This document shows positions 1-64,000 of a stretch of DNA of 64,000 nt, one piece after another. The notes beneath the pieces were generated by a model. The model saw only the letters and a list, made by a program, of their open reading frames with translations. It was not told the origin of the DNA and searched no databases. Every line of letters starts with the position of its first letter. The first letter of the stretch is position 1. The stretch comes from Borreliella garinii (GTDB taxonomy: Bacteria > Spirochaetota > Spirochaetia > Borreliales > Borreliaceae). The DNA is taken from the NCBI RefSeq assembly GCF_001922545.1, contig NZ_CP018744.1, positions 310,001-374,000 on the forward strand, given 5' to 3'. A program made the translations under genes and the position numbers.

Positions 1-656
1 ACTGCATCCTCTCTATTAACATAATGAGAATCATTAGTTGCTGCTAAAGGAACTCCAAGTTCTCTAGAATATTCAACAAGTTTTTCATTTACAATGTCTT
101 GATCTTTAATGCCATGCCTTTGAAGCTCAAGATAAAAATCGTTGCCAAAAACTTTTTTAAACCAAAGAATTTCATTCTTAGCATCTTCAAATCTATTCGC
201 CAAAATAAGTCTTGGAATGAGTCCTCCAATGCAAGCTGAAGTACAAATTAAACCTTCTGAATATTTTTCAAGATCCTCTTTATCTATCCTTGGGCGATAA
301 TAAAACCCCTCAAGATAAGAAATACTTGTTAACTTTAATAAGTTTTTATAACCTATCTCATTCTTGGCAAGCAAAATTAAATGGTAAGACATTTTCCCAA
401 GATCATCATGTTTTTTAAAAAACTTAGAAGTTTTTGCCATATAAGCTTCAATGCCAATTATTGGCTTTATTCCTGCTTTTTTAGCTTCTTTATAAAATTT
501 AATAGCTCCAAAAAGATTGCCATGATCTGTTAATGCAATATGTGACATATTGCATTTTTTTGCTTTTGATATAATATCCGATATTTTTGCAGCTCCATCC
601 AAAAGAGAATAGTCTGAATGAACATGAAGATGAATAAATTTAGCCTTAAAACTCAT
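1..656 (-). CDS. dnaE: DNA polymerase III alpha subunit, N-terminal part (runs off the left end)
   Basis: Replicative DNA polymerase catalytic subunit; only the first 218 codons are inside the window. The frame starts with ATG at 656 and reads MSFKAKFIHLHVHSDYSLLDG, the first motif of the PHP domain, followed by ALTDHGNLFGAIKFYKEAKK and a YYRPRIDKE segment, all typical of bacterial DnaE. The PHP histidines and aspartates visible here are intact, so the domain may keep metal binding. The ribosome site is weak (TAGGT directly before ATG). It lies upstream in the same direction as nothing else visible; the mcp gene on the same strand ends 129 bases before it. By order this is BB_0579. Confidence 0.96.
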   Translation of the reverse strand, partial: MSFKAKFIHLHVHSDYSLLDGAAKISDIISKAKKCNMSHIALTDHGNLFGAIKFYKEAKKAGIKPIIGIEAYMAKTSKFFKKHDDLGKMSYHLILLAKNEIGYKNLLKLTSISYLEGFYYRPRIDKEDLEKYSEGLICTSACIGGLIPRLILANRFEDAKNEILWFKKVFGNDFYLELQRHGIKDQDIVNEKLVEYSRELGVPLAATNDSHYVNREDA

Positions 657-785
657 ACCTAAAATTATTTTATCAAAATAAAACTTGATTTTTAACAAAC
701 CCTAGTTAAATAAATAAAAATTTAAAAAACCATAATAATTTTAAATCTCTAATTTAAATTATTGAAACAACTCTTATCAAAATAA

Positions 786-1958
786 TCAAGAAAAAATACT
801 AATTCCTTGATTATCTAATTCAATTACCATTTTTTTAATATGCTCAAGTTTTCTGACAATTTCTTCGGATAAACTCTCAGCTTGAGACAAAAAATCTTTA
901 GCTTGCCTTAAGCCACTATCATTACGATTCTCTACCCTAAATATAATCAAAATTTCAGCTGCAAACTTATTAATATTTAAATAAGGAATATATACTTCTT
1001 CCCACAGCTGTTTAATGATATCATTCTTAGGAGACAGTCCTTTATAAAACAATCCAAATCCATGCTTGGAAGCGTCCGTTTGAATAAATACTGTCCTTTG
1101 TCCTTCAACAATTAATCTCAAATTATTAATCCAAGAAAACTGCTCTGAGAGAATAAATTCCAGCTCTTTTAAAAATTCATCATTAGAAAGCACAAAAGTA
1201 TCAGAACTAATCAAAGAATCACAATTCCTTGAATAATAAGCCATATTAGCATCTATGCTTTCAAGATTTTCAACTAAAGAAGAAAATTCTTCTTGGCTTT
1301 TTGAAAAGCGTTTAAATATGCTCTCAAGATAATTAAGCTGTTCAAGAATCTCGGCAAAGAACTTATCAATATCAATCTGCAAATCCTTAAGGTTATGAGA
1401 AATTAAATCTTTAGAAACCTCCTCAATTTCCTTTACAGAAATCATATTCATAACACCTTTTGCCTGATCAGAAAGTCGCTTAATCTCATCTGCAACAACA
1501 GAAAATCCTTTTCCATATTCTTTAGCTCTTGCAGCTTCAAGCTTTGCATTAAGAGAAATCATATTAGTAGCGCCCAAAAAACTACTTATTGTTTCTAAGC
1601 TTCCCTGAATTCCAACAATAACAGAAGATATTTGATTTAGTTTTTCCTTGTTATTTTTACCAATATCACTAAAAATAACACTTATCTGATCACGAGCATC
1701 ATTTGTCATCTTAACAAGAACGGAAAATATATGATCAAAATCTTCTATTCCAGAAAATAAAATTCTTTGTAACGATTCAAATCCTACTTTTAAAGTAGCA
1801 ATGGAAGCTTTAGTATGATAAAATCCCTTTAGCATTTCCTTAACAGGAGCTTTATATTCATACGTACTCAAATCTTTTTTGTCATTATCGACAACATTTA
1901 AAAGGCTTGAATCACAAACTTTTTCTTTCTTTTTCTTTAAAAACGAAAATTTTTTCAT
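786..1958 (-). CDS. mcp1: Soluble methyl-accepting chemotaxis protein (Mcp1-like) with a degenerate CZB-like C-terminus
   Basis: Chemoreceptor that should couple to a CheA/CheW pair in the cytoplasm. The 390-residue protein has no signal peptide or membrane segment. The hairpin tip that contacts CheA/CheW is clear at residues 133-163 (MISLNAKLEAARAKEYGKGF then SVVADEIKRLS), with E141, R144 and E147 retained. The signalling coiled coil is short. Residues about 262-375 resemble the CZB zinc-binding chemoreceptor domain (SWINNL, then HGFGLFYKGLSP, then a helix NKFAAEIL), but by alignment with E. coli DgcZ the ligand positions are Q273, H299, Y326 and N330 instead of His, Cys, His, His. No good ribosome site precedes the ATG. 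By order BB_0578. Receptor identity is firm; the CZB relationship is my inference. Confidence 0.93.
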   Translation of the reverse strand: MKKFSFLKKKKEKVCDSSLLNVVDNDKKDLSTYEYKAPVKEMLKGFYHTKASIATLKVGFESLQRILFSGIEDFDHIFSVLVKMTNDARDQISVIFSDIGKNNKEKLNQISSVIVGIQGSLETISSFLGATNMISLNAKLEAARAKEYGKGFSVVADEIKRLSDQAKGVMNMISVKEIEEVSKDLISHNLKDLQIDIDKFFAEILEQLNYLESIFKRFSKSQEEFSSLVENLESIDANMAYYSRNCDSLISSDTFVLSNDEFLKELEFILSEQFSWINNLRLIVEGQRTVFIQTDASKHGFGLFYKGLSPKNDIIKQLWEEVYIPYLNINKFAAEILIIFRVENRNDSGLRQAKDFLSQAESLSEEIVRKLEHIKKMVIELDNQGISIFS

Positions 1959-2205
1959 AAGGGGATTCTAACATAAAAATTTTTTTTTGAATAGATCCAC
2001 ACGTACTTAATTTGACACATTATTTCAACCTTAATATCAAATCAAATACAAAGATAAACAAAAAAATATTTTTACATTTAAATAGTAAAAATTAATAAAG
2101 ATTAAAGCTTTGGCATAAATTTAAACTTTTACCTTAACCCATAAAACCATTTAAAGATACAAATCATTCTCCTCATTTAATTAAATTTTAAAATAATATT
2201 AAATT
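1959..2205. ncRNA. dsrABb: Intergenic region that probably contains the small RNA DsrA(Bb)
   Basis: The gap between the mcp gene and the next hypothetical gene is the place where, as I recall, the temperature-responsive small RNA DsrA of B. burgdorferi (which acts on rpoS mRNA) was mapped (between BB_0577 and BB_0578). The sequence itself shows only an A/T-rich stretch without a coding frame and an uninterrupted T run on the plus strand near 1979-1988 that could end a plus-strand transcript. I cannot define strand or ends from sequence, so the whole gap is given. Recalled transcript sizes exceed this gap, so the RNA would overlap a neighbouring gene. Confidence 0.4.
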
Positions 2206-2796
2206 TTATTTATTTCTTTTTATCCAAGAGTAACGCCCACTAACCTCATTATACTCAAAAAGAGCATCTCTGTAAGAAAAAAAACATAAAAAAATATTGA
2301 TAAACTCTTCTAATTTAGCCTTAACTTTTGGCAAGTTAAAATCGTTGTCAAAATTAAAAATATCATCTGATCCTGCTGTAAATAATTTGTCATCTTGCTT
2401 AAGAATAACTTTTTTGGGCTGCCAAAACAGAACGTTGGTTTTTTTATCCTGAAGAAAAAATCTATTAAATTCATAGTCAAGATCAACTTGATCCGTTTTT
2501 GCTTCAACAGTCCCAACAATAACACATCGTTCATGATCAATTCTTTTAATCAAAACAGCATCCGTAAGCACAACTCTATCACCAACTTCAAGAGTAAACT
2601 GCTCTTCTATCTCATATTGCTTATTAAAAGGAAGATTTGCAATTTTCCTGAAAAGATTGAGAAGTATGTACTTAGTGCTCATCTCTTTATTGTTTATTCT
2701 AAGACAAGGAATCTTCATTCTATACTTAAGCTCATCAAAAAAATATTTAACAAGTCTTTTCATTAAAATTGTTTTTCTAATGTCTTCTTCTTTCAT
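2206..2796 (-). CDS. Conserved hypothetical protein (196 aa)
   Basis: I do not recognise the family. The protein is soluble, mixed alpha/beta, with no signal peptide. The middle (residues about 66-112) is rich in short beta-strand patterns (FTLEVGDRVVLTDAVLIKR, CVIVGTVEAKT), and the C-terminal third is helical with a hydrophobic stretch IFLCFFSY that is too short for a membrane span. The start is secure: a strong AGGAGG lies 5 bases upstream of ATG 2796. It stands alone, divergent from the membrane-protein gene at 2936. A PilZ domain was considered because of the strand pattern but its RxxxR and DxSxxG motifs are absent. By order BB_0577. Confidence 0.8.
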   Translation of the reverse strand: MKEEDIRKTILMKRLVKYFFDELKYRMKIPCLRINNKEMSTKYILLNLFRKIANLPFNKQYEIEEQFTLEVGDRVVLTDAVLIKRIDHERCVIVGTVEAKTDQVDLDYEFNRFFLQDKKTNVLFWQPKKVILKQDDKLFTAGSDDIFNFDNDFNLPKVKAKLEEFINIFLCFFSYRDALFEYNEVSGRYSWIKRNK

Positions 2797-2935
2797 TTAA
2801 TCCTCCTAATAAAAATTGCCAAAAGTTAAAACCATTATACAAATATAATAAAATCTGAATCGCATTAAAGAAATTAAAATACTTTATTATATACTAATTA
2901 TAATTAAATCATTGCCTAAAATGAAGGAGACAATT

Positions 2936-3460
2936 ATGTTAATAAAATTTATGTTCTCAAACATTAATCTAATCTTAATAGTCAGTATGACTTTATTTAA
3001 AATATTATTAGAAATAATATACCGAAAAATATTATTTAAAAAAATAATTGGCAATATTAGCATATTAAATACTCAAAAAAAACAATGCAAAATAATTGTT
3101 ATAGTCGTTTTAGCTTTCAGCAATTTATTACAAAGTTTTTTAATTAACGCTCTTGTCAATTTATTTAATAATTTAATAACCCTAACTAACAACTCTCTTG
3201 GAAGCTTAATGGGCTTAAATTACAATGTATTATCTGCAATGCTAATATCTAGCATAACTTGGCTTGCATTTAGCTTGCCCAAAGTAATAAACGATATAAT
3301 CTATGAAAAAAGACCGTTTAAGTTAACAATATCTAATGCTTTCTTTGACCTTTTAATAATAATATTGCTAACCATATTCTCTAAATTATTTTTAAGCTAT
3401 AAATTATTGCACTTTGAGAATACTACAAACATTAATTTTGAAAACCTACCCACTCACTAA
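2936..3460 (+). CDS. DUF1761-like integral membrane protein (about 174 aa)
   Basis: Small membrane protein with four hydrophobic segments and a short polar tail. The third and fourth segments carry WLAFSLPKVINDIIYEKRPF followed by KLTISNAFFDLL. This matches the core of DUF1761 proteins, where WLGF, then a few residues, then LFEGRPxxLxxINxxY is typical. Function of that family is unknown. Start choice: an in-frame TTG at 2912 is longer, but AAGGAG at 2924-2929 sits 6 bases before ATG 2936, so 2936 is preferred. It converges on pyrG with 16 bases between the stops. By order BB_0576. Family call is by eye. Confidence 0.72.
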   Translation: MLIKFMFSNINLILIVSMTLFKILLEIIYRKILFKKIIGNISILNTQKKQCKIIVIVVLAFSNLLQSFLINALVNLFNNLITLTNNSLGSLMGLNYNVLSAMLISSITWLAFSLPKVINDIIYEKRPFKLTISNAFFDLLIIILLTIFSKLFLSYKLLHFENTTNINFENLPTH

Positions 3461-3476
3461 GTAAATAAGCAGAGAC

Positions 3477-5078
3477 TCAAATACAAGCTTTAATTAGCCC
3501 TAAAAAAAGCTTAGCTGGATTTTCTATTCTTGTAATAAGTTCTGGATGAAATTGACAGGCTACAAAAAATTTATTTTTAGGAATTTCTATTAATTTTGCT
3601 ATTTTAAAATCACTTGAAAATCCAGATACTACAAGTCCATTTTTCTCAAATAAATCTATATAATCATTATTAACTTCATATCTATGCCTAAATCTTTCGA
3701 TTATCCTGTCTTGACCATAAAGATTAAAAGCTATTGTATTCTTTTTAAGAATCACAGGATATCCTCCAAGCCTCATTGTAGCACCTTTATCATTAATTCC
3801 CTTTTGCTCGGGAAGCAAATGAATAACAGGGCTTTTTAAAGGTTTGTCTTTTACTAAATTTTCCTCTGTATCAGCATCAAGTATCCCACAAACATTGCGA
3901 GCAAATTCTATTACAGCAAGTTGCAAACCAAGACAAATTCCAAGAAAGGGAATGTCATTTTCACGAGCATATTTAATAGCAATAATTTTACCTTCATATC
4001 CTTTCCCCCCAAAGCCGCCGGGAACAATAATGCCGTCAAACTCTTTTAAATAACTCTCATTTAAATCATTAGAATCAATTAGAGTGCTTTTAATAAGTAA
4101 ATCCAAATTGGCTCCAACATGAACCAAAGACTCTCGAATTGACGCATAAGAATCATCAAGTTCAGCATATTTGCCACAAATGGCAATATTAATAATTTTT
4201 TTAGGCGCAAAAAAATTAGATTTTATAACTCCTACAAGCTTTGAAAGCTCTTCTATTTTTGGATCAACCTTGATATTCAACTTAGAACTTAAAATCTCAT
4301 GTACGCCTTGTTTGTAAAAAGATATAGGAATTTCATAAATAGTAGAAACATCAATATTATCAATAATAGAAGTGCTCTCAACATTACAAAACATTGCCAC
4401 TTTTTTTCTGATTTGATCTGTTAATACTTGAGAGCTTCTAGCAATAATCAGATCGGGGAAAATGCCTGCTTTATTTAAAGTTTTAACACTCTGTTGAGTA
4501 GGTTTAGATTTTTGCTCATTAATTCCAGCTGGACTTGGTACATAGGTTAAATGAATAAAAGCAATATTGCTGCTTCCAATCTCATGTCTTATTTGCCTTA
4601 CTGTCTCAATAAATAAAATATTTTCCATATCTCCTACAGTTCCACCAATTTCAATTATCAGCATCTCGCTATTCTCAGAACTTGCAATCTGAAAAATTGT
4701 AGACTTAATCTCATCAGTAACATGAGGAATAAGCTGAACTGTTCTTCCTAAATATTTACCCTTTCGCTCATTTTCAAGTATTTTTTTGTATATCTTGCCC
4801 ATTGTAATGTTCCAACTAGACTTCGCATTAAGATTTAAAAATCTCTCATAATGACCAAAGTCCATATCAACCTCTCCTCCATCATCAAGCACAAAAACTT
4901 CTCCATGCTCAACAGGATTAATAGTCCCGGGGTCAGTATTTAAATATCCATCACATTTGATTGGAGTGACCCTAAAATCATATCTAAACAATCTTGCAAT
5001 ACTTGCCGATGTAACTCCTTTCCCAATTCCAGAGATCACGCCTCCTGTTATTACCAAAATCTTTAAGTTTTTTTTCAT
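3477..5078 (-). CDS. pyrG: CTP synthase
   Basis: Makes CTP from UTP, ATP and glutamine. The 533-residue length fits the family. The N-terminal synthase domain opens with [20 protein letters not shown] (nucleotide-binding loop) and contains the [20 protein letters not shown] segment that coordinates Mg/UTP. The C-terminal glutamine amidotransferase domain has the nucleophile motif [10 protein letters not shown] near residue 380 and the His-Glu pair in [10 protein letters not shown] near residue 513, so it appears fully active. It is transcribed alone, with a gap of 187 bases to the upstream gene on the same strand. By order BB_0575. With pyrH in this window it forms the pyrimidine-nucleotide interconversion set. 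Confidence 0.98.
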
Positions 5079-5213
5079 GTATACCCCAAAATCAAACCTT
5101 TAAATTTCAAACCAATTAAGCTTACGCTTAAAAAGACACACAAATTACATATAAAACATTACTTGCTTACATTAAAACAAACAAAAACATTAAACTAAAA
5201 TAAAATTATTAAT

Positions 5214-5239
5214 GCTTAGCTACAACTCTATTCCTAAGC
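5214..5239 (-). terminator. Weak candidate terminator after the ABC permease gene
   Basis: On the minus strand GCTTAG and CTAAGC form a 6-bp stem around a 14-base loop, followed by ATTAATAATTTTATTTT. It lies 27 bases past the stop of the permease gene and before pyrG. The loop is long and the stem short, so this is only suggestive. Confidence 0.3.
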
Positions 5240-5265
5240 CATTGTTCTAAATCTTTTAAACTATT

Positions 5266-6117
5266 TTAATCATATTTAACAAAACAATATAATGAGCCTT
5301 TGGTTAAATAGTAATAATTAAACATTGCCAAAAAAACTAAAAATCCTAAAATGGCAAATAAATTGCTTTTTTTCCTAACACTTCCAAGCTCCACTATCTT
5401 AAAATATGAAGCTAAATATAAAAAAAATGCCGAACCATATACTATTTTAAAAAAAAAGTCACCTAAAAATCTATCAAAAGAAAAAATTAAATCCGAAGAA
5501 CATGGTACATATTTAAAAACTAAATAAAGAAAAGATGTGAAAAAAAATAATAAAACAATATTCCCTAAAAAGAATATTAAAACCTTAATAAAAGGATGCG
5601 TTTTAAATGCTATTCTAAAAAACATGAAAATTGGAAAAATAGATAAAAAATTCAAATAACTAAAAAAGAAAAAATCAGAAAGATATCTTAATTCTAAAAA
5701 GACAGCATTCTCCCCTCTTACAAAGAATGCATTATCTAGGAATAAAAAAATATTAAGCCCCAAATAATAAAAAAATATTAAAATCAAAGGTAGCGCAAAT
5801 AGATATTTAATTAAATTGAAAAAATAACGCTCAAAAGTTGAAACGGGTAAAGATAAATAAAGAATATTTCTAAAAGGATCATGAATTACTTTGTAGTAAT
5901 CACAAATAGCAAACATCGATATAATCAGAGTTAAAACCATAATTTTAGGAACAAAAAATCTTAAAAAATCAGTTGCTGTAAAATTAAAATAAAATCTAAC
6001 AAGAAAATAAGATATAAATATCATTCCTAAAATTTTGATTATTAATAAAATATAGAATTTTTTATTATAAAAAAAATCAAAATAAAATAAATTTAAAAAT
6101 CTTTTTAAGCTAAACAT
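5266..6117 (-). CDS. ABC-2-like multi-pass membrane protein, partner of the adjacent ATPase
   Basis: The 283-residue protein is almost entirely hydrophobic, with about six membrane segments and phenylalanine-rich helices, and begins with a cytoplasmic amphipathic stretch (MFSLKRFLNLFYFDFF). No enzyme motif is visible. It starts 6 bases after the stop of the ABC ATPase gene on the same strand, the usual layout of an ATPase plus permease pair of the bacteriocin/EcsAB/YtrB exporter type. I infer that it is the transmembrane half of that transporter; substrate unknown. By order BB_0574. Confidence 0.78.
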   Translation of the reverse strand: MFSLKRFLNLFYFDFFYNKKFYILLIIKILGMIFISYFLVRFYFNFTATDFLRFFVPKIMVLTLIISMFAICDYYKVIHDPFRNILYLSLPVSTFERYFFNLIKYLFALPLILIFFYYLGLNIFLFLDNAFFVRGENAVFLELRYLSDFFFFSYLNFLSIFPIFMFFRIAFKTHPFIKVLIFFLGNIVLLFFFTSFLYLVFKYVPCSSDLIFSFDRFLGDFFFKIVYGSAFFLYLASYFKIVELGSVRKKSNLFAILGFLVFLAMFNYYYLTKGSLYCFVKYD

Positions 6118-6123
6118 CTTTTA

Positions 6124-6930
6124 TTATCTCTCCTTTTTATTTTCAGTAACATATAAAAAGAAAAATTCAATATCAACAACTTCAGCTCCATTGCTACTCT
6201 CAAAATAAAGTGCCTTAAACCCATCTTTATTTTTTTCACAATACAATTCATTTCCATTAAGTTCGCTGATAATTTTAATCTTATAATTTTTATTAATATA
6301 AGATATTGAATTGGAAAAAAGAATTGACTTCTCCCCAACAATAATTAAATAATCTATAACTCCTGTCAAATCCCTCACATTGTGACCTGTAATAAAAATG
6401 ACTCTATCATTTAAATTAGAAAGTACATTTCTAAAAGCATTTTTTGAAACAATATCAAGACTATTTGTTGGCTCATCAAACAATAAGAAAGAAACATTTG
6501 TAGCTAGAGAAAATGCAATAATACTTTTTTTCTTTTGTCCAAAAGAAGCAGAAGATAGATCAAGGGAAATATCTAGATTAAAATCTAATAAATATTTTTC
6601 AAAATCTGCCTTATTAAAATTTGGATAAAATCTAGATAAAGATTTACTGTATTCAGCTAAAGACAATCTAGGAAGTGAAAATTCTTCAGGAATAAAGAAT
6701 AAATTCATTAAATTCAAGGGATTTCTTGGGAAAGCTGCCAAAGAGTTGAATAAAACCTTCCCCTTTAATGGCTCTAAAAGTCCACTTACAAGTTTAAGCA
6801 AAGTTGTTTTTCCAACCCCATTTTTACCAAGAAGCAAATAAGATTGAGGAGTCTCAATGTTTAAATTCAAATCTGAGTAAACTTCTTTTCCCTTATAAGA
6901 AAATTTTACATTAGAAACTTCAATAGCCAT
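6124..6930 (-). CDS. ABC transporter ATP-binding protein
   Basis: Cytoplasmic ATPase of 268 residues. It has Walker A GKNGVGKTTLL, a signature loop ASFGQKKKSIIAFSLA, Walker B FLLFDEPTNSLD and switch histidine in FITGHNVRDL. The signature reads FGQKK rather than LSGGQ, as in EcsA/YtrB-like exporters, so this is a subfamily trait and not decay. The C-terminal 60 residues (after SILFSNSISYINKNYKIKI) are outside the core fold and may be a regulatory extension. Followed at 6 bases by its permease. By order BB_0573. Confidence 0.93.
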   Translation of the reverse strand: MAIEVSNVKFSYKGKEVYSDLNLNIETPQSYLLLGKNGVGKTTLLKLVSGLLEPLKGKVLFNSLAAFPRNPLNLMNLFFIPEEFSLPRLSLAEYSKSLSRFYPNFNKADFEKYLLDFNLDISLDLSSASFGQKKKSIIAFSLATNVSFLLFDEPTNSLDIVSKNAFRNVLSNLNDRVIFITGHNVRDLTGVIDYLIIVGEKSILFSNSISYINKNYKIKIISELNGNELYCEKNKDGFKALYFESSNGAEVVDIEFFFLYVTENKKER

Positions 6931-6992
6931 AAATACTCCTTAATATTAAAGGTCAAAATATAAAAAAAATTAATTACCCCAAAAATATAAAT

Positions 6993-8069
6993 TCAATTCT
7001 TTATAAACAACTTATAAATAAATATAGAAAAATTTACATAAAGTCTTGAGCTAAAATTCCAAATTTTTAACATAATTCTAGGTAAAATTTGAATTTCGTT
7101 AAATCCAAAATTTTTTACATATTCATAATAATCTTGAAATTCAGATAATCCTTTAATCTCATCAAGAACAGAAATAAGCTTTTCTTTGTAAGCCCTATAA
7201 ACAAGCTTATCGGGAATATTCCAGCTAATAATATAAATTTGCTTAAAAGAAATAAAATAATAAAATTGTAAGAAAAATCTTTTATACAAATGTTGATATT
7301 CATTTAAAACACCTTCTTTTTTTAATAAAGTTTCTATTGTATTAAGAGATAATTTAGCTTTATGCAAAACACTAATAGAAGAGCTCATGCTTCCCATTCT
7401 TTGGAAATTAGTATAAAAATAATTGTTTACAAAAGAAACCTTAGAGGCTTTTAAAAAAATTTGCATAACAAAAACCATATCTTCAAATACTACATTTTGC
7501 TGACGAATATTATTCTTTAAGATCAATTCTCGTCTAATCAATTTATCCCATAACGTTCCAACAACAAAATTTTTCCTTCCAAAACTCGCATAAACAGTAA
7601 AAAGTAAATTTTTAAAAGCCTCCTTACCTGTCAATGGGTAATTGGGAAAAGGAAGAAGAGATTTTCTTTTTACATTTATTGCAAGAAAATAAACATAAAA
7701 TTGAGAACAAACAATATCAGAATTATCTGCCTTTGCCCTATTATATAAAACTTCAAGCATGGTGCTCTCTACAGAATCATCACTATCCCAATAAATAACA
7801 TATTCCCCTTGAGCCTCAGAAAGCCCCTTATCTCTAGAAGCAGAAAGTCCCATATTTTTTTGACTAAAAATCTTAATAAAGCTATACTTATTAGCATATT
7901 TTTCTGCTATCTCTAAACTACTATCATAAGAGCCATCGTTAATTAATATGATTTCTTTATCTTTTAATGTTTGATTAACAGCGTCCTTTATCATTGCATC
8001 AAGAGTTTCAGCCGAATTAAAAAAACAAATAATAACAGAAACTTTATACTTATGCACAATATCCTCCAA
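6993..8069 (-). CDS. Family 2 glycosyltransferase
   Basis: Inverting GT2 enzyme of 358 residues. The N-terminal GT-A domain shows KVSVIICFFNSAETLDAMI, the nucleotide-binding IILINDGSYDSSLEIAE, and the metal-binding DxD-type motif VIYWDSDDSVES near residue 96. The C-terminal part (after residue 230) is helical and aromatic and resembles the extension of EpsJ/LgtD-like transferases. There are no convincing membrane spans, so it probably works at the inner face of the cytoplasmic membrane. Acceptor and sugar donor cannot be read from sequence; Borrelia makes galactolipids but other enzymes are known for that. By order BB_0572. Confidence 0.9.
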   Translation of the reverse strand: MEDIVHKYKVSVIICFFNSAETLDAMIKDAVNQTLKDKEIILINDGSYDSSLEIAEKYANKYSFIKIFSQKNMGLSASRDKGLSEAQGEYVIYWDSDDSVESTMLEVLYNRAKADNSDIVCSQFYVYFLAINVKRKSLLPFPNYPLTGKEAFKNLLFTVYASFGRKNFVVGTLWDKLIRRELILKNNIRQQNVVFEDMVFVMQIFLKASKVSFVNNYFYTNFQRMGSMSSSISVLHKAKLSLNTIETLLKKEGVLNEYQHLYKRFFLQFYYFISFKQIYIISWNIPDKLVYRAYKEKLISVLDEIKGLSEFQDYYEYVKNFGFNEIQILPRIMLKIWNFSSRLYVNFSIFIYKLFIKN

Positions 8070-8274
8070 AATAAAAACTGCTAAGTAAAACCGAAGCTAA
8101 AGCTAAAACACTTAACAACAAATTCTTTTAATTTTTTGCATAACAATTAAATTGTAATATATAATTAACAAGTTTGTATTGTTTTAAACTTATTTTTAAT
8201 GAAAAGTTTAGCAGAAATTGCTATATTATTAAAAGTAAAAATTTAAAAAACATTAGCCTAAATAAGGAGCTTGA

Positions 8275-8964
8275 ATGCTTGAAATAATAAGTCTTGGAGG
8301 AGGAGTAATAAATTCAAATCAAATCAACATAGAATTCATTAAAAATTTCAAAAACTTTGTTTTTAAATGGTTACTAGAAAATGAAAAAAGAAAAATCATT
8401 TTAATAGTTGGTGGAGGAAAAGTTGCAAGAGAATACCAAGACGCCTATAAAAAAATCAACCCTGATTTTAAAGTTCGTGAGCTTGATGAGATTGGGATAA
8501 TGTCAACAAGATTAAATGCAGAATTTCTCTGCAAAGTAATGAATCCTCTCTGTAAAGACAAAATTGTTACCAATCCTTTAAAAAATTTTTCTTTTAAGGG
8601 GAAAATATTAATTGCTTCCGGCTGGAAATCGGGATTTTCAACGGATTACATTGCCGTAAAATTTGCAGAAAAATTTAATAAAAAAGATGTCATAAATATA
8701 ACAAACGTAAATCAAGTTTATGATAAAGATCCAAAAAAATTTAAAAATGCAACAGCTTTTAAAAAATTAAATTGGAAACAATTACAAAACATTGTAGGAC
8801 AAAAGTGGAATCCGGGCTTAAATTTACCTTTTGACCCAATAGCAACAAAACTCTCTTCAAAACTTGGACTTACTCTTTACATAGTAAACGGAAATAATAT
8901 TGAAAACTTAGAAAAAGTTTTCAACAAAAATAATGATTTTTTTGGTACTGTTATAGTAAAATAA
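8275..8964 (+). CDS. pyrH: UMP kinase, archaeal-type sequence
   Basis: Phosphorylates UMP to UDP in pyrimidine salvage. The 229-residue protein has the amino-acid-kinase fold: MLEIISLGGGVI, then ILIVGGGKVAREYQDAY, then ASGWKSGFSTDYIAVKFAEK and the nucleotide-site ITNVNQVYDKDPKKFKNA. The motif set and length (a GGGKVAREY loop and no bacterial GTP-effector segment) look like the archaeal subgroup and not like E. coli PyrH. The start is secured by AAGGAG 5 bases before ATG. tRNA-Leu follows 8 bases after the stop and may be co-transcribed. By order BB_0571. Confidence 0.93.
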   Translation: MLEIISLGGGVINSNQINIEFIKNFKNFVFKWLLENEKRKIILIVGGGKVAREYQDAYKKINPDFKVRELDEIGIMSTRLNAEFLCKVMNPLCKDKIVTNPLKNFSFKGKILIASGWKSGFSTDYIAVKFAEKFNKKDVINITNVNQVYDKDPKKFKNATAFKKLNWKQLQNIVGQKWNPGLNLPFDPIATKLSSKLGLTLYIVNGNNIENLEKVFNKNNDFFGTVIVK

Positions 8965-8972
8965 AAGTTAAT

Positions 8973-9056
8973 GCCGGTATGGCGGAATTGGTAGACGCGT
9001 CAGACTCAAAATCTGATGAAGGCAACTTCGTGTCGGTTCGACTCCGACTACCGGTA
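8973..9056 (+). tRNA. tRNA-Leu (anticodon CAA)
   Basis: A full cloverleaf of 84 bases with long variable arm. The acceptor GCCGGTA pairs with TACCGGT (G-T at the first pair), D-loop GGCGGAATTGGTAGACG, anticodon stem TCAGA/TCTGA around loop CTCAAAA (anticodon CAA), T arm GTCGG-TTCGACT-CCGAC. CCA is not encoded. Confidence 0.97.
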
Positions 9057-9321
9057 TTCTAATTACTTTTTTAGAAATTTCAAAATTACCGAATGTTACT
9101 ATGTAATAATTGCTTCTTTTAAACAAAATTTAATTTCATAAACTATTTATATACTAATAAAAATTTATACTATCCTTTATAGTCAATAAAATTTAACATT
9201 ATTACAATAGAGATAAAACATCCTCTTTAATATGCTATCTTTATTCTAAAACAACATATTGAAAATCATTTTAATTTATAATAAAACTTTAAAGTCTACA
9301 AATTAATTGAAAAATAAAAAC

Positions 9322-9696
9322 TTAAAATATCTTTGAGATTGTTTTCATTAAAGCTTCAGGATTAAAGGGTTTAACAAGCCAACCAGTAGCACCTGCTTTA
9401 CGTCCCTCATCAACCTTAGATTGCTCAGATTCAGTAGTAAGAACCAGTATAGGAACAAAGCTTCCAAACTCTCTTATCTGCTTAATAACACCAATTCCGT
9501 CTAAATTAGGCATGTTGATATCTGTAATGACAAGATCAAAATCTTTATCTCCTTGCCCAACTGCTTCTTTAAACTTTAAAACTCCTTCTAGACCATCCTT
9601 TGCTTCTGAGACTCCAAAACCGTTTTGTTCTAAAATATAAGCAACGCTTTGCCTTATTGCCCTATTATCATCAATAACCAAAATTCTTTTTTTCAT
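9322..9696 (-). CDS. cheY2: CheY-family response regulator CheY2
   Basis: Single-domain receiver of 124 residues. All phosphorylation residues are present: D9 and D10 (ILVIDDNRAIRQS), phospho-acceptor D59 (VITDINMPNLDG), T87 and K109 (WLVKPFNP). The switch aromatic position carries W106 instead of Tyr, a common variant in PilG/CheY-like regulators that do not bind the flagellar switch. It is the last gene of the chemosensory operon beginning at cheW2. From published work as I recall, CheY2 is dispensable for chemotaxis and motility but needed in the infectious cycle. By order BB_0570. Confidence 0.96.
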   Translation of the reverse strand: MKKRILVIDDNRAIRQSVAYILEQNGFGVSEAKDGLEGVLKFKEAVGQGDKDFDLVITDINMPNLDGIGVIKQIREFGSFVPILVLTTESEQSKVDEGRKAGATGWLVKPFNPEALMKTISKIF

Positions 9697-9736
9697 CTAA
9701 GTTTCTCCTAAAACCCTCCCAAAAAGTATATAAAAA

Positions 9737-11509
9737 TTAAAATAAAATTACACTACCTTCATCAAAGGAATGAACATCCTTAGCTTCCTCTATCAAAGAT
9801 AATAGGTATTTTTTATGAACAAATAAAGTAAATCGATTAGCAATTCTATTGACAAATTCTTTATCTTCAATTTCAACAGATTGAATTCCAGCTTTGGATA
9901 ATTCTAAATTAAGACTAAAATTTATTTTGTTTTCCATATTACTTAAAAAGTTTTCTATATCTAAAAGAGAATTTTTTAAATTTCTAACATTGTAGACTTC
10001 TAATTTCATTTCTTCAAATATTTCCATAAATTCAATTGAAAAAACTTCATAAGACAAAATATTATCAATGGCTATGTTCTTAATATCAAGAATATCATTC
10101 TTAATTTCTATAAATAATTTTTTAAATTTATTAAAATAATTTTTTTCAAGATAAAATCTATTGTCATAATCTTTAACAACTTTTTCAAGAAAAAAGATTA
10201 TTTGATCTAGAAATTCTATTCCCTTAGTAATATTAGAATCAATCTCTTTAATAATTTTTGACATTTCTGAAATATTACCCTCCATAGCTTTAAGTTCTGA
10301 TCTTTTGACAACTTCTATCTTTGACGCTATATTAATATTTTGAAACCTGGCAGAAATAGCTGCAATATTTGAAAACATTAGCTCTAATGATTTTATAAGC
10401 TTAACCTGTTCATAATATAAATTCAAAAAATTAGAATTATTTTTCTCAACATCATCAATTCTTCTAAGCAAATCAGACAAAATGCTAGAAAATTGTTCTA
10501 TTATTTTAGGAATATCTATGTATAAGGAATTATCAGACCTTAAATCGTTAATAGTTTGAATCGAACCAAGAGAAGCATCAATAAATTTCTCAAAAATAGT
10601 ATAATTTTTTTCAAGCTTTTCAAGAACATCTTTTACTATAACTTTTGATGTATCAGTAAAAACTGATAAAATTTTTAATTTTTGAATCTCGCTTATATCT
10701 CTAAATTTAAAAACATCAATATTAGAATACATAATATTTAAATGTTGTAAAGATTGAGTTAGTCTGTCTTGAAACTGAAGATAAGAAATAGAATTTACAA
10801 GTTTAAACTTAAATTCTAATAAAACTTTTAAAATATCATCATAAAGAGCAATAACACTTCCTATTCCATCTGAAAAGGCATCTATTTTTTTCATTAAATT
10901 ATCTCTAAATTCTTCAAGAATTTTATTTTCAGCTGTATTACTTTCATATACTTGATTTTTAGCCCTATCTAAACCAATTTTAACTTCTCGCCCCTTACTG
11001 GTAAGTTGATCTGCCTGTTTAATCATAGATTGGGTTAAAACCTTGATTTCACTAGTAATATAAGAAAAGGCTCCCCCAGCCTTACCAGCCCTCATGGCAA
11101 CTGTTAATGTATTAATAGACATTATTTCCATATCAAGGGAGCTTTTTTTCATTTTTTCAATCACATCTTCAAGTATTTCTATGTCTTTAACCTTACTCCT
11201 TATTACACTAAATTGAGATTCAAGAGAAGTTGTTGACGAATTGAAGTAAGCAACAAAATCATCTAATGCTCCTATAATCTTAGCTATGAAATTATTCAAA
11301 GAAGCATCATTATCAAGATCAAGATTAGAAATCAAGTCAATACTAAAAGATAAATCCTTAGAATCTTTAGAAATTTTTTCTATTAATTTAGGAATTGATT
11401 TGCTTAAATTTGAATAAATATGCCTTGCACTCTCATCGAAAGCTTCAAGTTTATAAAATAAAGTTGCCAAATAATCATTAGCAAAAAAGTCATTATTGTC
11501 ATTATCCAT
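9737..11509 (-). CDS. Receptor-like coiled-coil protein of the che operon, with two degenerate chemoreceptor hairpins
   Basis: Soluble 590-residue helical protein without membrane segment. Residues 127-160 (MEIMSINTLTVAMRAGKAGG, then AFSYITSEIKVL) align position by position with the chemoreceptor tip (LNAAxEAARAGExGxGFxVVAxEI). The key arginine (R140) is kept, while both contact glutamates are V137 and K143. A second similar stretch lies at residues 384-424 (AISARFQNINIASKIEVVKR). Between them is LQFQDRLTQ (244-252), a motif seen in some soluble receptor-like chemotaxis proteins. The gene lies 2 bases after cheB2 and 40 before cheY2. I infer it is the dedicated receptor or scaffold of the CheA1 array. 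By order BB_0569. Confidence 0.85.
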   Translation of the reverse strand: MDNDNNDFFANDYLATLFYKLEAFDESARHIYSNLSKSIPKLIEKISKDSKDLSFSIDLISNLDLDNDASLNNFIAKIIGALDDFVAYFNSSTTSLESQFSVIRSKVKDIEILEDVIEKMKKSSLDMEIMSINTLTVAMRAGKAGGAFSYITSEIKVLTQSMIKQADQLTSKGREVKIGLDRAKNQVYESNTAENKILEEFRDNLMKKIDAFSDGIGSVIALYDDILKVLLEFKFKLVNSISYLQFQDRLTQSLQHLNIMYSNIDVFKFRDISEIQKLKILSVFTDTSKVIVKDVLEKLEKNYTIFEKFIDASLGSIQTINDLRSDNSLYIDIPKIIEQFSSILSDLLRRIDDVEKNNSNFLNLYYEQVKLIKSLELMFSNIAAISARFQNINIASKIEVVKRSELKAMEGNISEMSKIIKEIDSNITKGIEFLDQIIFFLEKVVKDYDNRFYLEKNYFNKFKKLFIEIKNDILDIKNIAIDNILSYEVFSIEFMEIFEEMKLEVYNVRNLKNSLLDIENFLSNMENKINFSLNLELSKAGIQSVEIEDKEFVNRIANRFTLFVHKKYLLSLIEEAKDVHSFDEGSVILF

Positions 11510-11511
11510 TA

Positions 11512-12669
11512 CTAAGATCTCCTCAGAACATGATCAGCTATTTTACTTAAAGGAAGGATTTTATCTACAGCTCCTATTTTTATAGCTTCCATTGGCATAC
11601 CAAAAACAACAGACGTTTCTTGATCTTGGGCAATAGTATAAGCGCCATTTTTTTTCATTTCAAGCATACAAATAGCACCGTCATCTCCCATACCTGTAAG
11701 GATAACACCAATAGCATTAGAGCCTGCATACATTGCAGCAGACCTAAAAAGTACATTTACAGAAGGCTTATGCCTACTAACAAGGGGCCCATCTAATAAG
11801 TTTACAAAATAATTTCCACTACCATATTTTACAATCAAATGATAACTTCCATTAGCAATTATTACAAGACCTGGACGAAGAATGTCTCCATCCTCAGCTT
11901 CTTTAATATCAATATTAAACTCATTGTTTAAGCTTCTTGCAAAAGACTTTGTAAATCCCCCCGGCATATGTTGAACAATAATAATTGGGGGAGAATCTTT
12001 TTTAAAAGAGCTTAAAAAAATTCTTAAAGCCTCTGTACCACCAGTTGAAGAACCAACAACGATAATTTTACCAGTTTTATGCTTATTGAGAAGGCCTTGA
12101 TATTTAATAATAACATCCGGATCATTTTTGGGAGCAAAATTAATAACATCAGAAACTCTATAGCTTTTCCTTATACTTGAATCATCTAAGCTGTTTTCTC
12201 TCAATTCTACTTTAGAATGACTGGAAAAATCGGGTGCAGAAATCCTTTTAACTTCATAAGAAGATATTAATTTATTTTTAACTAGATTTCTCAATTCAAG
12301 CTTTATTAAAGCTAAATACTTGCTACGAAATAAATCAACTGTAAGCTTAAAGTTAAGTTTATTTATTATTAATTTAACCTTTTCTTTACTTTGCTCAAGA
12401 CATCCAAAATTTGGAAACATTTCATTTTGTGCAATAAATACAACAGGAAGAGATATATTATTAAGAACATTATTCAAAGAATTCCCAAAATTAGATCTCG
12501 CCGTATTCTCGTCAATAATAACTAAATCTGGAAATTTTTGCAAAAACACATTAATAAGGTTTAAAGAATTAAAGCCAGCATTTAATATCTCAACATCATT
12601 ATCTTTAGAAAAAGCTCTAATAAAAACCTGCTTTATAAGACCTTGAATATCAATTACTAATATCTTCAT
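11512..12669 (-). CDS. cheB2: Chemotaxis protein-glutamate methylesterase CheB2 with degenerate receiver
   Basis: Removes methyl groups from chemoreceptors. The C-terminal esterase domain (about 195-385) is intact: catalytic S208 in VVGSSTGGTEAL, H234 in IVQHMPGGFT and D330 in ILTGMGDDGA. The N-terminal receiver is poor. The acidic pair is D7-I8 (ILVIDIQGL) instead of two acidic residues, the acceptor region reads LVIIDENTARSN with D53 but no MPxMDG, and no clear KP motif follows. A 60-residue linker separates the domains. Located 2 bases before the receptor-like gene. Control by phosphorylation is doubtful. By order BB_0568. Confidence 0.95.
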   Translation of the reverse strand: MKILVIDIQGLIKQVFIRAFSKDNDVEILNAGFNSLNLINVFLQKFPDLVIIDENTARSNFGNSLNNVLNNISLPVVFIAQNEMFPNFGCLEQSKEKVKLIINKLNFKLTVDLFRSKYLALIKLELRNLVKNKLISSYEVKRISAPDFSSHSKVELRENSLDDSSIRKSYRVSDVINFAPKNDPDVIIKYQGLLNKHKTGKIIVVGSSTGGTEALRIFLSSFKKDSPPIIIVQHMPGGFTKSFARSLNNEFNIDIKEAEDGDILRPGLVIIANGSYHLIVKYGSGNYFVNLLDGPLVSRHKPSVNVLFRSAAMYAGSNAIGVILTGMGDDGAICMLEMKKNGAYTIAQDQETSVVFGMPMEAIKIGAVDKILPLSKIADHVLRRS

Positions 12670-12725
12670 TATTATATTTTAATATTTTTAACCTTTAAAA
12701 CCAAAAATCTGTATTTTCGTTTTTT

Positions 12726-14867
12726 TTATCTTATAAGCTTAGTTATTGCATCTATGTCAACAACCAAAGCCAAACTTCCATCACCAAGTATAGTGGCTCC
12801 AGAAACCCCTTCCACTCGAGAATAAATTTTACCCAAAGCTTTTATAACGGTTTGATGTTGCCCTAAAACTTCGTCAACCACAATACCCATTTTCCCGCTA
12901 TTTGTATTCACAACAACAACTTGCTCACTAATGCTCTTCTCGCTAGAAACCTGAAAAAACTCTCTAAGCCGAATAAAACTAATCATACTACCCCTATAAT
13001 TCATTACATTGCTTTTAGTCTCAACCCCATCCATTTGAGAAATTAAATTATTAGATTCTAAACAAGACTCAACATTAGAAAGGGGAACAATAAAGTGCTC
13101 ATCTTTTACCCTGACAAGCCAACCCTCAATAATAGCCAAGGTCAATGGAAAAATTAATTTAGTTCTAGTATATTTGCCAAGCTCGCTTTCAAGTACAACA
13201 TGTCCTCTTAAAGATTCAACCTGCTTCTTAACAACATCCATACCAATCCCACGACCTGATATATCAGTAACGGAACTTGCGGTTGAAAATCCAGGCTCAA
13301 AAATCAAATTATAAATATCAATATTGGATAAAGTTTTGGCAGCTGAGTCAGAAATTATATTGCGCTCTATGGCCTTTTTAAGTATTTTATTCTTATCAAG
13401 ACCTCTTCCATCATCCTCAATAATAACAATAACAGAATCCCCAGCTTGACAAGCTGAAAGCTTAATAATTCCTTTAGGATCTTTGCCTAACCTTTCTCTC
13501 TCTTCAGGCGATTCAATTCCATGATCTATTGAGTTTCGAATTAAATGAACCAAAGGTTCATTAAGCTTTTCAATAATACTTTTATCAAGAACAGTATCGC
13601 CCCCAGAAGCATGATAAAGAATTGACTTACCAAGACTAGTAGATAAATCTTTTACTATCCTTTGAAATTTTACAAACAAAATCTCAATAGGAACTGTTCT
13701 AAGCCCTGTTGTATAATCCCTAAGCTCATTAATCAGTAAAGAAAATTCTGCTGATATTGAATTTAAAATATTACTATTTCTGTTTTCGGCCTCTTTTGAA
13801 AGCTTTGACTGTATTGTAACAAGCTCTCCAACAAGATTTACCAAATGGTCAAGCTTTTTAGAATCTACTTTAATACTAGCAATATTAACCTTGCTTCTAG
13901 CAGTATCATCTTGAACATTGGATCTGTTTTTGTCTCCATTTGAAAAAGATTTTCCAATAAATGCCGATTTTTTAAATGCAGAATTAGCAGAATCTTTGAT
14001 ACTTCTATCCAAGCTCGATAAATTAAAATTTTTAAGTCCTAAATTATCGCCTTTATCTGTCTCTAAACATTTATCTAATTCTTGAATATCAATTTTCGAT
14101 TGAGAATCTAAAAATATAAAAATATCTGCAATACTCTCTCTGTTCTCTTCTGTATCTAACCTTATCTCCCAATCAACATAAACATTGTCAGGAGAAATAA
14201 GCTCTAAATCTGGAATGTTATCTACTTTGGCTCTAACATGGCCACTTCCCAAATCAATTAACTTGTTCAATAGATTTATAGGCTTGTGCCCATGAAACAA
14301 AATACCCTTAGCAGGAGAAAAAAGAATTTTATAACTCTTAAATTCAGATCGTAAAGCCTCATCATCAAATTTATTGTCTGAATTTACTTTCAAACACTCT
14401 TCTAAAACAGAACTATTGTCGGGTTTTGAAAAATCATTTTCTAAAGCTTCTTGAAAAGCCTCTTTAACATTAGGGGCCTCAAGAACTCTTTTAATTTCAT
14501 CTACCAAAAACTGTTTACGCTTATCAAAGTCAATCTCAGAAATTTCTTCATCACCTTCAATAAGCTCCCTAATAAAATCAACTGACATTAAGGTAGCATC
14601 AATAGCGGCTTGATTAAAAGCAGCCCGACCATCTTTTATAACATCAAGAACCGTTTCTATTTCATGGACAAGCGATGCTGTAAAATTAAAACCAAACATA
14701 CCAGAACTTCCCTTTATGGTATGTAAATTTCTAAAAATAGAATTAATAATCTCTTGATCTGAACCTGCCTCAAGATTAAGAAGTGCTTGCTCAATATCTG
14801 AAATATTTTCTATTGATTCTTCCTTAAAGGAATTCTTAAATTTATCAATCACATCACTACTATCCAT
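12726..14867 (-). CDS. cheA1: Chemotaxis histidine kinase CheA1
   Basis: Kinase of 713 residues. Domains in order: HPt with phospho-histidine H49 (RNLHTIKGSSGMFGF); a P2-like region around 185-275 containing ILFSPAKGILFHGHKPINLL; a low-complexity linker; dimerisation helices around 340-400; an ATPase with N-box HLIRNSIDHGIESPEER, G1 IEDDGRGLDK and G2 GRGIGMDVVK; and a C-terminal CheW-like domain ending IDAITKLIR. All catalytic motifs are intact. It is in the same operon as cheW2, the STAS gene and cheB2. From the literature as I recall, CheA2 (elsewhere) drives motility control, so CheA1 serves a separate pathway. By order BB_0567. Confidence 0.97.
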   Translation of the reverse strand: MDSSDVIDKFKNSFKEESIENISDIEQALLNLEAGSDQEIINSIFRNLHTIKGSSGMFGFNFTASLVHEIETVLDVIKDGRAAFNQAAIDATLMSVDFIRELIEGDEEISEIDFDKRKQFLVDEIKRVLEAPNVKEAFQEALENDFSKPDNSSVLEECLKVNSDNKFDDEALRSEFKSYKILFSPAKGILFHGHKPINLLNKLIDLGSGHVRAKVDNIPDLELISPDNVYVDWEIRLDTEENRESIADIFIFLDSQSKIDIQELDKCLETDKGDNLGLKNFNLSSLDRSIKDSANSAFKKSAFIGKSFSNGDKNRSNVQDDTARSKVNIASIKVDSKKLDHLVNLVGELVTIQSKLSKEAENRNSNILNSISAEFSLLINELRDYTTGLRTVPIEILFVKFQRIVKDLSTSLGKSILYHASGGDTVLDKSIIEKLNEPLVHLIRNSIDHGIESPEERERLGKDPKGIIKLSACQAGDSVIVIIEDDGRGLDKNKILKKAIERNIISDSAAKTLSNIDIYNLIFEPGFSTASSVTDISGRGIGMDVVKKQVESLRGHVVLESELGKYTRTKLIFPLTLAIIEGWLVRVKDEHFIVPLSNVESCLESNNLISQMDGVETKSNVMNYRGSMISFIRLREFFQVSSEKSISEQVVVVNTNSGKMGIVVDEVLGQHQTVIKALGKIYSRVEGVSGATILGDGSLALVVDIDAITKLIR

Positions 14868-14882
14868 AAGCTTTCCTTAAAT

Positions 14883-15194
14883 TTAAAATCCAACCAAATT
14901 AGCTCCCAAATCAAAGCTATCAACATCTTCAATATCTATTAAAAACCCGCCATATATTAATGAACTTAAAACTTCATCGGATGGATACTCAATTTTTACA
15001 AATAAATTTTTATTCTTAGCATATTTATTAGATGCATACAAAATTTGTATAAAAGTAATATCTATTTTTTCAACATTCGAAAGATCAATAGTAAGAGTAT
15101 CCCCTTCTTTCATTTTTTTAAAAATATGCAACAAATCTTCTTTTACCTTAAAAATACTATTTACTACAAGCTCTCCTTCAGGCCTATAAATCAT
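14883..15194 (-). CDS. STAS-domain protein (anti-sigma-antagonist type) in the che operon
   Basis: A 103-residue single-domain protein. The pattern LTIDLSNVEKIDITFIQILY is the STAS core strand-helix, where other members have a D-S-S-G phosphorylation motif; here it is D45-I46-T47-F48, leaving a threonine near the phosphorylation position. Similar short STAS proteins accompany chemosensory operons in other bacteria. It is 15 bases before cheA1 and 11 after cheW2, so it is surely co-translated with them. It could be a phospho-acceptor, a localisation partner or a scaffold; none can be chosen from sequence. By order BB_0566. Confidence 0.82.
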   Translation of the reverse strand: MIYRPEGELVVNSIFKVKEDLLHIFKKMKEGDTLTIDLSNVEKIDITFIQILYASNKYAKNKNLFVKIEYPSDEVLSSLIYGGFLIDIEDVDSFDLGANLVGF

Positions 15195-15205
15195 GACTAA
15201 AACTC

Positions 15206-15748
15206 CTATTGCTGCTGATGCTCGGGATCATATATTGTTGTATTTCTAAATCTAGAAAGCTCTCTAACGTCAAATAAATTTTCTACATCTAAAATAATAA
15301 TAAACTTATTATTACTCTTGCCAATTCCTGAAATAAACTTTGAATTAAATCCTGATCCAATCTTAGGAGCGTCATCAATACTAAATGGATCTAATTCAAG
15401 AACTTCATTGACATAATCTACTAAAATTCCAAGATTAAATTCATCTCCCTCGTAAACTAAAGTCAATATAATAATATTTGAAATATTAACTCCCTTATTT
15501 CTCTTTTTCTCATCCTCATCAACAACACGATCACCCATTCCAAATTGCTTTCGAATATCAATTATTGGAACGATCTTGCCTCTATTATTTATTATTCCTG
15601 CCATGTAACTGGGAGTTCTTGGGATTTTTGATATCTTCGTATATTCCAAAACCTCAACAACATATTTAATCTCAATAGCATAAAGCTCGTCCAAACTAAA
15701 TAAAAGATACTGACTTAAAGAATCTTGCATATCTGAATCCATGCCCAT
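15206..15748 (-). CDS. cheW2: CheW-family coupling protein CheW2
   Basis: Couples receptors to CheA. The 180-residue protein has the CheW double beta-barrel signature: LFSLDELYAIEIKYVVEVLE, then ISKIPRTPSYMAGIINNRGK and IVPIIDIRKQFG, then FNLGILVDYVNEVLEL. First gene of the operon cheW2-STAS-cheA1-cheB2-receptor-cheY2. ATG 15748 follows AAAGGGG at suitable spacing; a second ATG two codons later is possible. A short insertion (MGDRVVDEDEKKRNKGVN) interrupts the second barrel. By order BB_0565. Confidence 0.95.
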   Translation of the reverse strand: MGMDSDMQDSLSQYLLFSLDELYAIEIKYVVEVLEYTKISKIPRTPSYMAGIINNRGKIVPIIDIRKQFGMGDRVVDEDEKKRNKGVNISNIIILTLVYEGDEFNLGILVDYVNEVLELDPFSIDDAPKIGSGFNSKFISGIGKSNNKFIIILDVENLFDVRELSRFRNTTIYDPEHQQQ

Positions 15749-15874
15749 AAACGCCCCTTTAAATACAATTAAAATCTCAAATAGAATATTAATATCAAGA
15801 TTAATATTACTTCATATATTAATAAATACAAATTAAAAGTTAATAAAATTTAATTTCTAATAAACAATAAAAGA

Positions 15875-15903
15875 CATAATTTAGCAGAATTCTATCTTAT
15901 AAT
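15875..15903 (+). promoter_or_regulatory. Candidate promoter for the first barrel gene
   Basis: A perfect TATAAT at 15898-15903 lies about 50 bases before ATG 15954. The -35 region at the expected distance (CATAAT, 15875-15880) is a poor match, so the call rests on the -10 box and position in the divergent gap. Confidence 0.35.
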
Positions 15904-15953
15904 TTAGATATAAAGTTGTAGTTTAATTTATATTTCGCATAAAAAAGTTAACA

Positions 15954-16538
15954 ATGCAAAGTAAAAACAAAATAATCAAATTATTAATAATAATTATATT
16001 ATTATTCAATGTTGAGAATATTTTCACAAACGAAAAATCTAAAAACAGCTCAACTAGTTCAAAAGTTGACAGCTTACAAACAAAAACTAAAATAAAATTT
16101 GGCTTTATTCTGCCTTATCCTACTGCAATAGAATTTAGCATCAATAACTTTAATATTGGAATAGGAGTAACAATACTAAGCGTCTCAGAATTTTTTCCAA
16201 AATCACCAGTAGCATTGCTATTTAAAACATATTTTGACTATATGTTCTTAAATTTAAGAATTAAAAATTCAAATTTTATCTTTTTTCTAGGATCTGGCCT
16301 ATTTTTTGAAATAGGCAAAATTACAAACTCAAATTTAACAAATGTTTTTTCTGGGATTACCTATAAAATCGGAATGGGTTTGCCCTTAGGAATAACATAT
16401 GAAGCTTATTATGACGTTATTGAAATTATAATAAAAACAACACCATCAATTTTTATTGGCCAATTACCTAACGGAAATTTAATGTTCCCAATAAAAGGAA
16501 ATTTCTCTATCGGAATAAAATGCTCTTTTAAGATATAG
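15954..16538 (+). CDS. Predicted small outer-membrane beta-barrel protein (first of a tandem trio)
   Basis: A 194-residue exported protein. Signal-like N-terminus IIKLLIIIILLFNVENIFTN, a polar Ser/Lys linker, then alternating hydrophobic strands with glycines and aromatics (KIKFGFILPYPTAIEFSI, FNIGIGVTIL, FIFFLGSGLFFEIG) and a C-terminal strand FSIGIKCSFKI with the terminal aromatic pattern of outer-membrane proteins. It resembles the two genes that follow (shared FG-P-P start of the first strand), so they are tandem paralogues of the DUF3996/BAPKO_0422-type Borrelia barrels. Function unknown. By order BB_0564. Confidence 0.8.
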   Translation: MQSKNKIIKLLIIIILLFNVENIFTNEKSKNSSTSSKVDSLQTKTKIKFGFILPYPTAIEFSINNFNIGIGVTILSVSEFFPKSPVALLFKTYFDYMFLNLRIKNSNFIFFLGSGLFFEIGKITNSNLTNVFSGITYKIGMGLPLGITYEAYYDVIEIIIKTTPSIFIGQLPNGNLMFPIKGNFSIGIKCSFKI

Positions 16539-16619
16539 TTTCCACTCTTTAGATAAAAAAAATTATTGAACTAAAATTATTTAAAGGCCAAAATATTGCG
16601 CTTAGGAGATGACAAAACA

Positions 16620-17138
16620 ATGAGAACAAAAATAATTATTGTGTTAATTATTATTTTATTAGCCCCAAGCTTAGGATTTGCTAATTCAAAAGCATCTGCA
16701 AGGGGTAAATTTGGAGCAGGAATTATCCTCCCACTACCAATTGCTTTACATATTAATATGGGGAACTTTGATCTTGACATTGGTCTTTACAGTGGAGTAA
16801 ATAATTTATTTTCAGATTGGAAAACACTGTTTATCGCATTGGACTATATTTTCTACATATATACATTCCCAGGAGCTGCTAATATTTTGGATTTTTCAGT
16901 TGGAGCTGGGGGGTATGGAACAATATGGTTTTCAAGATTTGGCGGCAGTAAATCGGGCTCTGGACCAATGAGCATTGGAGCAAGATTGCCTTTGGCTTTC
17001 AATCTTGCAGTATTTAGAAAAAAATTTGACATATTTTTACGAATAGCACCGGGGCTTGGAATGAACATTTGGAGCGCTGGCATTGGATTTAGATGGGAAG
17101 TATTCGCAGGATTGGGACTAAGATTCTGGTTTACTTAA
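16620..17138 (+). CDS. Predicted small outer-membrane beta-barrel protein (second of the trio)
   Basis: A 172-residue protein with clear signal peptide (IIIVLIIILLAPSLGFANS) and glycine-rich beta strands (ARGKFGAGIILPLPIAL, NFDLDIGLYSGV, ILDFSVGAGGYGTIWF, FAGLGLRFWF at the end). Eight strands can be drawn, as in OmpX-sized barrels. Start choice: a TTG at 16596 is in frame, but AGGAG at 16604-16608 lies inside that extension and points to ATG 16620 (11-base spacing). Paralogue of its neighbours. By order BB_0563. Confidence 0.8.
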   Translation: MRTKIIIVLIIILLAPSLGFANSKASARGKFGAGIILPLPIALHINMGNFDLDIGLYSGVNNLFSDWKTLFIALDYIFYIYTFPGAANILDFSVGAGGYGTIWFSRFGGSKSGSGPMSIGARLPLAFNLAVFRKKFDIFLRIAPGLGMNIWSAGIGFRWEVFAGLGLRFWFT

Positions 17139-17142
17139 TAAT

Positions 17143-17171
17143 ACAATTATTCTTTTTAAAAGAATAATTGT
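17143..17171. repeat. Perfect inverted repeat between barrel genes
   Basis: ACAATTATTCTTTT and AAAAGAATAATTGT are exact reverse complements separated by one T, giving a stable RNA hairpin 5 bases after the stop of the second barrel gene. There is no T run on either side, so it may be an mRNA-stabilising or processing hairpin rather than a classic terminator. Confidence 0.7.
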
Positions 17172-17288
17172 TAAAAAATCAAATCATTCCAAAAAACTTA
17201 AACACAAAATTTAAATATCCAAAGAATTATTTTTATTGTTTTAAAATTCAAAAATAAAATATAATAATAAGATAAAATTTGGGAGACA

Positions 17289-17831
17289 ATGTTGAAAAAA
17301 ATCTTCATATTACTCATTATGATTGCAAATATATCTATAAATAGTTTTGCAAAAGATTCGTATTTAAATAGAGGTATTGGCTTTGGAGCAAGCATTGGAA
17401 ATCCAATTATTAACTTAATAATGTCATTTCCTTTCATTGACTTTGAAATAGGCTATGGTGGTAGCAATGGAATAAATTTATCGGGCCTTAAGCTTGAATC
17501 AAAACTTTATGATTTTAATTTATTAGCAATAGCAGCACTTGATTTCATTTTTACAATACCTTTGATAAAAAAATTAAATTTAGGAGTTGGAATAGGAGGA
17601 AATCTAAGTCTATCGTCTCACACATCTAAATTAATAAACATAGAATTAGGATTTGGAATAAGAATTCCACTGGTTATTTTTTACGACATTACAGAAAATT
17701 TAGAAATAGGCATAAAGATAGCACCTTCAATAGAATTCATCTCAAATACAAGATCCCTTGCACACCACAGAACCTATTCAGGCATAAAACCAAACCTTGC
17801 TGGGGGAATATCCGCTAAGTACTATATCTAA
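17289..17831 (+). CDS. Predicted membrane beta-barrel protein with GXSXG motif (BB_0562-like, reported lipase activity)
   Basis: A 180-residue exported protein: signal peptide FILLIMIANISINSFA, then amphipathic strands (GIGFGASIGNPIINLI, LNLGVGIGGNLSLSS, IELGFGIRIPLVIF) and a C-terminal strand GGISAKYYI. It contains GGSNG at residues 57-61, a GXSXG serine-hydrolase-like motif centred on S59; the other two paralogues lack it. By order this is BB_0562, which I recall being reported as a nutritional virulence factor with lipase activity needed in fatty-acid-poor conditions. GGGAG precedes ATG at good spacing. It converges on gnd. Confidence 0.82.
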   Translation: MLKKIFILLIMIANISINSFAKDSYLNRGIGFGASIGNPIINLIMSFPFIDFEIGYGGSNGINLSGLKLESKLYDFNLLAIAALDFIFTIPLIKKLNLGVGIGGNLSLSSHTSKLINIELGFGIRIPLVIFYDITENLEIGIKIAPSIEFISNTRSLAHHRTYSGIKPNLAGGISAKYYI

Positions 17832-17854
17832 ATCCACATAGTGATTCATTAAAT

Positions 17855-19249
17855 TTATTGCCAAGTACTATGAAAAAATTCACCTCGTTTTGAGTCTAAT
17901 CTTTCAAAAGAATGGGCACCAAAAAAGTCTCTTTGCGCTTGAATTAGATTAGAAGGCAAATAATTAGTGGAATAAGAATCTAAAAATGAAAGACTGGCAT
18001 AAAATGCCGGTAAAGGAATCCCAATTTCACTAGCCTTTGAAACTATTCTTCTCAAAGATTTGTGATTATTTTTTAATAAATCCAAAAAATAATCATCAAA
18101 AAGCAAATTAATAAGATGAGGATTTTTATCATAAGCTAATTTAATTTTGTCTAAAAAACTGCTACGAATAATACAACCTTCTCTCCAAACCAAAGAAATT
18201 TTACCCAAATTTAAATCCCAACTATAATTTACAGATGCGGTCTTAAGCATCATAAAACCTTGGGCATAAGCTACTATTTTTGAAACTAAAAGAGCATAAT
18301 AAAGATCTAAAATCCAATCGCTAAGCTCAAACTCAAAAGAAGTGGTATCCATCTTAAGCAAATCACTAGCAATAATTCTTTCGTGTTTTAGCCCCGACAT
18401 AAATCTTGAAAAAACAGATTCAAGAATTAAATTTACAGGCATACCAGATTCAAGAGCATCAATAGATGTCCAAACACCAGTACCTTTTTGATTTGCAACA
18501 TCTAAAATCTTATCAACTAAATATTCATTATTTTCTTTATACCTAAGAATCTTAGAAGTTATTTCTAGCAAATACCCTGAAAGATCGCCTTCATTCCATT
18601 TTTCAAAAACTTCAGAAATTTTTGAATTATCTAAATTGAAAGCTTTTTTCATGAAGAAATAAACCTCGCTAATAAGCTGCATATCAGCGTATTCAACCCC
18701 ATTATGTATCATTTTAACATAGTGTCCAGAACCATTCTCTCCAATATAAGTCGAGCAAATATCGTTGCTTTTGGTTTTAGCTGCAATTTTATTTAACATA
18801 GGCTCAAGAATTTCATAAGCTGATTTACTGCCTCCATACATTAGCGCAGGACCAAATCTTGCGCCCCTCTCTCCTCCAGAAATTCCAAGCCCTACAAAAT
18901 AAATGTCCTTGGCAAACAATTCTTTTTCTATTCTCATTGTATTCTTATAATGAGAATTCCCACCATCAATAATTATGTCCGATTTATTCAAAAGGGGTAA
19001 AATTTGTTCAACAACCTTTTCTACAGCTAGACTTGTCACCATTAAAATAATTTTTCTTGGGGATTTTAAGCTTTTAACAAAAGATTCAACATCTTTAAAG
19101 CCATTTATCTTTTTATGAGAATTTTGTTTAACAAAAATTTCAGTTTTTTCACTATCTCTATTGTAAACAGAAACATTAAAACCGTTATCAGCAATATTTA
19201 GAGCTAAATTGCCGCCCATAACACCAAGACCATAAATTCCTACATCCAT
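17855..19249 (-). CDS. gnd: 6-phosphogluconate dehydrogenase (decarboxylating)
   Basis: Third enzyme of the oxidative pentose phosphate pathway, yielding ribulose 5-phosphate and NADPH. The 464-residue length is normal. Rossmann motif GVMGGNLALNIADNG near the N-terminus; substrate motif IDGGNSHYKNTMR; GLGISGGERGARFGPALMYGG; catalytic HNGVEYADMQLISE; and C-terminal QAQRDFFGAHSFERLD. All expected catalytic residues are present. It provides ribose phosphate feeding prs, also in this window. By order BB_0561. Confidence 0.97.
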   Translation of the reverse strand: MDVGIYGLGVMGGNLALNIADNGFNVSVYNRDSEKTEIFVKQNSHKKINGFKDVESFVKSLKSPRKIILMVTSLAVEKVVEQILPLLNKSDIIIDGGNSHYKNTMRIEKELFAKDIYFVGLGISGGERGARFGPALMYGGSKSAYEILEPMLNKIAAKTKSNDICSTYIGENGSGHYVKMIHNGVEYADMQLISEVYFFMKKAFNLDNSKISEVFEKWNEGDLSGYLLEITSKILRYKENNEYLVDKILDVANQKGTGVWTSIDALESGMPVNLILESVFSRFMSGLKHERIIASDLLKMDTTSFEFELSDWILDLYYALLVSKIVAYAQGFMMLKTASVNYSWDLNLGKISLVWREGCIIRSSFLDKIKLAYDKNPHLINLLFDDYFLDLLKNNHKSLRRIVSKASEIGIPLPAFYASLSFLDSYSTNYLPSNLIQAQRDFFGAHSFERLDSKRGEFFHSTWQ

Positions 19250-19361
19250 TGCATTCTCCTTGATTCTAATTTTCTATTTTAAACAAATTGCTTTATTTAT
19301 TATTTTTAGATTATGTTATATTATAAAAAAAGTAAAGATTAAATTGAAAAGGAAAATTTAC

Positions 19362-21212
19362 ATGAAAAAACAATTTGATACAGAAGTAAATGATTTGCTC
19401 TATTTAATCATTCACTCTCTTTACTCCCATAAGGAAATATTCTTAAGAGAATTGATATCAAATGCATCTGATGCCATTGATAAACTCAAGTTTTTAAGCT
19501 TGACAAATGAAAAATTCAAAAACATCGCCCTAGAACCAAAAATAGAAATAACATTTGATGATAAAAGTATCCTAATTAAGGATAATGGAATCGGAATGAA
19601 TGAACAAGATTTAACTAATCATCTTGGTGTAATTGCAAAATCAGGAACTAAAGAATTCATTAACAATTTAAAACAAGATGAAAAAAAATCTGCAAGTCTA
19701 ATTGGCCAATTTGGAGTTGGATTTTACAGTGCATTCATAGTATCAGAAAAAGTAGAAGTTACATCAAAAAAAGCACTAGAAAGCGATGCTTATATTTGGT
19801 CCAGTGATGGTAAAACAGGATATGAAATAGAAAAAGCAAAAAAAGAAGAGCCAGGCACAGAAATAAAGCTTTATCTCAATAAAGAAGGGCTTGAATATGC
19901 CAATAAATGGAAAATTCAAGAAATTATTAAAAAATATTCCAATCACATAAATTATCCCATTTATATAAAATACAGTGAACCTATAATGAAGGACGGGAAA
20001 CAAGAGGGAATAGAAGAAAAAGAAGAAAAATTAAATGAAACCACTGCTCTTTGGACAAAAAATAAAAGCGAAATTAAAGCAGAAGAATACAATGAATTTT
20101 ATAAAAATACAACCTTTGATTATGAAAATCCATTGATGCATATTCATACAAAAGCTGAAGGAAATTTAGAATATACTAATTTATTTTATATCCCAAGTAA
20201 AGCTCCTTATGATTTATATTATCCAAATACCAAACCTGGAGTAAAGCTATTTATAAATAGGATCTTTATTACAGACTCTGAAGGTAGTTTGCTTCCAAAC
20301 TATCTAAGGTTTATAAAAGGAATTATAGACTGCCAAGATTTACCGCTCAATGTAAGTAGGGAAATTTTACAACAAAATAAAATTTTGTCTAAAATAAAAT
20401 CATCTTCTGTAAAAAAAATACTAAGCGAACTTGAAAAGCTAAGCAAAAAAAATCCTGAAAAATTTTCAGAGTTTTCTAAAGAATTTGGGAGATGTATTAA
20501 AGAAGGTGTTTATTCTGACTTTGAAAACAGAGAAAAGCTTATCTCATTAATAAGATTTAAATCTTCAAGCGTAGATGGATTTGTTTCTTTTAAAGAGTAT
20601 AAAGAAAGAATGAACGAAAGCCAAAAAAGCATTTACTATATAACAGGTGGTAAAGAAAATATATTAAAAGAAAATCCAATAGTAAACGCTTATAAAGAAA
20701 AAGGATTTGAAATCCTAATCATGGACGATGAACTTGATGAGGCTATTTTAAATCTAATTCCAGAATACGAAGGATTAAAACTAAAAGCAATAAACAAAAA
20801 TGAAACTAGCAATGAATTAAAAGATGAAAATTTCAAAAAAATTGAAGAAGAGTTCAAAGATATACTTACAAAAGTAAAAGAAATCCTTAAAGACCACATA
20901 AAAGAAGTTAATCTTTCGGCAACATTGATAAAAGAACCTTCGGCAATAATAGTTGACAGCAATGATCCAACTTACCAAATGCAAAAAATCATGCTATCAA
21001 TGGGACAAGAAGTAAAAGAAATTAAACCAATACTTGAACTAAACCCTAATAATAGAATAGTCCAAAATTTAAAAAATTTAGAGTCTGAAAAATTAGAAAA
21101 AATAAGCATTCTCCTATTTGAGGAGGCTCTGCTAACTTCAGGAATGCCTAGCAAAAATCCAGGAAAATTCATAAACATAATAAACGAATTTCTAGAAAAA
21201 GGGTTGTTATGA
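19362..21212 (+). CDS. htpG: Chaperone protein HtpG (Hsp90)
   Basis: ATP-dependent cytoplasmic chaperone of 616 residues. N-terminal GHKL ATPase motifs: FLRELISNASDAIDKL, KDNGIGMNEQDL and IGQFGVGFYSAFIVSE; middle domain with LPLNVSREILQQNKIL, which holds the catalytic arginine; C-terminal dimerisation domain to the end. The open frame extends upstream to 19260, but that extension is hydrophobic and not conserved, while AAAAGGAAAA precedes ATG 19362, the start used by other HtpG proteins. A hairpin terminator follows at once. By order BB_0560. Confidence 0.97.
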   Translation: MKKQFDTEVNDLLYLIIHSLYSHKEIFLRELISNASDAIDKLKFLSLTNEKFKNIALEPKIEITFDDKSILIKDNGIGMNEQDLTNHLGVIAKSGTKEFINNLKQDEKKSASLIGQFGVGFYSAFIVSEKVEVTSKKALESDAYIWSSDGKTGYEIEKAKKEEPGTEIKLYLNKEGLEYANKWKIQEIIKKYSNHINYPIYIKYSEPIMKDGKQEGIEEKEEKLNETTALWTKNKSEIKAEEYNEFYKNTTFDYENPLMHIHTKAEGNLEYTNLFYIPSKAPYDLYYPNTKPGVKLFINRIFITDSEGSLLPNYLRFIKGIIDCQDLPLNVSREILQQNKILSKIKSSSVKKILSELEKLSKKNPEKFSEFSKEFGRCIKEGVYSDFENREKLISLIRFKSSSVDGFVSFKEYKERMNESQKSIYYITGGKENILKENPIVNAYKEKGFEILIMDDELDEAILNLIPEYEGLKLKAINKNETSNELKDENFKKIEEEFKDILTKVKEILKDHIKEVNLSATLIKEPSAIIVDSNDPTYQMQKIMLSMGQEVKEIKPILELNPNNRIVQNLKNLESEKLEKISILLFEEALLTSGMPSKNPGKFINIINEFLEKGLL

Positions 21213-21218
21213 TTTTAA

Positions 21219-21252
21219 AAAAAAGAGAGAGTTTTAAACTCTCTCTTTTTTT
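21219..21252. terminator. Bidirectional terminator between htpG and crr
   Basis: AAAAGAGAGAG (21221-21231) pairs with CTCTCTCTTTT (21239 onward) across a TTTTAAA loop, flanked by A and T runs on both sides. It starts 7 bases after the htpG stop and ends at the crr stop, so one hairpin ends both converging transcripts. Confidence 0.88.
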
Positions 21253-21253
21253 A

Positions 21254-21823
21254 TTACTTTCTAACTCGCAATACTAAATCTTTACCTGCTGTAACAGGCT
21301 TTGTTTGAGATATTTTATGTCTAATTTCTTCTGTTAACACAGTTGACGACGACAAAATATATTCGGACTCATTTTCAAGCCTTCCAAAAGAATATTCTAT
21401 GCTTGAAACTTCATCAGAATTTGCAATAACAACTGGAGTAATAACGGATTCTGAATGCTCTTTTAAATATTCAAGATCAAGTCTAATAATAACTTCACCT
21501 TGTTTAACATTAATGCCCTCCTCGGCAACTCTTGTAAAACCCTTGCCATTTAAATTAAGAGTATTAATTCCAAAATGAACAAAAATTTCAACACCCTCTT
21601 TGGTTTCAAGGCTAAAGGCATGATTAGTTTTAAAAATTTTACCTATTTTCCCATCACAAGGCGCTAGCAACTCATTACTTGTTGGAAGAATTGCAATTCC
21701 ATCACCCACTATTTTTTCAGCAAACGCTTCATCGGGAACCTTATCAATTGACATAACTTTTCCACTAATCGGCGCAATCAAATCCAATGTAGCGGTTTTT
21801 TTAAAAAAATCTAAAAAACCCAT
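21254..21823 (-). CDS. crr: PTS glucose-type EIIA protein
   Basis: Phosphocarrier between HPr and membrane sugar permeases. The 189-residue protein contains the EIIA-Glc motifs TNHAFSLETKEGVEIFVHFG with H68 and the phospho-histidine H83, GDGIAILPTSNELLAPCDGK, and an insertion-free core. Both active histidines match E. coli H75 and H90. A short C-terminal tail (ISQTKPVTAGKDLVLRVRK) extends past the usual fold. It begins 2 bases after ptsI, as the last gene of ptsH-ptsI-crr. By order BB_0559. Confidence 0.96.
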   Translation of the reverse strand: MGFLDFFKKTATLDLIAPISGKVMSIDKVPDEAFAEKIVGDGIAILPTSNELLAPCDGKIGKIFKTNHAFSLETKEGVEIFVHFGINTLNLNGKGFTRVAEEGINVKQGEVIIRLDLEYLKEHSESVITPVVIANSDEVSSIEYSFGRLENESEYILSSSTVLTEEIRHKISQTKPVTAGKDLVLRVRK

Positions 21824-21825
21824 AA

Positions 21826-23547
21826 CTAATCTCCTATAAATTTATCAAAATAACTTAAAGTCTCTTGCTCAGAATCGCTATTTAAAACCTTATTTGCCAA
21901 TTCTTCTAATTCCACTATTGTATACTTTTTAAGCAAATATTTAATTCTAAGTGTAGCACTAGGAATCATGCTTAAAGACCTAAATCCAAGACCTACAAGA
22001 AGTAATGCTCCAGCGTCATCTCCCCCAAGCTCGCCACAAACAGACACATCAATTCCAGAACTAATTCCATCATCAAGAACCTTTTTGATTAATTTCAACA
22101 CAGCAGGATTATACTTGTCATATAAATTTGATATTTTTTGATTGCCACGATCAACAGCTAAAACATATTGGGTTAAATCATTAGTCCCTATGCTAAAAAA
22201 TTTCAATTTATTGGCAAGTTTAGAGGAAATTAAAGCCGCAGAAGGAACTTCTATCATACAGCCCACTTCCAAGTTTTCATCAAAAGGCAAACCTCTAGAC
22301 TTTAAGCTAATTTTTGCATTATTCACAAAATATTCGATCGTTTCAATCTCTTCATATCTAGTAAGCATAGGCACCATTACCCTTATTTTCCCATAATGAC
22401 TGGCCCTGAAAATAGCATTAAACTGTGCTTGGATCAATTCCTCATATTCCTTATACATCCTAAGTGCTCTAAAGCCTAAAAAGGGATTCTCCTCTTTCTC
22501 AAAATTAAGATAGGGAATTTCCTTATCTCCACCAACATCAAGAGTACGAATCGTAACAATCCCCTTTTTTTCCATTGTATCTACAACTCTCTTATAAGTT
22601 TCAAACTGCTCATCTTCTGTTGGGGGTTGTAAAGATTTCATATATAAGAATTCTGTTCTAAAAAGACCTATTCCCTCAACACCATATTTATTAACATAGG
22701 CAATATCAACAGGTGTTCCAATATTTGCCTTTAAAAATACTTTTACACCATCTTTTGTTTCAGCATCTTTATCTTTTAAAGAAAAAAGCTCTTTTTCCAT
22801 CTCTACTTGGCGCAAAATCTTACCCCTATAAAGATCAAGCTCATCAGAAGAAGGATTTTTAATAACAATAGAAGATATTGCATCAATGACTATTTTATCA
22901 CCATCCTTTAACGCATCAATATCTAACAAAGTCATAACAAGCGCTGGAAGCCCCATTGTTCTTGCCAAAATAGCAGCATGAGAAGTTTCTCCTCCAACTG
23001 CAGTTAAAAACCCTTTAACATAATTTAAGTCAAATTGCATGGTATCAGATGGAGTTAATTCTTCGGTAACAAGAATAATATCTTTATTAATTTCAGAAAA
23101 ATCGGTTACTTGACCCAAAATGATAGAAATTAATCTATTCCTAATATCCTTATAATCAGACGCCCTTTCTTTTAAATAAGGATCTTTATAGTCTTCCACG
23201 CTTTTAACCAAATTTTCAAACGCTAAATAAATAGAATAAGCAGCGCTATAATTTTCCTTTGTAATAAGCTCAATAACAAGCTCGGAAAGTTCATCGTCTT
23301 CAACGATCAAAACTTGACCTTCAAAAATACCTTTCTTGTCATCTCCAAATTGAAGCACAGCTTTTCTATCAAGGTCTTTAAGCGCTTCAATTGCTTTTAA
23401 CTTAGCTTTATTGAATTTCGATATCTCGCTATCAACTTGAGAAAATTCGATTTTTTCCTTACTTACAATTTTATCAAAATTTTTCCTAATACAAAGAACT
23501 TCTCCAATGCCTATTCCTCTGGATATTCTTTTGCCCGATAAAGTCAT
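21826..23547 (-). CDS. ptsI: PTS enzyme I (phosphoenolpyruvate-protein phosphotransferase)
   Basis: Takes phosphate from PEP and passes it to HPr. Length 573 is standard. The phospho-histidine is H190 in GGETSHAAILARTMGLPA; the PEP-binding barrel shows GLFRTEFLYM, RTLDVGGDKEIPYL, VMVPMLTRYEEI, FSIGTNDLTQYVLAVDRGN and catalytic cysteine in VSVCGELGGDDAGA. Everything needed for activity is present. Middle gene of the PTS operon, 20 bases after ptsH. By order BB_0558. Confidence 0.98.
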   Translation of the reverse strand: MTLSGKRISRGIGIGEVLCIRKNFDKIVSKEKIEFSQVDSEISKFNKAKLKAIEALKDLDRKAVLQFGDDKKGIFEGQVLIVEDDELSELVIELITKENYSAAYSIYLAFENLVKSVEDYKDPYLKERASDYKDIRNRLISIILGQVTDFSEINKDIILVTEELTPSDTMQFDLNYVKGFLTAVGGETSHAAILARTMGLPALVMTLLDIDALKDGDKIVIDAISSIVIKNPSSDELDLYRGKILRQVEMEKELFSLKDKDAETKDGVKVFLKANIGTPVDIAYVNKYGVEGIGLFRTEFLYMKSLQPPTEDEQFETYKRVVDTMEKKGIVTIRTLDVGGDKEIPYLNFEKEENPFLGFRALRMYKEYEELIQAQFNAIFRASHYGKIRVMVPMLTRYEEIETIEYFVNNAKISLKSRGLPFDENLEVGCMIEVPSAALISSKLANKLKFFSIGTNDLTQYVLAVDRGNQKISNLYDKYNPAVLKLIKKVLDDGISSGIDVSVCGELGGDDAGALLLVGLGFRSLSMIPSATLRIKYLLKKYTIVELEELANKVLNSDSEQETLSYFDKFIGD

Positions 23548-23567
23548 AACTTAAATCCTTCTAAAAT

Positions 23568-23828
23568 TCATTCTTTAAAAGATTCGATAAGCTCCGCAAG
23601 CTCTGAAGCAGCAATCTCCTCATCCTCACCCTCAGCACATATCAAAAGCTTTTTACCTGCTGATAATTCCAAAGTTTGAAGCCTGAATAAACTTTTCCCG
23701 CTAACAGACTTGCCATCGGACTCTATTGTTATCTCGCTAGAATATTCTTTAGCTTTTTTTACAAAAGTTGACGCAGGCCTAACATGTAAACCGTTTACAG
23801 CCTTAATAATTGCTTCTTTTTTTACCAT
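23568..23828 (-). CDS. ptsH: PTS phosphocarrier HPr
   Basis: An 86-residue HPr with active H15 in NGLHVRPASTF and a serine at position 46 in GKSLFRLQTLEL, the site that HPr kinase modifies in Firmicutes. I saw no HPr kinase in this window and recall none in Borrelia, so S46 is probably unused. First gene of the operon; on the minus strand a TATAAT box lies at 23886-23881, about 55 bases upstream, without a clear -35 partner. By order BB_0557. Confidence 0.96.
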   Translation of the reverse strand: MVKKEAIIKAVNGLHVRPASTFVKKAKEYSSEITIESDGKSVSGKSLFRLQTLELSAGKKLLICAEGEDEEIAASELAELIESFKE

Positions 23829-23966
23829 AAGTACAGAAACCCCTCATTATGAATATTATTTTTTTTGATTAACTTTTTACATTATAATACATAAAAATAA
23901 ATTATATATTCCCTTTATATAAGAAATATAGCATAATAAAGATAGTAATTAAACTTATTCGAAATA

Positions 23967-24836
23967 TTAAAAATTAAAATTCATTAATATATCTAAATAA
24001 AAATTCTTTATTAGCTTTAAATTTCTCTCTCCTATATTAAAATTTTTAGAATCTCTTATGTTTTTATCCAACATTTTAAGAGAATTTTCTATCTCAGAAA
24101 ATGAAAGTGGCAAAGATTTGTTTAAAAGTAAAATCTGAAAATCCTTTATGACAATCACCTTATCATCATAAAATATCTTTAACAAAAAATCATTTATAAC
24201 GTCTCTTTTTATGTTTAAAAGAATGCATATAAAGATAATGTCCGCTTCTTCTAAAATATCAAAAGATAAGGTATTGAAAAATACTTTATGATAAAAGCTT
24301 CTGTTATATAGATTCATCATTGGAAATTTAAATTTAGTAACAAGAACAGTACTTCGGTTTGCAATATACTCAGCTCTATTTAAATTATAAGCACTAAAAA
24401 CATAAGTTTTTTTGGTTAAAACATTTTTAAACTCAATTTGTGCATCAAGGCTTAATAATAAAGGATAAATATCAAAAATAGTGTTTTTATAATAAAACCC
24501 ATTTGCAAGGTTAATACTATTTAAATATATTTTATCATTAAATTTCGAAATAAATTCATAAAAAAGACTTGGAATATTTTTCTTACCAATCTTAAGTATC
24601 TCGTTGTAAGTAACACAAGGCCCCATCTCAAGAAAATTACCCCTTAAAGATACCTTATTAAATTTTTCAAAATTACCAACAAGAAAAAAATTATCAATAG
24701 GCGTTTCCCTATTAAATAAATTAGGATTTTTTTTAAAATCTAGCTCATTATAAATGATATAATTATTTAAATTTTTGTTAAATAAATTAGATAGTATATT
24801 AAAATTTTCAGGATAATAAACCTTTACATTAACCAT
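23967..24836 (-). CDS. Degenerate FAD-subunit homologue of the xanthine dehydrogenase family
   Basis: Usually called hypothetical. I align its 289 residues with CoxM/XdhB FAD subunits: the N-terminal YYPENFNILSNLF corresponds to the Y-P-x-S-L-x-E-A-L start; MGPCVTYNEILKI (71-83) to the IGAxVTxxEL strand; NSINLANGFYYKNTIFDIYP (106-125) to RNxATIGGNIxxxSPxxDxxP; LLLSLDAQIEF to LLALDAxVEL; and FYHKVFFNTLSFDILEEADI to the domain end. The two FAD loops (AGGTD and TIGGN) are lost, so FAD binding is unlikely. It overlaps the preceding gene by 8 bases. By order BB_0556. The relationship is by eye and needs a profile search. Confidence 0.7.
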   Translation of the reverse strand: MVNVKVYYPENFNILSNLFNKNLNNYIIYNELDFKKNPNLFNRETPIDNFFLVGNFEKFNKVSLRGNFLEMGPCVTYNEILKIGKKNIPSLFYEFISKFNDKIYLNSINLANGFYYKNTIFDIYPLLLSLDAQIEFKNVLTKKTYVFSAYNLNRAEYIANRSTVLVTKFKFPMMNLYNRSFYHKVFFNTLSFDILEEADIIFICILLNIKRDVINDFLLKIFYDDKVIVIKDFQILLLNKSLPLSFSEIENSLKMLDKNIRDSKNFNIGERNLKLIKNFYLDILMNFNF

Positions 24837-25296
24837 TTTTTCTATACAATTCTTCAGCTTTCAAATAGAGAGATAAAAAAGTATTAACATCTATACAATT
24901 ACATTTTAATGAATTTCTATAGCCTAAAATATCTGATTTGCTTACAATCTTGTTTTCCAAAAAGTAATAAAACAACAAAATATTGGACTCAAAACAATTG
25001 CTGCAAAAATTAAAATCGTCTTCTAATAAAATATTTTGCATGTATTGATAAAAACTTGTTTTCTTAAGTCCTTCAAGAGTAACTACACTACGACCATTTA
25101 AAATAAAAGCAGGAATTAAATTAGAATAAACAAGTCTAAAATCCAATAAAATTAAAAAAAATCTATTATTAACAATATACTCTAAACTATTACTTTTGGC
25201 AAAAAAAATAGAATCCAAAAGACTTCTGGTGCCCAAAGAAAGACTAATCTTTTTTGAAATACTCTCTCCATTTAGATTGAAATTAATTAATATCAA
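24829..25296 (-). CDS. Degenerate [2Fe-2S]-subunit homologue of the xanthine dehydrogenase family, one cluster site kept
   Basis: The 155-residue protein matches the CoxS/XdhC small subunit in order. ILINFNLNGESISKKI fits the ferredoxin-like start; LLDFRLVYSNLIPAF (50-64) fits VLLDGxxVxSCLxPA with its cysteines gone; GRSVVTLEGLKK fits the VTTVEGL strand. C98-x2-C101 (FCSNC) and C132-x-C134 (KCNC) fit the QCGYCTPG and NLCRCTGY motifs that hold the helical-domain cluster. So the plant-ferredoxin-type cysteines are lost but all four cysteines of the other site remain. It overlaps both neighbours, as in genuine three-subunit operons. By order BB_0555. Function unknown. Confidence 0.72.
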   Translation of the reverse strand: MILINFNLNGESISKKISLSLGTRSLLDSIFFAKSNSLEYIVNNRFFLILLDFRLVYSNLIPAFILNGRSVVTLEGLKKTSFYQYMQNILLEDDFNFCSNCFESNILLFYYFLENKIVSKSDILGYRNSLKCNCIDVNTFLSLYLKAEELYRKNG

Positions 25297-27160
25297 TTTT
25301 TACACTCCAACTATTTAAAATTTCTTCAAAATTAAGAGGCGTGCTGCTTGCATTAAAATCAAATATCTGAATCAAAGCAGTTCGAATGGCAGAAACAGAA
25401 ACGATAAAAAAACTTCTAAAAGAAAAAACAAACTCACCATCTTCAATAAACTCTAAGCTTAAACAATCTTCAATATCGCAATTTACATTAGCACTGCAAA
25501 ATACATAATCAACTGCCAACCCAAATATTGTACGAATTCTTTTGTTATTTAACTTAAGCTTGGTAAATTTGCCTTGCTCTACAAAAAAACTTACATTAGT
25601 AAAAACAGCACTAAGAGAATAAAATTCAAATTTAAGTTCAACAGAACATCCAAGCACGCAATCATTAACATATTCAGTAGCCATTTTTTCTTTAAAAATA
25701 ACAGGATATTCACTTATAAAGCCCTTACTTAACAAAGAAGAAAAATTATCCTTAATGGTTAAAATTGCTTTTTCAATCAAATAAGGATCTTTGAAAAGAA
25801 GACTATAAAAATTAGTAAAATCTAATGAACTCTCATCTATCAAAAAATTTATACTGTTATAGGCTAAGCCCAATGTTTTAGCTAAGCTATTTTTCAAATA
25901 GTTGCTTAAATTGTTGTCAATAATACTGTAAGGCAAAAATATATTTAATCTATCCTTATATAAGCAAGCAACAACATATTGCTCACCACTTAAAAAATAA
26001 GCGTTTGAATTCAAATAAGCAAAACCGACTCCCCTGCGACTAGTGTCAAAAATATCATAATTTTTATTAACACTTATAACAGAAGATTTCTTTATTAAAG
26101 AATTTTTTAAATCTAATCTTTTAAAAATTTTAAAAAACCTGCTATAATCACCTTTAATCTGTGTAAGCAAATAACCTATTGGCTCACAAGGCATCACTAA
26201 AGCAAGATTATAAAAATTAGAATAAATAAAATTATAAACAGAAGTCTCAAATGCCAAAAGATTGTCATAAAAAAATATGAAATCACTTTTATTTTCAACA
26301 AAAAAAATTTCTAAAAACCCATCAAAAAACAAATTTTTAAAAATATTATTAATAAATTTAAAATAAAACTTATATAAAAAATTTAAAGGTCTATTTATTA
26401 TAATTTCTAAAATAACTTTTGAAAGCTTGTTATCTGCCAATAAACAATTAGAAACTGAAAAAGTTAAATTTAAATTATCCAAAATTCTAAAATGCCTTTT
26501 GTAGTAAATAACATTAACCCTTTTATTAATTTTTTTTGAAATTACAATGCCTTGCAAAATTGCATTAAAAGAAATAGGAAAAATAGAACTAGACCAGTAA
26601 TTATTAAGAGAATTAATTTTGATTTTGTCTTTATTCACACCAAAATTTTCACTAATAAAAAATTTTAAAAAAGAAATATTGTCTACATTAGCATCAATAA
26701 TTAAATTTTCAGAATCAAAAAATATTTTAACCAAAATAAAGTCATCTGGAAAACTATTGTAATCACTAAATTCATAACAAGCATTCAAAGCATTACAATC
26801 TCCAGATTCTTTCTTTTCAAATCCAGGGGAATAATTATTACTACCGTCACCAATTCTTAAATTAAAAAGAACACTTTTTTCTGCTTTTAGCAAATAATCC
26901 AAATTATCTGAATACAAAACCAAAGGAATTTGACCCTCAAAGCTTACTTTATTGTCAAAAAGCTTTAAATTAAATTCATTAGAATCAACAAAATCCCTGA
27001 ACTTTAAAGTTATATTATCTTTATAACTGATACTAAAAATTGAACTTATATGTTCATCTACAAAGCTAAAATCTTCAATAAAAGAATCTTTAACATTGCA
27101 GCAAACTGGCAAAGCCCAAAATTCATATGCATCAACATTTGTCAAACTCGCAAACTCCAA
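25283..27160 (-). CDS. Degenerate molybdopterin-subunit homologue of the xanthine dehydrogenase family
   Basis: A 625-residue protein (CoxL/XdhA relatives are about 750-800). Landmarks in family order: VSFEGQIPLVLYSDNLDYLL (72-91) as the GQPVAxVVAxS strand; FLKFFISENFGVNKDKIKIN as the VAxxLGxxxxxVxV segment; then NNYWSSSIFP where the GGGFGGK cofactor loop belongs; KKINKRVNVIYYKR as KxGRPVKxxxxRxE; SRRGVGFAY (374-382); LAKTLGLAYNSINFLID; and the last 40 residues, FIVSVSAIRTALIQIFDF then STPLNFEEIL, as in GEPPxxPVxxAIxNAIxxATG and LPLTPExVL. The catalytic glutamate of GxGE is absent. First gene of the set. By order BB_0554. Called by eye. Confidence 0.7.
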   Translation of the reverse strand: MEFASLTNVDAYEFWALPVCCNVKDSFIEDFSFVDEHISSIFSISYKDNITLKFRDFVDSNEFNLKLFDNKVSFEGQIPLVLYSDNLDYLLKAEKSVLFNLRIGDGSNNYSPGFEKKESGDCNALNACYEFSDYNSFPDDFILVKIFFDSENLIIDANVDNISFLKFFISENFGVNKDKIKINSLNNYWSSSIFPISFNAILQGIVISKKINKRVNVIYYKRHFRILDNLNLTFSVSNCLLADNKLSKVILEIIINRPLNFLYKFYFKFINNIFKNLFFDGFLEIFFVENKSDFIFFYDNLLAFETSVYNFIYSNFYNLALVMPCEPIGYLLTQIKGDYSRFFKIFKRLDLKNSLIKKSSVISVNKNYDIFDTSRRGVGFAYLNSNAYFLSGEQYVVACLYKDRLNIFLPYSIIDNNLSNYLKNSLAKTLGLAYNSINFLIDESSLDFTNFYSLLFKDPYLIEKAILTIKDNFSSLLSKGFISEYPVIFKEKMATEYVNDCVLGCSVELKFEFYSLSAVFTNVSFFVEQGKFTKLKLNNKRIRTIFGLAVDYVFCSANVNCDIEDCLSLEFIEDGEFVFSFRSFFIVSVSAIRTALIQIFDFNASSTPLNFEEILNSWSVKIDIN

Positions 27161-27180
27161 CTAAACAAAAAAATTTAATT

Positions 27181-27352
27181 AGTAAGAACATAGCATTGCA
27201 TAAGTAAAAAGGAGTGAAAAATAAAACTTCAAAAACAGCTGACCTTACCAACATATGCAACAATCTTAAAGCAACTTAATAAGAAATTCACTTAAAACTA
27301 ATTTGAAATCAATTCCGCTTGTCAATAAAAATAGCACCTTCGGTGTTTTTTT
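27181..27352 (+). ncRNA. Candidate small RNA or short leader transcript
   Basis: The gap between the divergent genes at 27160 (minus) and 27428 (plus) ends with a plus-strand terminator at 27327-27352, but no plus-strand gene lies before it. A GGAGTG at 27211-27216 and a 22-codon frame beginning with GTG and ending TAA at about 27280 are present; the GTG overlaps the possible ribosome site, so translation is doubtful. This looks like a short independent transcript of up to 170 bases. Promoter not identified. Confidence 0.3.
27327..27352 (+). terminator. Intrinsic terminator in the 27.3-kb divergent gap
   Basis: CACC-TTC-GGTG, extended by A-T pairs on both sides, is followed by seven T residues (27346-27352). 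A TTCG apex plus T tract is typical of Borrelia terminators. It would insulate the gene at 27428, which has its own promoter. Confidence 0.7.
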
Positions 27353-27359
27353 ATCACTT

Positions 27360-27387
27360 TTGAGAAATGGACAAACTATGCTAACAT
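27360..27387 (+). promoter_or_regulatory. Candidate promoter of the coiled-coil protein gene
   Basis: TTGAGA (27360-27365) and TAACAT (27382-27387) are separated by 16 bases, just past the terminator and 41 bases before ATG 27428. TATAAA at 27388 is an alternative -10 with worse spacing. Confidence 0.4.
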
Positions 27388-27427
27388 TATAAATTATAGA
27401 TGTTTTCTAAATAAAAACAAGGACCTT

Positions 27428-28915
27428 ATGAATAAAACAAAAAATCAAAGCTTTAAGTATTTTATAATACTTTTATGTATATCATTATTTGGGGCTAATA
27501 ATACAATAAATTACTCTAGCATTGAAATCCCCTTAGAAGACTTAAGTGAAGAATTTAAAGACATTGGAAATAAAAACGATCAAATAAATACCTCAAAAAA
27601 TTTAAACAAAAACATAGTTTCTTATAAAGACCCCAAAAGGGGTAAAGAGCTAAAATTGCCAGAAAATATAAAAGATGAAAAATTGTTAAAAAAAAGAATG
27701 GATGAAAATGATCTAAAATCTATAATTGAAAATTATGAAAATAAAATTAAAAATATAGAAAAGCTTTTAAAAGCTAAAAATCAAAAAGCATCGTCAAATG
27801 AAAATAAAAAAATAGAATCAATCGAAAGAAAAGCAAAAAAATATGAAATTTTAACCAACAAATTAAAAAACGAAATAACAGAAATAAAAAAGCTCCTTAA
27901 CAAAAGGTCCAAACCTAAAGAAGATGAAAATTATGAAAAAATAAATATTGAAAACATTGAAGAAGATGATGATGATTTTGAAGAAAATTATGAATATAAT
28001 GATGAAATTGAAGAAATAAATGGGGACGATTATCCTTCTAATGAAGGAATAATAAATAACCTAAAAGAAAACCTTCATGCGAATGAAAAATATTATGCTA
28101 TTAATGAAAAAAAAATCGATGAACTTGAAGACAGAATTAACGATAATGAAAATACTATTTTAGACTTGCAAAGAGAATTAAGAAATTTTAAAAAAAAAGA
28201 TAACTCAGATAAAAACTTAGAAGAAATTGAAGAAAACCTATCTTCAATAGGAAGAATAATTAATGATCTAAAAGAGAAAATTAGCGCAAATGAAGCAATA
28301 AATAAAGAAAATCAAAAAAAAATAAGAACCGATAAACATAAACTCAAAGAATTAGAAGATAAAATAAAGGAAAATGAAGAGACTATTTTGAAACTTCAAA
28401 AAGAATTAAACAATTTTAAAAAAAAAGAAATTTCTCAAAAATCTTCAAACGAAGAAACTTTTATTCCAAGTGTTACAAACAAAAATGACGAGCTAGAAGA
28501 AAGTAATAAATTAGAAAAGAAATATTTCAAGCCTATAGAAAAAAATGAAAGCGAAGATCTAGAAGAAAAAGCCAAAAGCACTAAAAAAACAACTATGATC
28601 AAAACAGCAGATTTTCAAATCTACCCTGACATATACGTTAATAACTATAAATTTAAAGAAAAAGGGGATCAATTTGCATTTAAAAAAGAAAACACATACT
28701 ATATTGAAATAGATCCAACCAATAATTTAAATGAAGCTCTAAAAAATCATGAAATAATCTCAAAATATAAATTTGAAAAATATTTCATTAATCCCACTCT
28801 AAAAAATAAAGAAGAATTTTTTAGGAACTTAATAGAAGTCAAAAATATCCACGAACTAGGAATTATGTATAAAAGCCTAAAGCCTGAATTTAAGCAAATA
28901 AAAATAATTAAATAA
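27428..28915 (+). CDS. Secreted, highly charged coiled-coil protein
   Basis: A 495-residue protein with an N-terminal signal sequence (FKYFIILLCISLFGANN), so probably periplasmic or anchored outside the inner membrane. Most of the rest is Lys/Glu/Asn-rich coiled coil. Two related segments are obvious: INNLKENLHANEKYYAINEK and, about 65 residues later, INDLKEKISANEAINKENQK, each ending in a LQxELxNFKKK motif. An acidic patch (NIEEDDDDFEENYEYNDEIE) precedes them. The C-terminal 110 residues (YPDIYVNNYKFKEKGDQFAF onward) look globular. No family recognised. RBS AAGGACC before ATG. By order BB_0553. Confidence 0.85.
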   Translation: MNKTKNQSFKYFIILLCISLFGANNTINYSSIEIPLEDLSEEFKDIGNKNDQINTSKNLNKNIVSYKDPKRGKELKLPENIKDEKLLKKRMDENDLKSIIENYENKIKNIEKLLKAKNQKASSNENKKIESIERKAKKYEILTNKLKNEITEIKKLLNKRSKPKEDENYEKINIENIEEDDDDFEENYEYNDEIEEINGDDYPSNEGIINNLKENLHANEKYYAINEKKIDELEDRINDNENTILDLQRELRNFKKKDNSDKNLEEIEENLSSIGRIINDLKEKISANEAINKENQKKIRTDKHKLKELEDKIKENEETILKLQKELNNFKKKEISQKSSNEETFIPSVTNKNDELEESNKLEKKYFKPIEKNESEDLEEKAKSTKKTTMIKTADFQIYPDIYVNNYKFKEKGDQFAFKKENTYYIEIDPTNNLNEALKNHEIISKYKFEKYFINPTLKNKEEFFRNLIEVKNIHELGIMYKSLKPEFKQIKIIK

Positions 28916-28939
28916 AAATTCAATCCTTTTAAATCTAAA

Positions 28940-30922
28940 TCAATCTAAATAACTCTTTATGTCTTCAAAAGACATAATTTTTACATTCAAATTTAAAGCT
29001 TTTTCAAGCTTTGATCCAGCTTTTTCTCCTACAATAAGAAAATCTAAACCCTCAGTAACACAAGTTTTAAAAATTGCTCCTTTATTTTTTAGTTTGTCAA
29101 TAACAATAGGCCTAGAATAATCTTTAAAAGTTCCAGTAATACAAAACTTTTTACCAGCTAATAACTTGTTGTCATCATCAATCAAAATAGACTCTTCCAT
29201 TTTAAATCCCAAATTTTCAAAAAATTTAAACTTATTAAGCATTGTTGAATCATTAAAAGCTTCAATAATATTTAAAGCAATTTTCTCCCCTATTCCTTTA
29301 ATTTTCAACAATGTTGAAAAAGCAAAATCCCTGTCTTGACAAAGCCTAAAAAGTTTTGAAAATGAATTTAAATTATTAAGAAATAATAACCTTATGGCAT
29401 TTTCTCCCAACTCTTTAATTCCTATGCTAAGAAGTAATTTGCTAAATGGTTTTCTTTTGCTAGCTTCAATTGAATTTATCAAATTAAATACCTTTCTATC
29501 TTTAAAGCCTTTAAATTTAAGAAGTTTATAAAAATTAAATGTATAAAGATCAATTTCTGAAGAAATAAATTTTTTCTCAAAAAGAAAAGAAATAGTCTTA
29601 TCGGAAAACCCTTCAATATCCATACAATTTTTACTACAAAAATATTTTATTTTCTCAACTGCTACTGAAGGGCAACTATTATTTGTACAAAAAAAATGTG
29701 CCCCTTCTTTTACTAAAACCGTTTTACAAGCTGGACAATTATCAGGAACCTTAAAAACTCCTTTTGAACATTTATTTATCACCATTTCAACAGCAGGTAT
29801 TACATCTCCCCTTCTTGAAACTTTAACAATATCGCCAGCATTTAAACCAATAGATATTATATAATCTTGATTGTGCAATGTTGCGTTAGTAATAAAAGCC
29901 CCTGAAACAAAAACTTTATCAATATTGGCAACCGGAGTAATTTTGCCACTACGCCCAACCTGAACAACAATGCTATTTACCCTGCTAAAACCCGAAAGTG
30001 CTTCAAACTTATAAGCCATTGCCCATTTAGGATGGTGCAAGGTATACCCTAATTTTTCCCTTAAAACAAAATCGCTAACCTTAAGAACAACTCCATCTAT
30101 TTCGTACTCAAAAGAATTTCTTTGTTTTGCTATATCTGCTATGTAATTTAAAATTTCTTTAATTGAACTTTTTTGATCAAAAAACCTAATCAAAGGATCG
30201 ATCTTAAAGCCCAATTTTTTAAGTTTTGTAATAGCCAAATCATTGGTTTTAAACTCTAGTTCAGCATTCAAAAAATCATAAATGAAAATATTTAAAGGGA
30301 AATTAGCAACCTCTCTGCTATCAACCCTTCTAAGCATTCCCGAAGCTAAATTTCTAGAACTAGTATAAGGCTTTTCCAAAAATTTATTTATTTTAAAAAA
30401 ATTTTCTTTAGTAATATAAACTTCACCCCTTAATACTAAATCAACCTTTTCGTCAAGAAATAAGGGGATATGCCTAATGGTTCTAATGTTTTTAGTAACA
30501 TCATTGCCAAATTTCCCATTACCCCTAGTAAGAGCTTTTTCAAGAATACCATCTTTATAATAAAGAACAATAGAACATCCATCAATTTTTGGTTCAACGG
30601 AAATATTAAAAGAATTATTAAAATCAATCTTATCTATCCATGATTTTAGCAAATCAAGATCATAAACCTTGTCAAGACTTAATATAGGAACAGAATGTTC
30701 AACCTCTTCAAAGTTATTCAAAAGATCGCTACCAAATTTAAGAGTAGGAGAATCTAAGGTCTTATATTCGGGGTGCTTACTTTCCAACTCTTTAAGCCTT
30801 AAAATATGATTATCATATACAAAATCTTCAACACTAGGCAAAGAATCGACATAGTACTCTTTATCCCACTTTCTGATCAACTTCTTTAAGTTTTCAATTT
30901 CTTGCTGTATTTTAATGCTCAT
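28940..30922 (-). CDS. ligA: NAD-dependent DNA ligase
   Basis: Seals nicks in replication and repair. The 660-residue protein has the adenylation lysine K112 in VEPKIDGCSIVL, RGEVYI and the DGVVLKVSDF nucleotidyltransferase motifs, OB fold (GRSGKITPVANID), a four-cysteine zinc finger (CPACKTVLVKEGAHFFC, then NNSCP), helix-hairpin-helix repeats and a C-terminal BRCT domain (LLAGKKFCITGTFKDYSRP). The motif is KIDGCS rather than the usual KLDGLA, but the catalytic Lys-x-Asp-Gly is intact. By order BB_0552. Confidence 0.98.
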   Translation of the reverse strand: MSIKIQQEIENLKKLIRKWDKEYYVDSLPSVEDFVYDNHILRLKELESKHPEYKTLDSPTLKFGSDLLNNFEEVEHSVPILSLDKVYDLDLLKSWIDKIDFNNSFNISVEPKIDGCSIVLYYKDGILEKALTRGNGKFGNDVTKNIRTIRHIPLFLDEKVDLVLRGEVYITKENFFKINKFLEKPYTSSRNLASGMLRRVDSREVANFPLNIFIYDFLNAELEFKTNDLAITKLKKLGFKIDPLIRFFDQKSSIKEILNYIADIAKQRNSFEYEIDGVVLKVSDFVLREKLGYTLHHPKWAMAYKFEALSGFSRVNSIVVQVGRSGKITPVANIDKVFVSGAFITNATLHNQDYIISIGLNAGDIVKVSRRGDVIPAVEMVINKCSKGVFKVPDNCPACKTVLVKEGAHFFCTNNSCPSVAVEKIKYFCSKNCMDIEGFSDKTISFLFEKKFISSEIDLYTFNFYKLLKFKGFKDRKVFNLINSIEASKRKPFSKLLLSIGIKELGENAIRLLFLNNLNSFSKLFRLCQDRDFAFSTLLKIKGIGEKIALNIIEAFNDSTMLNKFKFFENLGFKMEESILIDDDNKLLAGKKFCITGTFKDYSRPIVIDKLKNKGAIFKTCVTEGLDFLIVGEKAGSKLEKALNLNVKIMSFEDIKSYLD

Positions 30923-31174
30923 AGGGTAAAATTTAACATATTCTTTATTATTTTATCAAATAATCTAAACTCACTCACAAGCAAAAACCACCTTTTTATT
31001 ATATAAACTGTAAAAGAGCACCACAAAACATATATCATTTATACTTATATTCAAATTAAAATAATCTTTAAATAAAAAGATCAATCAAAAAGACAATATT
31101 ATAAAAATGTGAATTATATTTTAATTGTCGTTAAAGATATTTTAATATGTTAAAATGGATAGAGGAGTGTTCGT

Positions 31175-31555
31175 TTGGAAGAAGGCAAAAAAGCTTTAAT
31201 AGCTGATGACTCACTTTTTATGAGAAAAAACCTAATAAAAATCTTAAAACAATTAGGATTTAAAGAATTCTTAGAAGCTGAAGATGGAATTCAGGCTGTT
31301 AAAGAATTTGAAAAACAAAATAATATTGATTTAATAACACTCGATATAACAATGATGGGAATGGATGGAATCACAGCTCTTGAGAGAATGTATGAAATTA
31401 ATAAAAAATTGCTTAAAAAGGTTAATATATTAATGGTTACAGCCATTGGAAAGCAAGAATTAATACAAAAAGCTTTATCTCTTGGAGCTAGAGGATACAT
31501 TACAAAACCTTTTAAAGAAGACCAAATAATAGAACAAATTAAACTTTTAGATTAG
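31175..31555 (+). CDS. cheY1: CheY-family response regulator CheY1
   Basis: Single receiver domain of 126 residues with D11, D12 (LIADDSLFMRKN), acceptor D57 (LITLDITMMGMDG), T89 (MVTAIGK), Y108 and K111 (YITKPFKE); all activity residues are present, including the switch tyrosine. The start codon is TTG: AGAGGAG at 31161-31167 lies 7 bases before it, and the next methionine would delete the acidic pocket. It leads the operon cheY1-fliS-flgN-like-polA-coaE-SPOR. From memory, CheY3 (elsewhere) is the one essential for chemotaxis. By order BB_0551. Confidence 0.95.
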   Translation: MEEGKKALIADDSLFMRKNLIKILKQLGFKEFLEAEDGIQAVKEFEKQNNIDLITLDITMMGMDGITALERMYEINKKLLKKVNILMVTAIGKQELIQKALSLGARGYITKPFKEDQIIEQIKLLD

Positions 31556-31563
31556 AGGAAATT

Positions 31564-31983
31564 TTGATAGCAAAAGAAACAATATATAAACAAACACAAA
31601 TAAATACATCAAACCCCCTCTCAATATTGATAATGCTTTATGATAAAGCAATACAGGATTTAAAAATTGCCAAAGAACTTATAAAAGATGAAAATTGGCA
31701 AAATAAAATTAAAGCTAATGAAAAAATCTTTCATGCACAAGAAATCATTACTGAATTAATGTCAACTTTAAATTTTGAAAAAGGTGGAAACATCTCTACA
31801 AACTTACTCTCAATATACTCGTTTCTAAATAAAGAACTAGAAAATGTTCTTTTAAAAAAAGAAATACATAAAATTGACAATGTTATAAAACAATTACAAG
31901 AATTAAGCTTTACCTGGAAAAAGTTAAGAAAAAAAGAAAATAATGTTACTCAAAATAAATTAGGAATCAATATTGTCAGTTAA
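31564..31983 (+). CDS. fliS: Flagellar export chaperone FliS
   Basis: A 139-residue helical protein matching FliS, which binds the C-terminus of flagellin before export. Diagnostic stretches: YKQTQINTSNPLSILIMLYD near the N-terminus, then FHAQEIITELMSTLNFEKGG and NISTNLLSIYSFLNKELENV. The start is TTG 31564, with AGAGGAAA upstream; the next methionine lies inside the conserved LIMLYD helix and is too late. Begins 8 bases after cheY1. By order BB_0550. Confidence 0.87.
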   Translation: MIAKETIYKQTQINTSNPLSILIMLYDKAIQDLKIAKELIKDENWQNKIKANEKIFHAQEIITELMSTLNFEKGGNISTNLLSIYSFLNKELENVLLKKEIHKIDNVIKQLQELSFTWKKLRKKENNVTQNKLGINIVS

Positions 31984-32377
31984 TGAAATTTTAAAAAAAT
32001 ATTTTAGCAATTTATTATTAGAATTAAAAGAATTAAAGTTAATATTAACAATGGAAAGTAATGAATTACAAAGAGAAGAAATAAGAATATTGAATATAAC
32101 CAATCCTAAAAAGGATTTAATATTAGAATCAATCAAAAGCTATTATAAAACAATAAATGCATGGTTGAAGTCCTCCAAAAACCAAAAATTGGATAATTTC
32201 GACCACTTGATTAAAGAAATTAACCTATTAAAAGAAGAAATATATATTAAATATCAAATTTGCTATAAATTATTACAAAAAATTGTAAATTCAAAAAGAA
32301 AAATCCCAAAAATTAAAAAACATCAAAGCTGCATTATAGTAAACAATTCACCTATAATGTTAGATATTAAAATATGA
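31973..32377 (+). CDS. FlgN/FliT-like flagellar chaperone candidate
   Basis: A 134-residue alpha-helical protein overlapping fliS by 11 bases and polA by 4 (ATGA). The first 70 residues (LLLELKELKLILTMESNELQ, then a KKDLILESIKSYY helix) have the long-helix pattern of FlgN, including the E-x5-L spacing before a lysine-rich KKxLI segment. Context next to fliS supports a flagellar chaperone. Start codon is again TTG with TAGGA 7 bases upstream; the first internal ATG would remove the first helix. By order BB_0549. Function inferred from fold pattern and neighbours only. Confidence 0.65.
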   Translation: MSVNEILKKYFSNLLLELKELKLILTMESNELQREEIRILNITNPKKDLILESIKSYYKTINAWLKSSKNQKLDNFDHLIKEINLLKEEIYIKYQICYKLLQKIVNSKRKIPKIKKHQSCIIVNNSPIMLDIKI

Positions 32378-35100
32378 AAGAACTTTATCTAATTGACGCA
32401 CTAAACATAATATTTAGAAATTATCACGTATTGAAAAATTATCCACTTTTAAACACACAAGGAGAAAATGTAAACGCATTTATCGGCTTTTTTAAAACAT
32501 TATTTTTTATAATAAAAGAAAAAAATCCTGAACACTTGATCATTGCCTTTGACTCAGAAGTACCAACTTTTAGAAAACAAAAATATCCAAACTACAAAGC
32601 AACAAGAGATGCGCCTCCGAATGATTTAATACCTCAAATTGGATGGATAAAAGAGGGTCTTTTAAAGGCAAAAATACCAATCTTTGAAATCGAGGGCTAC
32701 GAAGCTGATGACATTTTAGCTAGTTTTGCGAAAAAAGCTGAAAAGAATAACTATTTAACTTATATTATTTCTCCTGACAAAGACTTGCTGCAAACAATGT
32801 CAGAGTACATAAAAATACTTAAAATTGAAAACAACAGCTTTGTTGAAATGAACAATGAATACGTAATAAAAAAATTTGGAATAAATAGCTTTCAAATAAA
32901 AGATTATTTAGCTATTGTTGGAGACAGGTCTGACAATATACCTGGAATAAAAGGCATTGGATCAAAAGGAGCAGCAAATTTATTAAGAGAATTTAAAACC
33001 TTAAAAGGAATATATTCAAATTTAGAGCTAATAAATAAAAAACATCAAGAAATTTTAATTAAAGAAAAAGAAAACGCTTTTTTAAGCTACGATCTTGTAA
33101 GTCTTGAAGAAAATTTACAAATTCCAGAAATTGAAAACTTCTACTTAAAAAATTTTAGTGAAGAGATAATATCTTTGTTTGAAAAGCATTCAGCAGTTGC
33201 TCTAATAAAAACTTATAAAAAGGATATCTTAAAACAAAAAGAAGAAAATTTAGGCCAAAAAAGCCTATTTGAGCAAGAATATATCGCCAAAAGCTTAAAT
33301 ACCCTAAATACAATTGACACAGAAAATGTTAAATACCATTCAATAACAACAAAAAAAGAGCTTGACAATTTAATAGAAAGTCTAAAACAAGCTAAATACA
33401 TATCAATAGACACAGAGACATCTTCGCTTGATACCTACACAGCAAAATTAATTGGAATTTCTATTTCATTCAAAGAATTTGAAAGTTATTATATTCCAAT
33501 CGAAGCCAAAGGAAAATTTTACATAGAAAAACATTATATAATACAAAAATTTAACAATCTCTTTAAATCAAACCCAAAAATAATTGGTCAAAATTATAAA
33601 TTTGACTATAAAATACTAAAAAATAATGGATTTAGCCCTATACCGCCTTATTTTGATACAATGATTGCAGCATACCTTATTGATACAAACTCAAAAGTAT
33701 CGCTTGATTTTCTTGCAGAAAAATATTTAATGCATAAAAATATTAAATATGAAGATGTAATACAAAAAAATGACAACTTCGCAAATATATCTCTAGAAAT
33801 GGCAACGAGTTATTCATGTGAAGATGCCGATATTACATTTAGATTATTCAATATATTTACTGAAAAATTAAAAGGGGACGGACTCTATAAGTTGATGCAC
33901 GAAATAGAAATGCCTTTTAATAAGGTAATTATAGAAATGGAAGAAAATGGTATTTACCTTGATAAAAGGTATTTAAAAGAATATGGAAAAGAACTTGGAA
34001 AAGAATTGGAACTAATCGAAAACGAAATAATAAAAAGCATAGGAATTGATTTTAATCTAAATTCTCCAAAACAAATGCATGAAATTTTATTTGAAAAATT
34101 AAATCTAAAATTACCAGAGAAAATGAAAAAAGATTCAACTGATATAAAAGTGCTCGAATCTCTAAGAGAACAGCATAAATCAATTGAAAACCTCATAAAA
34201 CACAGACGAATTGCAAAATTAAAGAGTACTTACACAGATAATTTAATAGAACTAATAAACTATAAAACAAACAGACTACATACAAGCTTTATACAAACAA
34301 GAACAGCAACTGGTAGAATCACTAGCATAAATCCCAACTTACAAAACATACCAATAAAAGATGAAAAAGGGCGAAAAATAAGAAAAGCATTTAAACCGGA
34401 AAATGGAAACATTTTTATTTCAGCTGATTATTCTCAGATTGAGCTCGCCATACTTGCTCATTTATCACAAGATGAAGCCCTTATTAAAGCATTTGAAAAC
34501 AATAAAGATATTCATATAGAAACTGCTTCCAAGCTTTTTAAAATAGAGGAAAAAGAAATTACTCCTAACTTAAGAAGAATAGCAAAATCTATTAATTTTG
34601 GAATAATTTATAGAATGTCAGATTTTAGACTTGCAAAAGAGCTCGGAATTACAAAAGAAGAAGCAAAAGGATTTATAAACTCTTACTTTGACTCTTATCC
34701 GAAGATTAAAGAGTTTATAATAAATCAAATAAACTTCGTAAAAAACACTGGATATAGCGAAACCATCTTAAAACGAAGAAGATATATAAAAGAAATTAAT
34801 AGCAATAATTATCTAGAAAGATCTGCTGCAGAAAGAATAGCAATAAATAGTGCAATTCAAGGAAGTGCCGCTGATATCATGAAGATTGCAATGATCAAAG
34901 TATTTAATGAATTTAAAAGTAAAAAAATGGAATCAAAAATACTATTACAAGTGCACGATGAAATGCTCATTGAATCTCCTATTAAAGAGGAAAATGAGGT
35001 GAAAAAAATATTAAAAATTATGATGGAAACCGCTTACACATTAAATCTACCCCTAAGAGCAAATATTGAAACAGGCAAATCATGGGGAGAAATCCATTAA
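32374..35100 (+). CDS. polA: DNA polymerase I
   Basis: A 908-residue three-domain repair polymerase. The 5'-3' exonuclease (1-290) shows LYLIDALNIIFRNY, YKATRDAPPNDL and VGDRSDNIPGIKGIG. The 3'-5' proofreading domain keeps its acidic pair in YISIDTETSSLDT and QNYKFDYKIL, so it may be active, unlike in many bacteria. Polymerase motifs: A SADYSQIELAILAH, B RRIAKSINFGIIYRM, C QVHDEMLIESP. In motif B the usual YGMS reads YRMS, a small oddity. ATG overlaps the preceding stop, implying coupled translation. By order BB_0548. Confidence 0.98.
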   Translation: MKELYLIDALNIIFRNYHVLKNYPLLNTQGENVNAFIGFFKTLFFIIKEKNPEHLIIAFDSEVPTFRKQKYPNYKATRDAPPNDLIPQIGWIKEGLLKAKIPIFEIEGYEADDILASFAKKAEKNNYLTYIISPDKDLLQTMSEYIKILKIENNSFVEMNNEYVIKKFGINSFQIKDYLAIVGDRSDNIPGIKGIGSKGAANLLREFKTLKGIYSNLELINKKHQEILIKEKENAFLSYDLVSLEENLQIPEIENFYLKNFSEEIISLFEKHSAVALIKTYKKDILKQKEENLGQKSLFEQEYIAKSLNTLNTIDTENVKYHSITTKKELDNLIESLKQAKYISIDTETSSLDTYTAKLIGISISFKEFESYYIPIEAKGKFYIEKHYIIQKFNNLFKSNPKIIGQNYKFDYKILKNNGFSPIPPYFDTMIAAYLIDTNSKVSLDFLAEKYLMHKNIKYEDVIQKNDNFANISLEMATSYSCEDADITFRLFNIFTEKLKGDGLYKLMHEIEMPFNKVIIEMEENGIYLDKRYLKEYGKELGKELELIENEIIKSIGIDFNLNSPKQMHEILFEKLNLKLPEKMKKDSTDIKVLESLREQHKSIENLIKHRRIAKLKSTYTDNLIELINYKTNRLHTSFIQTRTATGRITSINPNLQNIPIKDEKGRKIRKAFKPENGNIFISADYSQIELAILAHLSQDEALIKAFENNKDIHIETASKLFKIEEKEITPNLRRIAKSINFGIIYRMSDFRLAKELGITKEEAKGFINSYFDSYPKIKEFIINQINFVKNTGYSETILKRRRYIKEINSNNYLERSAAERIAINSAIQGSAADIMKIAMIKVFNEFKSKKMESKILLQVHDEMLIESPIKEENEVKKILKIMMETAYTLNLPLRANIETGKSWGEIH

Positions 35101-35699
35101 TTATTGGAATAACAGGAAGAATTGCATCTGGCAAAGATACTGTTTCTAAAATAATTAGCAATAAATATGGATTTTATGAAATAAGTGCAGACAAGCTTGG
35201 ACACTTGGTCTTACATGAAAAAAAAGAAGAATTAGTTAAAATATTTGGTCAAAAAATATTAAATACCAGGAATGAAATAGACAGACTCTTGATAAGAAAT
35301 CTTGTATTTAATGATAATAAAGAATTAAAAAAACTTGAAAGTATATCGCATCCAATCATATTTAATAAAATAAAAAAAATCCTAATTCAAAACCAATCTA
35401 CAAAAATAATAATCAATGCTGCTTTACTTTTTAAAATAAATTTGGAAAAACTTTGCGACTATATAATTGTAGTTAAAGCAAATACTCCTATAATAAAAAA
35501 TAGATTATCATATTCTATGCCAAGTATTGACTCAAATATAATAAATAAAATACTCGAAATCCAAAAAGATATTTTTTTTAAAAAAAATATTATAAACTTA
35601 AAAATAATCAATATAATTAATAACAAGAATTATGCATATCTAGAAAAAGAAATTGAAAAAAAAATGCGGGAGATAATTAACTATGAAAGATTTGAATGA
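35082..35699 (+). CDS. coaE: Dephospho-CoA kinase
   Basis: Last step of coenzyme A synthesis. The 205-residue protein has P-loop GITGRIASGKDTVSK (the family usually has GGIGSGKS/T), an ISADKLGHLVLHE lid segment and a conserved LxSIxHPxI segment (LESISHPIIFNKI). It overlaps polA by 19 bases and the next gene by 17, so the start lies inside polA. Together with coaX in this window it gives both ends of the CoA route. By order BB_0547. Confidence 0.92.
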   Translation: MGRNPLIIGITGRIASGKDTVSKIISNKYGFYEISADKLGHLVLHEKKEELVKIFGQKILNTRNEIDRLLIRNLVFNDNKELKKLESISHPIIFNKIKKILIQNQSTKIIINAALLFKINLEKLCDYIIVVKANTPIIKNRLSYSMPSIDSNIINKILEIQKDIFFKKNIINLKIINIINNKNYAYLEKEIEKKMREIINYERFE

Positions 35700-36426
35700 A
35701 AACAATGATAATAATAAAGGATTTTTTGTAGCATTAACTTCGATTGCAACAGTTTGTATCATAATATTTCTTGGGACAATTATTTTCTTTCCAAACAAAA
35801 ATTTGGCCTCAGATATTGCAGAGAAGAATATTGTTTTAGAAGAAGCCAAAGATCAAAACATTTTAGAAAACGTTGACGAAAATGAAAAATCTTTAAAGAT
35901 ATCTGAAACTCCAAATGAAATAATCATAGATTTAACACAAGATTTAAATAAAGGAAAAAAACTTACAAGCAAAACACCTAATACTTCTCAAAAATCAAAA
36001 ACCATTGAAAAATCTCAACCCGTAGCCAAAAAAATACCCAATACTTCTCAAAAATCAAAACCTATTGAAAAATCTCAACCCGTAGCCAAAAAAATACCTA
36101 ATACTTCTCAAAAATTAAAACCTATTGAAAAATCTCAACCCGTAGCCAAAAAAGCTTTAGATATTGATAGCGTATATAACCCTAATACAGAATATTACAT
36201 ACAATTTGTATCACTCTCAGACCCAATCAATGCAGACAACTATATTCAAAAATTACTCAAATATAATATAGTTGCCAAAATATATTCTGCAACAGTGGAT
36301 AATAAAGATATTTACAGAGTAAGATCTGGTCCTTATAAAACGAAATCAGAAGCAAAAGCAGACTTTAAAAAAATAACAGGAATAAGCGAATTTAAAGAAA
36401 CTTATATATTACCCGTTAACAAATAG
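35683..36426 (+). CDS. SPOR-domain membrane protein with 20-residue tandem repeats
   Basis: A 247-residue inner-membrane protein: short cytoplasmic start, one membrane span at 13-36 (GFFVALTSIATVCIIIFLGT), a periplasmic linker containing three near-identical 20-residue repeats (PNTSQKSKPIEKSQPVAKK), and a C-terminal SPOR domain (YYIQFVSLSDPINADNYIQK to the end), which binds glycan strands lacking stem peptides at division sites. The linker repeats probably act as a wall-spanning spacer. ATG 35683 overlaps the coaE end; GGGAG precedes it. Its stop overlaps the converging FGGY kinase gene by 18 bases. By order BB_0546. Confidence 0.88.
   Translation: MKDLNENNDNNKGFFVALTSIATVCIIIFLGTIIFFPNKNLASDIAEKNIVLEEAKDQNILENVDENEKSLKISETPNEIIIDLTQDLNKGKKLTSKTPNTSQKSKTIEKSQPVAKKIPNTSQKSKPIEKSQPVAKKIPNTSQKLKPIEKSQPVAKKALDIDSVYNPNTEYYIQFVSLSDPINADNYIQKLLKYNIVAKIYSATVDNKDIYRVRSGPYKTKSEAKADFKKITGISEFKETYILPVNK
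35976..36153 (+). repeat. Three direct repeats of 60 bases inside the SPOR protein gene
   Basis: The unit starting AATACTTCTCAAAAATCAAA recurs with exact 60-base spacing (near 35980, 36040 and 36100); copies differ at only a few positions. In-frame repeats encoding the linker; copy number could vary between strains. Confidence 0.92.
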
Positions 36427-37776
36427 ACTATAATTATTAATATATTTTTGATATTTTTCTAAATATTCTTCATGAATCTCACTAATAGGCGAAACAACAT
36501 GCTTAATCTTTGCAAGCTTTAGAAAAGAATCATTCAAACTGCCAAATTCTCTTAAAGAATAGAATGCTTGAATTGCTCCCCCAATAATCTCTGAATGCTT
36601 AAAATCAAAAATCTTTAAATCTTTGCCAATAATATTTGCTTTTATTTGATTTAAAAACAAATTATCAGAATTAGATCCACTAACAAAAATACTCAAAATT
36701 TCTTTTTTATAGGCTTTTAACTCTACCAATCTGTTGTAAAAAGCAAAACATACAAACTCAAGTATTGCTAAACCAATCTCTAACGGATTTTTAATACTAC
36801 CAAAAATTCCTTTACTTAAATCTTTACAAATATAAGGATCTAAAATAAATAGATCATTAAAAAGTTTAATTTTGCTTGGATAAAAGTATACATTATTTAA
36901 AGTGGCACTGTTAACAATCTTTTTTAAAAGAGCCTCAAAAGTCAAATTTTTTTTATAAAAACTGTCTTTTAATAATTGAATCAAATATCCAAAAGGAACA
37001 ATTCTCCCAACAATAAAATATCCTTCTAAAAAATAAGGATATTCCAAAGAAAATCCGGGTAAATATGCACTTGAAACAAAATTAAACCCTTCACTTGTAC
37101 CCATTCTATTTGATACAATTCCCTCTTTAAAAGCACCGCTTCCTACTAAAACACTCAAATAATCTGATCCCGCATTAATTACACTAATTCCGCTATTTAG
37201 TCCAAATTCAACTCCTGCTTTATAGGTTACAACGCCAACATTTTCCCCCATTTTTATAAACGGAGGAAATTTGTTCTTATCAAGTCCATATTTTTTTATC
37301 TCTATATCATCCCAAATAAAGGGAATGTACTCTATGCTTGGGAAACTTGTAAAAAGCTTTCCTGTAAGCAAATAAATAAAATACTCAAAACAGGAAACAA
37401 AATAGCTTATTTTAGAATATGTGCCTCTTTCAACCGTACTAAGCACATAGGGCAAAAATACAGACTTTCCTCTAAAATAGGGCTTATTTTTTTTAAGGGA
37501 ATTCCAATGTAACACTTCTAAAGGAATTAAATTTGAATTTAAAGCAATTAAACATGGTGAAATACCACTAATAGAAATGCAATCTATTTTGCTAGACTGA
37601 AAATTGGATATAGCCTTTTTAAAAGAAAAAAGCCATATATTGAAGTCAAAATTTTCGAAATCGACATCAAAATAATCCGAATAACTAACATCAATATAAC
37701 TTAAAACTCCATTTTCAGAACTAACTAATGCTGCCTTTAAAACACTAGTGCCAATATCAATACTAAGGGAATTCAT
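36409..37776 (-). CDS. xylB: FGGY-family carbohydrate kinase (annotated xylulokinase in relatives)
   Basis: A 455-residue sugar kinase of the actin-like ATPase fold. N-terminal phosphate motif SLSIDIGTSVLKAALVS; central NAGSDYLSVLVGSGAFKEG with the probable catalytic aspartate; adenosine region SIFVSGSNSDNLFLNQIKAN. The N-terminal substrate loop HWNSLKKNKPYF differs from true xylulokinases, so the sugar is uncertain. It starts 3 bases after prs on the same strand, forming a two-gene operon linking sugar phosphates with PRPP. By order BB_0545. Confidence 0.85.
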   Translation of the reverse strand: MNSLSIDIGTSVLKAALVSSENGVLSYIDVSYSDYFDVDFENFDFNIWLFSFKKAISNFQSSKIDCISISGISPCLIALNSNLIPLEVLHWNSLKKNKPYFRGKSVFLPYVLSTVERGTYSKISYFVSCFEYFIYLLTGKLFTSFPSIEYIPFIWDDIEIKKYGLDKNKFPPFIKMGENVGVVTYKAGVEFGLNSGISVINAGSDYLSVLVGSGAFKEGIVSNRMGTSEGFNFVSSAYLPGFSLEYPYFLEGYFIVGRIVPFGYLIQLLKDSFYKKNLTFEALLKKIVNSATLNNVYFYPSKIKLFNDLFILDPYICKDLSKGIFGSIKNPLEIGLAILEFVCFAFYNRLVELKAYKKEILSIFVSGSNSDNLFLNQIKANIIGKDLKIFDFKHSEIIGGAIQAFYSLREFGSLNDSFLKLAKIKHVVSPISEIHEEYLEKYQKYINNYSLFVNG

Positions 37777-37779
37777 AAA

Positions 37780-39000
37780 CTAGCCCTTAGTAATCAATTT
37801 TTGAATATCGTCTCTTCTATCAAGAATCTTTTGTAAACCAACTTTATTATAAATTGCAAATATTGCATTCGCAAAAAGATGTGCAACATTAGTTTCATGA
37901 TACCAGGGTTTATTTATTAACTCATCATTATGACAAACAGCATTCGTTCCAATTATTTTATAAAAATACCCTTCCTCATAAGCTTTGTCAAAATATTTAA
38001 TAGCATCTCCATTGAAAAAGGGCAAACTAATCCCACATATAATCTTTTTAGCGCCCATGCTTTTAAGCAATTTCATTGCCTTAATCAGAGTGCCCCCAGT
38101 AGCCAACATATCATCACTCATAAAAACATTCTTACCTTCAACATCTCCTAAAAGTTTGGTTACAGAAATATTTGAATCAGTAACATCATTTGAAACTCTT
38201 GAATAATCTCTCTCCTTATAAAGCAAAGCAAGAGGACTCTTAAGACTTGATGCAAAAAATTTATTTCTACTTACAGCACCTGTATCAGGTGAAACAATAA
38301 CTAAATTAGAATCTCTGATGTCAATCAAATCCCCAAGAGACTTAAAGATTTCATAAGAAACATTTAAATTTTCAAAATAAACCTTTCTAAATACATTCTC
38401 AATGGCCTTTGAATGAATGTCCAAGGTTAAAATATGCCTAATTCCCAACTCTTCTAAAAATCTTCCAATAAGACTTGCCGTTAAACATTCTCTTGAATGT
38501 TTTTTATCTTGCCTTGAATAAGGATAAGATGGAATAATAACACTAACTGAGTTGGCTTTAGCCTGCATACAAGCATCTATTGTTGTCATTAAATTCATTA
38601 TATGATCATTAACTGTCATAATAATTTTTTCACTACTATTTATCTCAACTTCATAAGTATTAGCAACATCCTGGACAATAAAGATATCCTTATTCCTAAT
38701 TGTTTTTAAAATTTCAGTTTTAAATTCACCATTGGCGAATTTAACAAATTTTACAGGAATTTCTAAAGGCTCTTTACTTTTAAAAGTAGATAAACTAAGC
38801 CCTTCTAAAAAAGGAGATAAAACTTTTTCAATCTTAAAAATTTCCTCCTTTAAGGCTTTAGAATCTTGACATATACTATCTACAATATCATTTTCAACAT
38901 TTATAAATATTCGTTCAAGCTCTTCTATTATTTTATTGGCGAAAACTTTGCCCCCAGGACAAGCAATAATTCCTATTGATTTTTTTTTAAGTAAATTCAC
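37780..39000 (-). CDS. prs: Ribose-phosphate pyrophosphokinase, enlarged form
   Basis: Makes PRPP from ribose 5-phosphate and ATP for nucleotide salvage. Motifs: IPSYPYSRQDKKHSRECLTA (ATP loop), LTLDIHSKAI, and the PRPP loop FMSDDMLATGGTLIKAM. At 406 residues it is about 90 longer than the usual 315. The extra sequence is mostly an insertion at residues about 30-88 (after IIEELERIF, before FANGEFKTEI) plus a shorter one around YEVEINSSEKIIMTVNDH. So it belongs to an atypical long subgroup. First gene of the operon with the FGGY kinase. By order BB_0544. Confidence 0.93.
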   Translation of the reverse strand: MNLLKKKSIGIIACPGGKVFANKIIEELERIFINVENDIVDSICQDSKALKEEIFKIEKVLSPFLEGLSLSTFKSKEPLEIPVKFVKFANGEFKTEILKTIRNKDIFIVQDVANTYEVEINSSEKIIMTVNDHIMNLMTTIDACMQAKANSVSVIIPSYPYSRQDKKHSRECLTASLIGRFLEELGIRHILTLDIHSKAIENVFRKVYFENLNVSYEIFKSLGDLIDIRDSNLVIVSPDTGAVSRNKFFASSLKSPLALLYKERDYSRVSNDVTDSNISVTKLLGDVEGKNVFMSDDMLATGGTLIKAMKLLKSMGAKKIICGISLPFFNGDAIKYFDKAYEEGYFYKIIGTNAVCHNDELINKPWYHETNVAHLFANAIFAIYNKVGLQKILDRRDDIQKLITKG

Positions 39001-39205
39001 CTAACTCCTCGTTATTTTTTTAAAAAATACCTTAACAACTTTCATTTGACAATTAATATAATTTATAAACACGAAAATAACTAAAAATTTTTTAAAGCAA
39101 GGTCATTAAAATAATTTAGCTTTAATAATAAAAAGAAAAATCGAAAAATCCTATTAATATCAAAAACAAATATTATGCATAATCCTAAAAACAAAATTGA
39201 CTAAA

Positions 39206-39856
39206 CTATACAATTCCAAATTCAAATCCTATCCCAAACTTAAAATCAGAAAATTTAAAGTTTTGAATATTCCAAACATAGTAACCTTCAAGAATTAAAA
39301 AAGAAAATGAAAGCCTAGCACCAATATCCCAACCTATTGTTCCCATTTCTGCTAAAACAGAATCTGCAGCAGCAGTAGCTATATTAATTTTAGGACCTGT
39401 GAAAAACGCTAAAGCCAAAACAAAAAAATCTAATTTTGTATAAAATCTCGGTGTTATTGCCATAACAAACGAAAAATTTTCATTTGCAGTTCCATCTGAA
39501 CGCTTTATTACTTTAAAAAGGTTTATGTCAAACATGAGCTCACCTCCAATAGAAACAAAATCATCAAATTTAGCACCAAATTGAGCATAAGTCCCATATC
39601 TTAATCCAGCTTTAGCAATATTGGCCAAATCGGAAAATTTTTGAACTATACCTTCTTTTTCCATTGGGGATAAATCTGAAGGCAAATTTTGCTTAAGCTT
39701 TGCATTAATCTCTAAAGCCTCATTATAAAAGCTTGAAAAGGGACTAACAGGAAAAGCAACCCCACCACCAAAATTAAATTCAAAATTAGTATCTGCAAAA
39801 CCATTAACCACAAAAATCCCAAATAAACATAAAATTAAAAATTTAAGCCTCATCAT
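39206..39856 (-). CDS. Predicted outer-membrane beta-barrel protein
   Basis: A 216-residue exported protein. Signal peptide LKFLILCLFGIFVVNGFA, then glycine/aromatic-rich strands (FEFNFGGGVAFPVSPF, YGTYAQFGAKFDDFVSIGGE, FVMAITPRFYTKLDFFVLAL) and a final strand DFKFGIGFEFGIV. One alpha-helical segment (ALEINAKLKQNLPSDLSPME) sits after the first strand and may form a loop or plug. Start choice: the frame opens at TTG 39862, but AGGAG lies 9 bases before ATG 39856. No close family recognised. By order BB_0543. Confidence 0.78.
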   Translation of the reverse strand: MMRLKFLILCLFGIFVVNGFADTNFEFNFGGGVAFPVSPFSSFYNEALEINAKLKQNLPSDLSPMEKEGIVQKFSDLANIAKAGLRYGTYAQFGAKFDDFVSIGGELMFDINLFKVIKRSDGTANENFSFVMAITPRFYTKLDFFVLALAFFTGPKINIATAAADSVLAEMGTIGWDIGARLSFSFLILEGYYVWNIQNFKFSDFKFGIGFEFGIV

Positions 39857-39957
39857 ATACAAAATCTCCTACAAAAATTTATGAAAAATAAAACAGAGTT
39901 TATATTGCATACCTTATTATATAATAATTATGACAAAGTAAAAAAGTAAGCAAAAAA

Positions 39958-40485
39958 TTAACCCTTGATAATAGAAGAAACTATTTCTTCAACACCGCTT
40001 GGCATAGGATGATTTAGCTCTTTATATCTTAAAATATATTTTTTTGCATTCTTTTTATCGCTCTTTAAATGATAAATGTAAAAAATATTAAATAGCGCCT
40101 CTTTATTTGCAGGTGCAAATTCTAGAGTTTTTAAATAATAAATCAAAGCATTATCTAAATCATTTTTTTTAAAGAATAAATATCCTTTCAAATTAATTAA
40201 CAAAATATTTTCTGGATCTTCTTTTATAATGGAATTGAGTTTCAACTCAGCTTCTACATATTTTTTCAAATTAATGCAAGCTAAAATAAAATTGTAACTT
40301 GAATCATTGCCAGCATTAATATTAAATTTAATAGATTTTTCATAAAGCAAAACAGAAGTCTCATTATTACCAAGCTCTTCATTTAATTTAGCAAGCTTAT
40401 AATATTCACCTGATATGTTTTGATATTCCCTAGAAATAGAGCTGCAAGACAAAATAAAAACAATAACAAATAGTAATTTATACAT
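39958..40485 (-). CDS. TPR-repeat lipoprotein
   Basis: A 175-residue protein starting with a lipoprotein signal (LFVIVFILSC, lipidated Cys at 14) and followed by about four tetratricopeptide repeats, e.g. YKLAKLNEELGNNETSVLLY and INLKGYLFFKKNDLDNALIY. TPR lipoproteins of this size often assist outer-membrane assembly or envelope complexes; no specific role can be assigned. It stands alone between the barrel gene and the KTSC gene. By order BB_0542. Confidence 0.85.
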   Translation of the reverse strand: MYKLLFVIVFILSCSSISREYQNISGEYYKLAKLNEELGNNETSVLLYEKSIKFNINAGNDSSYNFILACINLKKYVEAELKLNSIIKEDPENILLINLKGYLFFKKNDLDNALIYYLKTLEFAPANKEALFNIFYIYHLKSDKKNAKKYILRYKELNHPMPSGVEEIVSSIIKG

Positions 40486-40654
40486 AAAAAATTTACCTAA
40501 ATCCTTAATACTAATTTAAATTATTTAAAGCAGTAAACTAGCGCTAAATCTAACAATAATCAAAATATTAAACTTCAATGTTATTAAAATTTAAAATTAA
40601 ACAAACCATATTGATGATTATAGAATAAAATTTATTACTCTAAAAGCTAACCAT

Positions 40655-40692
40655 AAAATAAGCCCTCCTGTTTAAAAACAAAAGGGCTTTTA
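40655..40692 (-). terminator. Terminator after the KTSC gene
   Basis: On the minus strand, AAGCCCT...TGTT and AACA...AGGGCTT form a hairpin with a 2x2 mismatch and a 4-base loop, followed by ATTTTATGG. It begins about 20 bases past the stop of the 80-residue gene. Confidence 0.75.
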
Positions 40693-40711
40693 ATACTATC
40701 TAAAAAACAAA

Positions 40712-40954
40712 TTAAAGCTTTTCTTGGTCATACTTGTTAAATATATTTTCTGTTAAATATTTGCCAACTGATCTTTTGTCCTCAATAAGTTTAGATATTA
40801 CACTAAAATGTCTTGGTTCGATCTTAAAATACTTATAAGCTCTTCCATCCTTAAAAAATACAGAAAGCTCAGACACAGAAGAATCATAACCTACCTGTGA
40901 TATTTTGCTCAATTCATTAGATATTGTTAAAGTTTCCAACTCAAATTCCTCCAA
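40712..40954 (-). CDS. KTSC-domain small protein (80 aa)
   Basis: Small soluble protein that fits the KTSC domain: ISQVGYDSSVSELSVFFKDG then RAYKYFKIEPRHFSVI and the S-x-G-x-Y segment SVGKYLTENIFNKY. In other bacteria this domain occurs alone or fused to lysyl-tRNA synthetase and helicases; its biochemical role is unclear. It has its own terminator and no operon partner. By order BB_0541. Confidence 0.78.
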   Translation of the reverse strand: MEEFELETLTISNELSKISQVGYDSSVSELSVFFKDGRAYKYFKIEPRHFSVISKLIEDKRSVGKYLTENIFNKYDQEKL

Positions 40955-41229
40955 ATAATTATCTTAGGAGTATAATAATAAAGTAAGAGTTAATTCACTA
41001 AATAAAAAATTTTAATCAATAAAATCAAAATCTACTAAATGATATATTCCCTAATATAAGGATATACATTAATGTAACTTTAATCAAGCAAACTGCAAAC
41101 ATCGTGTTAAATAGTTTAAACTTCAAAATATTTAATAGTATAAAATGCTATGAGATAGATTTTTAAAAAAAAATTTTGTAAAATTACTAAGATAGTTAAT
41201 CTTCTACTCAAATGTCATCAGGAGGAACA

Positions 41230-41250
41230 ATGTCTAATGGACTACAATAA
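41230..41250 (+). other. Seven-codon mini-frame overlapping the fusA start
   Basis: ATG 41230 (ATGTCTAATGGACTACAATAA, shown here as one unit; codes for six residues) lies 4 bases after AGGAGG 41220-41225 and is out of frame with fusA, whose ATG 41237 is inside it. Ribosomes could choose either ATG. Confidence 0.4.
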
Positions 41251-43318
41251 ATTACGAAACATAGGTATCAGCGCTCACATCGACTCAGGAAAAACCACTC
41301 TTACAGAACGCATTCTTTTTTATTGCAACAAAATTCATGCAATTCACGAAGTAAAAGGTAAAGATGGAGTTGGCGCAACAATGGACTCAATGGAACTTGA
41401 AAGAGAAAGAGGAATCACAATAGCATCAGCTGCAACTCACGTTGAATGGAAAGATTTTCCAATAAATATTATTGATACACCAGGTCACGTAGATTTTACA
41501 ATTGAAGTTGAAAGATCTCTTAGGGTGCTTGACGGAGCAATATTAGTTCTTGACTCTGTTGCTGGAGTTCAATCCCAATCAATAACTGTTGATCGACAAC
41601 TTAAAAGATACAGCGTGCCACGCCTTGCATTTGTAAACAAATGCGATAAAATTGGAGCAAATCCCTACAATGTAAAAGATCAACTAAGATCAAAACTTGA
41701 CTTAAACTCCGTTTTAATGCAAATTCCAATTGGGTTAGAAGATAAACATATTGGAGTTATAGACCTTGTATTAATGAAAGCCTACTATTTTGAGGGAAAA
41801 GATGGAACAGAAATAATAGAAAAAGAAATACCCTTAGATCTATTAGAAGAAGCAAAAAAGAAACGAGAAATAATGCTTGATGCTCTTGCAGACTTTAATG
41901 ATGAACTTATGGAACTACACATGGAAGGTAAAGATGTCCCTATTGAAATAATATACAATGCAATTAGAACAGGAACATTGGCTTTAAAATTATGCCCTGT
42001 ATTTATGGGTTCTGCTTATAAAAACAAAGGGGTGCAATTGCTCTTAGATGCTGTAACTAGATTTTTACCATCCCCTCATGATATAAAAAACACTGCTCTT
42101 GACCTCAATAATAATGAAAAAGAAATCGATCTTAAAATTGACAACGATCTACCAACTGTGGCTCTTGCATTTAAACTTGAAGACGGACAATACGGCCAAT
42201 TAACCTATGTTAGAATCTATCAAGGAACTTTAAAAAAAGGACAAGAACTTATCAACTCAAGAACTTCTAAAAAATTCAAAGTCGGAAGACTTATCAGAAT
42301 GCACGCTAATAATACAGAAGATATTGAATTTGGAGGAAGCGGTGACATTGTTGCTTTATTCGGAATAGAATGTGCATCAGGAGATACATTTTGTGATCCA
42401 TCAATCAATTATTCAATGACATCAATGTTTATTCCAGACCCAGTAATTTCTCTTTCTGTAAAACCAAAAGACAAAAAATCTGCTGACAATATGGCTAAAG
42501 CTCTTGGAAGATTTACAAAAGAAGATCCAACATTTAAAACTTATGTTGACATTGAATCAAACGAAACAATAATTCAAGGCATGGGAGAACTACACTTAGA
42601 AGTTTACATTGAAAGAATGAAAAGAGAGTTTAAAGCAGAAGTTGAAACCGGCATGCCACAAGTAGCCTATAGAGAAACAATTACAGGAAAAGCTGAATTC
42701 AATTATACTCACAAAAAGCAATCTGGGGGAGCTGGTCAGTTTGGACGAGTTGCTGGATTTATGGAACCTCTTAATAAAGAAGGAGAAACATATGAATTTG
42801 TTAATCTGATAAAAGGAGGAGTAATCCCAACAGAATACATCCCATCATGTGACAAAGGCTTCCAAAAGGCAATGGAAAAAGGAACATTAATTGGTTTTCC
42901 AATAGTTGATATAAAAATAACAATCAATGATGGCCAATATCACATTGTTGACTCATCTGATATTGCATTCCAATTAGCAGCAATTGGTGCTTTTAGAGAG
43001 GCTTATGAAAAAGCAAAACCTACAATTCTTGAGCCAATAATGAAAGTTACCCTTGAGGGGCCTACTGAATTCCAAGGAAATATGTTTGGACTTTTAAACC
43101 AAAGAAGGGGAATAATAACAGGTTCACTAGAAGATGGAAGTTTTTCAAAAGTTGAAGCTGAGGTGCCTTTAAGTGAAATGTTTGGATTTTCAACAGTCCT
43201 TAGATCCTCTACCCAAGGAAAAGCAGAATTCTCAATGGAATTCTTAAAATATGGAAAAGTTCCAAGCGCCATATTTGATGAACTTCGCAAAAAATTTAAC
43301 GATCAAAACAAATCTTAA
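41237..43318 (+). CDS. fusA: Elongation factor G (EF-G1, mitochondrial-type)
   Basis: Translocating GTPase of 693 residues. G1 [18 protein letters not shown]2 [16 protein letters not shown]3 [21 protein letters not shown]4 [10 protein letters not shown]; the C-terminal domains III-V are complete, with the domain IV segment GGAGQFGRV. The [12 protein letters not shown] version is typical of the spirochaete/planctomycete and mitochondrial EF-G1 group. As I recall, Borrelia has two EF-G proteins with divided work: this one in translocation and the other (BB_0691) in ribosome recycling. AGGAGG stands 11 bases before ATG 41237, an unusually long spacing. By order BB_0540. Confidence 0.97.
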
Positions 43319-43340
43319 ACAATAATAAGGAGGCTTTATT

Positions 43341-44039
43341 ATGATCGACTTAACACAAGAAAAACAAGAAATATTAATAAAAAATAAATTTTTAGCCAAA
43401 GTTTTTGGGCTTATGTCAATTGGACTTTTAATTTCAGCAATATTTGCATATGCAACCTCAGAAAATCAAGCAATAAAAGCAATAATATTCTCAAATCCAA
43501 TGTCATTTATGACTATAATACTTATGCAATTTGGACTTGTATATGCAATAAGTGGCGCTCTTAATAAGATATCAAGCAATACTGCAACAGCTCTTTTTCT
43601 ACTCTACTCAGCACTAACAGGAGTAACATTATCTTCTATATTTATGATTTATACACAAGGATCAATAGTATTTACATTTGGAATTACTGCTGGAACATTT
43701 CTTGGAATGTCTGTTTATGGATACACTACAACAACAGATCTAACAAAAATGGGAAGCTATCTAATAATGGGCTTATGGGGAATTATTATTGCATCTCTTG
43801 TTAATATGTTTTTTAGAAGTTCAGGCCTTAATTTCCTTATATCTATTTTAGGCGTAATCATATTCACAGGACTAACAGCTTATGACGTTCAAAATATTGC
43901 TAAAATGGATAGAATGCTACAAGACGATACTGAAATAAAAAATAGAATGGCAGTTGTAGCATCACTTAAGCTTTATTTAGATTTTATAAATTTATTCTTA
44001 TATCTTCTAAGATTTTTGGGCCAAAGAAGAAACGACTAA
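43341..44039 (+). CDS. Bax inhibitor-1/YccA family membrane protein
   Basis: A 232-residue protein with seven membrane segments and the BI-1 signature: LAKVFGLMSIGLLISAIFAY at the start, ILGVIIFTGLTAYDVQNIAK near the end, and the final helix LKLYLDFINLFLYLLRFLG. The paired acidic residues typical of pH-sensing calcium-leak members appear as D in AYDVQ and D in YLDF. It follows fusA by 22 bases with AAGGAGG before its ATG and is followed by a strong terminator. By order BB_0539. Confidence 0.93.
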   Translation: MIDLTQEKQEILIKNKFLAKVFGLMSIGLLISAIFAYATSENQAIKAIIFSNPMSFMTIILMQFGLVYAISGALNKISSNTATALFLLYSALTGVTLSSIFMIYTQGSIVFTFGITAGTFLGMSVYGYTTTTDLTKMGSYLIMGLWGIIIASLVNMFFRSSGLNFLISILGVIIFTGLTAYDVQNIAKMDRMLQDDTEIKNRMAVVASLKLYLDFINLFLYLLRFLGQRRND

Positions 44040-44077
44040 AATAACAATAAAAAAACATTTTTATGAAAAATTCAATC

Positions 44078-44115
44078 AAAAATGAATGCTTTTAAGTTAA
44101 AGCATTCATTTTTAG
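44078..44115 (+). terminator. Strong intrinsic terminator after the BI-1 gene
   Basis: AAAAATGAATGCTTT and AAAGCATTCATTTTT form a perfect 15-bp stem around a 6-base loop (44093-44098), with the terminal T tract. It ends the fusA/BI-1 transcript and sits upstream of the bactofilin start. Confidence 0.88.
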
Positions 44116-44123
44116 AGGTTTCA

Positions 44124-44480
44124 ATGAGCATAGATAGTTTAGAATTCGAAGAAAGTAGTACTCAAAATGTAATTAAAAAAAATTTTGAATTTGAAGGATA
44201 TATTGAAAGTAATAAACCAATAATAATAGAAGGAAAGCTTAAGGGCTTAATAAACTCATCAAACTCAATCTATCTAAGGGAAAAAGCTAGTGTTGAAGCT
44301 GAAATAAAATGCCAACACCTACTAAATCATGGAAAAATAAAAGGAAATATTGAGGCTTTAAAAACAATTAAAATCTACAAAACCGGCAAATTAATAGGAA
44401 ACATTAAAACCAAAGAACTTTTTATTGATTCTGGAGCAATATTTAAGGGGAATTGTGAAATGGAGGATTTTGAAGAATGA
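44124..44480 (+). CDS. Bactofilin
   Basis: Cytoskeletal beta-helix protein that polymerises without nucleotide, often tied to cell shape or wall modification. About 118 residues with repeating six-residue turns: FEFEGYIESNKPIIIEGKLK, IYLREKASVEAEIKCQHLLN and ELFIDSGAIFKGNCEM. The open frame extends up to 44082, but that part lies inside the terminator hairpin; AGAGG 5 bases before ATG 44124 marks the true start (MSIDSLEF). It overlaps the TPR gene by 4 bases (ATGA), so the two are co-translated. By order BB_0538. Confidence 0.87.
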   Translation: MSIDSLEFEESSTQNVIKKNFEFEGYIESNKPIIIEGKLKGLINSSNSIYLREKASVEAEIKCQHLLNHGKIKGNIEALKTIKIYKTGKLIGNIKTKELFIDSGAIFKGNCEMEDFEE

Positions 44481-45121
44481 AATTCTTTTTTCTATTACAA
44501 ATAACTTTAATTCTGCTATCCAATTCAATCTTATTATTTGGACAATCGCAGCTTAAGGAAAAAGAAGACTCCCTCCTTCTCTATAAAGAAGGAAAATTTA
44601 AAGAAGCTATTTCAAATACGTTAGAAGAAATTCGGTTAAGTCCTAACAACTTAGATGCTAGAACAATATTGATATGGAGCTTAATAGCTATAGGAGAATA
44701 CAAAAGAGCTGAAAAAGAAGCTATTGTGGGTCTTGGCATTAAAAAATATGACATAAGAATTATTCAAGCACTAGGAGAAGCTTATTTTTTCCAAAAAAAT
44801 TATGAGAATGCATTAAAATACTTTCAAGAATATATTAGCCTTGATTCCAAGGGCGCAAGAATAATAAAAGTTTATAATTTGATTGCAGATTCCTTCTATG
44901 AGTTAAAAAGATATAATGAAGCAGATTTTGCATACGAAAATGCATTACGATTTGCTCCTAATAACCAAAATTTATTAATAAAATTAGCAAGATCAAGAAT
45001 AAATGCAAATAATAAAATATTAGCAGAAGAAGCACTAATTAAACTCCTTACGATCTCTCCTAATAATCTAGAAGCAAAAAATTTACTAGAAGAATTAAAA
45101 AAAAACAACAGTAAACCTTGA
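44477..45121 (+). CDS. Exported TPR-repeat protein
   Basis: A 214-residue protein with a signal sequence (LLQITLILLSNSILLFGQSQ) and four to five TPR units, e.g. LLYKEGKFKEAISNTLEEIR, ALGEAYFFQKNYENALKYFQ and LIADSFYELKRYNEADFAYE. Probably periplasmic. Coupled to the bactofilin gene, which suggests a shared role in envelope or cell-shape work. Its stop codon TGA is part of the TTGACA box of the next promoter. By order BB_0537. Confidence 0.86.
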   Translation: MKFFFLLQITLILLSNSILLFGQSQLKEKEDSLLLYKEGKFKEAISNTLEEIRLSPNNLDARTILIWSLIAIGEYKRAEKEAIVGLGIKKYDIRIIQALGEAYFFQKNYENALKYFQEYISLDSKGARIIKVYNLIADSFYELKRYNEADFAYENALRFAPNNQNLLIKLARSRINANNKILAEEALIKLLTISPNNLEAKNLLEELKKNNSKP

Positions 45122-45146
45122 CATTCAATTTATAAAAACTTATTCT
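45118..45146 (+). promoter_or_regulatory. Promoter of tRNA-Lys(CTT)
   Basis: A perfect TTGACA (45118-45123), 17-base spacer and TATTCT (45141-45146), 24 bases before the tRNA. The -35 box overlaps the stop codon of the upstream TPR gene. Confidence 0.65.
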
Positions 45147-45169
45147 TATTGTTAGCAAATTAATAAACT

Positions 45170-45242
45170 GGGCTGCTAGCTCAAGTGGTAGAGCATCGGA
45201 CTCTTAATCCGTTGGTTACAGGTTCAAGTCCTGTGCAGCTCA
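45170..45242 (+). tRNA. tRNA-Lys (anticodon CTT)
   Basis: A 73-base cloverleaf: acceptor GGGCTGC/GCAGCTC, D-loop AGCTCAAGTGGTAGAGC, anticodon stem TCGGA/TCCGT around loop CTCTTAA (anticodon CTT), T arm with GGTTCAAGTCC. No encoded CCA. Confidence 0.96.
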
Positions 45243-45295
45243 AATTGTTAAGTGCCTTTTTGGTATAAAGTTCTTAATTTTTATGCTAATTTAAC

Positions 45296-45324
45296 TTGAC
45301 ATTATTGGAAATTAAATATACTAT
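45296..45324 (+). promoter_or_regulatory. Promoter of the tRNA-Lys(TTT)-tRNA-Glu unit
   Basis: Perfect TTGACA (45296-45301), 17-base spacer, TACTAT (45319-45324), 28 bases before the tRNA. A near-consensus sigma-70-type promoter. Confidence 0.8.
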
Positions 45325-45352
45325 TAATTTTGATAGTCATAAAATGACTTTT

Positions 45353-45425
45353 GGGCTCATAGCTCAGGTGGTAGAGCAGCGCCCTTTTAAGGCGTTTGTC
45401 GTAGGTTCGAGTCCTACTGAGCTCA
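45353..45425 (+). tRNA. tRNA-Lys (anticodon TTT)
   Basis: A 73-base cloverleaf: acceptor GGGCTCA/TGAGCTC, D-loop AGCTCAGGTGGTAGAGC, anticodon stem GCGCC/GGCGT with loop CTTTTAA (anticodon TTT), T arm GTAGG-TTCGAGT-CCTAC. Five T residues separate it from tRNA-Glu. Confidence 0.96.
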
Positions 45426-45430
45426 TTTTT

Positions 45431-45502
45431 GTCCTCTTCGTCTATCGGTCAGGACTCCAGGTTTTCATCCTGGCAAGAGGGGTTCGATTCCCCTAGAGGA
45501 TG
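45431..45502 (+). tRNA. tRNA-Glu (anticodon TTC)
   Basis: A 72-base cloverleaf: acceptor GTCCTCT/AGAGGAT (G-T first pair), anticodon stem CCAGG/CCTGG around loop TTTTCAT (anticodon TTC), T arm AGGGG-TTCGATT-CCCCT. Co-transcribed with tRNA-Lys(TTT). Confidence 0.96.
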
Positions 45503-45553
45503 TCTTTTAAGAAAAAGTTATATTTAGTCTTTTAGATTTCCAATAAACATAAC

Positions 45554-48355
45554 CTATTCGGGTATTAACAATATCTCTGCTTTTTCGTTAAGATTAATTT
45601 TCTTAAAAAATTTATTTATCAAATCTTTGCTTAAATTTGTCTCTATAAACTTAACACCAAAATTATTTTTAAATACTCCATGCCAGGATAATGATGCTAA
45701 TATATTTGAAATCCAATAACTATTTTTTTCTGAATTTATCTTTGTATTTTTAATATAATTCTTCTTAACATAAGAAAAATCTTGATCATTAAAATCTATT
45801 TTTTGCCTTTCGATCATATAGCGATTAATAGAATTCAAAACATTATCCAACTCTTTGGGCTCAGTAGTAAACAAAATAGACAAAATACCATCGGAATCTA
45901 CATATTTCCTTAAATTGGAGTCAAAATAAGCTTGAATTGAATAAACACTCGACATTTTTTCTCTAATATTTTTTATAAGATCATCCGTTAAAAGATCCGC
46001 TAAAGCATTTAAATTTAATGAGGTTTCTTCTAAATAATTAAATTTAAAAGGATAAACCACATAAGCAAAGCTAGTTGAATCTTTTCCCTTCCTTATAACT
46101 GTTTTATTAAAATTTGTACTATAAGAATAATCTAAATCTTTATACTCGCTTATTTTTTTAAAGTTAAGATTTCCTAAATATTTCTTTGAATAAGCTTTTA
46201 TTGTCTCAATATCTGAATCTCCAACAAAAACAAACTTAAAATTATTTGCATAAGTAAACCTTTTCTTATAAAAAGATAAAATATTTTCTTTTGTAAAATA
46301 TTGCAAATCACTCTCTTTTGCATCTTCAAATCTAGGATCATTATTGTTTAAAAATTTACTAATAGCTTTGTTAAAATGATATTTAGAATTATTTTCATTG
46401 GTCTTTATTAATGCTTTTATATCATTAATAGCATTTTGCAAGAAAACATCATCTATTTTGGGTGCCTTAAAAGTAAAATATATAAGCTCAAAAAGAGTTT
46501 CAAGATCTTTTTTATCTGAACTTCCAACAATATATGATTCTTGGGCTCCAACGCTAACATTTAAAGAAACAGCTTTATCTGATAAATATTTTTCAATCTG
46601 CAATGCAGAATAATCACCGTAGCCTGAACTAGATACTACTCCAGGAGCAAAAGTTAAAACAGAAATAAGCTTTGGATCCTCATTGATTAAACCTCCCCAA
46701 GAAGTTGCTCTAAAATCAATTACACCTTTTTTTTGATCATTATATTTAAAATAAACTTCAACTCCATTTTCAAGAACAAATGATGAAATTTTATTTTCAA
46801 GCTCATTTTCTCTAATAATATCTTTATTTTCTAAAGACTCTTTAAAAAATTTACCTTCAATTGAAGAATTCTCATAAGGCTTAAACTCTCTTTTTAAAGC
46901 TATCTTTTGAAGCTTATCAACGTCTTCAAAAGCCAAAGTAGGATGTACTCTTCCATTATAAGAATAAAAAATTGCACAATTTTTCACATCAAACTCTTTT
47001 CCTACAAGATTGTTTATTGTCTTTAAATTAATTTTTTCTAAATATTGTAAAGAAAGATCGCAATATTCACTCATATCGAATTTATTAGAACCAGCAACAG
47101 CAATGTCTATTAAATCTTCAAAAATAGCCCCTGAATTTGTTTTATTTATATTATCTTTTTTTAATGACAAAAATTTAAAAAATTGAGATCTAACTTTTTC
47201 AAACTCACCCTGGGTAAATCCAAATTTTCTTATTCTCTCAAGCTCATAAAAAAAGTCTTCTATTCCTTCATTCAAATAATCTGGATTAAAGTTTAAGGAA
47301 ATTGATCTTGCAACAATAGTATTGTTATCTGATTTGAATGAAAAAAAATCTTTATTTGAAACATTTTTAAAATGCTTTACCCCAGCAGTCTTTAATTCAG
47401 AAAATCTATTTTCAAAAAGAGCAGCCAATAAAGAACTTTTAATAGCATTTAAAACGTCATTTTTAGTCTGTTCTACGTTAACAATTTCCTTTTTAAAGAA
47501 CATTAAACTGGGTTCCCCTACTTCCAAATCTTCTAAAAGTAAAAACTTATCTTTAAGCTTTACATCTAAATTTACTTTTACCTTTTTAATTTTATCAGTT
47601 GGATTTTTCCAAGAAATAAATTGTTTCTTTATTTTCTCTTCAATTTCTCTAGGATCAATATCTCCTACCACAATAACACTTGCAAGTTCTGGCCTATACC
47701 ACTTTCGATAAAACTTTTTGAAATCTTCTGGCTGAAAAGACAAAATTCGCTCTTCAAGTCCAATAGGATTCCTAAATTCATAAATACTTCCACTTGCCAA
47801 AAACTTATACATTTTTTCATAAATTCTTCTAGGATAAGTTTCACTAAACTTTTTTTCCTCGATAATAATATTACGCTCCAAATCTATTTCTTCTTTCATG
47901 AAGCTGATTTGAGAAGCCCAGTTCCTCAAAATATTTATAGATTCATCAATTTCATCTTTATTGTTACCATCTGACAAATCAAGTCTATAATAAGTGAAAT
48001 CGAAACTAGTGGCAGCATTAATATCAGCACCAAATTGCATTCCAAATTTTTTAAGAACATTGATAATGGAATTCCCAGGATAATCTTTTGTACCATTAAA
48101 GGCCATATGTTCAAGATAATGAGCAATGCCCCTCTCATTATCTTCTTCATTAATAGAGCCGACATTAAAGACAATTCCCATATTAACAACATTCTTTGGG
48201 GTTTGATTTTTATAAATATAATAGCTAAGTCCATTAACAAGTTTTCCCTTTACTAAGTTTTTATCTAGCTTCAACTCATTAGAAACACAGGAAAAGAAAA
48301 AAAATAGAAAAACGCTTGTAAATTTCCAATAACTTTTAATTCTTTGACAATTCAT
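45554..48355 (-). CDS. M16-family zinc peptidase, probable lipoprotein
   Basis: A 933-residue insulinase/pitrilysin-type peptidase. The inverted zinc motif HYLEH (about residues 79-83, in ERGIAHYLEHMAFNGTKDYP) is intact, followed by the R-Y-type substrate segments of M16; the second, inactive half starts near residue 510. The N-terminus KFTSVFLFFFFSC followed by VSNE is a lipoprotein signal, so it is expected at the periplasmic or outer surface. Start choice: GTG 48361 is possible, but GGGAG lies 5 bases before ATG 48355. It overlaps the preceding gene by 20 bases. By order BB_0536. Confidence 0.93.
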   Translation of the reverse strand: MNCQRIKSYWKFTSVFLFFFFSCVSNELKLDKNLVKGKLVNGLSYYIYKNQTPKNVVNMGIVFNVGSINEEDNERGIAHYLEHMAFNGTKDYPGNSIINVLKKFGMQFGADINAATSFDFTYYRLDLSDGNNKDEIDESINILRNWASQISFMKEEIDLERNIIIEEKKFSETYPRRIYEKMYKFLASGSIYEFRNPIGLEERILSFQPEDFKKFYRKWYRPELASVIVVGDIDPREIEEKIKKQFISWKNPTDKIKKVKVNLDVKLKDKFLLLEDLEVGEPSLMFFKKEIVNVEQTKNDVLNAIKSSLLAALFENRFSELKTAGVKHFKNVSNKDFFSFKSDNNTIVARSISLNFNPDYLNEGIEDFFYELERIRKFGFTQGEFEKVRSQFFKFLSLKKDNINKTNSGAIFEDLIDIAVAGSNKFDMSEYCDLSLQYLEKINLKTINNLVGKEFDVKNCAIFYSYNGRVHPTLAFEDVDKLQKIALKREFKPYENSSIEGKFFKESLENKDIIRENELENKISSFVLENGVEVYFKYNDQKKGVIDFRATSWGGLINEDPKLISVLTFAPGVVSSSGYGDYSALQIEKYLSDKAVSLNVSVGAQESYIVGSSDKKDLETLFELIYFTFKAPKIDDVFLQNAINDIKALIKTNENNSKYHFNKAISKFLNNNDPRFEDAKESDLQYFTKENILSFYKKRFTYANNFKFVFVGDSDIETIKAYSKKYLGNLNFKKISEYKDLDYSYSTNFNKTVIRKGKDSTSFAYVVYPFKFNYLEETSLNLNALADLLTDDLIKNIREKMSSVYSIQAYFDSNLRKYVDSDGILSILFTTEPKELDNVLNSINRYMIERQKIDFNDQDFSYVKKNYIKNTKINSEKNSYWISNILASLSWHGVFKNNFGVKFIETNLSKDLINKFFKKINLNEKAEILLIPE

Positions 48356-49109
48356 TTGCACTCCCTTTTTTTGAATTTATTTTTTCAGAATAAATTTTAT
48401 TTAATGTTTTTGAAATAGATGAAAATCCAAAATCATTCCAATCTTTTAAACTCTTTAGCTTGGAAATTGGAAATAGCTCATAAAATAAAAACAATAGCTC
48501 TTCTTTGCTTAATTTTGGAATATCATTTAAGTAAACCTTTTTATTAAAATCTTCAAGATAAACATAAGGATTTGAGCGCTTATCTAGAATAAATTTATTT
48601 AAATTAGGCATTAAAATGCTTTTATTATAAATTTCAATAGTAGTATATTCACTTGGTACATCATTATAAAAATCGTTATTCAAAAAAGAATCTAAAATAA
48701 TAAATTTATTATCCTTAAACCCCACATTTCTTCCATCTAAAGTCTTTAAAAGCCCATCCTTACTAATATGAACTAAAGTATTTAAATCCTTTGTAGCGTT
48801 AAAAATAAGCCTTGCATTGTTATAAACTTTAGATTCTCTTAAATGCTTAATATTACTATCTACTGTTAATTCTTTGTCATTTTTTAATAATAAATTAATA
48901 TTTTTTTCTTTTAACGCTTTATAAGCTAATTCAATATACTCTAAAGCACAACTATTTGCCAAAGTAAGTTGCTCTCTCTTTAGCAAATTAATAAGAAACA
49001 TCAATTCTTCCTTTTCAAGACTACGGTAAAAATCAAAATCATTTAAATTAATGCCAAAACTAAAAATAGCACTAAATATTAAATAAAAAATTGCAATGTT
49101 TTTTTTCAA
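48336..49109 (-). CDS. Exported hypothetical protein (257 aa)
   Basis: I do not recognise this family. An N-terminal signal peptide (IAIFYLIFSAIFSFGINL) suggests export. The rest is mixed, with helices around residues 30-80 (EKEELMFLINLLKREQLT) and beta-rich sequence in the middle, and a repetitive polar tail. It overlaps exoA by 4 bases and the M16 peptidase by 20, so the three are translated together (exoA, this gene, peptidase). Its place directly before the peptidase suggests a partner or substrate-handling role, but that is only context. By order BB_0535. Confidence 0.8.
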   Translation of the reverse strand: MKKNIAIFYLIFSAIFSFGINLNDFDFYRSLEKEELMFLINLLKREQLTLANSCALEYIELAYKALKEKNINLLLKNDKELTVDSNIKHLRESKVYNNARLIFNATKDLNTLVHISKDGLLKTLDGRNVGFKDNKFIILDSFLNNDFYNDVPSEYTTIEIYNKSILMPNLNKFILDKRSNPYVYLEDFNKKVYLNDIPKLSKEELLFLFYELFPISKLKSLKDWNDFGFSSISKTLNKIYSEKINSKKGSANELSKN

Positions 49110-49891
49110 TCTAGCTTCCTCCCTTTATTAACTACATCAGCCAACTCTAAAAAAACAGGACAATGGTCGCTTCCCATTACTTTGTCTAAAATTAGAGATT
49201 TTTTAACATTTCTCTTAAAAAATTCATTAACAATAAAATAATCAATTCTCCAACCCATATTTCTCTCCCTTGCTCTTGTTCTATAGCTCCACCAAGTATA
49301 ATAACCGGGTTCCTTATTAAATATCCTAAATGTATCCACATATCCTTTGTTTAAAAAACGATCTAGCCAAGTCGTTTCTTCAATATAATATCCGGGAGAG
49401 TCTCTATTAGAATCAGGACTTATAAGGTCAATCTTGGTATGAGCAATATTAAAATCACCACAAATTACCACATTTTTCCCACCATTTACAAGAGAATCTA
49501 TAAGATTCTCAACATAAGATAAAAAATTAAGTTTATAAACAAGCCTTCTTCTTAAAGCTTGAGAATTAGGAAAATAACCGTTAATCAATACAAAATTATC
49601 GTAGTATGCTATAAGCCCCCTACCTTCATTGTCAAAAATTTCTTTTCCAAGTAAATTTACAGCAATAGGCTTAACTTTAGAGTAAATACAAACACCACTA
49701 TAACCTTTAATCTTTGACTTTGAAAAATAAGAATAATAATTTTCAAGAATTAAATCCCTTGGCAACTGCTCTTTCAAAGCTTTAGTTTCTTGAACACATA
49801 AAATATCTGGAGTATATTCTTGTACAAACTCAAGAAAACCTTTCTTGAAAACGGCTCTAATTCCATTTACATTCCATGAAATTAATTTCAT
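49106..49891 (-). CDS. exoA: Exodeoxyribonuclease III / AP endonuclease
   Basis: Repair nuclease acting at abasic sites, 261 residues. Motifs: KLISWNVNGIRAVFKKGF, CVQETKA (metal Glu), CGDFNIAHT, RIDYFIVNE and catalytic MGSDHCPVFLEL. All catalytic residues are present. Start choice: the open frame begins 4 codons earlier with TTG, but GAGAGG lies within that stretch and just before ATG 49891, where the family normally starts. By order BB_0534. Confidence 0.96.
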   Translation of the reverse strand: MKLISWNVNGIRAVFKKGFLEFVQEYTPDILCVQETKALKEQLPRDLILENYYSYFSKSKIKGYSGVCIYSKVKPIAVNLLGKEIFDNEGRGLIAYYDNFVLINGYFPNSQALRRRLVYKLNFLSYVENLIDSLVNGGKNVVICGDFNIAHTKIDLISPDSNRDSPGYYIEETTWLDRFLNKGYVDTFRIFNKEPGYYTWWSYRTRARERNMGWRIDYFIVNEFFKRNVKKSLILDKVMGSDHCPVFLELADVVNKGRKLD

Positions 49892-49911
49892 AAATCCTCT
49901 CAAAATTTAAA

Positions 49912-50673
49912 TCAAAAATAAATCTTTAATCCATCATAAGCTAAATAGATATTGTCTTTTTCTAAATAATCAAATTCTTCATGCATTATATCGTGTGCAA
50001 TATGTGTAAAGTAAGAAATTTTAGGATTGATTTTTTTTACCTCGCAAATAGCCTCTGAAAAATTTAGATGAGCGGGATGAGGCTTAATCCTTATAGCATC
50101 TATTATAAGTAGATCTAAATTTTTTAAATAATTATAGGACTCTTCCGGAATAGATTTAACATCGGTAAGATACGCTAAATTGCCTATTCTATAACCCAAA
50201 CTAATTATCTCTCCATGAATCAAAGGAATTGGCACTATCTTTAGATCTTTAAAAAAAATGGGTTCAAAATCTCTAATCACATTAGGAATAATGTTTGCCT
50301 TTCCACTTAAAGAAGGTTTAGATGAAAAATTATGCGAAAAAGCATTCATTATGTGAACCATAGTGGTATCTCTAGCATAAATGTTTAAAGGAGCCTCTCG
50401 TGTATAAAACTTAATATCATCAAAACCCATAATATGATCATAATGTTCATGAGTATAAAGCACTAAATCAAGATTATCTATATTCTCTCTTAAAAGTTGT
50501 TGCCTAATATCAGGACCTGTATCAATCAATAATTTGATGCCAGAAGATAACTTAAGAAAAAAAGAGCTTCTTAACCTTTTATTTTTGCTAAAACTTGAAG
50601 TACAGACTCTACAGCTACAATTTAACATAGGAACACCACTTGAAGCACCTGTTCCCAAAAAGGTTCCAACCAT
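49912..50673 (-). CDS. MBL-fold phosphodiesterase of the PhnP group
   Basis: A 253-residue metallo-beta-lactamase-fold hydrolase. Metal motif THEHYDHIMGFDDI, upstream LLIDTGPDIRQQLL and downstream LTDVKSIP plus FTHIAHD. A cysteine-rich loop near the start (MLNCSCRVCTSS) is the extra zinc site seen in PhnP. No phosphonate genes are near, so the substrate is more likely a cyclic phosphodiester or a nucleotide fragment. It is 20 bases before exoA on the same strand. By order BB_0533. Confidence 0.9.
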   Translation of the reverse strand: MVGTFLGTGASSGVPMLNCSCRVCTSSFSKNKRLRSSFFLKLSSGIKLLIDTGPDIRQQLLRENIDNLDLVLYTHEHYDHIMGFDDIKFYTREAPLNIYARDTTMVHIMNAFSHNFSSKPSLSGKANIIPNVIRDFEPIFFKDLKIVPIPLIHGEIISLGYRIGNLAYLTDVKSIPEESYNYLKNLDLLIIDAIRIKPHPAHLNFSEAICEVKKINPKISYFTHIAHDIMHEEFDYLEKDNIYLAYDGLKIYF

Positions 50674-50865
50674 ATGTTACTACCTTTCGCCTGTAAACAT
50701 AATCTATTTTAACACAACATTTTATATTAAACAAAAAATAAACTCTCTTAACAAAAGATCCCCTTAAATCTAAAATTAAATTAACGCTATTTAATAAGCA
50801 ATTCTGTAAACTATTTTGGAAAAAACGCTTTTATGCTTATAATTATTTAAGGAAAAGTTATTTTT

Positions 50866-52158
50866 ATGGATACGCAAATTTATGAACTCATTTTCTTAAC
50901 CAGCTTTAGTATATTTTTAATAGTAAATTTATTTAACTTTAAAAAAGAATTTACTTATGAAGACTACTTCATAATATTCCCAGGTGCGTTTTTTGTAATA
51001 ACTTTATACTTTACAGAAATCAGCCCATTAATGTTATATATTGGCAGTATATTCTTAATCTTTATGATACTAATCTTCTTTAAAAACATAAAAACAATAG
51101 TAAATAAAAGAAGAAGAAGTACTAACAGGCCTATAAAACAATCAAAAGGAATATTTCTTTCAATTTTGCTAAAAACAATACTTGTAATGCCTGCTATTTT
51201 AACAGTTATTATTGCAACCATTTTTTCATATTTAGCACTTTTTATAAATTATCCCAAAGATGAAAACGGTAGCTATCAAATTGGATTCATAAGAATTAAA
51301 GATCACAAAAATGATTTGAACTTGTCGATTTGGTATCCTGTAAGCTCAACATTGGGCCTAAAAAAACAAAATCCATTTCTTTTATATGAATTTAATCCTT
51401 TTTTCATAAACGAAATGAATTATTTATCCAAGCAGAATAATACATATAAACAAGCCTTTATTAGCAATAACCAAAAAATATATGATTCTATTTTACTTAT
51501 ACTTCCTTATTATTCTCACGATTCAATGTTCAAATCCCTAATCAGCAAGCTTGTTAAGAAGGGAAAAATTGTTTATTTATATTCACCAAAATATAAGCAT
51601 ATGAAAAGATACGATTTTATTAAAAATAGCCATAAAAGTATATTTAGCTATGTAATTAATAAAAGCATTGGCTATTTAATTGAGCCTGCCAATATCCTTA
51701 ATGAAAAAGCTGATATTGCATCTACTGAAAATGATATTCAAAACATTATTGAACTAGTAAAATCAAGCCAAAATTTAAAATTTTTAAATTCAAAAATGAA
51801 CCTGAATAAACTAACGTTAATTACACTGGGAAATCAAGCAAATATTGCTAATTTTATCCTTGCAAAAAACACAAATATAACAAAATATATCAATATAGGA
51901 GGCAAACCACAAACAATAAGAAATTTAAAAAACTTGCAACTAATTCTAAAAGAAAATGAAAAGGAACTCCATACAAAAGTTACTAATATAAATTCTATAA
52001 AACTAATAGACATAAATAATATTGCAGAAATTTCTGATCTTATTTTTAGTCGAAACTATTTAAAAAGTTTTAATTTTTTAAAAAACAAAAAATCAATGCT
52101 ATCAAGATTTGATTCTATAGTTACTGAAATTAATAAATTTATTGAAGAGGAAAAATAA
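50866..52158 (+). CDS. Membrane-anchored protein with a degenerate PAF-acetylhydrolase-like domain
   Basis: A 430-residue protein with four N-terminal membrane segments (residues about 6-24, 35-50, 55-72, 98-126) and a soluble C-terminal domain. That domain looks like the platelet-activating-factor acetylhydrolase family: LNLSIWYPVSS (151-161) as the WYP strand, ILLILPYYSHDSMFKSLISK where PxVxFSHGxG belongs, and LTLITLGNQANIANFIL (316-332) where the GHSxGG nucleophile belongs. Here the nucleophile site reads G322-N-Q-A-N, without serine, so it is probably not a serine hydrolase. Co-transcribed with the next two genes. By order BB_0532. Confidence 0.72.
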   Translation: MDTQIYELIFLTSFSIFLIVNLFNFKKEFTYEDYFIIFPGAFFVITLYFTEISPLMLYIGSIFLIFMILIFFKNIKTIVNKRRRSTNRPIKQSKGIFLSILLKTILVMPAILTVIIATIFSYLALFINYPKDENGSYQIGFIRIKDHKNDLNLSIWYPVSSTLGLKKQNPFLLYEFNPFFINEMNYLSKQNNTYKQAFISNNQKIYDSILLILPYYSHDSMFKSLISKLVKKGKIVYLYSPKYKHMKRYDFIKNSHKSIFSYVINKSIGYLIEPANILNEKADIASTENDIQNIIELVKSSQNLKFLNSKMNLNKLTLITLGNQANIANFILAKNTNITKYINIGGKPQTIRNLKNLQLILKENEKELHTKVTNINSIKLIDINNIAEISDLIFSRNYLKSFNFLKNKKSMLSRFDSIVTEINKFIEEEK

Positions 52159-52160
52159 CA

Positions 52161-52775
52161 ATGATAAAAAAATTCTTGCTATTTGCAATGATAAACATCT
52201 TTCTAATAAATAAAGCTTATAGTAATGAAGAGGTAATCGAAATAAGTACTGAAATACAAAAAGAAAAATATATTCCCTTTTTAATAAGTAGAGGAAAAAC
52301 CCAACTGGAAGACCTTGTAAAATATACTCTAGAAATAAATCCAGACCTTGACAAAAACTATGTAAATACTATTGCTAAAACCTACATAGAAGAATCTTTA
52401 ATTGAAGGCATTAATTACGATATTGCCTATGCTCAAATGCTACTAGAAACAGGCGTTCTAAAATTTAATGGGATAGTATCAAAGGAACAACACAATTTTT
52501 CAGGAATAGGCGCTACTAATAATCTTACAAAGGGAAATTCTTTTCCCAGTATTACAGAAGGAATTAAAGCTCATATTCAACATTTAAAAGCTTATGCATC
52601 AAAACAAAATATCAACTCAAATGTGGTTGATCCTAGATTTTACCTTGTTGAAAGAGGATCTGCTCCAACAATATATGATTTAACTGGGAAATGGGCAAAA
52701 GATAAACTTTATGATAAAAAGCTTAAAAAAATATTATTAGAACTATTAGAATATAATAATGCAAATAAAAGCTAA
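52161..52775 (+). CDS. Exported glucosaminidase-type peptidoglycan hydrolase
   Basis: A 204-residue protein with signal peptide (FLLFAMINIFLINKAYS) and a GH73-like glucosaminidase domain: YDIAYAQMLLETGVLKFNG contains the catalytic-type glutamate of LETG, followed by HNFSGIGATN, ITEGIKAHIQHLKAYA and a final KWAKDKLYDKKL. It should cut between N-acetylglucosamine and N-acetylmuramic acid in the periplasm. AGAGGA precedes ATG, and 2 bases separate it from the upstream stop. By order BB_0531. Confidence 0.85.
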   Translation: MIKKFLLFAMINIFLINKAYSNEEVIEISTEIQKEKYIPFLISRGKTQLEDLVKYTLEINPDLDKNYVNTIAKTYIEESLIEGINYDIAYAQMLLETGVLKFNGIVSKEQHNFSGIGATNNLTKGNSFPSITEGIKAHIQHLKAYASKQNINSNVVDPRFYLVERGSAPTIYDLTGKWAKDKLYDKKLKKILLELLEYNNANKS

Positions 52776-53568
52776 AAACTCGCTATATGATTTTCTAGAA
52801 GAGATATATTCAAAATATAATAAAAAAAAATTTATACATCCTGATCCTTTAGAATTTTTATATAGATATAAAGAAAAAGAAGACATTGAACTTGTAGGCC
52901 TAATTAGTTCTTCATTGTCACTTGGAAGAGTAGAAAAAATTTTAGAAGCAATAGAGAGAATACTCAAGCCACTTGGCAAATCCCCTTCTGAGAAGCTTAA
53001 GCTAGTAAATGAAAAAGACTTAAAAGAAATGTTTAAAGGCTTTGTTTATAGATTCTTTAAAGAAGAAGACATTGTAAGACTACTATATACCCTTAAGATA
53101 ATAAAAGAACAGTATCATACACTTGAAAATCTTCTTTACAGTATTTATCAAAAAAACCAAAATTTTATACTTAGTATAGATGAATTAATAAAGCATATGG
53201 AAAAAATAAATGGAAGAGAATTTGGAATGCTGCTTCCAAAGCCTTCAAAGGGAAGCTCTTGTAAAAGACTTTTTTTATTTTTAAGATGGATGATACGCAA
53301 AGATGACATCGATTTAGGTATTTGGGAAAAATTCAATCCTAACAAGCTTATAATACCAATGGATACTCATATGACAAATATTGCCTCAAAGCTATTTAAA
53401 ATAAAAGAAATAAAAAACGCAAATCTTAAAAAAGCAATAAAAATTACAAGATATTTTGCAAAAGAAAATAGAGAAGATCCTGTAAAATACGATTTTTCTT
53501 TAACCCGATTTGGAATAAATAGAGATTTTAATAAAGAAAAATTATTAAATAATATTGACAAACTATAA
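52759..53568 (+). CDS. DUF2400 / TIGR02757 family protein
   Basis: A 269-residue conserved protein of unknown role. Family marks: ISSSLSLGRVEKILEAIERI, KGSSCKRLFLFLRWMIRKDD, LGIWEKF, NKLIIPMDTHMTNIASKLF and DPVKYDFSLTRFGI. The order resembles helix-hairpin-helix DNA-glycosylase-like folds, but no catalytic Lys/Asp motif is seen. It starts inside the glucosaminidase gene (17-base overlap) without a good ribosome site, so translation is coupled. By order BB_0530 or BB_0529. Confidence 0.85.
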   Translation: MQIKAKNSLYDFLEEIYSKYNKKKFIHPDPLEFLYRYKEKEDIELVGLISSSLSLGRVEKILEAIERILKPLGKSPSEKLKLVNEKDLKEMFKGFVYRFFKEEDIVRLLYTLKIIKEQYHTLENLLYSIYQKNQNFILSIDELIKHMEKINGREFGMLLPKPSKGSSCKRLFLFLRWMIRKDDIDLGIWEKFNPNKLIIPMDTHMTNIASKLFKIKEIKNANLKKAIKITRYFAKENREDPVKYDFSLTRFGINRDFNKEKLLNNIDKL

Positions 53569-53655
53569 AGTTTTAGTTAAAAACCTTTAAAATAAGAAAT
53601 ACTTAAATCATTAAAACAAAAGCACTAATTTATAATAAAATAAAAAGGAAAATCT

Positions 53656-54603
53656 ATGAATAATCTTAAAGAAAAAATAAATACTTATAGCAAACTAATT
53701 TTGGGGTCTTGGCAATTTGGAGGGGGATATTTTAAACAGGTTGAAAAAGAAACTGCCAAAAAAATATTGAAAAAAGCATATAATCACGGGATTAGAAATA
53801 TTGACACTGCAAAAGCTTATGGAAATGGAATTTCAGAAAAAATAATTGGTGAAATAATATTAAAGGACCCAACAATAAGAGAAAATATTTTAATTGCAAG
53901 TAAATGCTACCCAATGGAAATTTCAGAATTTACAAACAACTTTAATGAAAGCCTTAAAAATTTAAAAACCGATTATATAGATATTTACTATATACACTGG
54001 CCTAAAAACGATTTTGATCTAAGACCAATCGCCTCATTTCTTGAAGAAATGAGGGCAAAAGAAAAAATAAAATATGTGGGTGTAAGTAATTTTGAAATAT
54101 CACACATGGAAAGCATAAAAAACGTTTGCAAAATTGACGTCAACCAAATAGGATACAACCCCTTATTTAGAAATAAAGAAAAAGATGTAATTCCTTACTG
54201 CGAAGACAACAATATTGCAACCATATCATACTCAACAATTGCTCAAGGACTTTTATCTAAAGCTAATATAAAAGACAAAAGCAAATTTAATGATATTATA
54301 ACGGGGAAATTGATACTTTTTAAAAAAGAAATTTGGCCTCATACTTTAAAAACCATAAATAAACTTGCAGAGATAGCAAAGAGAAACAATTTAACAATTT
54401 TAGAATTAACATATTCATGGCTTAAAAAAACAAAATTAAGTGGATTTATAGTGGGTTTCAGCAAGGAAAGTTATGTAGAATCAAACTTGAATTCATTTAA
54501 AGCGGAAATTAATGACGAAGTATACAAAGAGATTACATCAATCTTAGATAATTTTAATCACCAAACAAAAAATTTCCCAAATTTATTTAACAAAAAAATT
54601 TAA
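53656..54603 (+). CDS. Aldo/keto reductase
   Basis: NAD(P)H-dependent oxidoreductase of 315 residues, TIM barrel. The catalytic tetrad is complete: D50 and Y55 (RNIDTAKAYGNGISE), K83 (LIASKCYP), H114 (DIYYIHWP). The C-terminal cofactor segment GFIVGFSKESYVESNL is typical. Substrate cannot be told. Ribosome site AAAAAGGA. Separated from the upstream operon by 87 bases. By order BB_0528. Confidence 0.93.
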   Translation: MNNLKEKINTYSKLILGSWQFGGGYFKQVEKETAKKILKKAYNHGIRNIDTAKAYGNGISEKIIGEIILKDPTIRENILIASKCYPMEISEFTNNFNESLKNLKTDYIDIYYIHWPKNDFDLRPIASFLEEMRAKEKIKYVGVSNFEISHMESIKNVCKIDVNQIGYNPLFRNKEKDVIPYCEDNNIATISYSTIAQGLLSKANIKDKSKFNDIITGKLILFKKEIWPHTLKTINKLAEIAKRNNLTILELTYSWLKKTKLSGFIVGFSKESYVESNLNSFKAEINDEVYKEITSILDNFNHQTKNFPNLFNKKI

Positions 54604-54624
54604 GACTTCATAAAAATAAATATT

Positions 54625-55413
54625 TCAATTAACAAACTTAACGACAATAGAATTTCCTAAAATTCTAATACCTTCTACAGTTAAATGAATATTAAAAATA
54701 AATTCTACCTCAATTAATGGTAAAAGTAGATTCGCATTACCCCCAGTAATTATCAAATTGAATTCTTTTTTATACATCTTTTTAATATCATGATAAACAC
54801 CTTCTATTAAATACTTATATTGATAAAATAAACCGCTGTTTACACTCCCAGATGTAGTTCTCTCTAAAAGATTGGTTGGGGTACTAATGGGGAATTTCTT
54901 AAGAAGATAAGCACTATCTAATAAAGAATTAAAATTTATCAAAGGACCAGAATTAATAAGACCGCCAAGTATTCCATCCTGCCTACTAACAGCAAAAATA
55001 GTACATGCTGTCCCAAGGTCTGCTACCAAAACATTTTCTAATGAATAATTTTCAATGGCCGCAACAAGATTAGCAAAAACATCTGATCCTAGCAAAAATT
55101 TACCACTTCTGTAAGGATTAAATGTTAAATTATAATTTAAATCAAAACTAATAAACAAAGGCTTTATCTTAAAAAAAGAAAAAATGATATTTTCAAATAT
55201 TCCGTTAAGAACAGGAACAACGCTACTTATAAAAACTTGATTTACATTAAAGTCAAAATTTTCTTTAAAAAAACTATAGACCTCATCATAACTTAACATA
55301 AGATTTGTTTTCATTTTAATAAATAAATTGACTTTATTGTCTTCAAATAATGCACAAGCAATACTAGTATTTCCAATATCAATTATCAATTCTGATAATA
55401 AGGGCTTATTCAT
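54625..55413 (-). CDS. coaX: Type III pantothenate kinase
   Basis: First step of CoA synthesis from pantothenate. The 262-residue protein has the ASKHA-fold motifs LIIDIGNTSIACALFED, SSVVPVLNGIF, GSDVFANLVAAI and VADLGTACTIFAVSRQDGIL. The PG of the usual GGxIxPG motif is replaced by GGLINSGPLINF. Older annotations call this gene baf (transcription activator); the kinase motifs are more convincing. It overlaps the next upstream gene on the strand by 8 bases. By order BB_0527. Confidence 0.9.
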   Translation of the reverse strand: MNKPLLSELIIDIGNTSIACALFEDNKVNLFIKMKTNLMLSYDEVYSFFKENFDFNVNQVFISSVVPVLNGIFENIIFSFFKIKPLFISFDLNYNLTFNPYRSGKFLLGSDVFANLVAAIENYSLENVLVADLGTACTIFAVSRQDGILGGLINSGPLINFNSLLDSAYLLKKFPISTPTNLLERTTSGSVNSGLFYQYKYLIEGVYHDIKKMYKKEFNLIITGGNANLLLPLIEVEFIFNIHLTVEGIRILGNSIVVKFVN

Positions 55414-57223
55414 AAATGTTTATTTTTTTTGGAATTTTGTCAAATCTTAATAAAAGATTAAGGGGCTTCTTTTTCTTAGGCGTTGCTTTAATAACTAAAA
55501 TTTTATTCGAAGGATAATACTTCCAACCATCAGAATATATATAAAACTTATAATCTGTAAACCAATCAATTTCTCTAAATCTAACTAAAGTTGGATTTAA
55601 AATATTTCCAAAATATATATAGCTTGAATAATTAATTTCTTGATCAAAATTAATTATAACCTTGGTATCAGTAATGTCGCAATTTAAAATCCTAGAAGCA
55701 GCATATATCCACCTGATAGACCCATTGCTAGGAATGAAAATAAATTGGGGCATGTATTGATTATCAATAATATCAGAATAATAGCTTTCATAAGGAATTC
55801 CTTTAACATAATCATTCATTAAAGAATGATAAATCACATTAAATGAAAGCTTTAATATTAAATTATCTTTCAAATAAGATGCTATTCTTTTAAGAACTCC
55901 GGAAATCTTTACTGCATACTCAACAACATCAGATGAATTCATGTTATCATTATTTAAAATATACACTTTTCCTTCATCTGTAACGCCAAATAAAGTGAAT
56001 ACAAATCTATAAAGCTCCTTTTTAAAATCTAAATAAACAGAATCATCATTACTAATCTTAAGAAAAGTAAAATAATTAGATAGAATGTTATAGGTTTGAA
56101 TAAAATCAAAATTAGAACTTAATATTTTTTTAGGATCTTTGAGAAGATTTAAAGCATCATTCAATTTAGAACCGTTTTCTGATAAAAAAATTTTTTCCAA
56201 AAGACGAGGATCCTCTTTTAAATAAACCATAAGTCTGTCTTTCTCAAGAGAGTCAATAAAAGTTTTATTTCTTGATAAATAAGAAATAAATTTATCGATT
56301 TGATCTGAATTAGCATAATAATTTAAACTTAAATAAGTAAGTTTATGTTCATTTTTAACCAACAAAGAATTTAATTTTAAAAATATTGATTCGTGATCTC
56401 CTCTAATTAAAGATTCTGCTAAAAAACAAACCATTAGATTTTCATCAAAGCCATAATCACCGTATTTAAGCCATCCTCCCCTTGAAACATTAAAATTAGC
56501 AGGATTGTTCCAAAAATCATAAGCACTTTGTCTAAAATTATTTAAAGTATCATTAAAAATTTTATTATCCACCTCTTTAATTTTTGAATGAACAGTAGAA
56601 TGGTCTAATATATTGCTTTTATTGCTCTCTATAATTAAATTTGAAATATTTTTCTTTGGTGAATCGATATAAATAGCACTGCCAATTCTAAATGTTGCTT
56701 GAGGAGAAATTAAAATATCTTTTTCTCTTAGTTTTACATTTTCTCCTAAAAAGACTCTATATTCTAAATTCTCTCCTTGTCTTATTGAAATAGTAGGCTT
56801 ATCTAATAAAACTTCATAATGATTTTCAACTTCATAGCTTAACAAAAAGCTCTTAGAGAGATTTGACTCAATACTAAAATTATTTTCTAAATCAAGCAAA
56901 AATCCTAGAAAAATATTATTCTCAAAATAAACATAAATGCCCATGTCTTGCACTTTATAAGAGATGGGTAAAAGATTTAACCCTGTTTCCAAAACAATAA
57001 GTGGATTAAGTTTGGACAAAAGTATCCTAAGTCCCCTAACATTAACAACAATATCATTTAAAATATATTCACTATTTTCAACCGTATTGTTTACTTCTAA
57101 TTTTATATCTTTTAGAAAAAATATATTTAAGTTTAAATTCCTAAATTGTAAAAAAATAACAACAAATAATATTAGAAGACCAAGCAATAAATTAAAAACG
57201 CCTGCCCTTAAAAACCCCTTCAT
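55406..57223 (-). CDS. Inner-membrane-anchored hypothetical protein (605 aa)
   Basis: Family not recognised. One N-terminal membrane anchor (AGVFNLLLGLLILFVVIFLQ) places a 580-residue domain in the periplasm. The first part (residues 35-180) is beta-rich (MGIYVYFENNIFLGFLLDLE, PTISIRQGENLEYRVFLGEN); the middle (230-470) is helical; the end returns to beta strands and finishes in a lysine/proline-rich stretch (VIKATPKKKKPLNLLLRF). It overlaps coaX by 8 bases, which is the only context clue and does not suggest a function. By order BB_0526. Confidence 0.85.
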   Translation of the reverse strand: MKGFLRAGVFNLLLGLLILFVVIFLQFRNLNLNIFFLKDIKLEVNNTVENSEYILNDIVVNVRGLRILLSKLNPLIVLETGLNLLPISYKVQDMGIYVYFENNIFLGFLLDLENNFSIESNLSKSFLLSYEVENHYEVLLDKPTISIRQGENLEYRVFLGENVKLREKDILISPQATFRIGSAIYIDSPKKNISNLIIESNKSNILDHSTVHSKIKEVDNKIFNDTLNNFRQSAYDFWNNPANFNVSRGGWLKYGDYGFDENLMVCFLAESLIRGDHESIFLKLNSLLVKNEHKLTYLSLNYYANSDQIDKFISYLSRNKTFIDSLEKDRLMVYLKEDPRLLEKIFLSENGSKLNDALNLLKDPKKILSSNFDFIQTYNILSNYFTFLKISNDDSVYLDFKKELYRFVFTLFGVTDEGKVYILNNDNMNSSDVVEYAVKISGVLKRIASYLKDNLILKLSFNVIYHSLMNDYVKGIPYESYYSDIIDNQYMPQFIFIPSNGSIRWIYAASRILNCDITDTKVIINFDQEINYSSYIYFGNILNPTLVRFREIDWFTDYKFYIYSDGWKYYPSNKILVIKATPKKKKPLNLLLRFDKIPKKINIYE

Positions 57224-57327
57224 ATGATGATTCTAATAATAAAAAATTAAAATATCAATATTGATTGCATAAAAACAAAAAAAATAATAGAATATATGGG
57301 TTGGCTAGCTGAATAGGAGCAAAATGT

Positions 57328-57750
57328 ATGAAAATTCCTAAAAATTATATTCCAGGAACAAATCCTTACAAGTCTCTACCTAAAAAACCTATTATTGAAA
57401 ACAAGAAAAAAATTACTAAAAAACAAGAACAAATTAATTCAGAAATTATGAAATCGCAAGAGCGTATTTTGAAATTATATATGAGACGTCTGCAAAAAAA
57501 AGATCAAATAACTCTTCAAAACTTTATTCTAGAAGGACATAGGGTTGGTTCAAAAATTTTCAACAATTTGCCAAAAACACTAAAAGAAATAATAGCTTTA
57601 ATGAATATCGAATCGTTAAAAGTGCTAAAAAAAAATACAAAAAATCCAATTAAAATGCTTTACATAAAATTTTCAAGCTGGACCTTGAACAAGCTAATCA
57701 AAACACTCGACATTGAATCTAATAAAAATAAAACTGTAAAAAATAAATAA
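57328..57750 (+). CDS. Small basic hypothetical protein (140 aa)
   Basis: Family not recognised. Lysine-rich and soluble, helical from residue 30 onward (KKQEQINSEIMKSQERILKL), with a proline-rich start (IPGTNPYKSLPKKP). AGGAG lies 8 bases before ATG 57328. An out-of-frame ATG at 57324 gives only five codons. Monocistronic between divergent and convergent neighbours. By order BB_0525. Confidence 0.75.
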   Translation: MKIPKNYIPGTNPYKSLPKKPIIENKKKITKKQEQINSEIMKSQERILKLYMRRLQKKDQITLQNFILEGHRVGSKIFNNLPKTLKEIIALMNIESLKVLKKNTKNPIKMLYIKFSSWTLNKLIKTLDIESNKNKTVKNK

Positions 57751-57776
57751 CAATTTTCAAATTCTTTTTAAATATC

Positions 57777-58631
57777 TTACTTATTAAATTTTTTATTCGC
57801 GACTTTTCTTACAATGTCTATTGTTGATTTATTATCAGAATAAATAAAAAAATCTTTCAAGGACCATCTTTTACGATTATTAGGCTCTAAAATGTACATT
57901 GAATCTAAAATGTCTAATGTCATTTTATTGCCACAATAAAATTCGCCAACCATGCCTAATTTATTCCCAATAGCTAAACACGCTGCAATATCCCAAAGTC
58001 CTACAAAAGAAAAATAAGCCTTATAAGAACCTGTAAAAAGTTTGGCAAAAGAATAAACACAAGAACCATTAATATGAATATGAGAAGAAGTATTAAGATT
58101 AAATGACCTTATAATAGACTTTGAAACTGCAAGCAAACTGTGGCTATTATAACATTTAGAATTAGCAAAAATAAACTTATTAAAATCTTTTCTTAAAGGA
58201 TAGGTACCAACGTTTTTTTTAGCATAAAATACACTGTCTTTAAAAGTAATAAAAAACTCTCCGCTTAAAGGAAGAGAAATAGCGCCTTCAGTAATTTTAC
58301 CACCACTGGCACACGCTAGTGATATTCCATATGAAGGAAGGCCTGCTGCAAAAGAAGAAGTTCCATCAATCGGATCAATAATAAAAGTATTCTCTGCCAT
58401 TAAAGCATCTTTAATATACTCTTCTCCATAAGTAAATATGGTCTCTTCCCCAATAAAAAAATTACCAGGCTTTTTGATTTCTCTGAATAAGAATTGCTCA
58501 ATCTGCTTATCAACCTGAGTTACAATAGACCCATCAGATTTAAAATACAAACTTAATTTAGCAGAACCACTTAATGCAAGCCTAGTTGACTCATTTAGCA
58601 AAAATATAATTTTTTCAAAATCCCAATCCAT
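57777..58631 (-). CDS. Inositol monophosphatase family protein
   Basis: A 284-residue Mg-dependent, Li-sensitive-type phosphatase. Metal motifs: FIGEETIF, DPIDGTSSFAAGLPSYG (DPxDGT core) and LWDIAACLAIGNK. All catalytic acidic residues are present. Likely substrates are inositol, fructose-1,6-bisphosphate or nucleotide phosphates; nothing in context decides. By order BB_0524. Confidence 0.93.
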   Translation of the reverse strand: MDWDFEKIIFLLNESTRLALSGSAKLSLYFKSDGSIVTQVDKQIEQFLFREIKKPGNFFIGEETIFTYGEEYIKDALMAENTFIIDPIDGTSSFAAGLPSYGISLACASGGKITEGAISLPLSGEFFITFKDSVFYAKKNVGTYPLRKDFNKFIFANSKCYNSHSLLAVSKSIIRSFNLNTSSHIHINGSCVYSFAKLFTGSYKAYFSFVGLWDIAACLAIGNKLGMVGEFYCGNKMTLDILDSMYILEPNNRKRWSLKDFFIYSDNKSTIDIVRKVANKKFNK

Positions 58632-58734
58632 TTTTATCTCGATTCTTTTATTAATAATAAATTCTAAAATTATTTATAAAAACATTATACTTTAACAAAG
58701 TTAACCTTTTTTCATAAAGCACTACTAAAACAAA

Positions 58735-58784
58735 ATGCTTTAAATTATACTAGCTTTTACTAAAGCTAGTATAATTTAAAGCAT
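58735..58784. repeat. Perfect 23-bp inverted repeat with 4-base loop
   Basis: Arm 58735-58757 (starts ATGCTTTAAATTATACTAGC) is the exact reverse complement of 58762-58784; the loop is TACT. No T tract follows on either strand, so it is not a standard terminator. Confidence 0.93.
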
Positions 58785-58966
58785 AAATATCCATATTAAC
58801 ATTTTTTTATTTTTAATCTCATAGACTCCATTAAATAGCAAAAGCTGAGAAAATTTATCAAACACAAACTCCCCCCTATAGATATATTAGTAACTGTAAT
58901 AATAGTGATACACTAAACAAGAAAAAACAGATCCTATAACATAACTAGACATGTCTATTAAATAGA

Positions 58967-59006
58967 TTTTAATTAATTATTATTTATAAATAATAATTAA
59001 TTAAAA
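58967..59006. repeat. Perfect 40-base A/T palindrome
   Basis: The stretch reads identically on both strands; the centre is TTTA/TAAA at 58986/58987 and the ends are TTTTAATT and AATTAAAA. It contains only A and T and could extrude as a cruciform or bind a dimeric protein. Confidence 0.93.
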
Positions 59007-59174
59007 AATCCTCATATAATTTATTTAAGGGTATAAAAATTTAATTTAAACTTTAAAAAAGCTGTTTTTCAATTTTTTAGCAAGTAAACCTTTAATATAA
59101 TGTTAACCACCTTTAATTATATTACTCTTAAAGTACTTTCCATTCTCAAATAATAGCCTTAAATACTTTTGTTA

Positions 59175-59430
59175 TTAATCTTTAACTCGCTTCTTTTCAA
59201 TAAAATTTTTAATTTTAGCATCCAATATTGTAAAATCCAGACTCTTTAAAAATAATCAAACTTTTCTCTAAAGAACACCTTAATAATATTATTGTCGCAT
59301 ATTTTTAATAAAACAATAATGAGTATCTTTTCTAAAAGACTGTTCCTTTAAAAAATTTGAGCAGATTTAAAGCTAAATTAATTTTACTTTTAAAAACTCA
59401 ATCAAAAACAATTAGATCATAAAAGACATT
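59175..59430 (-). pseudogene. Possible frameshifted gene remnant
   Basis: Minus-strand translation gives consecutive coding-like pieces in different frames: VFKSKINLALNLLKFFKGTV, then SLLEKILIIVLLKICDNNII, then KSLDFTILDAKIKNFIEKKR ending at TAA 59175. Joining them needs at least two frameshifts. The amino-acid mix resembles neighbouring Borrelia proteins, but no family is recognised and A/T-rich noise can imitate this. Confidence 0.25.
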
Positions 59431-59686
59431 TTAAAGGCCTTTTTAAAAAATCTAAAAATATTTGAAATATTCATGCTATATCTTTTAAAAATTAAATACT
59501 CTGTAATTTTTTGCTATAAATAACATTATGATATAGGATTGAAATCCTATTACTTTTTAAATTGTAAATTTTTTTATTCCCAAATACATTAAATAATATT
59601 AAATCTCCAATTTTCCCCATAAAAAATATTGTCAATAAAATTTTAAAAAAAGGAAAAGAATTTAAAAAACTAAGCTTTACATAATT

Positions 59687-61225
59687 TCAAACCATATTAT
59701 TTAAAATAGGAATTGAAAGTTCAAACCCAAAGGTTTTTTTAGAAACTTTAACTATAGGAGCCCCTTGTCTTCTTTTGTATTCATTTTTAAAATATAGAGT
59801 TAAAACTTTATCTACTACACCTTTTTCAAAATGAAGATAAATTGAATCTACAGATTCATTTTCAATCAAATATCTATTTAAAATAACATCAAGAACTTCA
59901 TATTTTGGAAGATAATCGCTATCTTTTTGGTCAAACCTCAACTCAGCTGAAGGCTCCTTTAAAATAATATTAACAGGAATAATACATTCGTCAAACTTTG
60001 CATTAATATACTTTACAAGATCATAAACCTCAGTCTTAAAAAGATCTCCAATCAAAGCAAGTCCCCCACAGGTATCCCCATAAAGGGTACAATAACCAAC
60101 TGCAATCTCGCTTTTATTGCCAGTATTTAAAAGTAAAGAATTTTGAGAATTACTATAAGACATTAATAAAAGTCCCCTTAACCGCGCTTGTAAATTCTCT
60201 CCAGTAACGCCTTTAACATCAAAATGCCCTTCAAGAAATCTACTGCTTACCTCAAACAAGTCTTTTATTGGCATTTCAATCAATTTAAAACCTAATTTTC
60301 TAGAAAGCTCTTTAGCATCAGAAATAGAACCTTTTGATGAAAATTTACTAGGCATAGAAATTCCAACAACATTCTCAGCGCCCAAAGCAAAACATGCAAG
60401 ACACGCAACAAGGGCAGAATCAATACCTCCAGATATCCCCAAATGCACTTTAGAAAATCCTGAAAAACAAACATATTCTCTTAAAACAAGAGATATTGCT
60501 AAAATAATTTTTTCAAAAAAATCATCACATGTATCAAATTTCAAATCTTGAAACGCATCATTAGATATAAAATCAAATTCAAATCCTTTGGCTTGTTTTA
60601 TCTTCCCAAAACTATTAATAAAAAAGCTACACCCATCATAAACTGCAGAATCTTCAGCCCCATAAAAATTTGAATAAACAACATCTAGATTGTTCTCAAC
60701 AGCAACTCTTTCAAAGAATTTTAACCTAAGATTATTCTTTTCCTTAGTGAAATAAGATTTAGATGGTACTATTAAGTACTGAGCTTTTTTTAAATTCTCA
60801 CCAAATTTGGAACTTAATTCATTAAACAATGAAGCATCCTCAAAATTTAATACCGCAAATACATTGTCCTTATAACTAAAAAAACCAGGCAAGTTGCATT
60901 GTGATACAGTTAGAATAACTTTATGATTACTGATTGCAGAAACAATATCTACAAATTTGCCACCCTTATAAACACTATAACCAAAAACAACCAAAATTCT
61001 ATCATCAACCTGTTCTCTTATAAACTCAATGCATTTACATATATTTTGAGAATATTTAGAACGCTCAAAAAACTCACTATGCTTAGTCTTGTCTAAAAAG
61101 ATAGAAGGAAAAACTAAAACTTCTGATCCCCTTAGCAAGGCTTCCTCATAATTAATTTTAAAATCAGCAATACATTTATTAAAATCTAAAACTTTATATT
61201 TAGTTTGAGCAATGCTTATTTTCAT
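59687..61225 (-). CDS. nadE: NAD synthetase with an inactivated glutaminase domain
   Basis: Converts nicotinate adenine dinucleotide to NAD. The 512-residue protein has a C-terminal synthetase domain that is intact: HLGISGGIDSALVACLACFA (P-loop 265-270), NTGNKSEIAVGYCTLYGDTC, and LKEPSAELRFDQKDSDYLP. The N-terminal 240 residues are a nitrilase-fold glutaminase (opening KISIAQTKYKVLDFNKCI), but its triad is lost: Glu becomes S41 (LVFPSIFLD), Lys becomes Q109 (SQCNLPGF) and Cys becomes F128 (AVLNFEDASL). The enzyme should therefore use free ammonia. By order BB_0522. Confidence 0.95.
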   Translation of the reverse strand: MKISIAQTKYKVLDFNKCIADFKINYEEALLRGSEVLVFPSIFLDKTKHSEFFERSKYSQNICKCIEFIREQVDDRILVVFGYSVYKGGKFVDIVSAISNHKVILTVSQCNLPGFFSYKDNVFAVLNFEDASLFNELSSKFGENLKKAQYLIVPSKSYFTKEKNNLRLKFFERVAVENNLDVVYSNFYGAEDSAVYDGCSFFINSFGKIKQAKGFEFDFISNDAFQDLKFDTCDDFFEKIILAISLVLREYVCFSGFSKVHLGISGGIDSALVACLACFALGAENVVGISMPSKFSSKGSISDAKELSRKLGFKLIEMPIKDLFEVSSRFLEGHFDVKGVTGENLQARLRGLLLMSYSNSQNSLLLNTGNKSEIAVGYCTLYGDTCGGLALIGDLFKTEVYDLVKYINAKFDECIIPVNIILKEPSAELRFDQKDSDYLPKYEVLDVILNRYLIENESVDSIYLHFEKGVVDKVLTLYFKNEYKRRQGAPIVKVSKKTFGFELSIPILNNMV

Positions 61226-61599
61226 AGGTAAATAATAAGCAATAATACATTAAATTACAACAAAATTTTAACAGCTTCGCAAAGCCAATACTCATCCATA
61301 TTTTAATACCTCTAAAATTAAGGTTATCTATAAACACGCTAAAAACAAACAAAATCAAAAAATGATATCAAAAATATTCTGAGAAATAAAAAATTAAAAT
61401 TTTTTATTTTGACAAAAAAATACACACCAAAATTTTGTTAAATAACAATATGTATCAATACAACACTATTATTGAAAGCTTAAGAAAGATATATATCTTG
61501 CGAATGATCAAAATGAATCATTTTTAGTAAATTTTGAGAAAGAAAAAAATTTGTAAAATATTTTTTTTAAAGATAAAATGCTTTATCAAAGGAGGAAAA
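61226..61599 (+). promoter_or_regulatory. Upstream region of the grpE-dnaK operon with palindromes
   Basis: A 374-base leader between divergent nadE and grpE. It holds TTGACA at 61409-61414 without a clear -10 partner, a perfect 14-base palindrome AAGATATATATCTT at 61486-61499, and a hairpin AATGAT...ATCATT followed by T residues at about 61503-61527. No CIRCE element (the HrcA operator) was found. Confidence 0.45.
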
Positions 61600-62163
61600 A
61601 TGGAAAAAAAAGAAACTAAAAACGATGCCGAAAAAAACAACAAACAAGATAACAAAAATACAAAATCTCAAAAAAAAGAAAACTTAAATTTGGTAAATTC
61701 TGATAAAAAAATTACTGAGCTTGAAAATGAAATCTCCAATCTTAAAGATTTGTATTTAAGAAAACAAGCAGAATTTGAAAACTTCAGAAAAAGATTAGAA
61801 AAAGAAAAAGACAATTTTGTTAAATTTGCAAATGAAACCATAATGAAAGATGTCGTTAATTTTCTTGATAACCTAGAACGAGCTATTAACTCTTCAAGAA
61901 AATCTAAAGATTTTGACAACCTATTAACAGGAATAAGCATGATTGAAAATGAAATACTATCAATCTTTGATAAAAAATATAATTTAAAAAAATTTGGAGA
62001 AAATGGCGAAAATTTTGATCCAAGTCGTCATGAAGCAATAAGCATTGAAGAGAAAGAAGATCTTAAAAATCCAGAAATAGTAGAAGTATACCAAAAAGGA
62101 TATTGCTACAACGACAGAATATTAAGAACAGCAAAAGTTAAAGTTGCTCAAAGTAAAAATTAA
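61600..62163 (+). CDS. grpE: Nucleotide exchange factor GrpE
   Basis: Cochaperone that releases ADP from DnaK. About 187 residues: a lysine-rich disordered start, a long coiled coil ([20 protein letters not shown], then [20 protein letters not shown]) and the C-terminal beta domain ([36 protein letters not shown]). The open frame extends to 61534, but AAAGGAGG at 61588-61595 marks ATG 61600. dnaK follows 23 bases later. By order BB_0519. Confidence 0.96.
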
Positions 62164-62186
62164 TTATAAAAAAGGAGGCTTATAAT

Positions 62187-64000
62187 ATGGGCAAAATAAT
62201 AGGTATTGACCTAGGAACAACAAACTCATGCGTAGCTATAATGGAGCATGGAAAACCAGTTGTAATACAAAATTCAGAGGGTGGAAGAACTACTCCATCT
62301 ATTGTTGCTTACACAAACAAAGGCGAAAGGCTTGTGGGGCAAGTCGCAAAAAACCAAATGGTTACAAACCCTGAAAACACAATTTATTCTATTAAAAGAT
62401 TCATGGGAAGAAGATTTGAAGAGGTTGCAAGCGAAATAAAAATGGTTCCTTATAAAATAGAAAAGGGACTAAATGGCGATGCAAGAGTAAACATTTCCAA
62501 TATAAAAAAGCAAATGTCACCGCCTGAAATCTCAGCAGCAACCCTTACAAAAATGAAAGAAACAGCAGAAGCTTACTTGGGTGAAAAAGTTACAGAAGCT
62601 GTCATTACAGTTCCTGCATATTTTAACGATGCTCAAAGACAAGCTACAAAAGATGCTGGTAAGATAGCCGGCCTTGAAGTAAAAAGAATTGTTAACGAAC
62701 CAACTGCCGCTGCTCTTGCTTATGGAATTGAAAAAAAACATGAAGAGATTGTTGCTGTTTACGATCTTGGCGGAGGAACATTTGATATTTCAATATTGGA
62801 GCTTGGAGATGGCGTTTTTGAAGTTAAGTCAACTAATGGAGACACACATCTTGGGGGGGACAATTTTGACGATGAGATAATAAAGCATTTAATTTCAGAA
62901 TTTAAAAAAGAAAGCGCTATTGATTTGTCAAACGACAAAATGGCTCTTCAAAGACTCAAAGAAGCAGCTGAAAAAGCTAAAATAGAACTTTCAGGCGCTC
63001 AAGAAGCTTCAATAAATCTTCCATTTATTACAGCAGATGCAAACGGCCCAAAACACTTACAATATACTCTAACAAGAGCAAAATTCGAACAAATGGTAGA
63101 CCACTTAGTTCAAAAAACAAAAGAACCATGCCTTAAGGCTATTAAAGATGCTGGGCTTAAAGCCTCTGACATTAACGAAGTAATACTTGTGGGCGGATCA
63201 ACAAGAATTCCTGCTATTCAAAAAATTGTAAAAGATATATTTGGACAAGATCCCAACAAAGGAGTAAATCCAGATGAAGCCGTAGCAATTGGAGCTGCTA
63301 TTCAAGGTGGTATTTTAACCGGAGAAACTAAAGACATGGTACTCCTTGACGTTACTCCACTCTCACTAGGAATAGAAACTCTAGGTGGTGTAATGACTAA
63401 ACTTATTGAACGAAACACTACAATTCCTACAAAAAAAAGTCAAGTATTCTCAACAGCTGCTGATAATCAAACCTCTGTTGATATTAAAGTCCTTCAAGGT
63501 GAACGTGAAATGGCAGCACAAAATAGAATACTTGGTAACTTTATACTTGATGGAATACCAGCAGCACCAAGAGGAGTACCTCAAATTGAAGTAAGCTTTG
63601 ACATTGACGCTAATGGAATAGTTCACGTATCTGCAAAAGATATGGGAACAGGCAAAGAACAGAAAATTAGAATTGAATCATCATCAGGGCTCTCTGAATC
63701 AGAAATAGATCGCATGGTAAAAGATGCAGAAGCTCATGCGGAAGAAGATAAAAAATTAAAAGAAAATATTGAGACAAAAAATACAGCTAATTCTTTAATT
63801 TATCAAACAGAAAAATCATTAAAAGAATATTCTGAAAAAATTTCAAGCGAAGACAAAGAAGCTATTGAAAATAAAATAAAAGAATTAAAAGAAGGTCTTG
63901 ATAAAGAAGACATTTCACTTATAAAATCTAGAACAGAAGAACTTCAAAAAGCTTCTTACAAGATAGCTGAGATGATGTATAAAGATTCTTCCCAGCAAAA
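62187..64000 (+). CDS. dnaK: Chaperone protein DnaK (Hsp70), truncated by the window end
   Basis: ATP-dependent chaperone; 604 codons are visible and the frame is open at 64000, so about 30 residues of the tail are missing. ATPase motifs: [51 protein letters not shown] and [11 protein letters not shown]; the substrate domain contains [25 protein letters not shown] (62171-62178) precedes ATG 62187. Second gene of the grpE-dnaK operon; dnaJ would be expected next. By order BB_0518. Confidence 0.98.

Follow-up and report, generated by a model that had tools for sequence, protein, structure and literature searches.

In our opinion, the three overlapping genes that occupy positions 27160-23967 (minus strand) of the window, the 64,000-nucleotide stretch of Borreliella garinii DNA analysed here, probably encode the most reduced form of a molybdenum-free heterotrimer with a xanthine dehydrogenase (XDH) fold that is spread over the class Spirochaetia and is not a xanthine dehydrogenase. 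In Borreliaceae this heterotrimer appears to have been cut down to a selected, probably non-catalytic scaffold with one metal site. The three proteins, termed L, S and F (Table 1), are XDH-family subunits by profile, fold, synteny and phylogenetic tree; that they form a complex, and what its substrate, metal and role are, we infer.

Table 1. Coordinates of the L-S-F locus in the window.
Feature	Position	Strand	Description	Basis
L, large XDH-fold subunit	25283..27160	-	625 aa, TTG start, stop included	ORF
S, small iron-sulphur-type subunit	24829..25296	-	155 aa, TTG start, stop included	ORF
F, FAD-binding-type subunit	23967..24836	-	289 aa, ATG start, stop included	ORF
C98-C101 codons	24994..25005	-	CxxC half, kept Cys4 site of S	computed from S start at 25296
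C132-C134 codons	24895..24903	-	CxC half, kept Cys4 site of S	computed from S start at 25296
ptsH, ptsI, crr	21254..23828	-	downstream of F, same strand; not assigned to the complex	

The preliminary description of this DNA had the three ORFs at exactly these positions and sizes, and the family motifs that it named are present in the three proteins. L and S overlap by 14 bases, S and F by 8 bases, and F is separated from the pts genes by 138 bp. The GC content of the trio (0.235-0.245) lies at the low end for the window; promoter and terminator scans at the locus gave nothing clearly above chance. The B. burgdorferi counterpart is identified by the order ligA - bb0553 - L - S - F - ptsH. Thus, by gene order, L, S and F are the orthologues of bb0554 ('xdhA'), bb0555 ('xdhC') and bb0556 ('xdhB'), and the window trio is the same locus as 'xdhACB'. 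It should be noted that bb0554-bb0556 have already been described in print as encoding a putative XDH (Phelan et al. 2023, Microbiology 169:001286, cited in PMC10566445), in a paper whose title presents the locus as critical both in ticks and in mice. The passages of PMC5333916, PMC6516651 and PMC10566445 that treat these genes already report likeness to XDH/CODH subunits, tolerance of reactive oxygen species (peroxide), survival in ticks and mice, and phenotypes of transposon mutants. The trio is therefore not the new kind of system for Borrelia that had been proposed from the sequence. The class-wide family, the loss of the molybdopterin loops and the PseB/PseC linkage described below find no mention in the literature searched, which excludes the full text of the 2023 XDH paper.

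Direct searches with Pfam and NCBIfam profiles gave weak matches in the right region for F (FAD_binding_5, E = 0.0022; an XDH small-subunit model, E = 1e-4) and for S (two XDH-type FeS models, E = 2e-4), and none for L. A profile of F had no match in the PDB, and the matches there of an L profile built from Borreliaceae alone, ribosomal S17 and cathepsin D, are chance matches. For this reason, L was tied to XDH through its Treponema relatives. Comparison with the Treponema trio by hhalign yielded E-values of 5e-23 for F, 4e-18 for S and 2.3e-8 for L, and the Treponema L, S and F proteins match Pfam MoCoBD_1, Fer2_2 and FAD_binding_5, respectively, as well as XDH-family chains of the PDB. The similarity of the window trio to this family exceeds chance.

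The predicted fold leads to the same family. Fold assignment used AF2 models for L and S, and F was assigned by sequence only; since the input alignments contained recognisable XDH relatives, the models do not count as a line of evidence separate from the sequences. For the L model (pLDDT 79.6, pTM 0.80), all 50 PDB matches listed by Foldseek are XDH or aldehyde oxidase structures (best E = 1.9e-24), and the S model (pLDDT 87.9) matches the FeS subunit of nicotinate dehydrogenase 3hrd (E = 6.3e-7, TM 0.72). These matches rule out an unrelated fold for L and S, an outcome that the preliminary description had named as a ground for refutation. The gene set L-S-F together with the XDH fold of L and S places the trio in the xanthine oxidase family (XDH, CODH, nicotinate dehydrogenase 3hrd, glyceraldehyde oxidoreductase 4zoh), whose three subunits and fold it shares. 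The XDH/CODH-type identity first proposed for all three proteins is thus upheld by profile-profile comparison, synteny and the fold of L and S.

Unlike the xanthine oxidase family, no spirochaete L-family member examined has the molybdopterin-binding loops, and most of the host genomes lack MoaC. All 14 Borreliaceae L proteins compared with bovine XDH carry other residues at the positions of Q767, GGGFGGKE 796-803, R880, the R912 loop and MGQG 1038-1041; the AFRGFG loop is likewise absent from Borrelia L. The loops are also missing from all aligned spirochaete L proteins and from 16 further ones, the position of GGGFGGKE being taken, for example, by an LDGK[LI]W[YF]P-like sequence. Most canonical paralogues of the same phylum keep GGGFGGK, AFRGFG and GQG. 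Searches of the Borrelia genomes for MoaC, MoeA (MoeA_N) and MoCoBD_1 gave no match, and MoaC is absent from 119 of 150 L-carrying genomes, a count obtained by intersecting the list of these genomes with the MoaC search by hand. A T. denticola-like genome (G054) without detected MoaC or MoeA has, in addition, a canonical-looking molybdo-hydroxylase, L133 (GGSFGGK); therefore, an absent MoaC may not mean an absent cofactor everywhere.

Spirochaetes outside Borreliaceae mostly keep the flavin and iron-sulphur sites that are typical of the xanthine oxidase family, and AGGTD and TIGGN are recognisable in nearly all of their F proteins. The Borreliaceae trio differs from the xanthine oxidase family here as well. 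In the window, AGGTD is replaced by YNELD and TIGGN by NLANG, although F might still bind a flavin without these motifs. All four cysteines of the first (plant-ferredoxin type, N-terminal) [2Fe-2S] site are lost in Borreliaceae, whereas C98, C101, C132 and C134 of the second site (CxxC...CxC, with an x30 spacing in the window S) are invariant. The preliminary description had noted the loss of GGGFGGK-type motifs from L and of AGGTD and TIGGN from F, both of which hold; its term "cofactor-stripped" fits the molybdopterin loops, the flavin motifs and one [2Fe-2S] site, but is too strong for a protein that keeps the second set of cysteines. Nor is the loss of the molybdopterin loops a peculiarity of Borrelia: it is common to a class-wide spirochaete family whose members elsewhere retain the motifs for flavin and iron-sulphur clusters.

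The same L-S-F trio with replaced molybdopterin loops is found across the class Spirochaetia, and one of the genomes that carry it is T. pallidum-like. In the tree, a single branch (SH-aLRT 100) splits the L family from canonical proteins. The Borrelia trio belongs to this family, its L, S and F standing in order and its L branching apart from the canonical large subunits. Phylum-level matches with E-values of 1e-80 to 1e-113 were left out of the family count because canonical controls reach 1e-109. The family has conserved residues of its own (SDFxRK, RGIG, CCxxIxxQRFRxPLPI), of which the window L keeps K358, R376, G377, G379, P486, E508, G530 and P608; many class-wide residues are changed in Borreliaceae (e.g., W181 to N161, G281 to P258, E337 to Y313). 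One paper names TPASS_0079 and TPASS_0081 XDH-like, by annotation only; the literature searched offered nothing useful on T. pallidum TP0077-TP0081 or on quinoline 2-oxidoreductase in Treponema.

In the usual spirochaete layout, the trio comes directly after genes for a sugar-nucleotide dehydratase resembling PseB and an aminotransferase resembling PseC. Outside Borreliaceae, the PseC-like gene lies directly upstream wherever the contig reaches, with one exception. The two genes match both enzymes of the PseB/PseC pathway (pseudaminic acid or diamino-sugar type), with 183.7 bits (E = 4e-54) against a curated cut-off of 407.75 for TIGR03589 (PseB) and 346 bits (E = 2e-103) against 423.5 for TIGR03588 (PseC); with both scores under the cut-offs, they are termed PseB/PseC-like only. 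This pathway is not known to include a three-subunit complex with an XDH fold. Gene order suggests that the spirochaete complex is probably linked to amino-sugar metabolism. The pair is typical of the family and is not required for membership by sequence. A neighbourhood check found no such pair next to the Borreliaceae trio, so a sugar role cannot be transferred to Borrelia; the sole DegT-type match there is weak, a NifS/SufS-like gene adjoining a NifU-like match. It is this pair, and not the PTS genes named in the preliminary description, that makes the informative neighbourhood; pts adjacency is seen in Borreliaceae only.

These observations suggest the following scheme. L, S and F would assemble into a heterotrimeric XDH-fold complex in which the molybdopterin-binding loops of L have been replaced. 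In most spirochaetes the trio, encoded directly behind the PseB/PseC-like pair, retains both [2Fe-2S] sites as well as an FAD-type subunit; the ancestral role of the complex would most likely be a molybdenum-free flavin/iron-sulphur redox step on a UDP-amino-sugar product, or the sensing of that product. In Borreliaceae the flavin motifs, the adjacent sugar genes and the outer [2Fe-2S] site have all gone. What is left would be a three-subunit scaffold under selection, probably without catalytic activity, in which S has the one putative Cys4 metal site (iron-sulphur or zinc). The Borrelia complex would most likely be a redox- or ligand-responsive regulator, which would agree with the published peroxide-sensitivity and infection phenotypes. 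The more specific proposal, that a molybdenum-independent flavo-iron-sulphur enzyme of spirochaetes modifies or senses the UDP-amino-sugar of the adjacent PseB/PseC-like enzymes and that its Borreliaceae version is a non-catalytic single-metal regulator needed in tick and host, is tentative and, taken as a whole, rather doubtful.

The trio is under purifying selection, as the intact reading frames had suggested. Each of the 36 Borreliaceae genomes has an intact L, an order-level search added no further genome, and L, S and F are all intact and syntenic in 30 of 30 extracted loci. The dN/dS values of L (0.187), S (0.121) and F (0.098), i.e., 0.10-0.19, are close to those of the reference genes ligA (0.172) and ptsI (0.087). 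Selection and the phenotypes of the transposon mutants largely refute the view of the genes as decaying relics whose function is gone; extreme divergence, lost cofactor motifs and low-end GC would suit such a view, which we find scarcely credible. An active xanthine dehydrogenase with an imported or unusual molybdenum cofactor, as the name xdhACB implies, would explain the fold, the subunit order, the published sensitivity to reactive oxygen species and the role in ticks and mice announced by the 2023 title. However, it is contradicted by the replaced molybdopterin positions of L, by the absence of MoaC and MoeA matches in the Borrelia genomes searched, and by the loss of the flavin motifs and outer [2Fe-2S] cysteines, which breaks the electron path; we consider this reading highly improbable, and xanthine dehydrogenase activity of the locus is, on its sequence, very unlikely.

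Two further readings concern what the remnant does. The Borrelia complex might still be an enzyme, using another cofactor or direct flavin/NAD chemistry in a remodelled L pocket. The family-specific residues, some of them kept in the window L, speak for this; the alteration of many of these residues in Borreliaceae and the missing flavin motifs speak against it, and we hold it to be a minor possibility, though one of some weight. Alternatively, the Cys4 site may bind a purely structural zinc and the complex be only a scaffold, e.g., for the downstream PTS proteins. Growth of B. burgdorferi does not need iron and no iron-requiring enzyme had been characterised (PMC5333916), a genome profile search found neither SufB nor SufD and only a sub-threshold NifU match in the window genome, and the order F-ptsH-ptsI is kept in both genera. 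But the four cysteines sit where the family has its second [2Fe-2S] site, and pts adjacency, confined to Borreliaceae, is no proof of interaction; we regard the structural-zinc scaffold as unlikely.

The preferred reading, a molybdenum-free family reduced in Borreliaceae to a one-metal scaffold, matters for several reasons. A locus called xanthine dehydrogenase is reported to be critical for survival of the Lyme spirochaete, and this name is at odds with its sequence. A class-wide trio with replaced loops, usually behind sugar-nucleotide genes, suggests a new use of a much-studied molybdoenzyme fold. The family also offers a graded evolutionary series, from a flavin and two Fe-S sites through the loss of one Fe-S site to a Cys4 site only, and is thus a test bed for how an enzyme complex turns into a pseudoenzyme. 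The Cys4 site of Borrelia bears on whether an organism reported to live without iron retains an iron-sulphur protein.

The genes L, S and F, which encode the large, the small (iron-sulphur-type) and the FAD-type subunit of a trio with the xanthine dehydrogenase (XDH) fold, lie on a Borreliella-type chromosome (G000:C1:310001-374000) in the order ligA - coiled-coil gene (opposite strand) - L - S - F - ptsH - ptsI - crr. This order, together with published descriptions, identifies them as orthologues of bb0554, bb0555 and bb0556. Neighboring frames overlap by 14 bases (L/S) and 8 bases (S/F).

Reading frames of the trio and of the neighboring coiled-coil gene in the window
Gene	Position	Strand	Product
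L	25283-27160	-	625 aa
S	24829-25296	-	155 aa
F	23967-24836	-	289 aa
Coiled-coil neighbor	27428-28915	+	

L, S and F are functional genes. L is intact in all 36 Borreliaceae genomes, and the complete trio in 30 of 30 extracted Borreliaceae loci. The dN/dS comparison proposed in the preliminary description, computed between Borreliella species, gave 0.187 for L, 0.121 for S and 0.098 for F, against 0.172 for ligA and 0.087 for ptsI in the same species, which upholds the claim that the frames are intact and selected. The coiled-coil neighbor, divergent from L, has the highest dN/dS among the compared genes (0.289; one pair up to 0.67) and is only about 35-40% identical between the two Borreliaceae genera.

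Direct family-model searches bore out the expected matches in part: they were weak for F (FAD_binding_5, E 0.0022; TIGR02963, E 1e-4) and S (glyceraldehyde dehydrogenase gamma and PucE models, E 2e-4), while L had none. A profile of Borreliaceae F, however, picked up related proteins from Treponema and further spirochaetes, and at nearly every such locus the match occupies third place in an L-S-F set. By sequence, these other trios are unmistakable XDH relatives, with domain matches to MoCoBD_1 (1e-22 to 1e-47), Fer2_2 (3e-14) and FAD_binding_5 (2e-41) and matches of the large, small and FAD subunits to XDH-family PDB chains at 4e-57, 5e-42 and 8e-28. Profile-profile comparison connects the Borreliaceae proteins to them (L, E 2.3e-8, probability 95; S, 4e-18; F, 5e-23). 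AlphaFold2 models were built for L (pLDDT 79.6, pTM 0.80) and S (pLDDT 87.9); because the input alignments included Treponema relatives, their contribution is detail on the fold, not independent proof. The L model retrieved XDH/aldehyde oxidase large subunits as all 50 matches listed (best E 1.9e-24, TM about 0.66), and the S model XDH-family Fe-S subunits (E 6e-7, TM 0.72). Thus, the assignment of the three genes to XDH-type subunits stands.

A genome-collection scan with F returned 53 loci, all spirochaete, although it was anchored on Borrelia F and other phyla are not excluded by this result; the full trio is present in essentially all loci with a long enough contig. With a limit of E 1e-126, the L profile detects about 150 genomes of spirochaetes, whereas canonical paralogues, most of which keep the molybdopterin loops, score worse (best 1.6e-109 with a similar profile). 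In the aligned non-Borrelia L proteins other sequences, often LDGK[LI]W[YF]P, stand where these loops would be, and the GQG glycines have given way to serine-type residues; most canonical large subunits of the same phylum keep GGGFGGK, AFRGFG and GQG. One branch separates the two sets (SH-aLRT 100) in a quick maximum-likelihood tree, midpoint-rooted for drawing only, in which Borreliaceae form a very long branch. By these alignments and the tree, molybdopterin-site loss is a trait of the whole spirochaete family, not of Borrelia, and the Borrelia-specific system implied earlier is not sustained.

In L of 14 Borreliaceae, Q767, the GGGFGGKE loop, R880, the R912 loop and the G1039-Q1040-G1041 region (bovine XDH numbering) are lost; in F, AGGTD is replaced by YNELD and TIGGN by NLANG. 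All four N-terminal cluster cysteines of S are gone, yet the second [2Fe-2S] site, CxxC-x30-CxC, keeps C98, C101, C132 and C134 without variation, so that "cofactor-stripped" describes the molybdopterin and flavin motifs but not this site. Its occupant may be Fe-S or zinc. The Borrelia genomes searched contain no SufB/SufD, only a weak NifU-like match adjoining a NifS-like gene; B. burgdorferi is reported to grow in iron-depleted medium, none of its enzymes having been characterized as iron-requiring (PMC5333916).

Most other spirochaetes retain 8/8 S cysteines and recognizable xGGxT and TIGGN in F, and for this reason their complex is probably an electron-transfer unit with flavin and two [2Fe-2S] clusters. 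A T. pallidum-like genome (L051) and the loci L053 and L100 likewise have an incomplete N-terminal cluster or none. In several rumen-type treponemes (L058, L059, L093, L104-L109, L112, L114) the CxC is shifted by one residue (P/F/L/S-C-C), so the second site may also be changing there. Borreliaceae, judged by these motifs, are the extreme of the series, flavin motifs being lost as well. At L153:6323-6799 (G162), S apparently lacks the cysteines of both sites beside intact L and PseB/PseC-like genes, apparently an independent event.

MoaC and MoeA (molybdenum cofactor synthesis) and MoCoBD_1 have no match anywhere in the Borrelia genomes searched, and MoaC is absent from 119 of 150 L-carrying genomes (83 of 114 without Borreliaceae), as counted by hand intersection of the L-profile list with a MoaC search of the same genomes. 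This absence is supporting, not decisive, because the T. denticola-like G054 has a separate canonical-looking molybdo-hydroxylase, yet no detectable MoaC/MoeA; either the searches overlooked its cofactor synthesis or its cofactor supply is unusual. Canonical-looking large subunits (GGSFGGK, ACRAYG, EQGCGT) occur at L133 (G054:C1:2145492) and L144. Genome G368 carries canonical molybdo-hydroxylases and MoaC, with MoeA_N unmatched, and the pathways look patchy across spirochaetes. The argument rests on the loss of the loops themselves, by which the Borrelia locus cannot be a standard XDH.

With modest confidence, the Borrelia trio is most likely a scaffold or sensor with one predicted metal site. 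An XDH would more readily make reactive oxygen than remove it. A complex that is non-catalytic but has one Cys4 site capable of redox change is at least as compatible with a peroxide phenotype as XDH. Published transposon data tie bb0554-bb0556 to sensitivity to peroxide and TBHP (PMC5333916); for bb0554 and bb0555 they show a link to survival in larval ticks (PMC6516651). A 2023 paper reports a putative XDH with a critical role in both tick and mouse. The XDH resemblance and the phenotypes were therefore already known, and "a new kind of system for Borrelia" was too strong. That 2023 paper apart, the literature searched contains no statement excluding a standard XDH at this locus, and no report of a class-wide molybdopterin-free state or of linkage to PseB/PseC-like genes.

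These sugar-nucleotide dehydratase and aminotransferase genes are the best clue to the ancestral function. Outside Borreliaceae, a DegT-type, PseC-like aminotransferase (TIGR03588, E 2e-103, under the curated cut-off) is encoded immediately upstream of L wherever the contig reaches, with L053 the sole exception, and in 16/16 L loci from further spirochaete families; a PseB-like dehydratase (TIGR03589, E 4e-54, also under its cut-off) precedes it in most loci. The pair is absent from the L-S-F locus in Borreliaceae. Because these genes adjoin L, the trio may ancestrally have served in redox chemistry or sensing linked to a UDP-amino-sugar. Basic residues conserved specifically in the L-family (SDFxRK, QRFR) could, speculatively, suit a phosphorylated ligand. 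At many Treponema loci (L053 to L125), queA and ruvB, in some cases with ruvA, ruvC and yebC, follow F convergently, a second conserved neighbor set that is probably unrelated to the trio.
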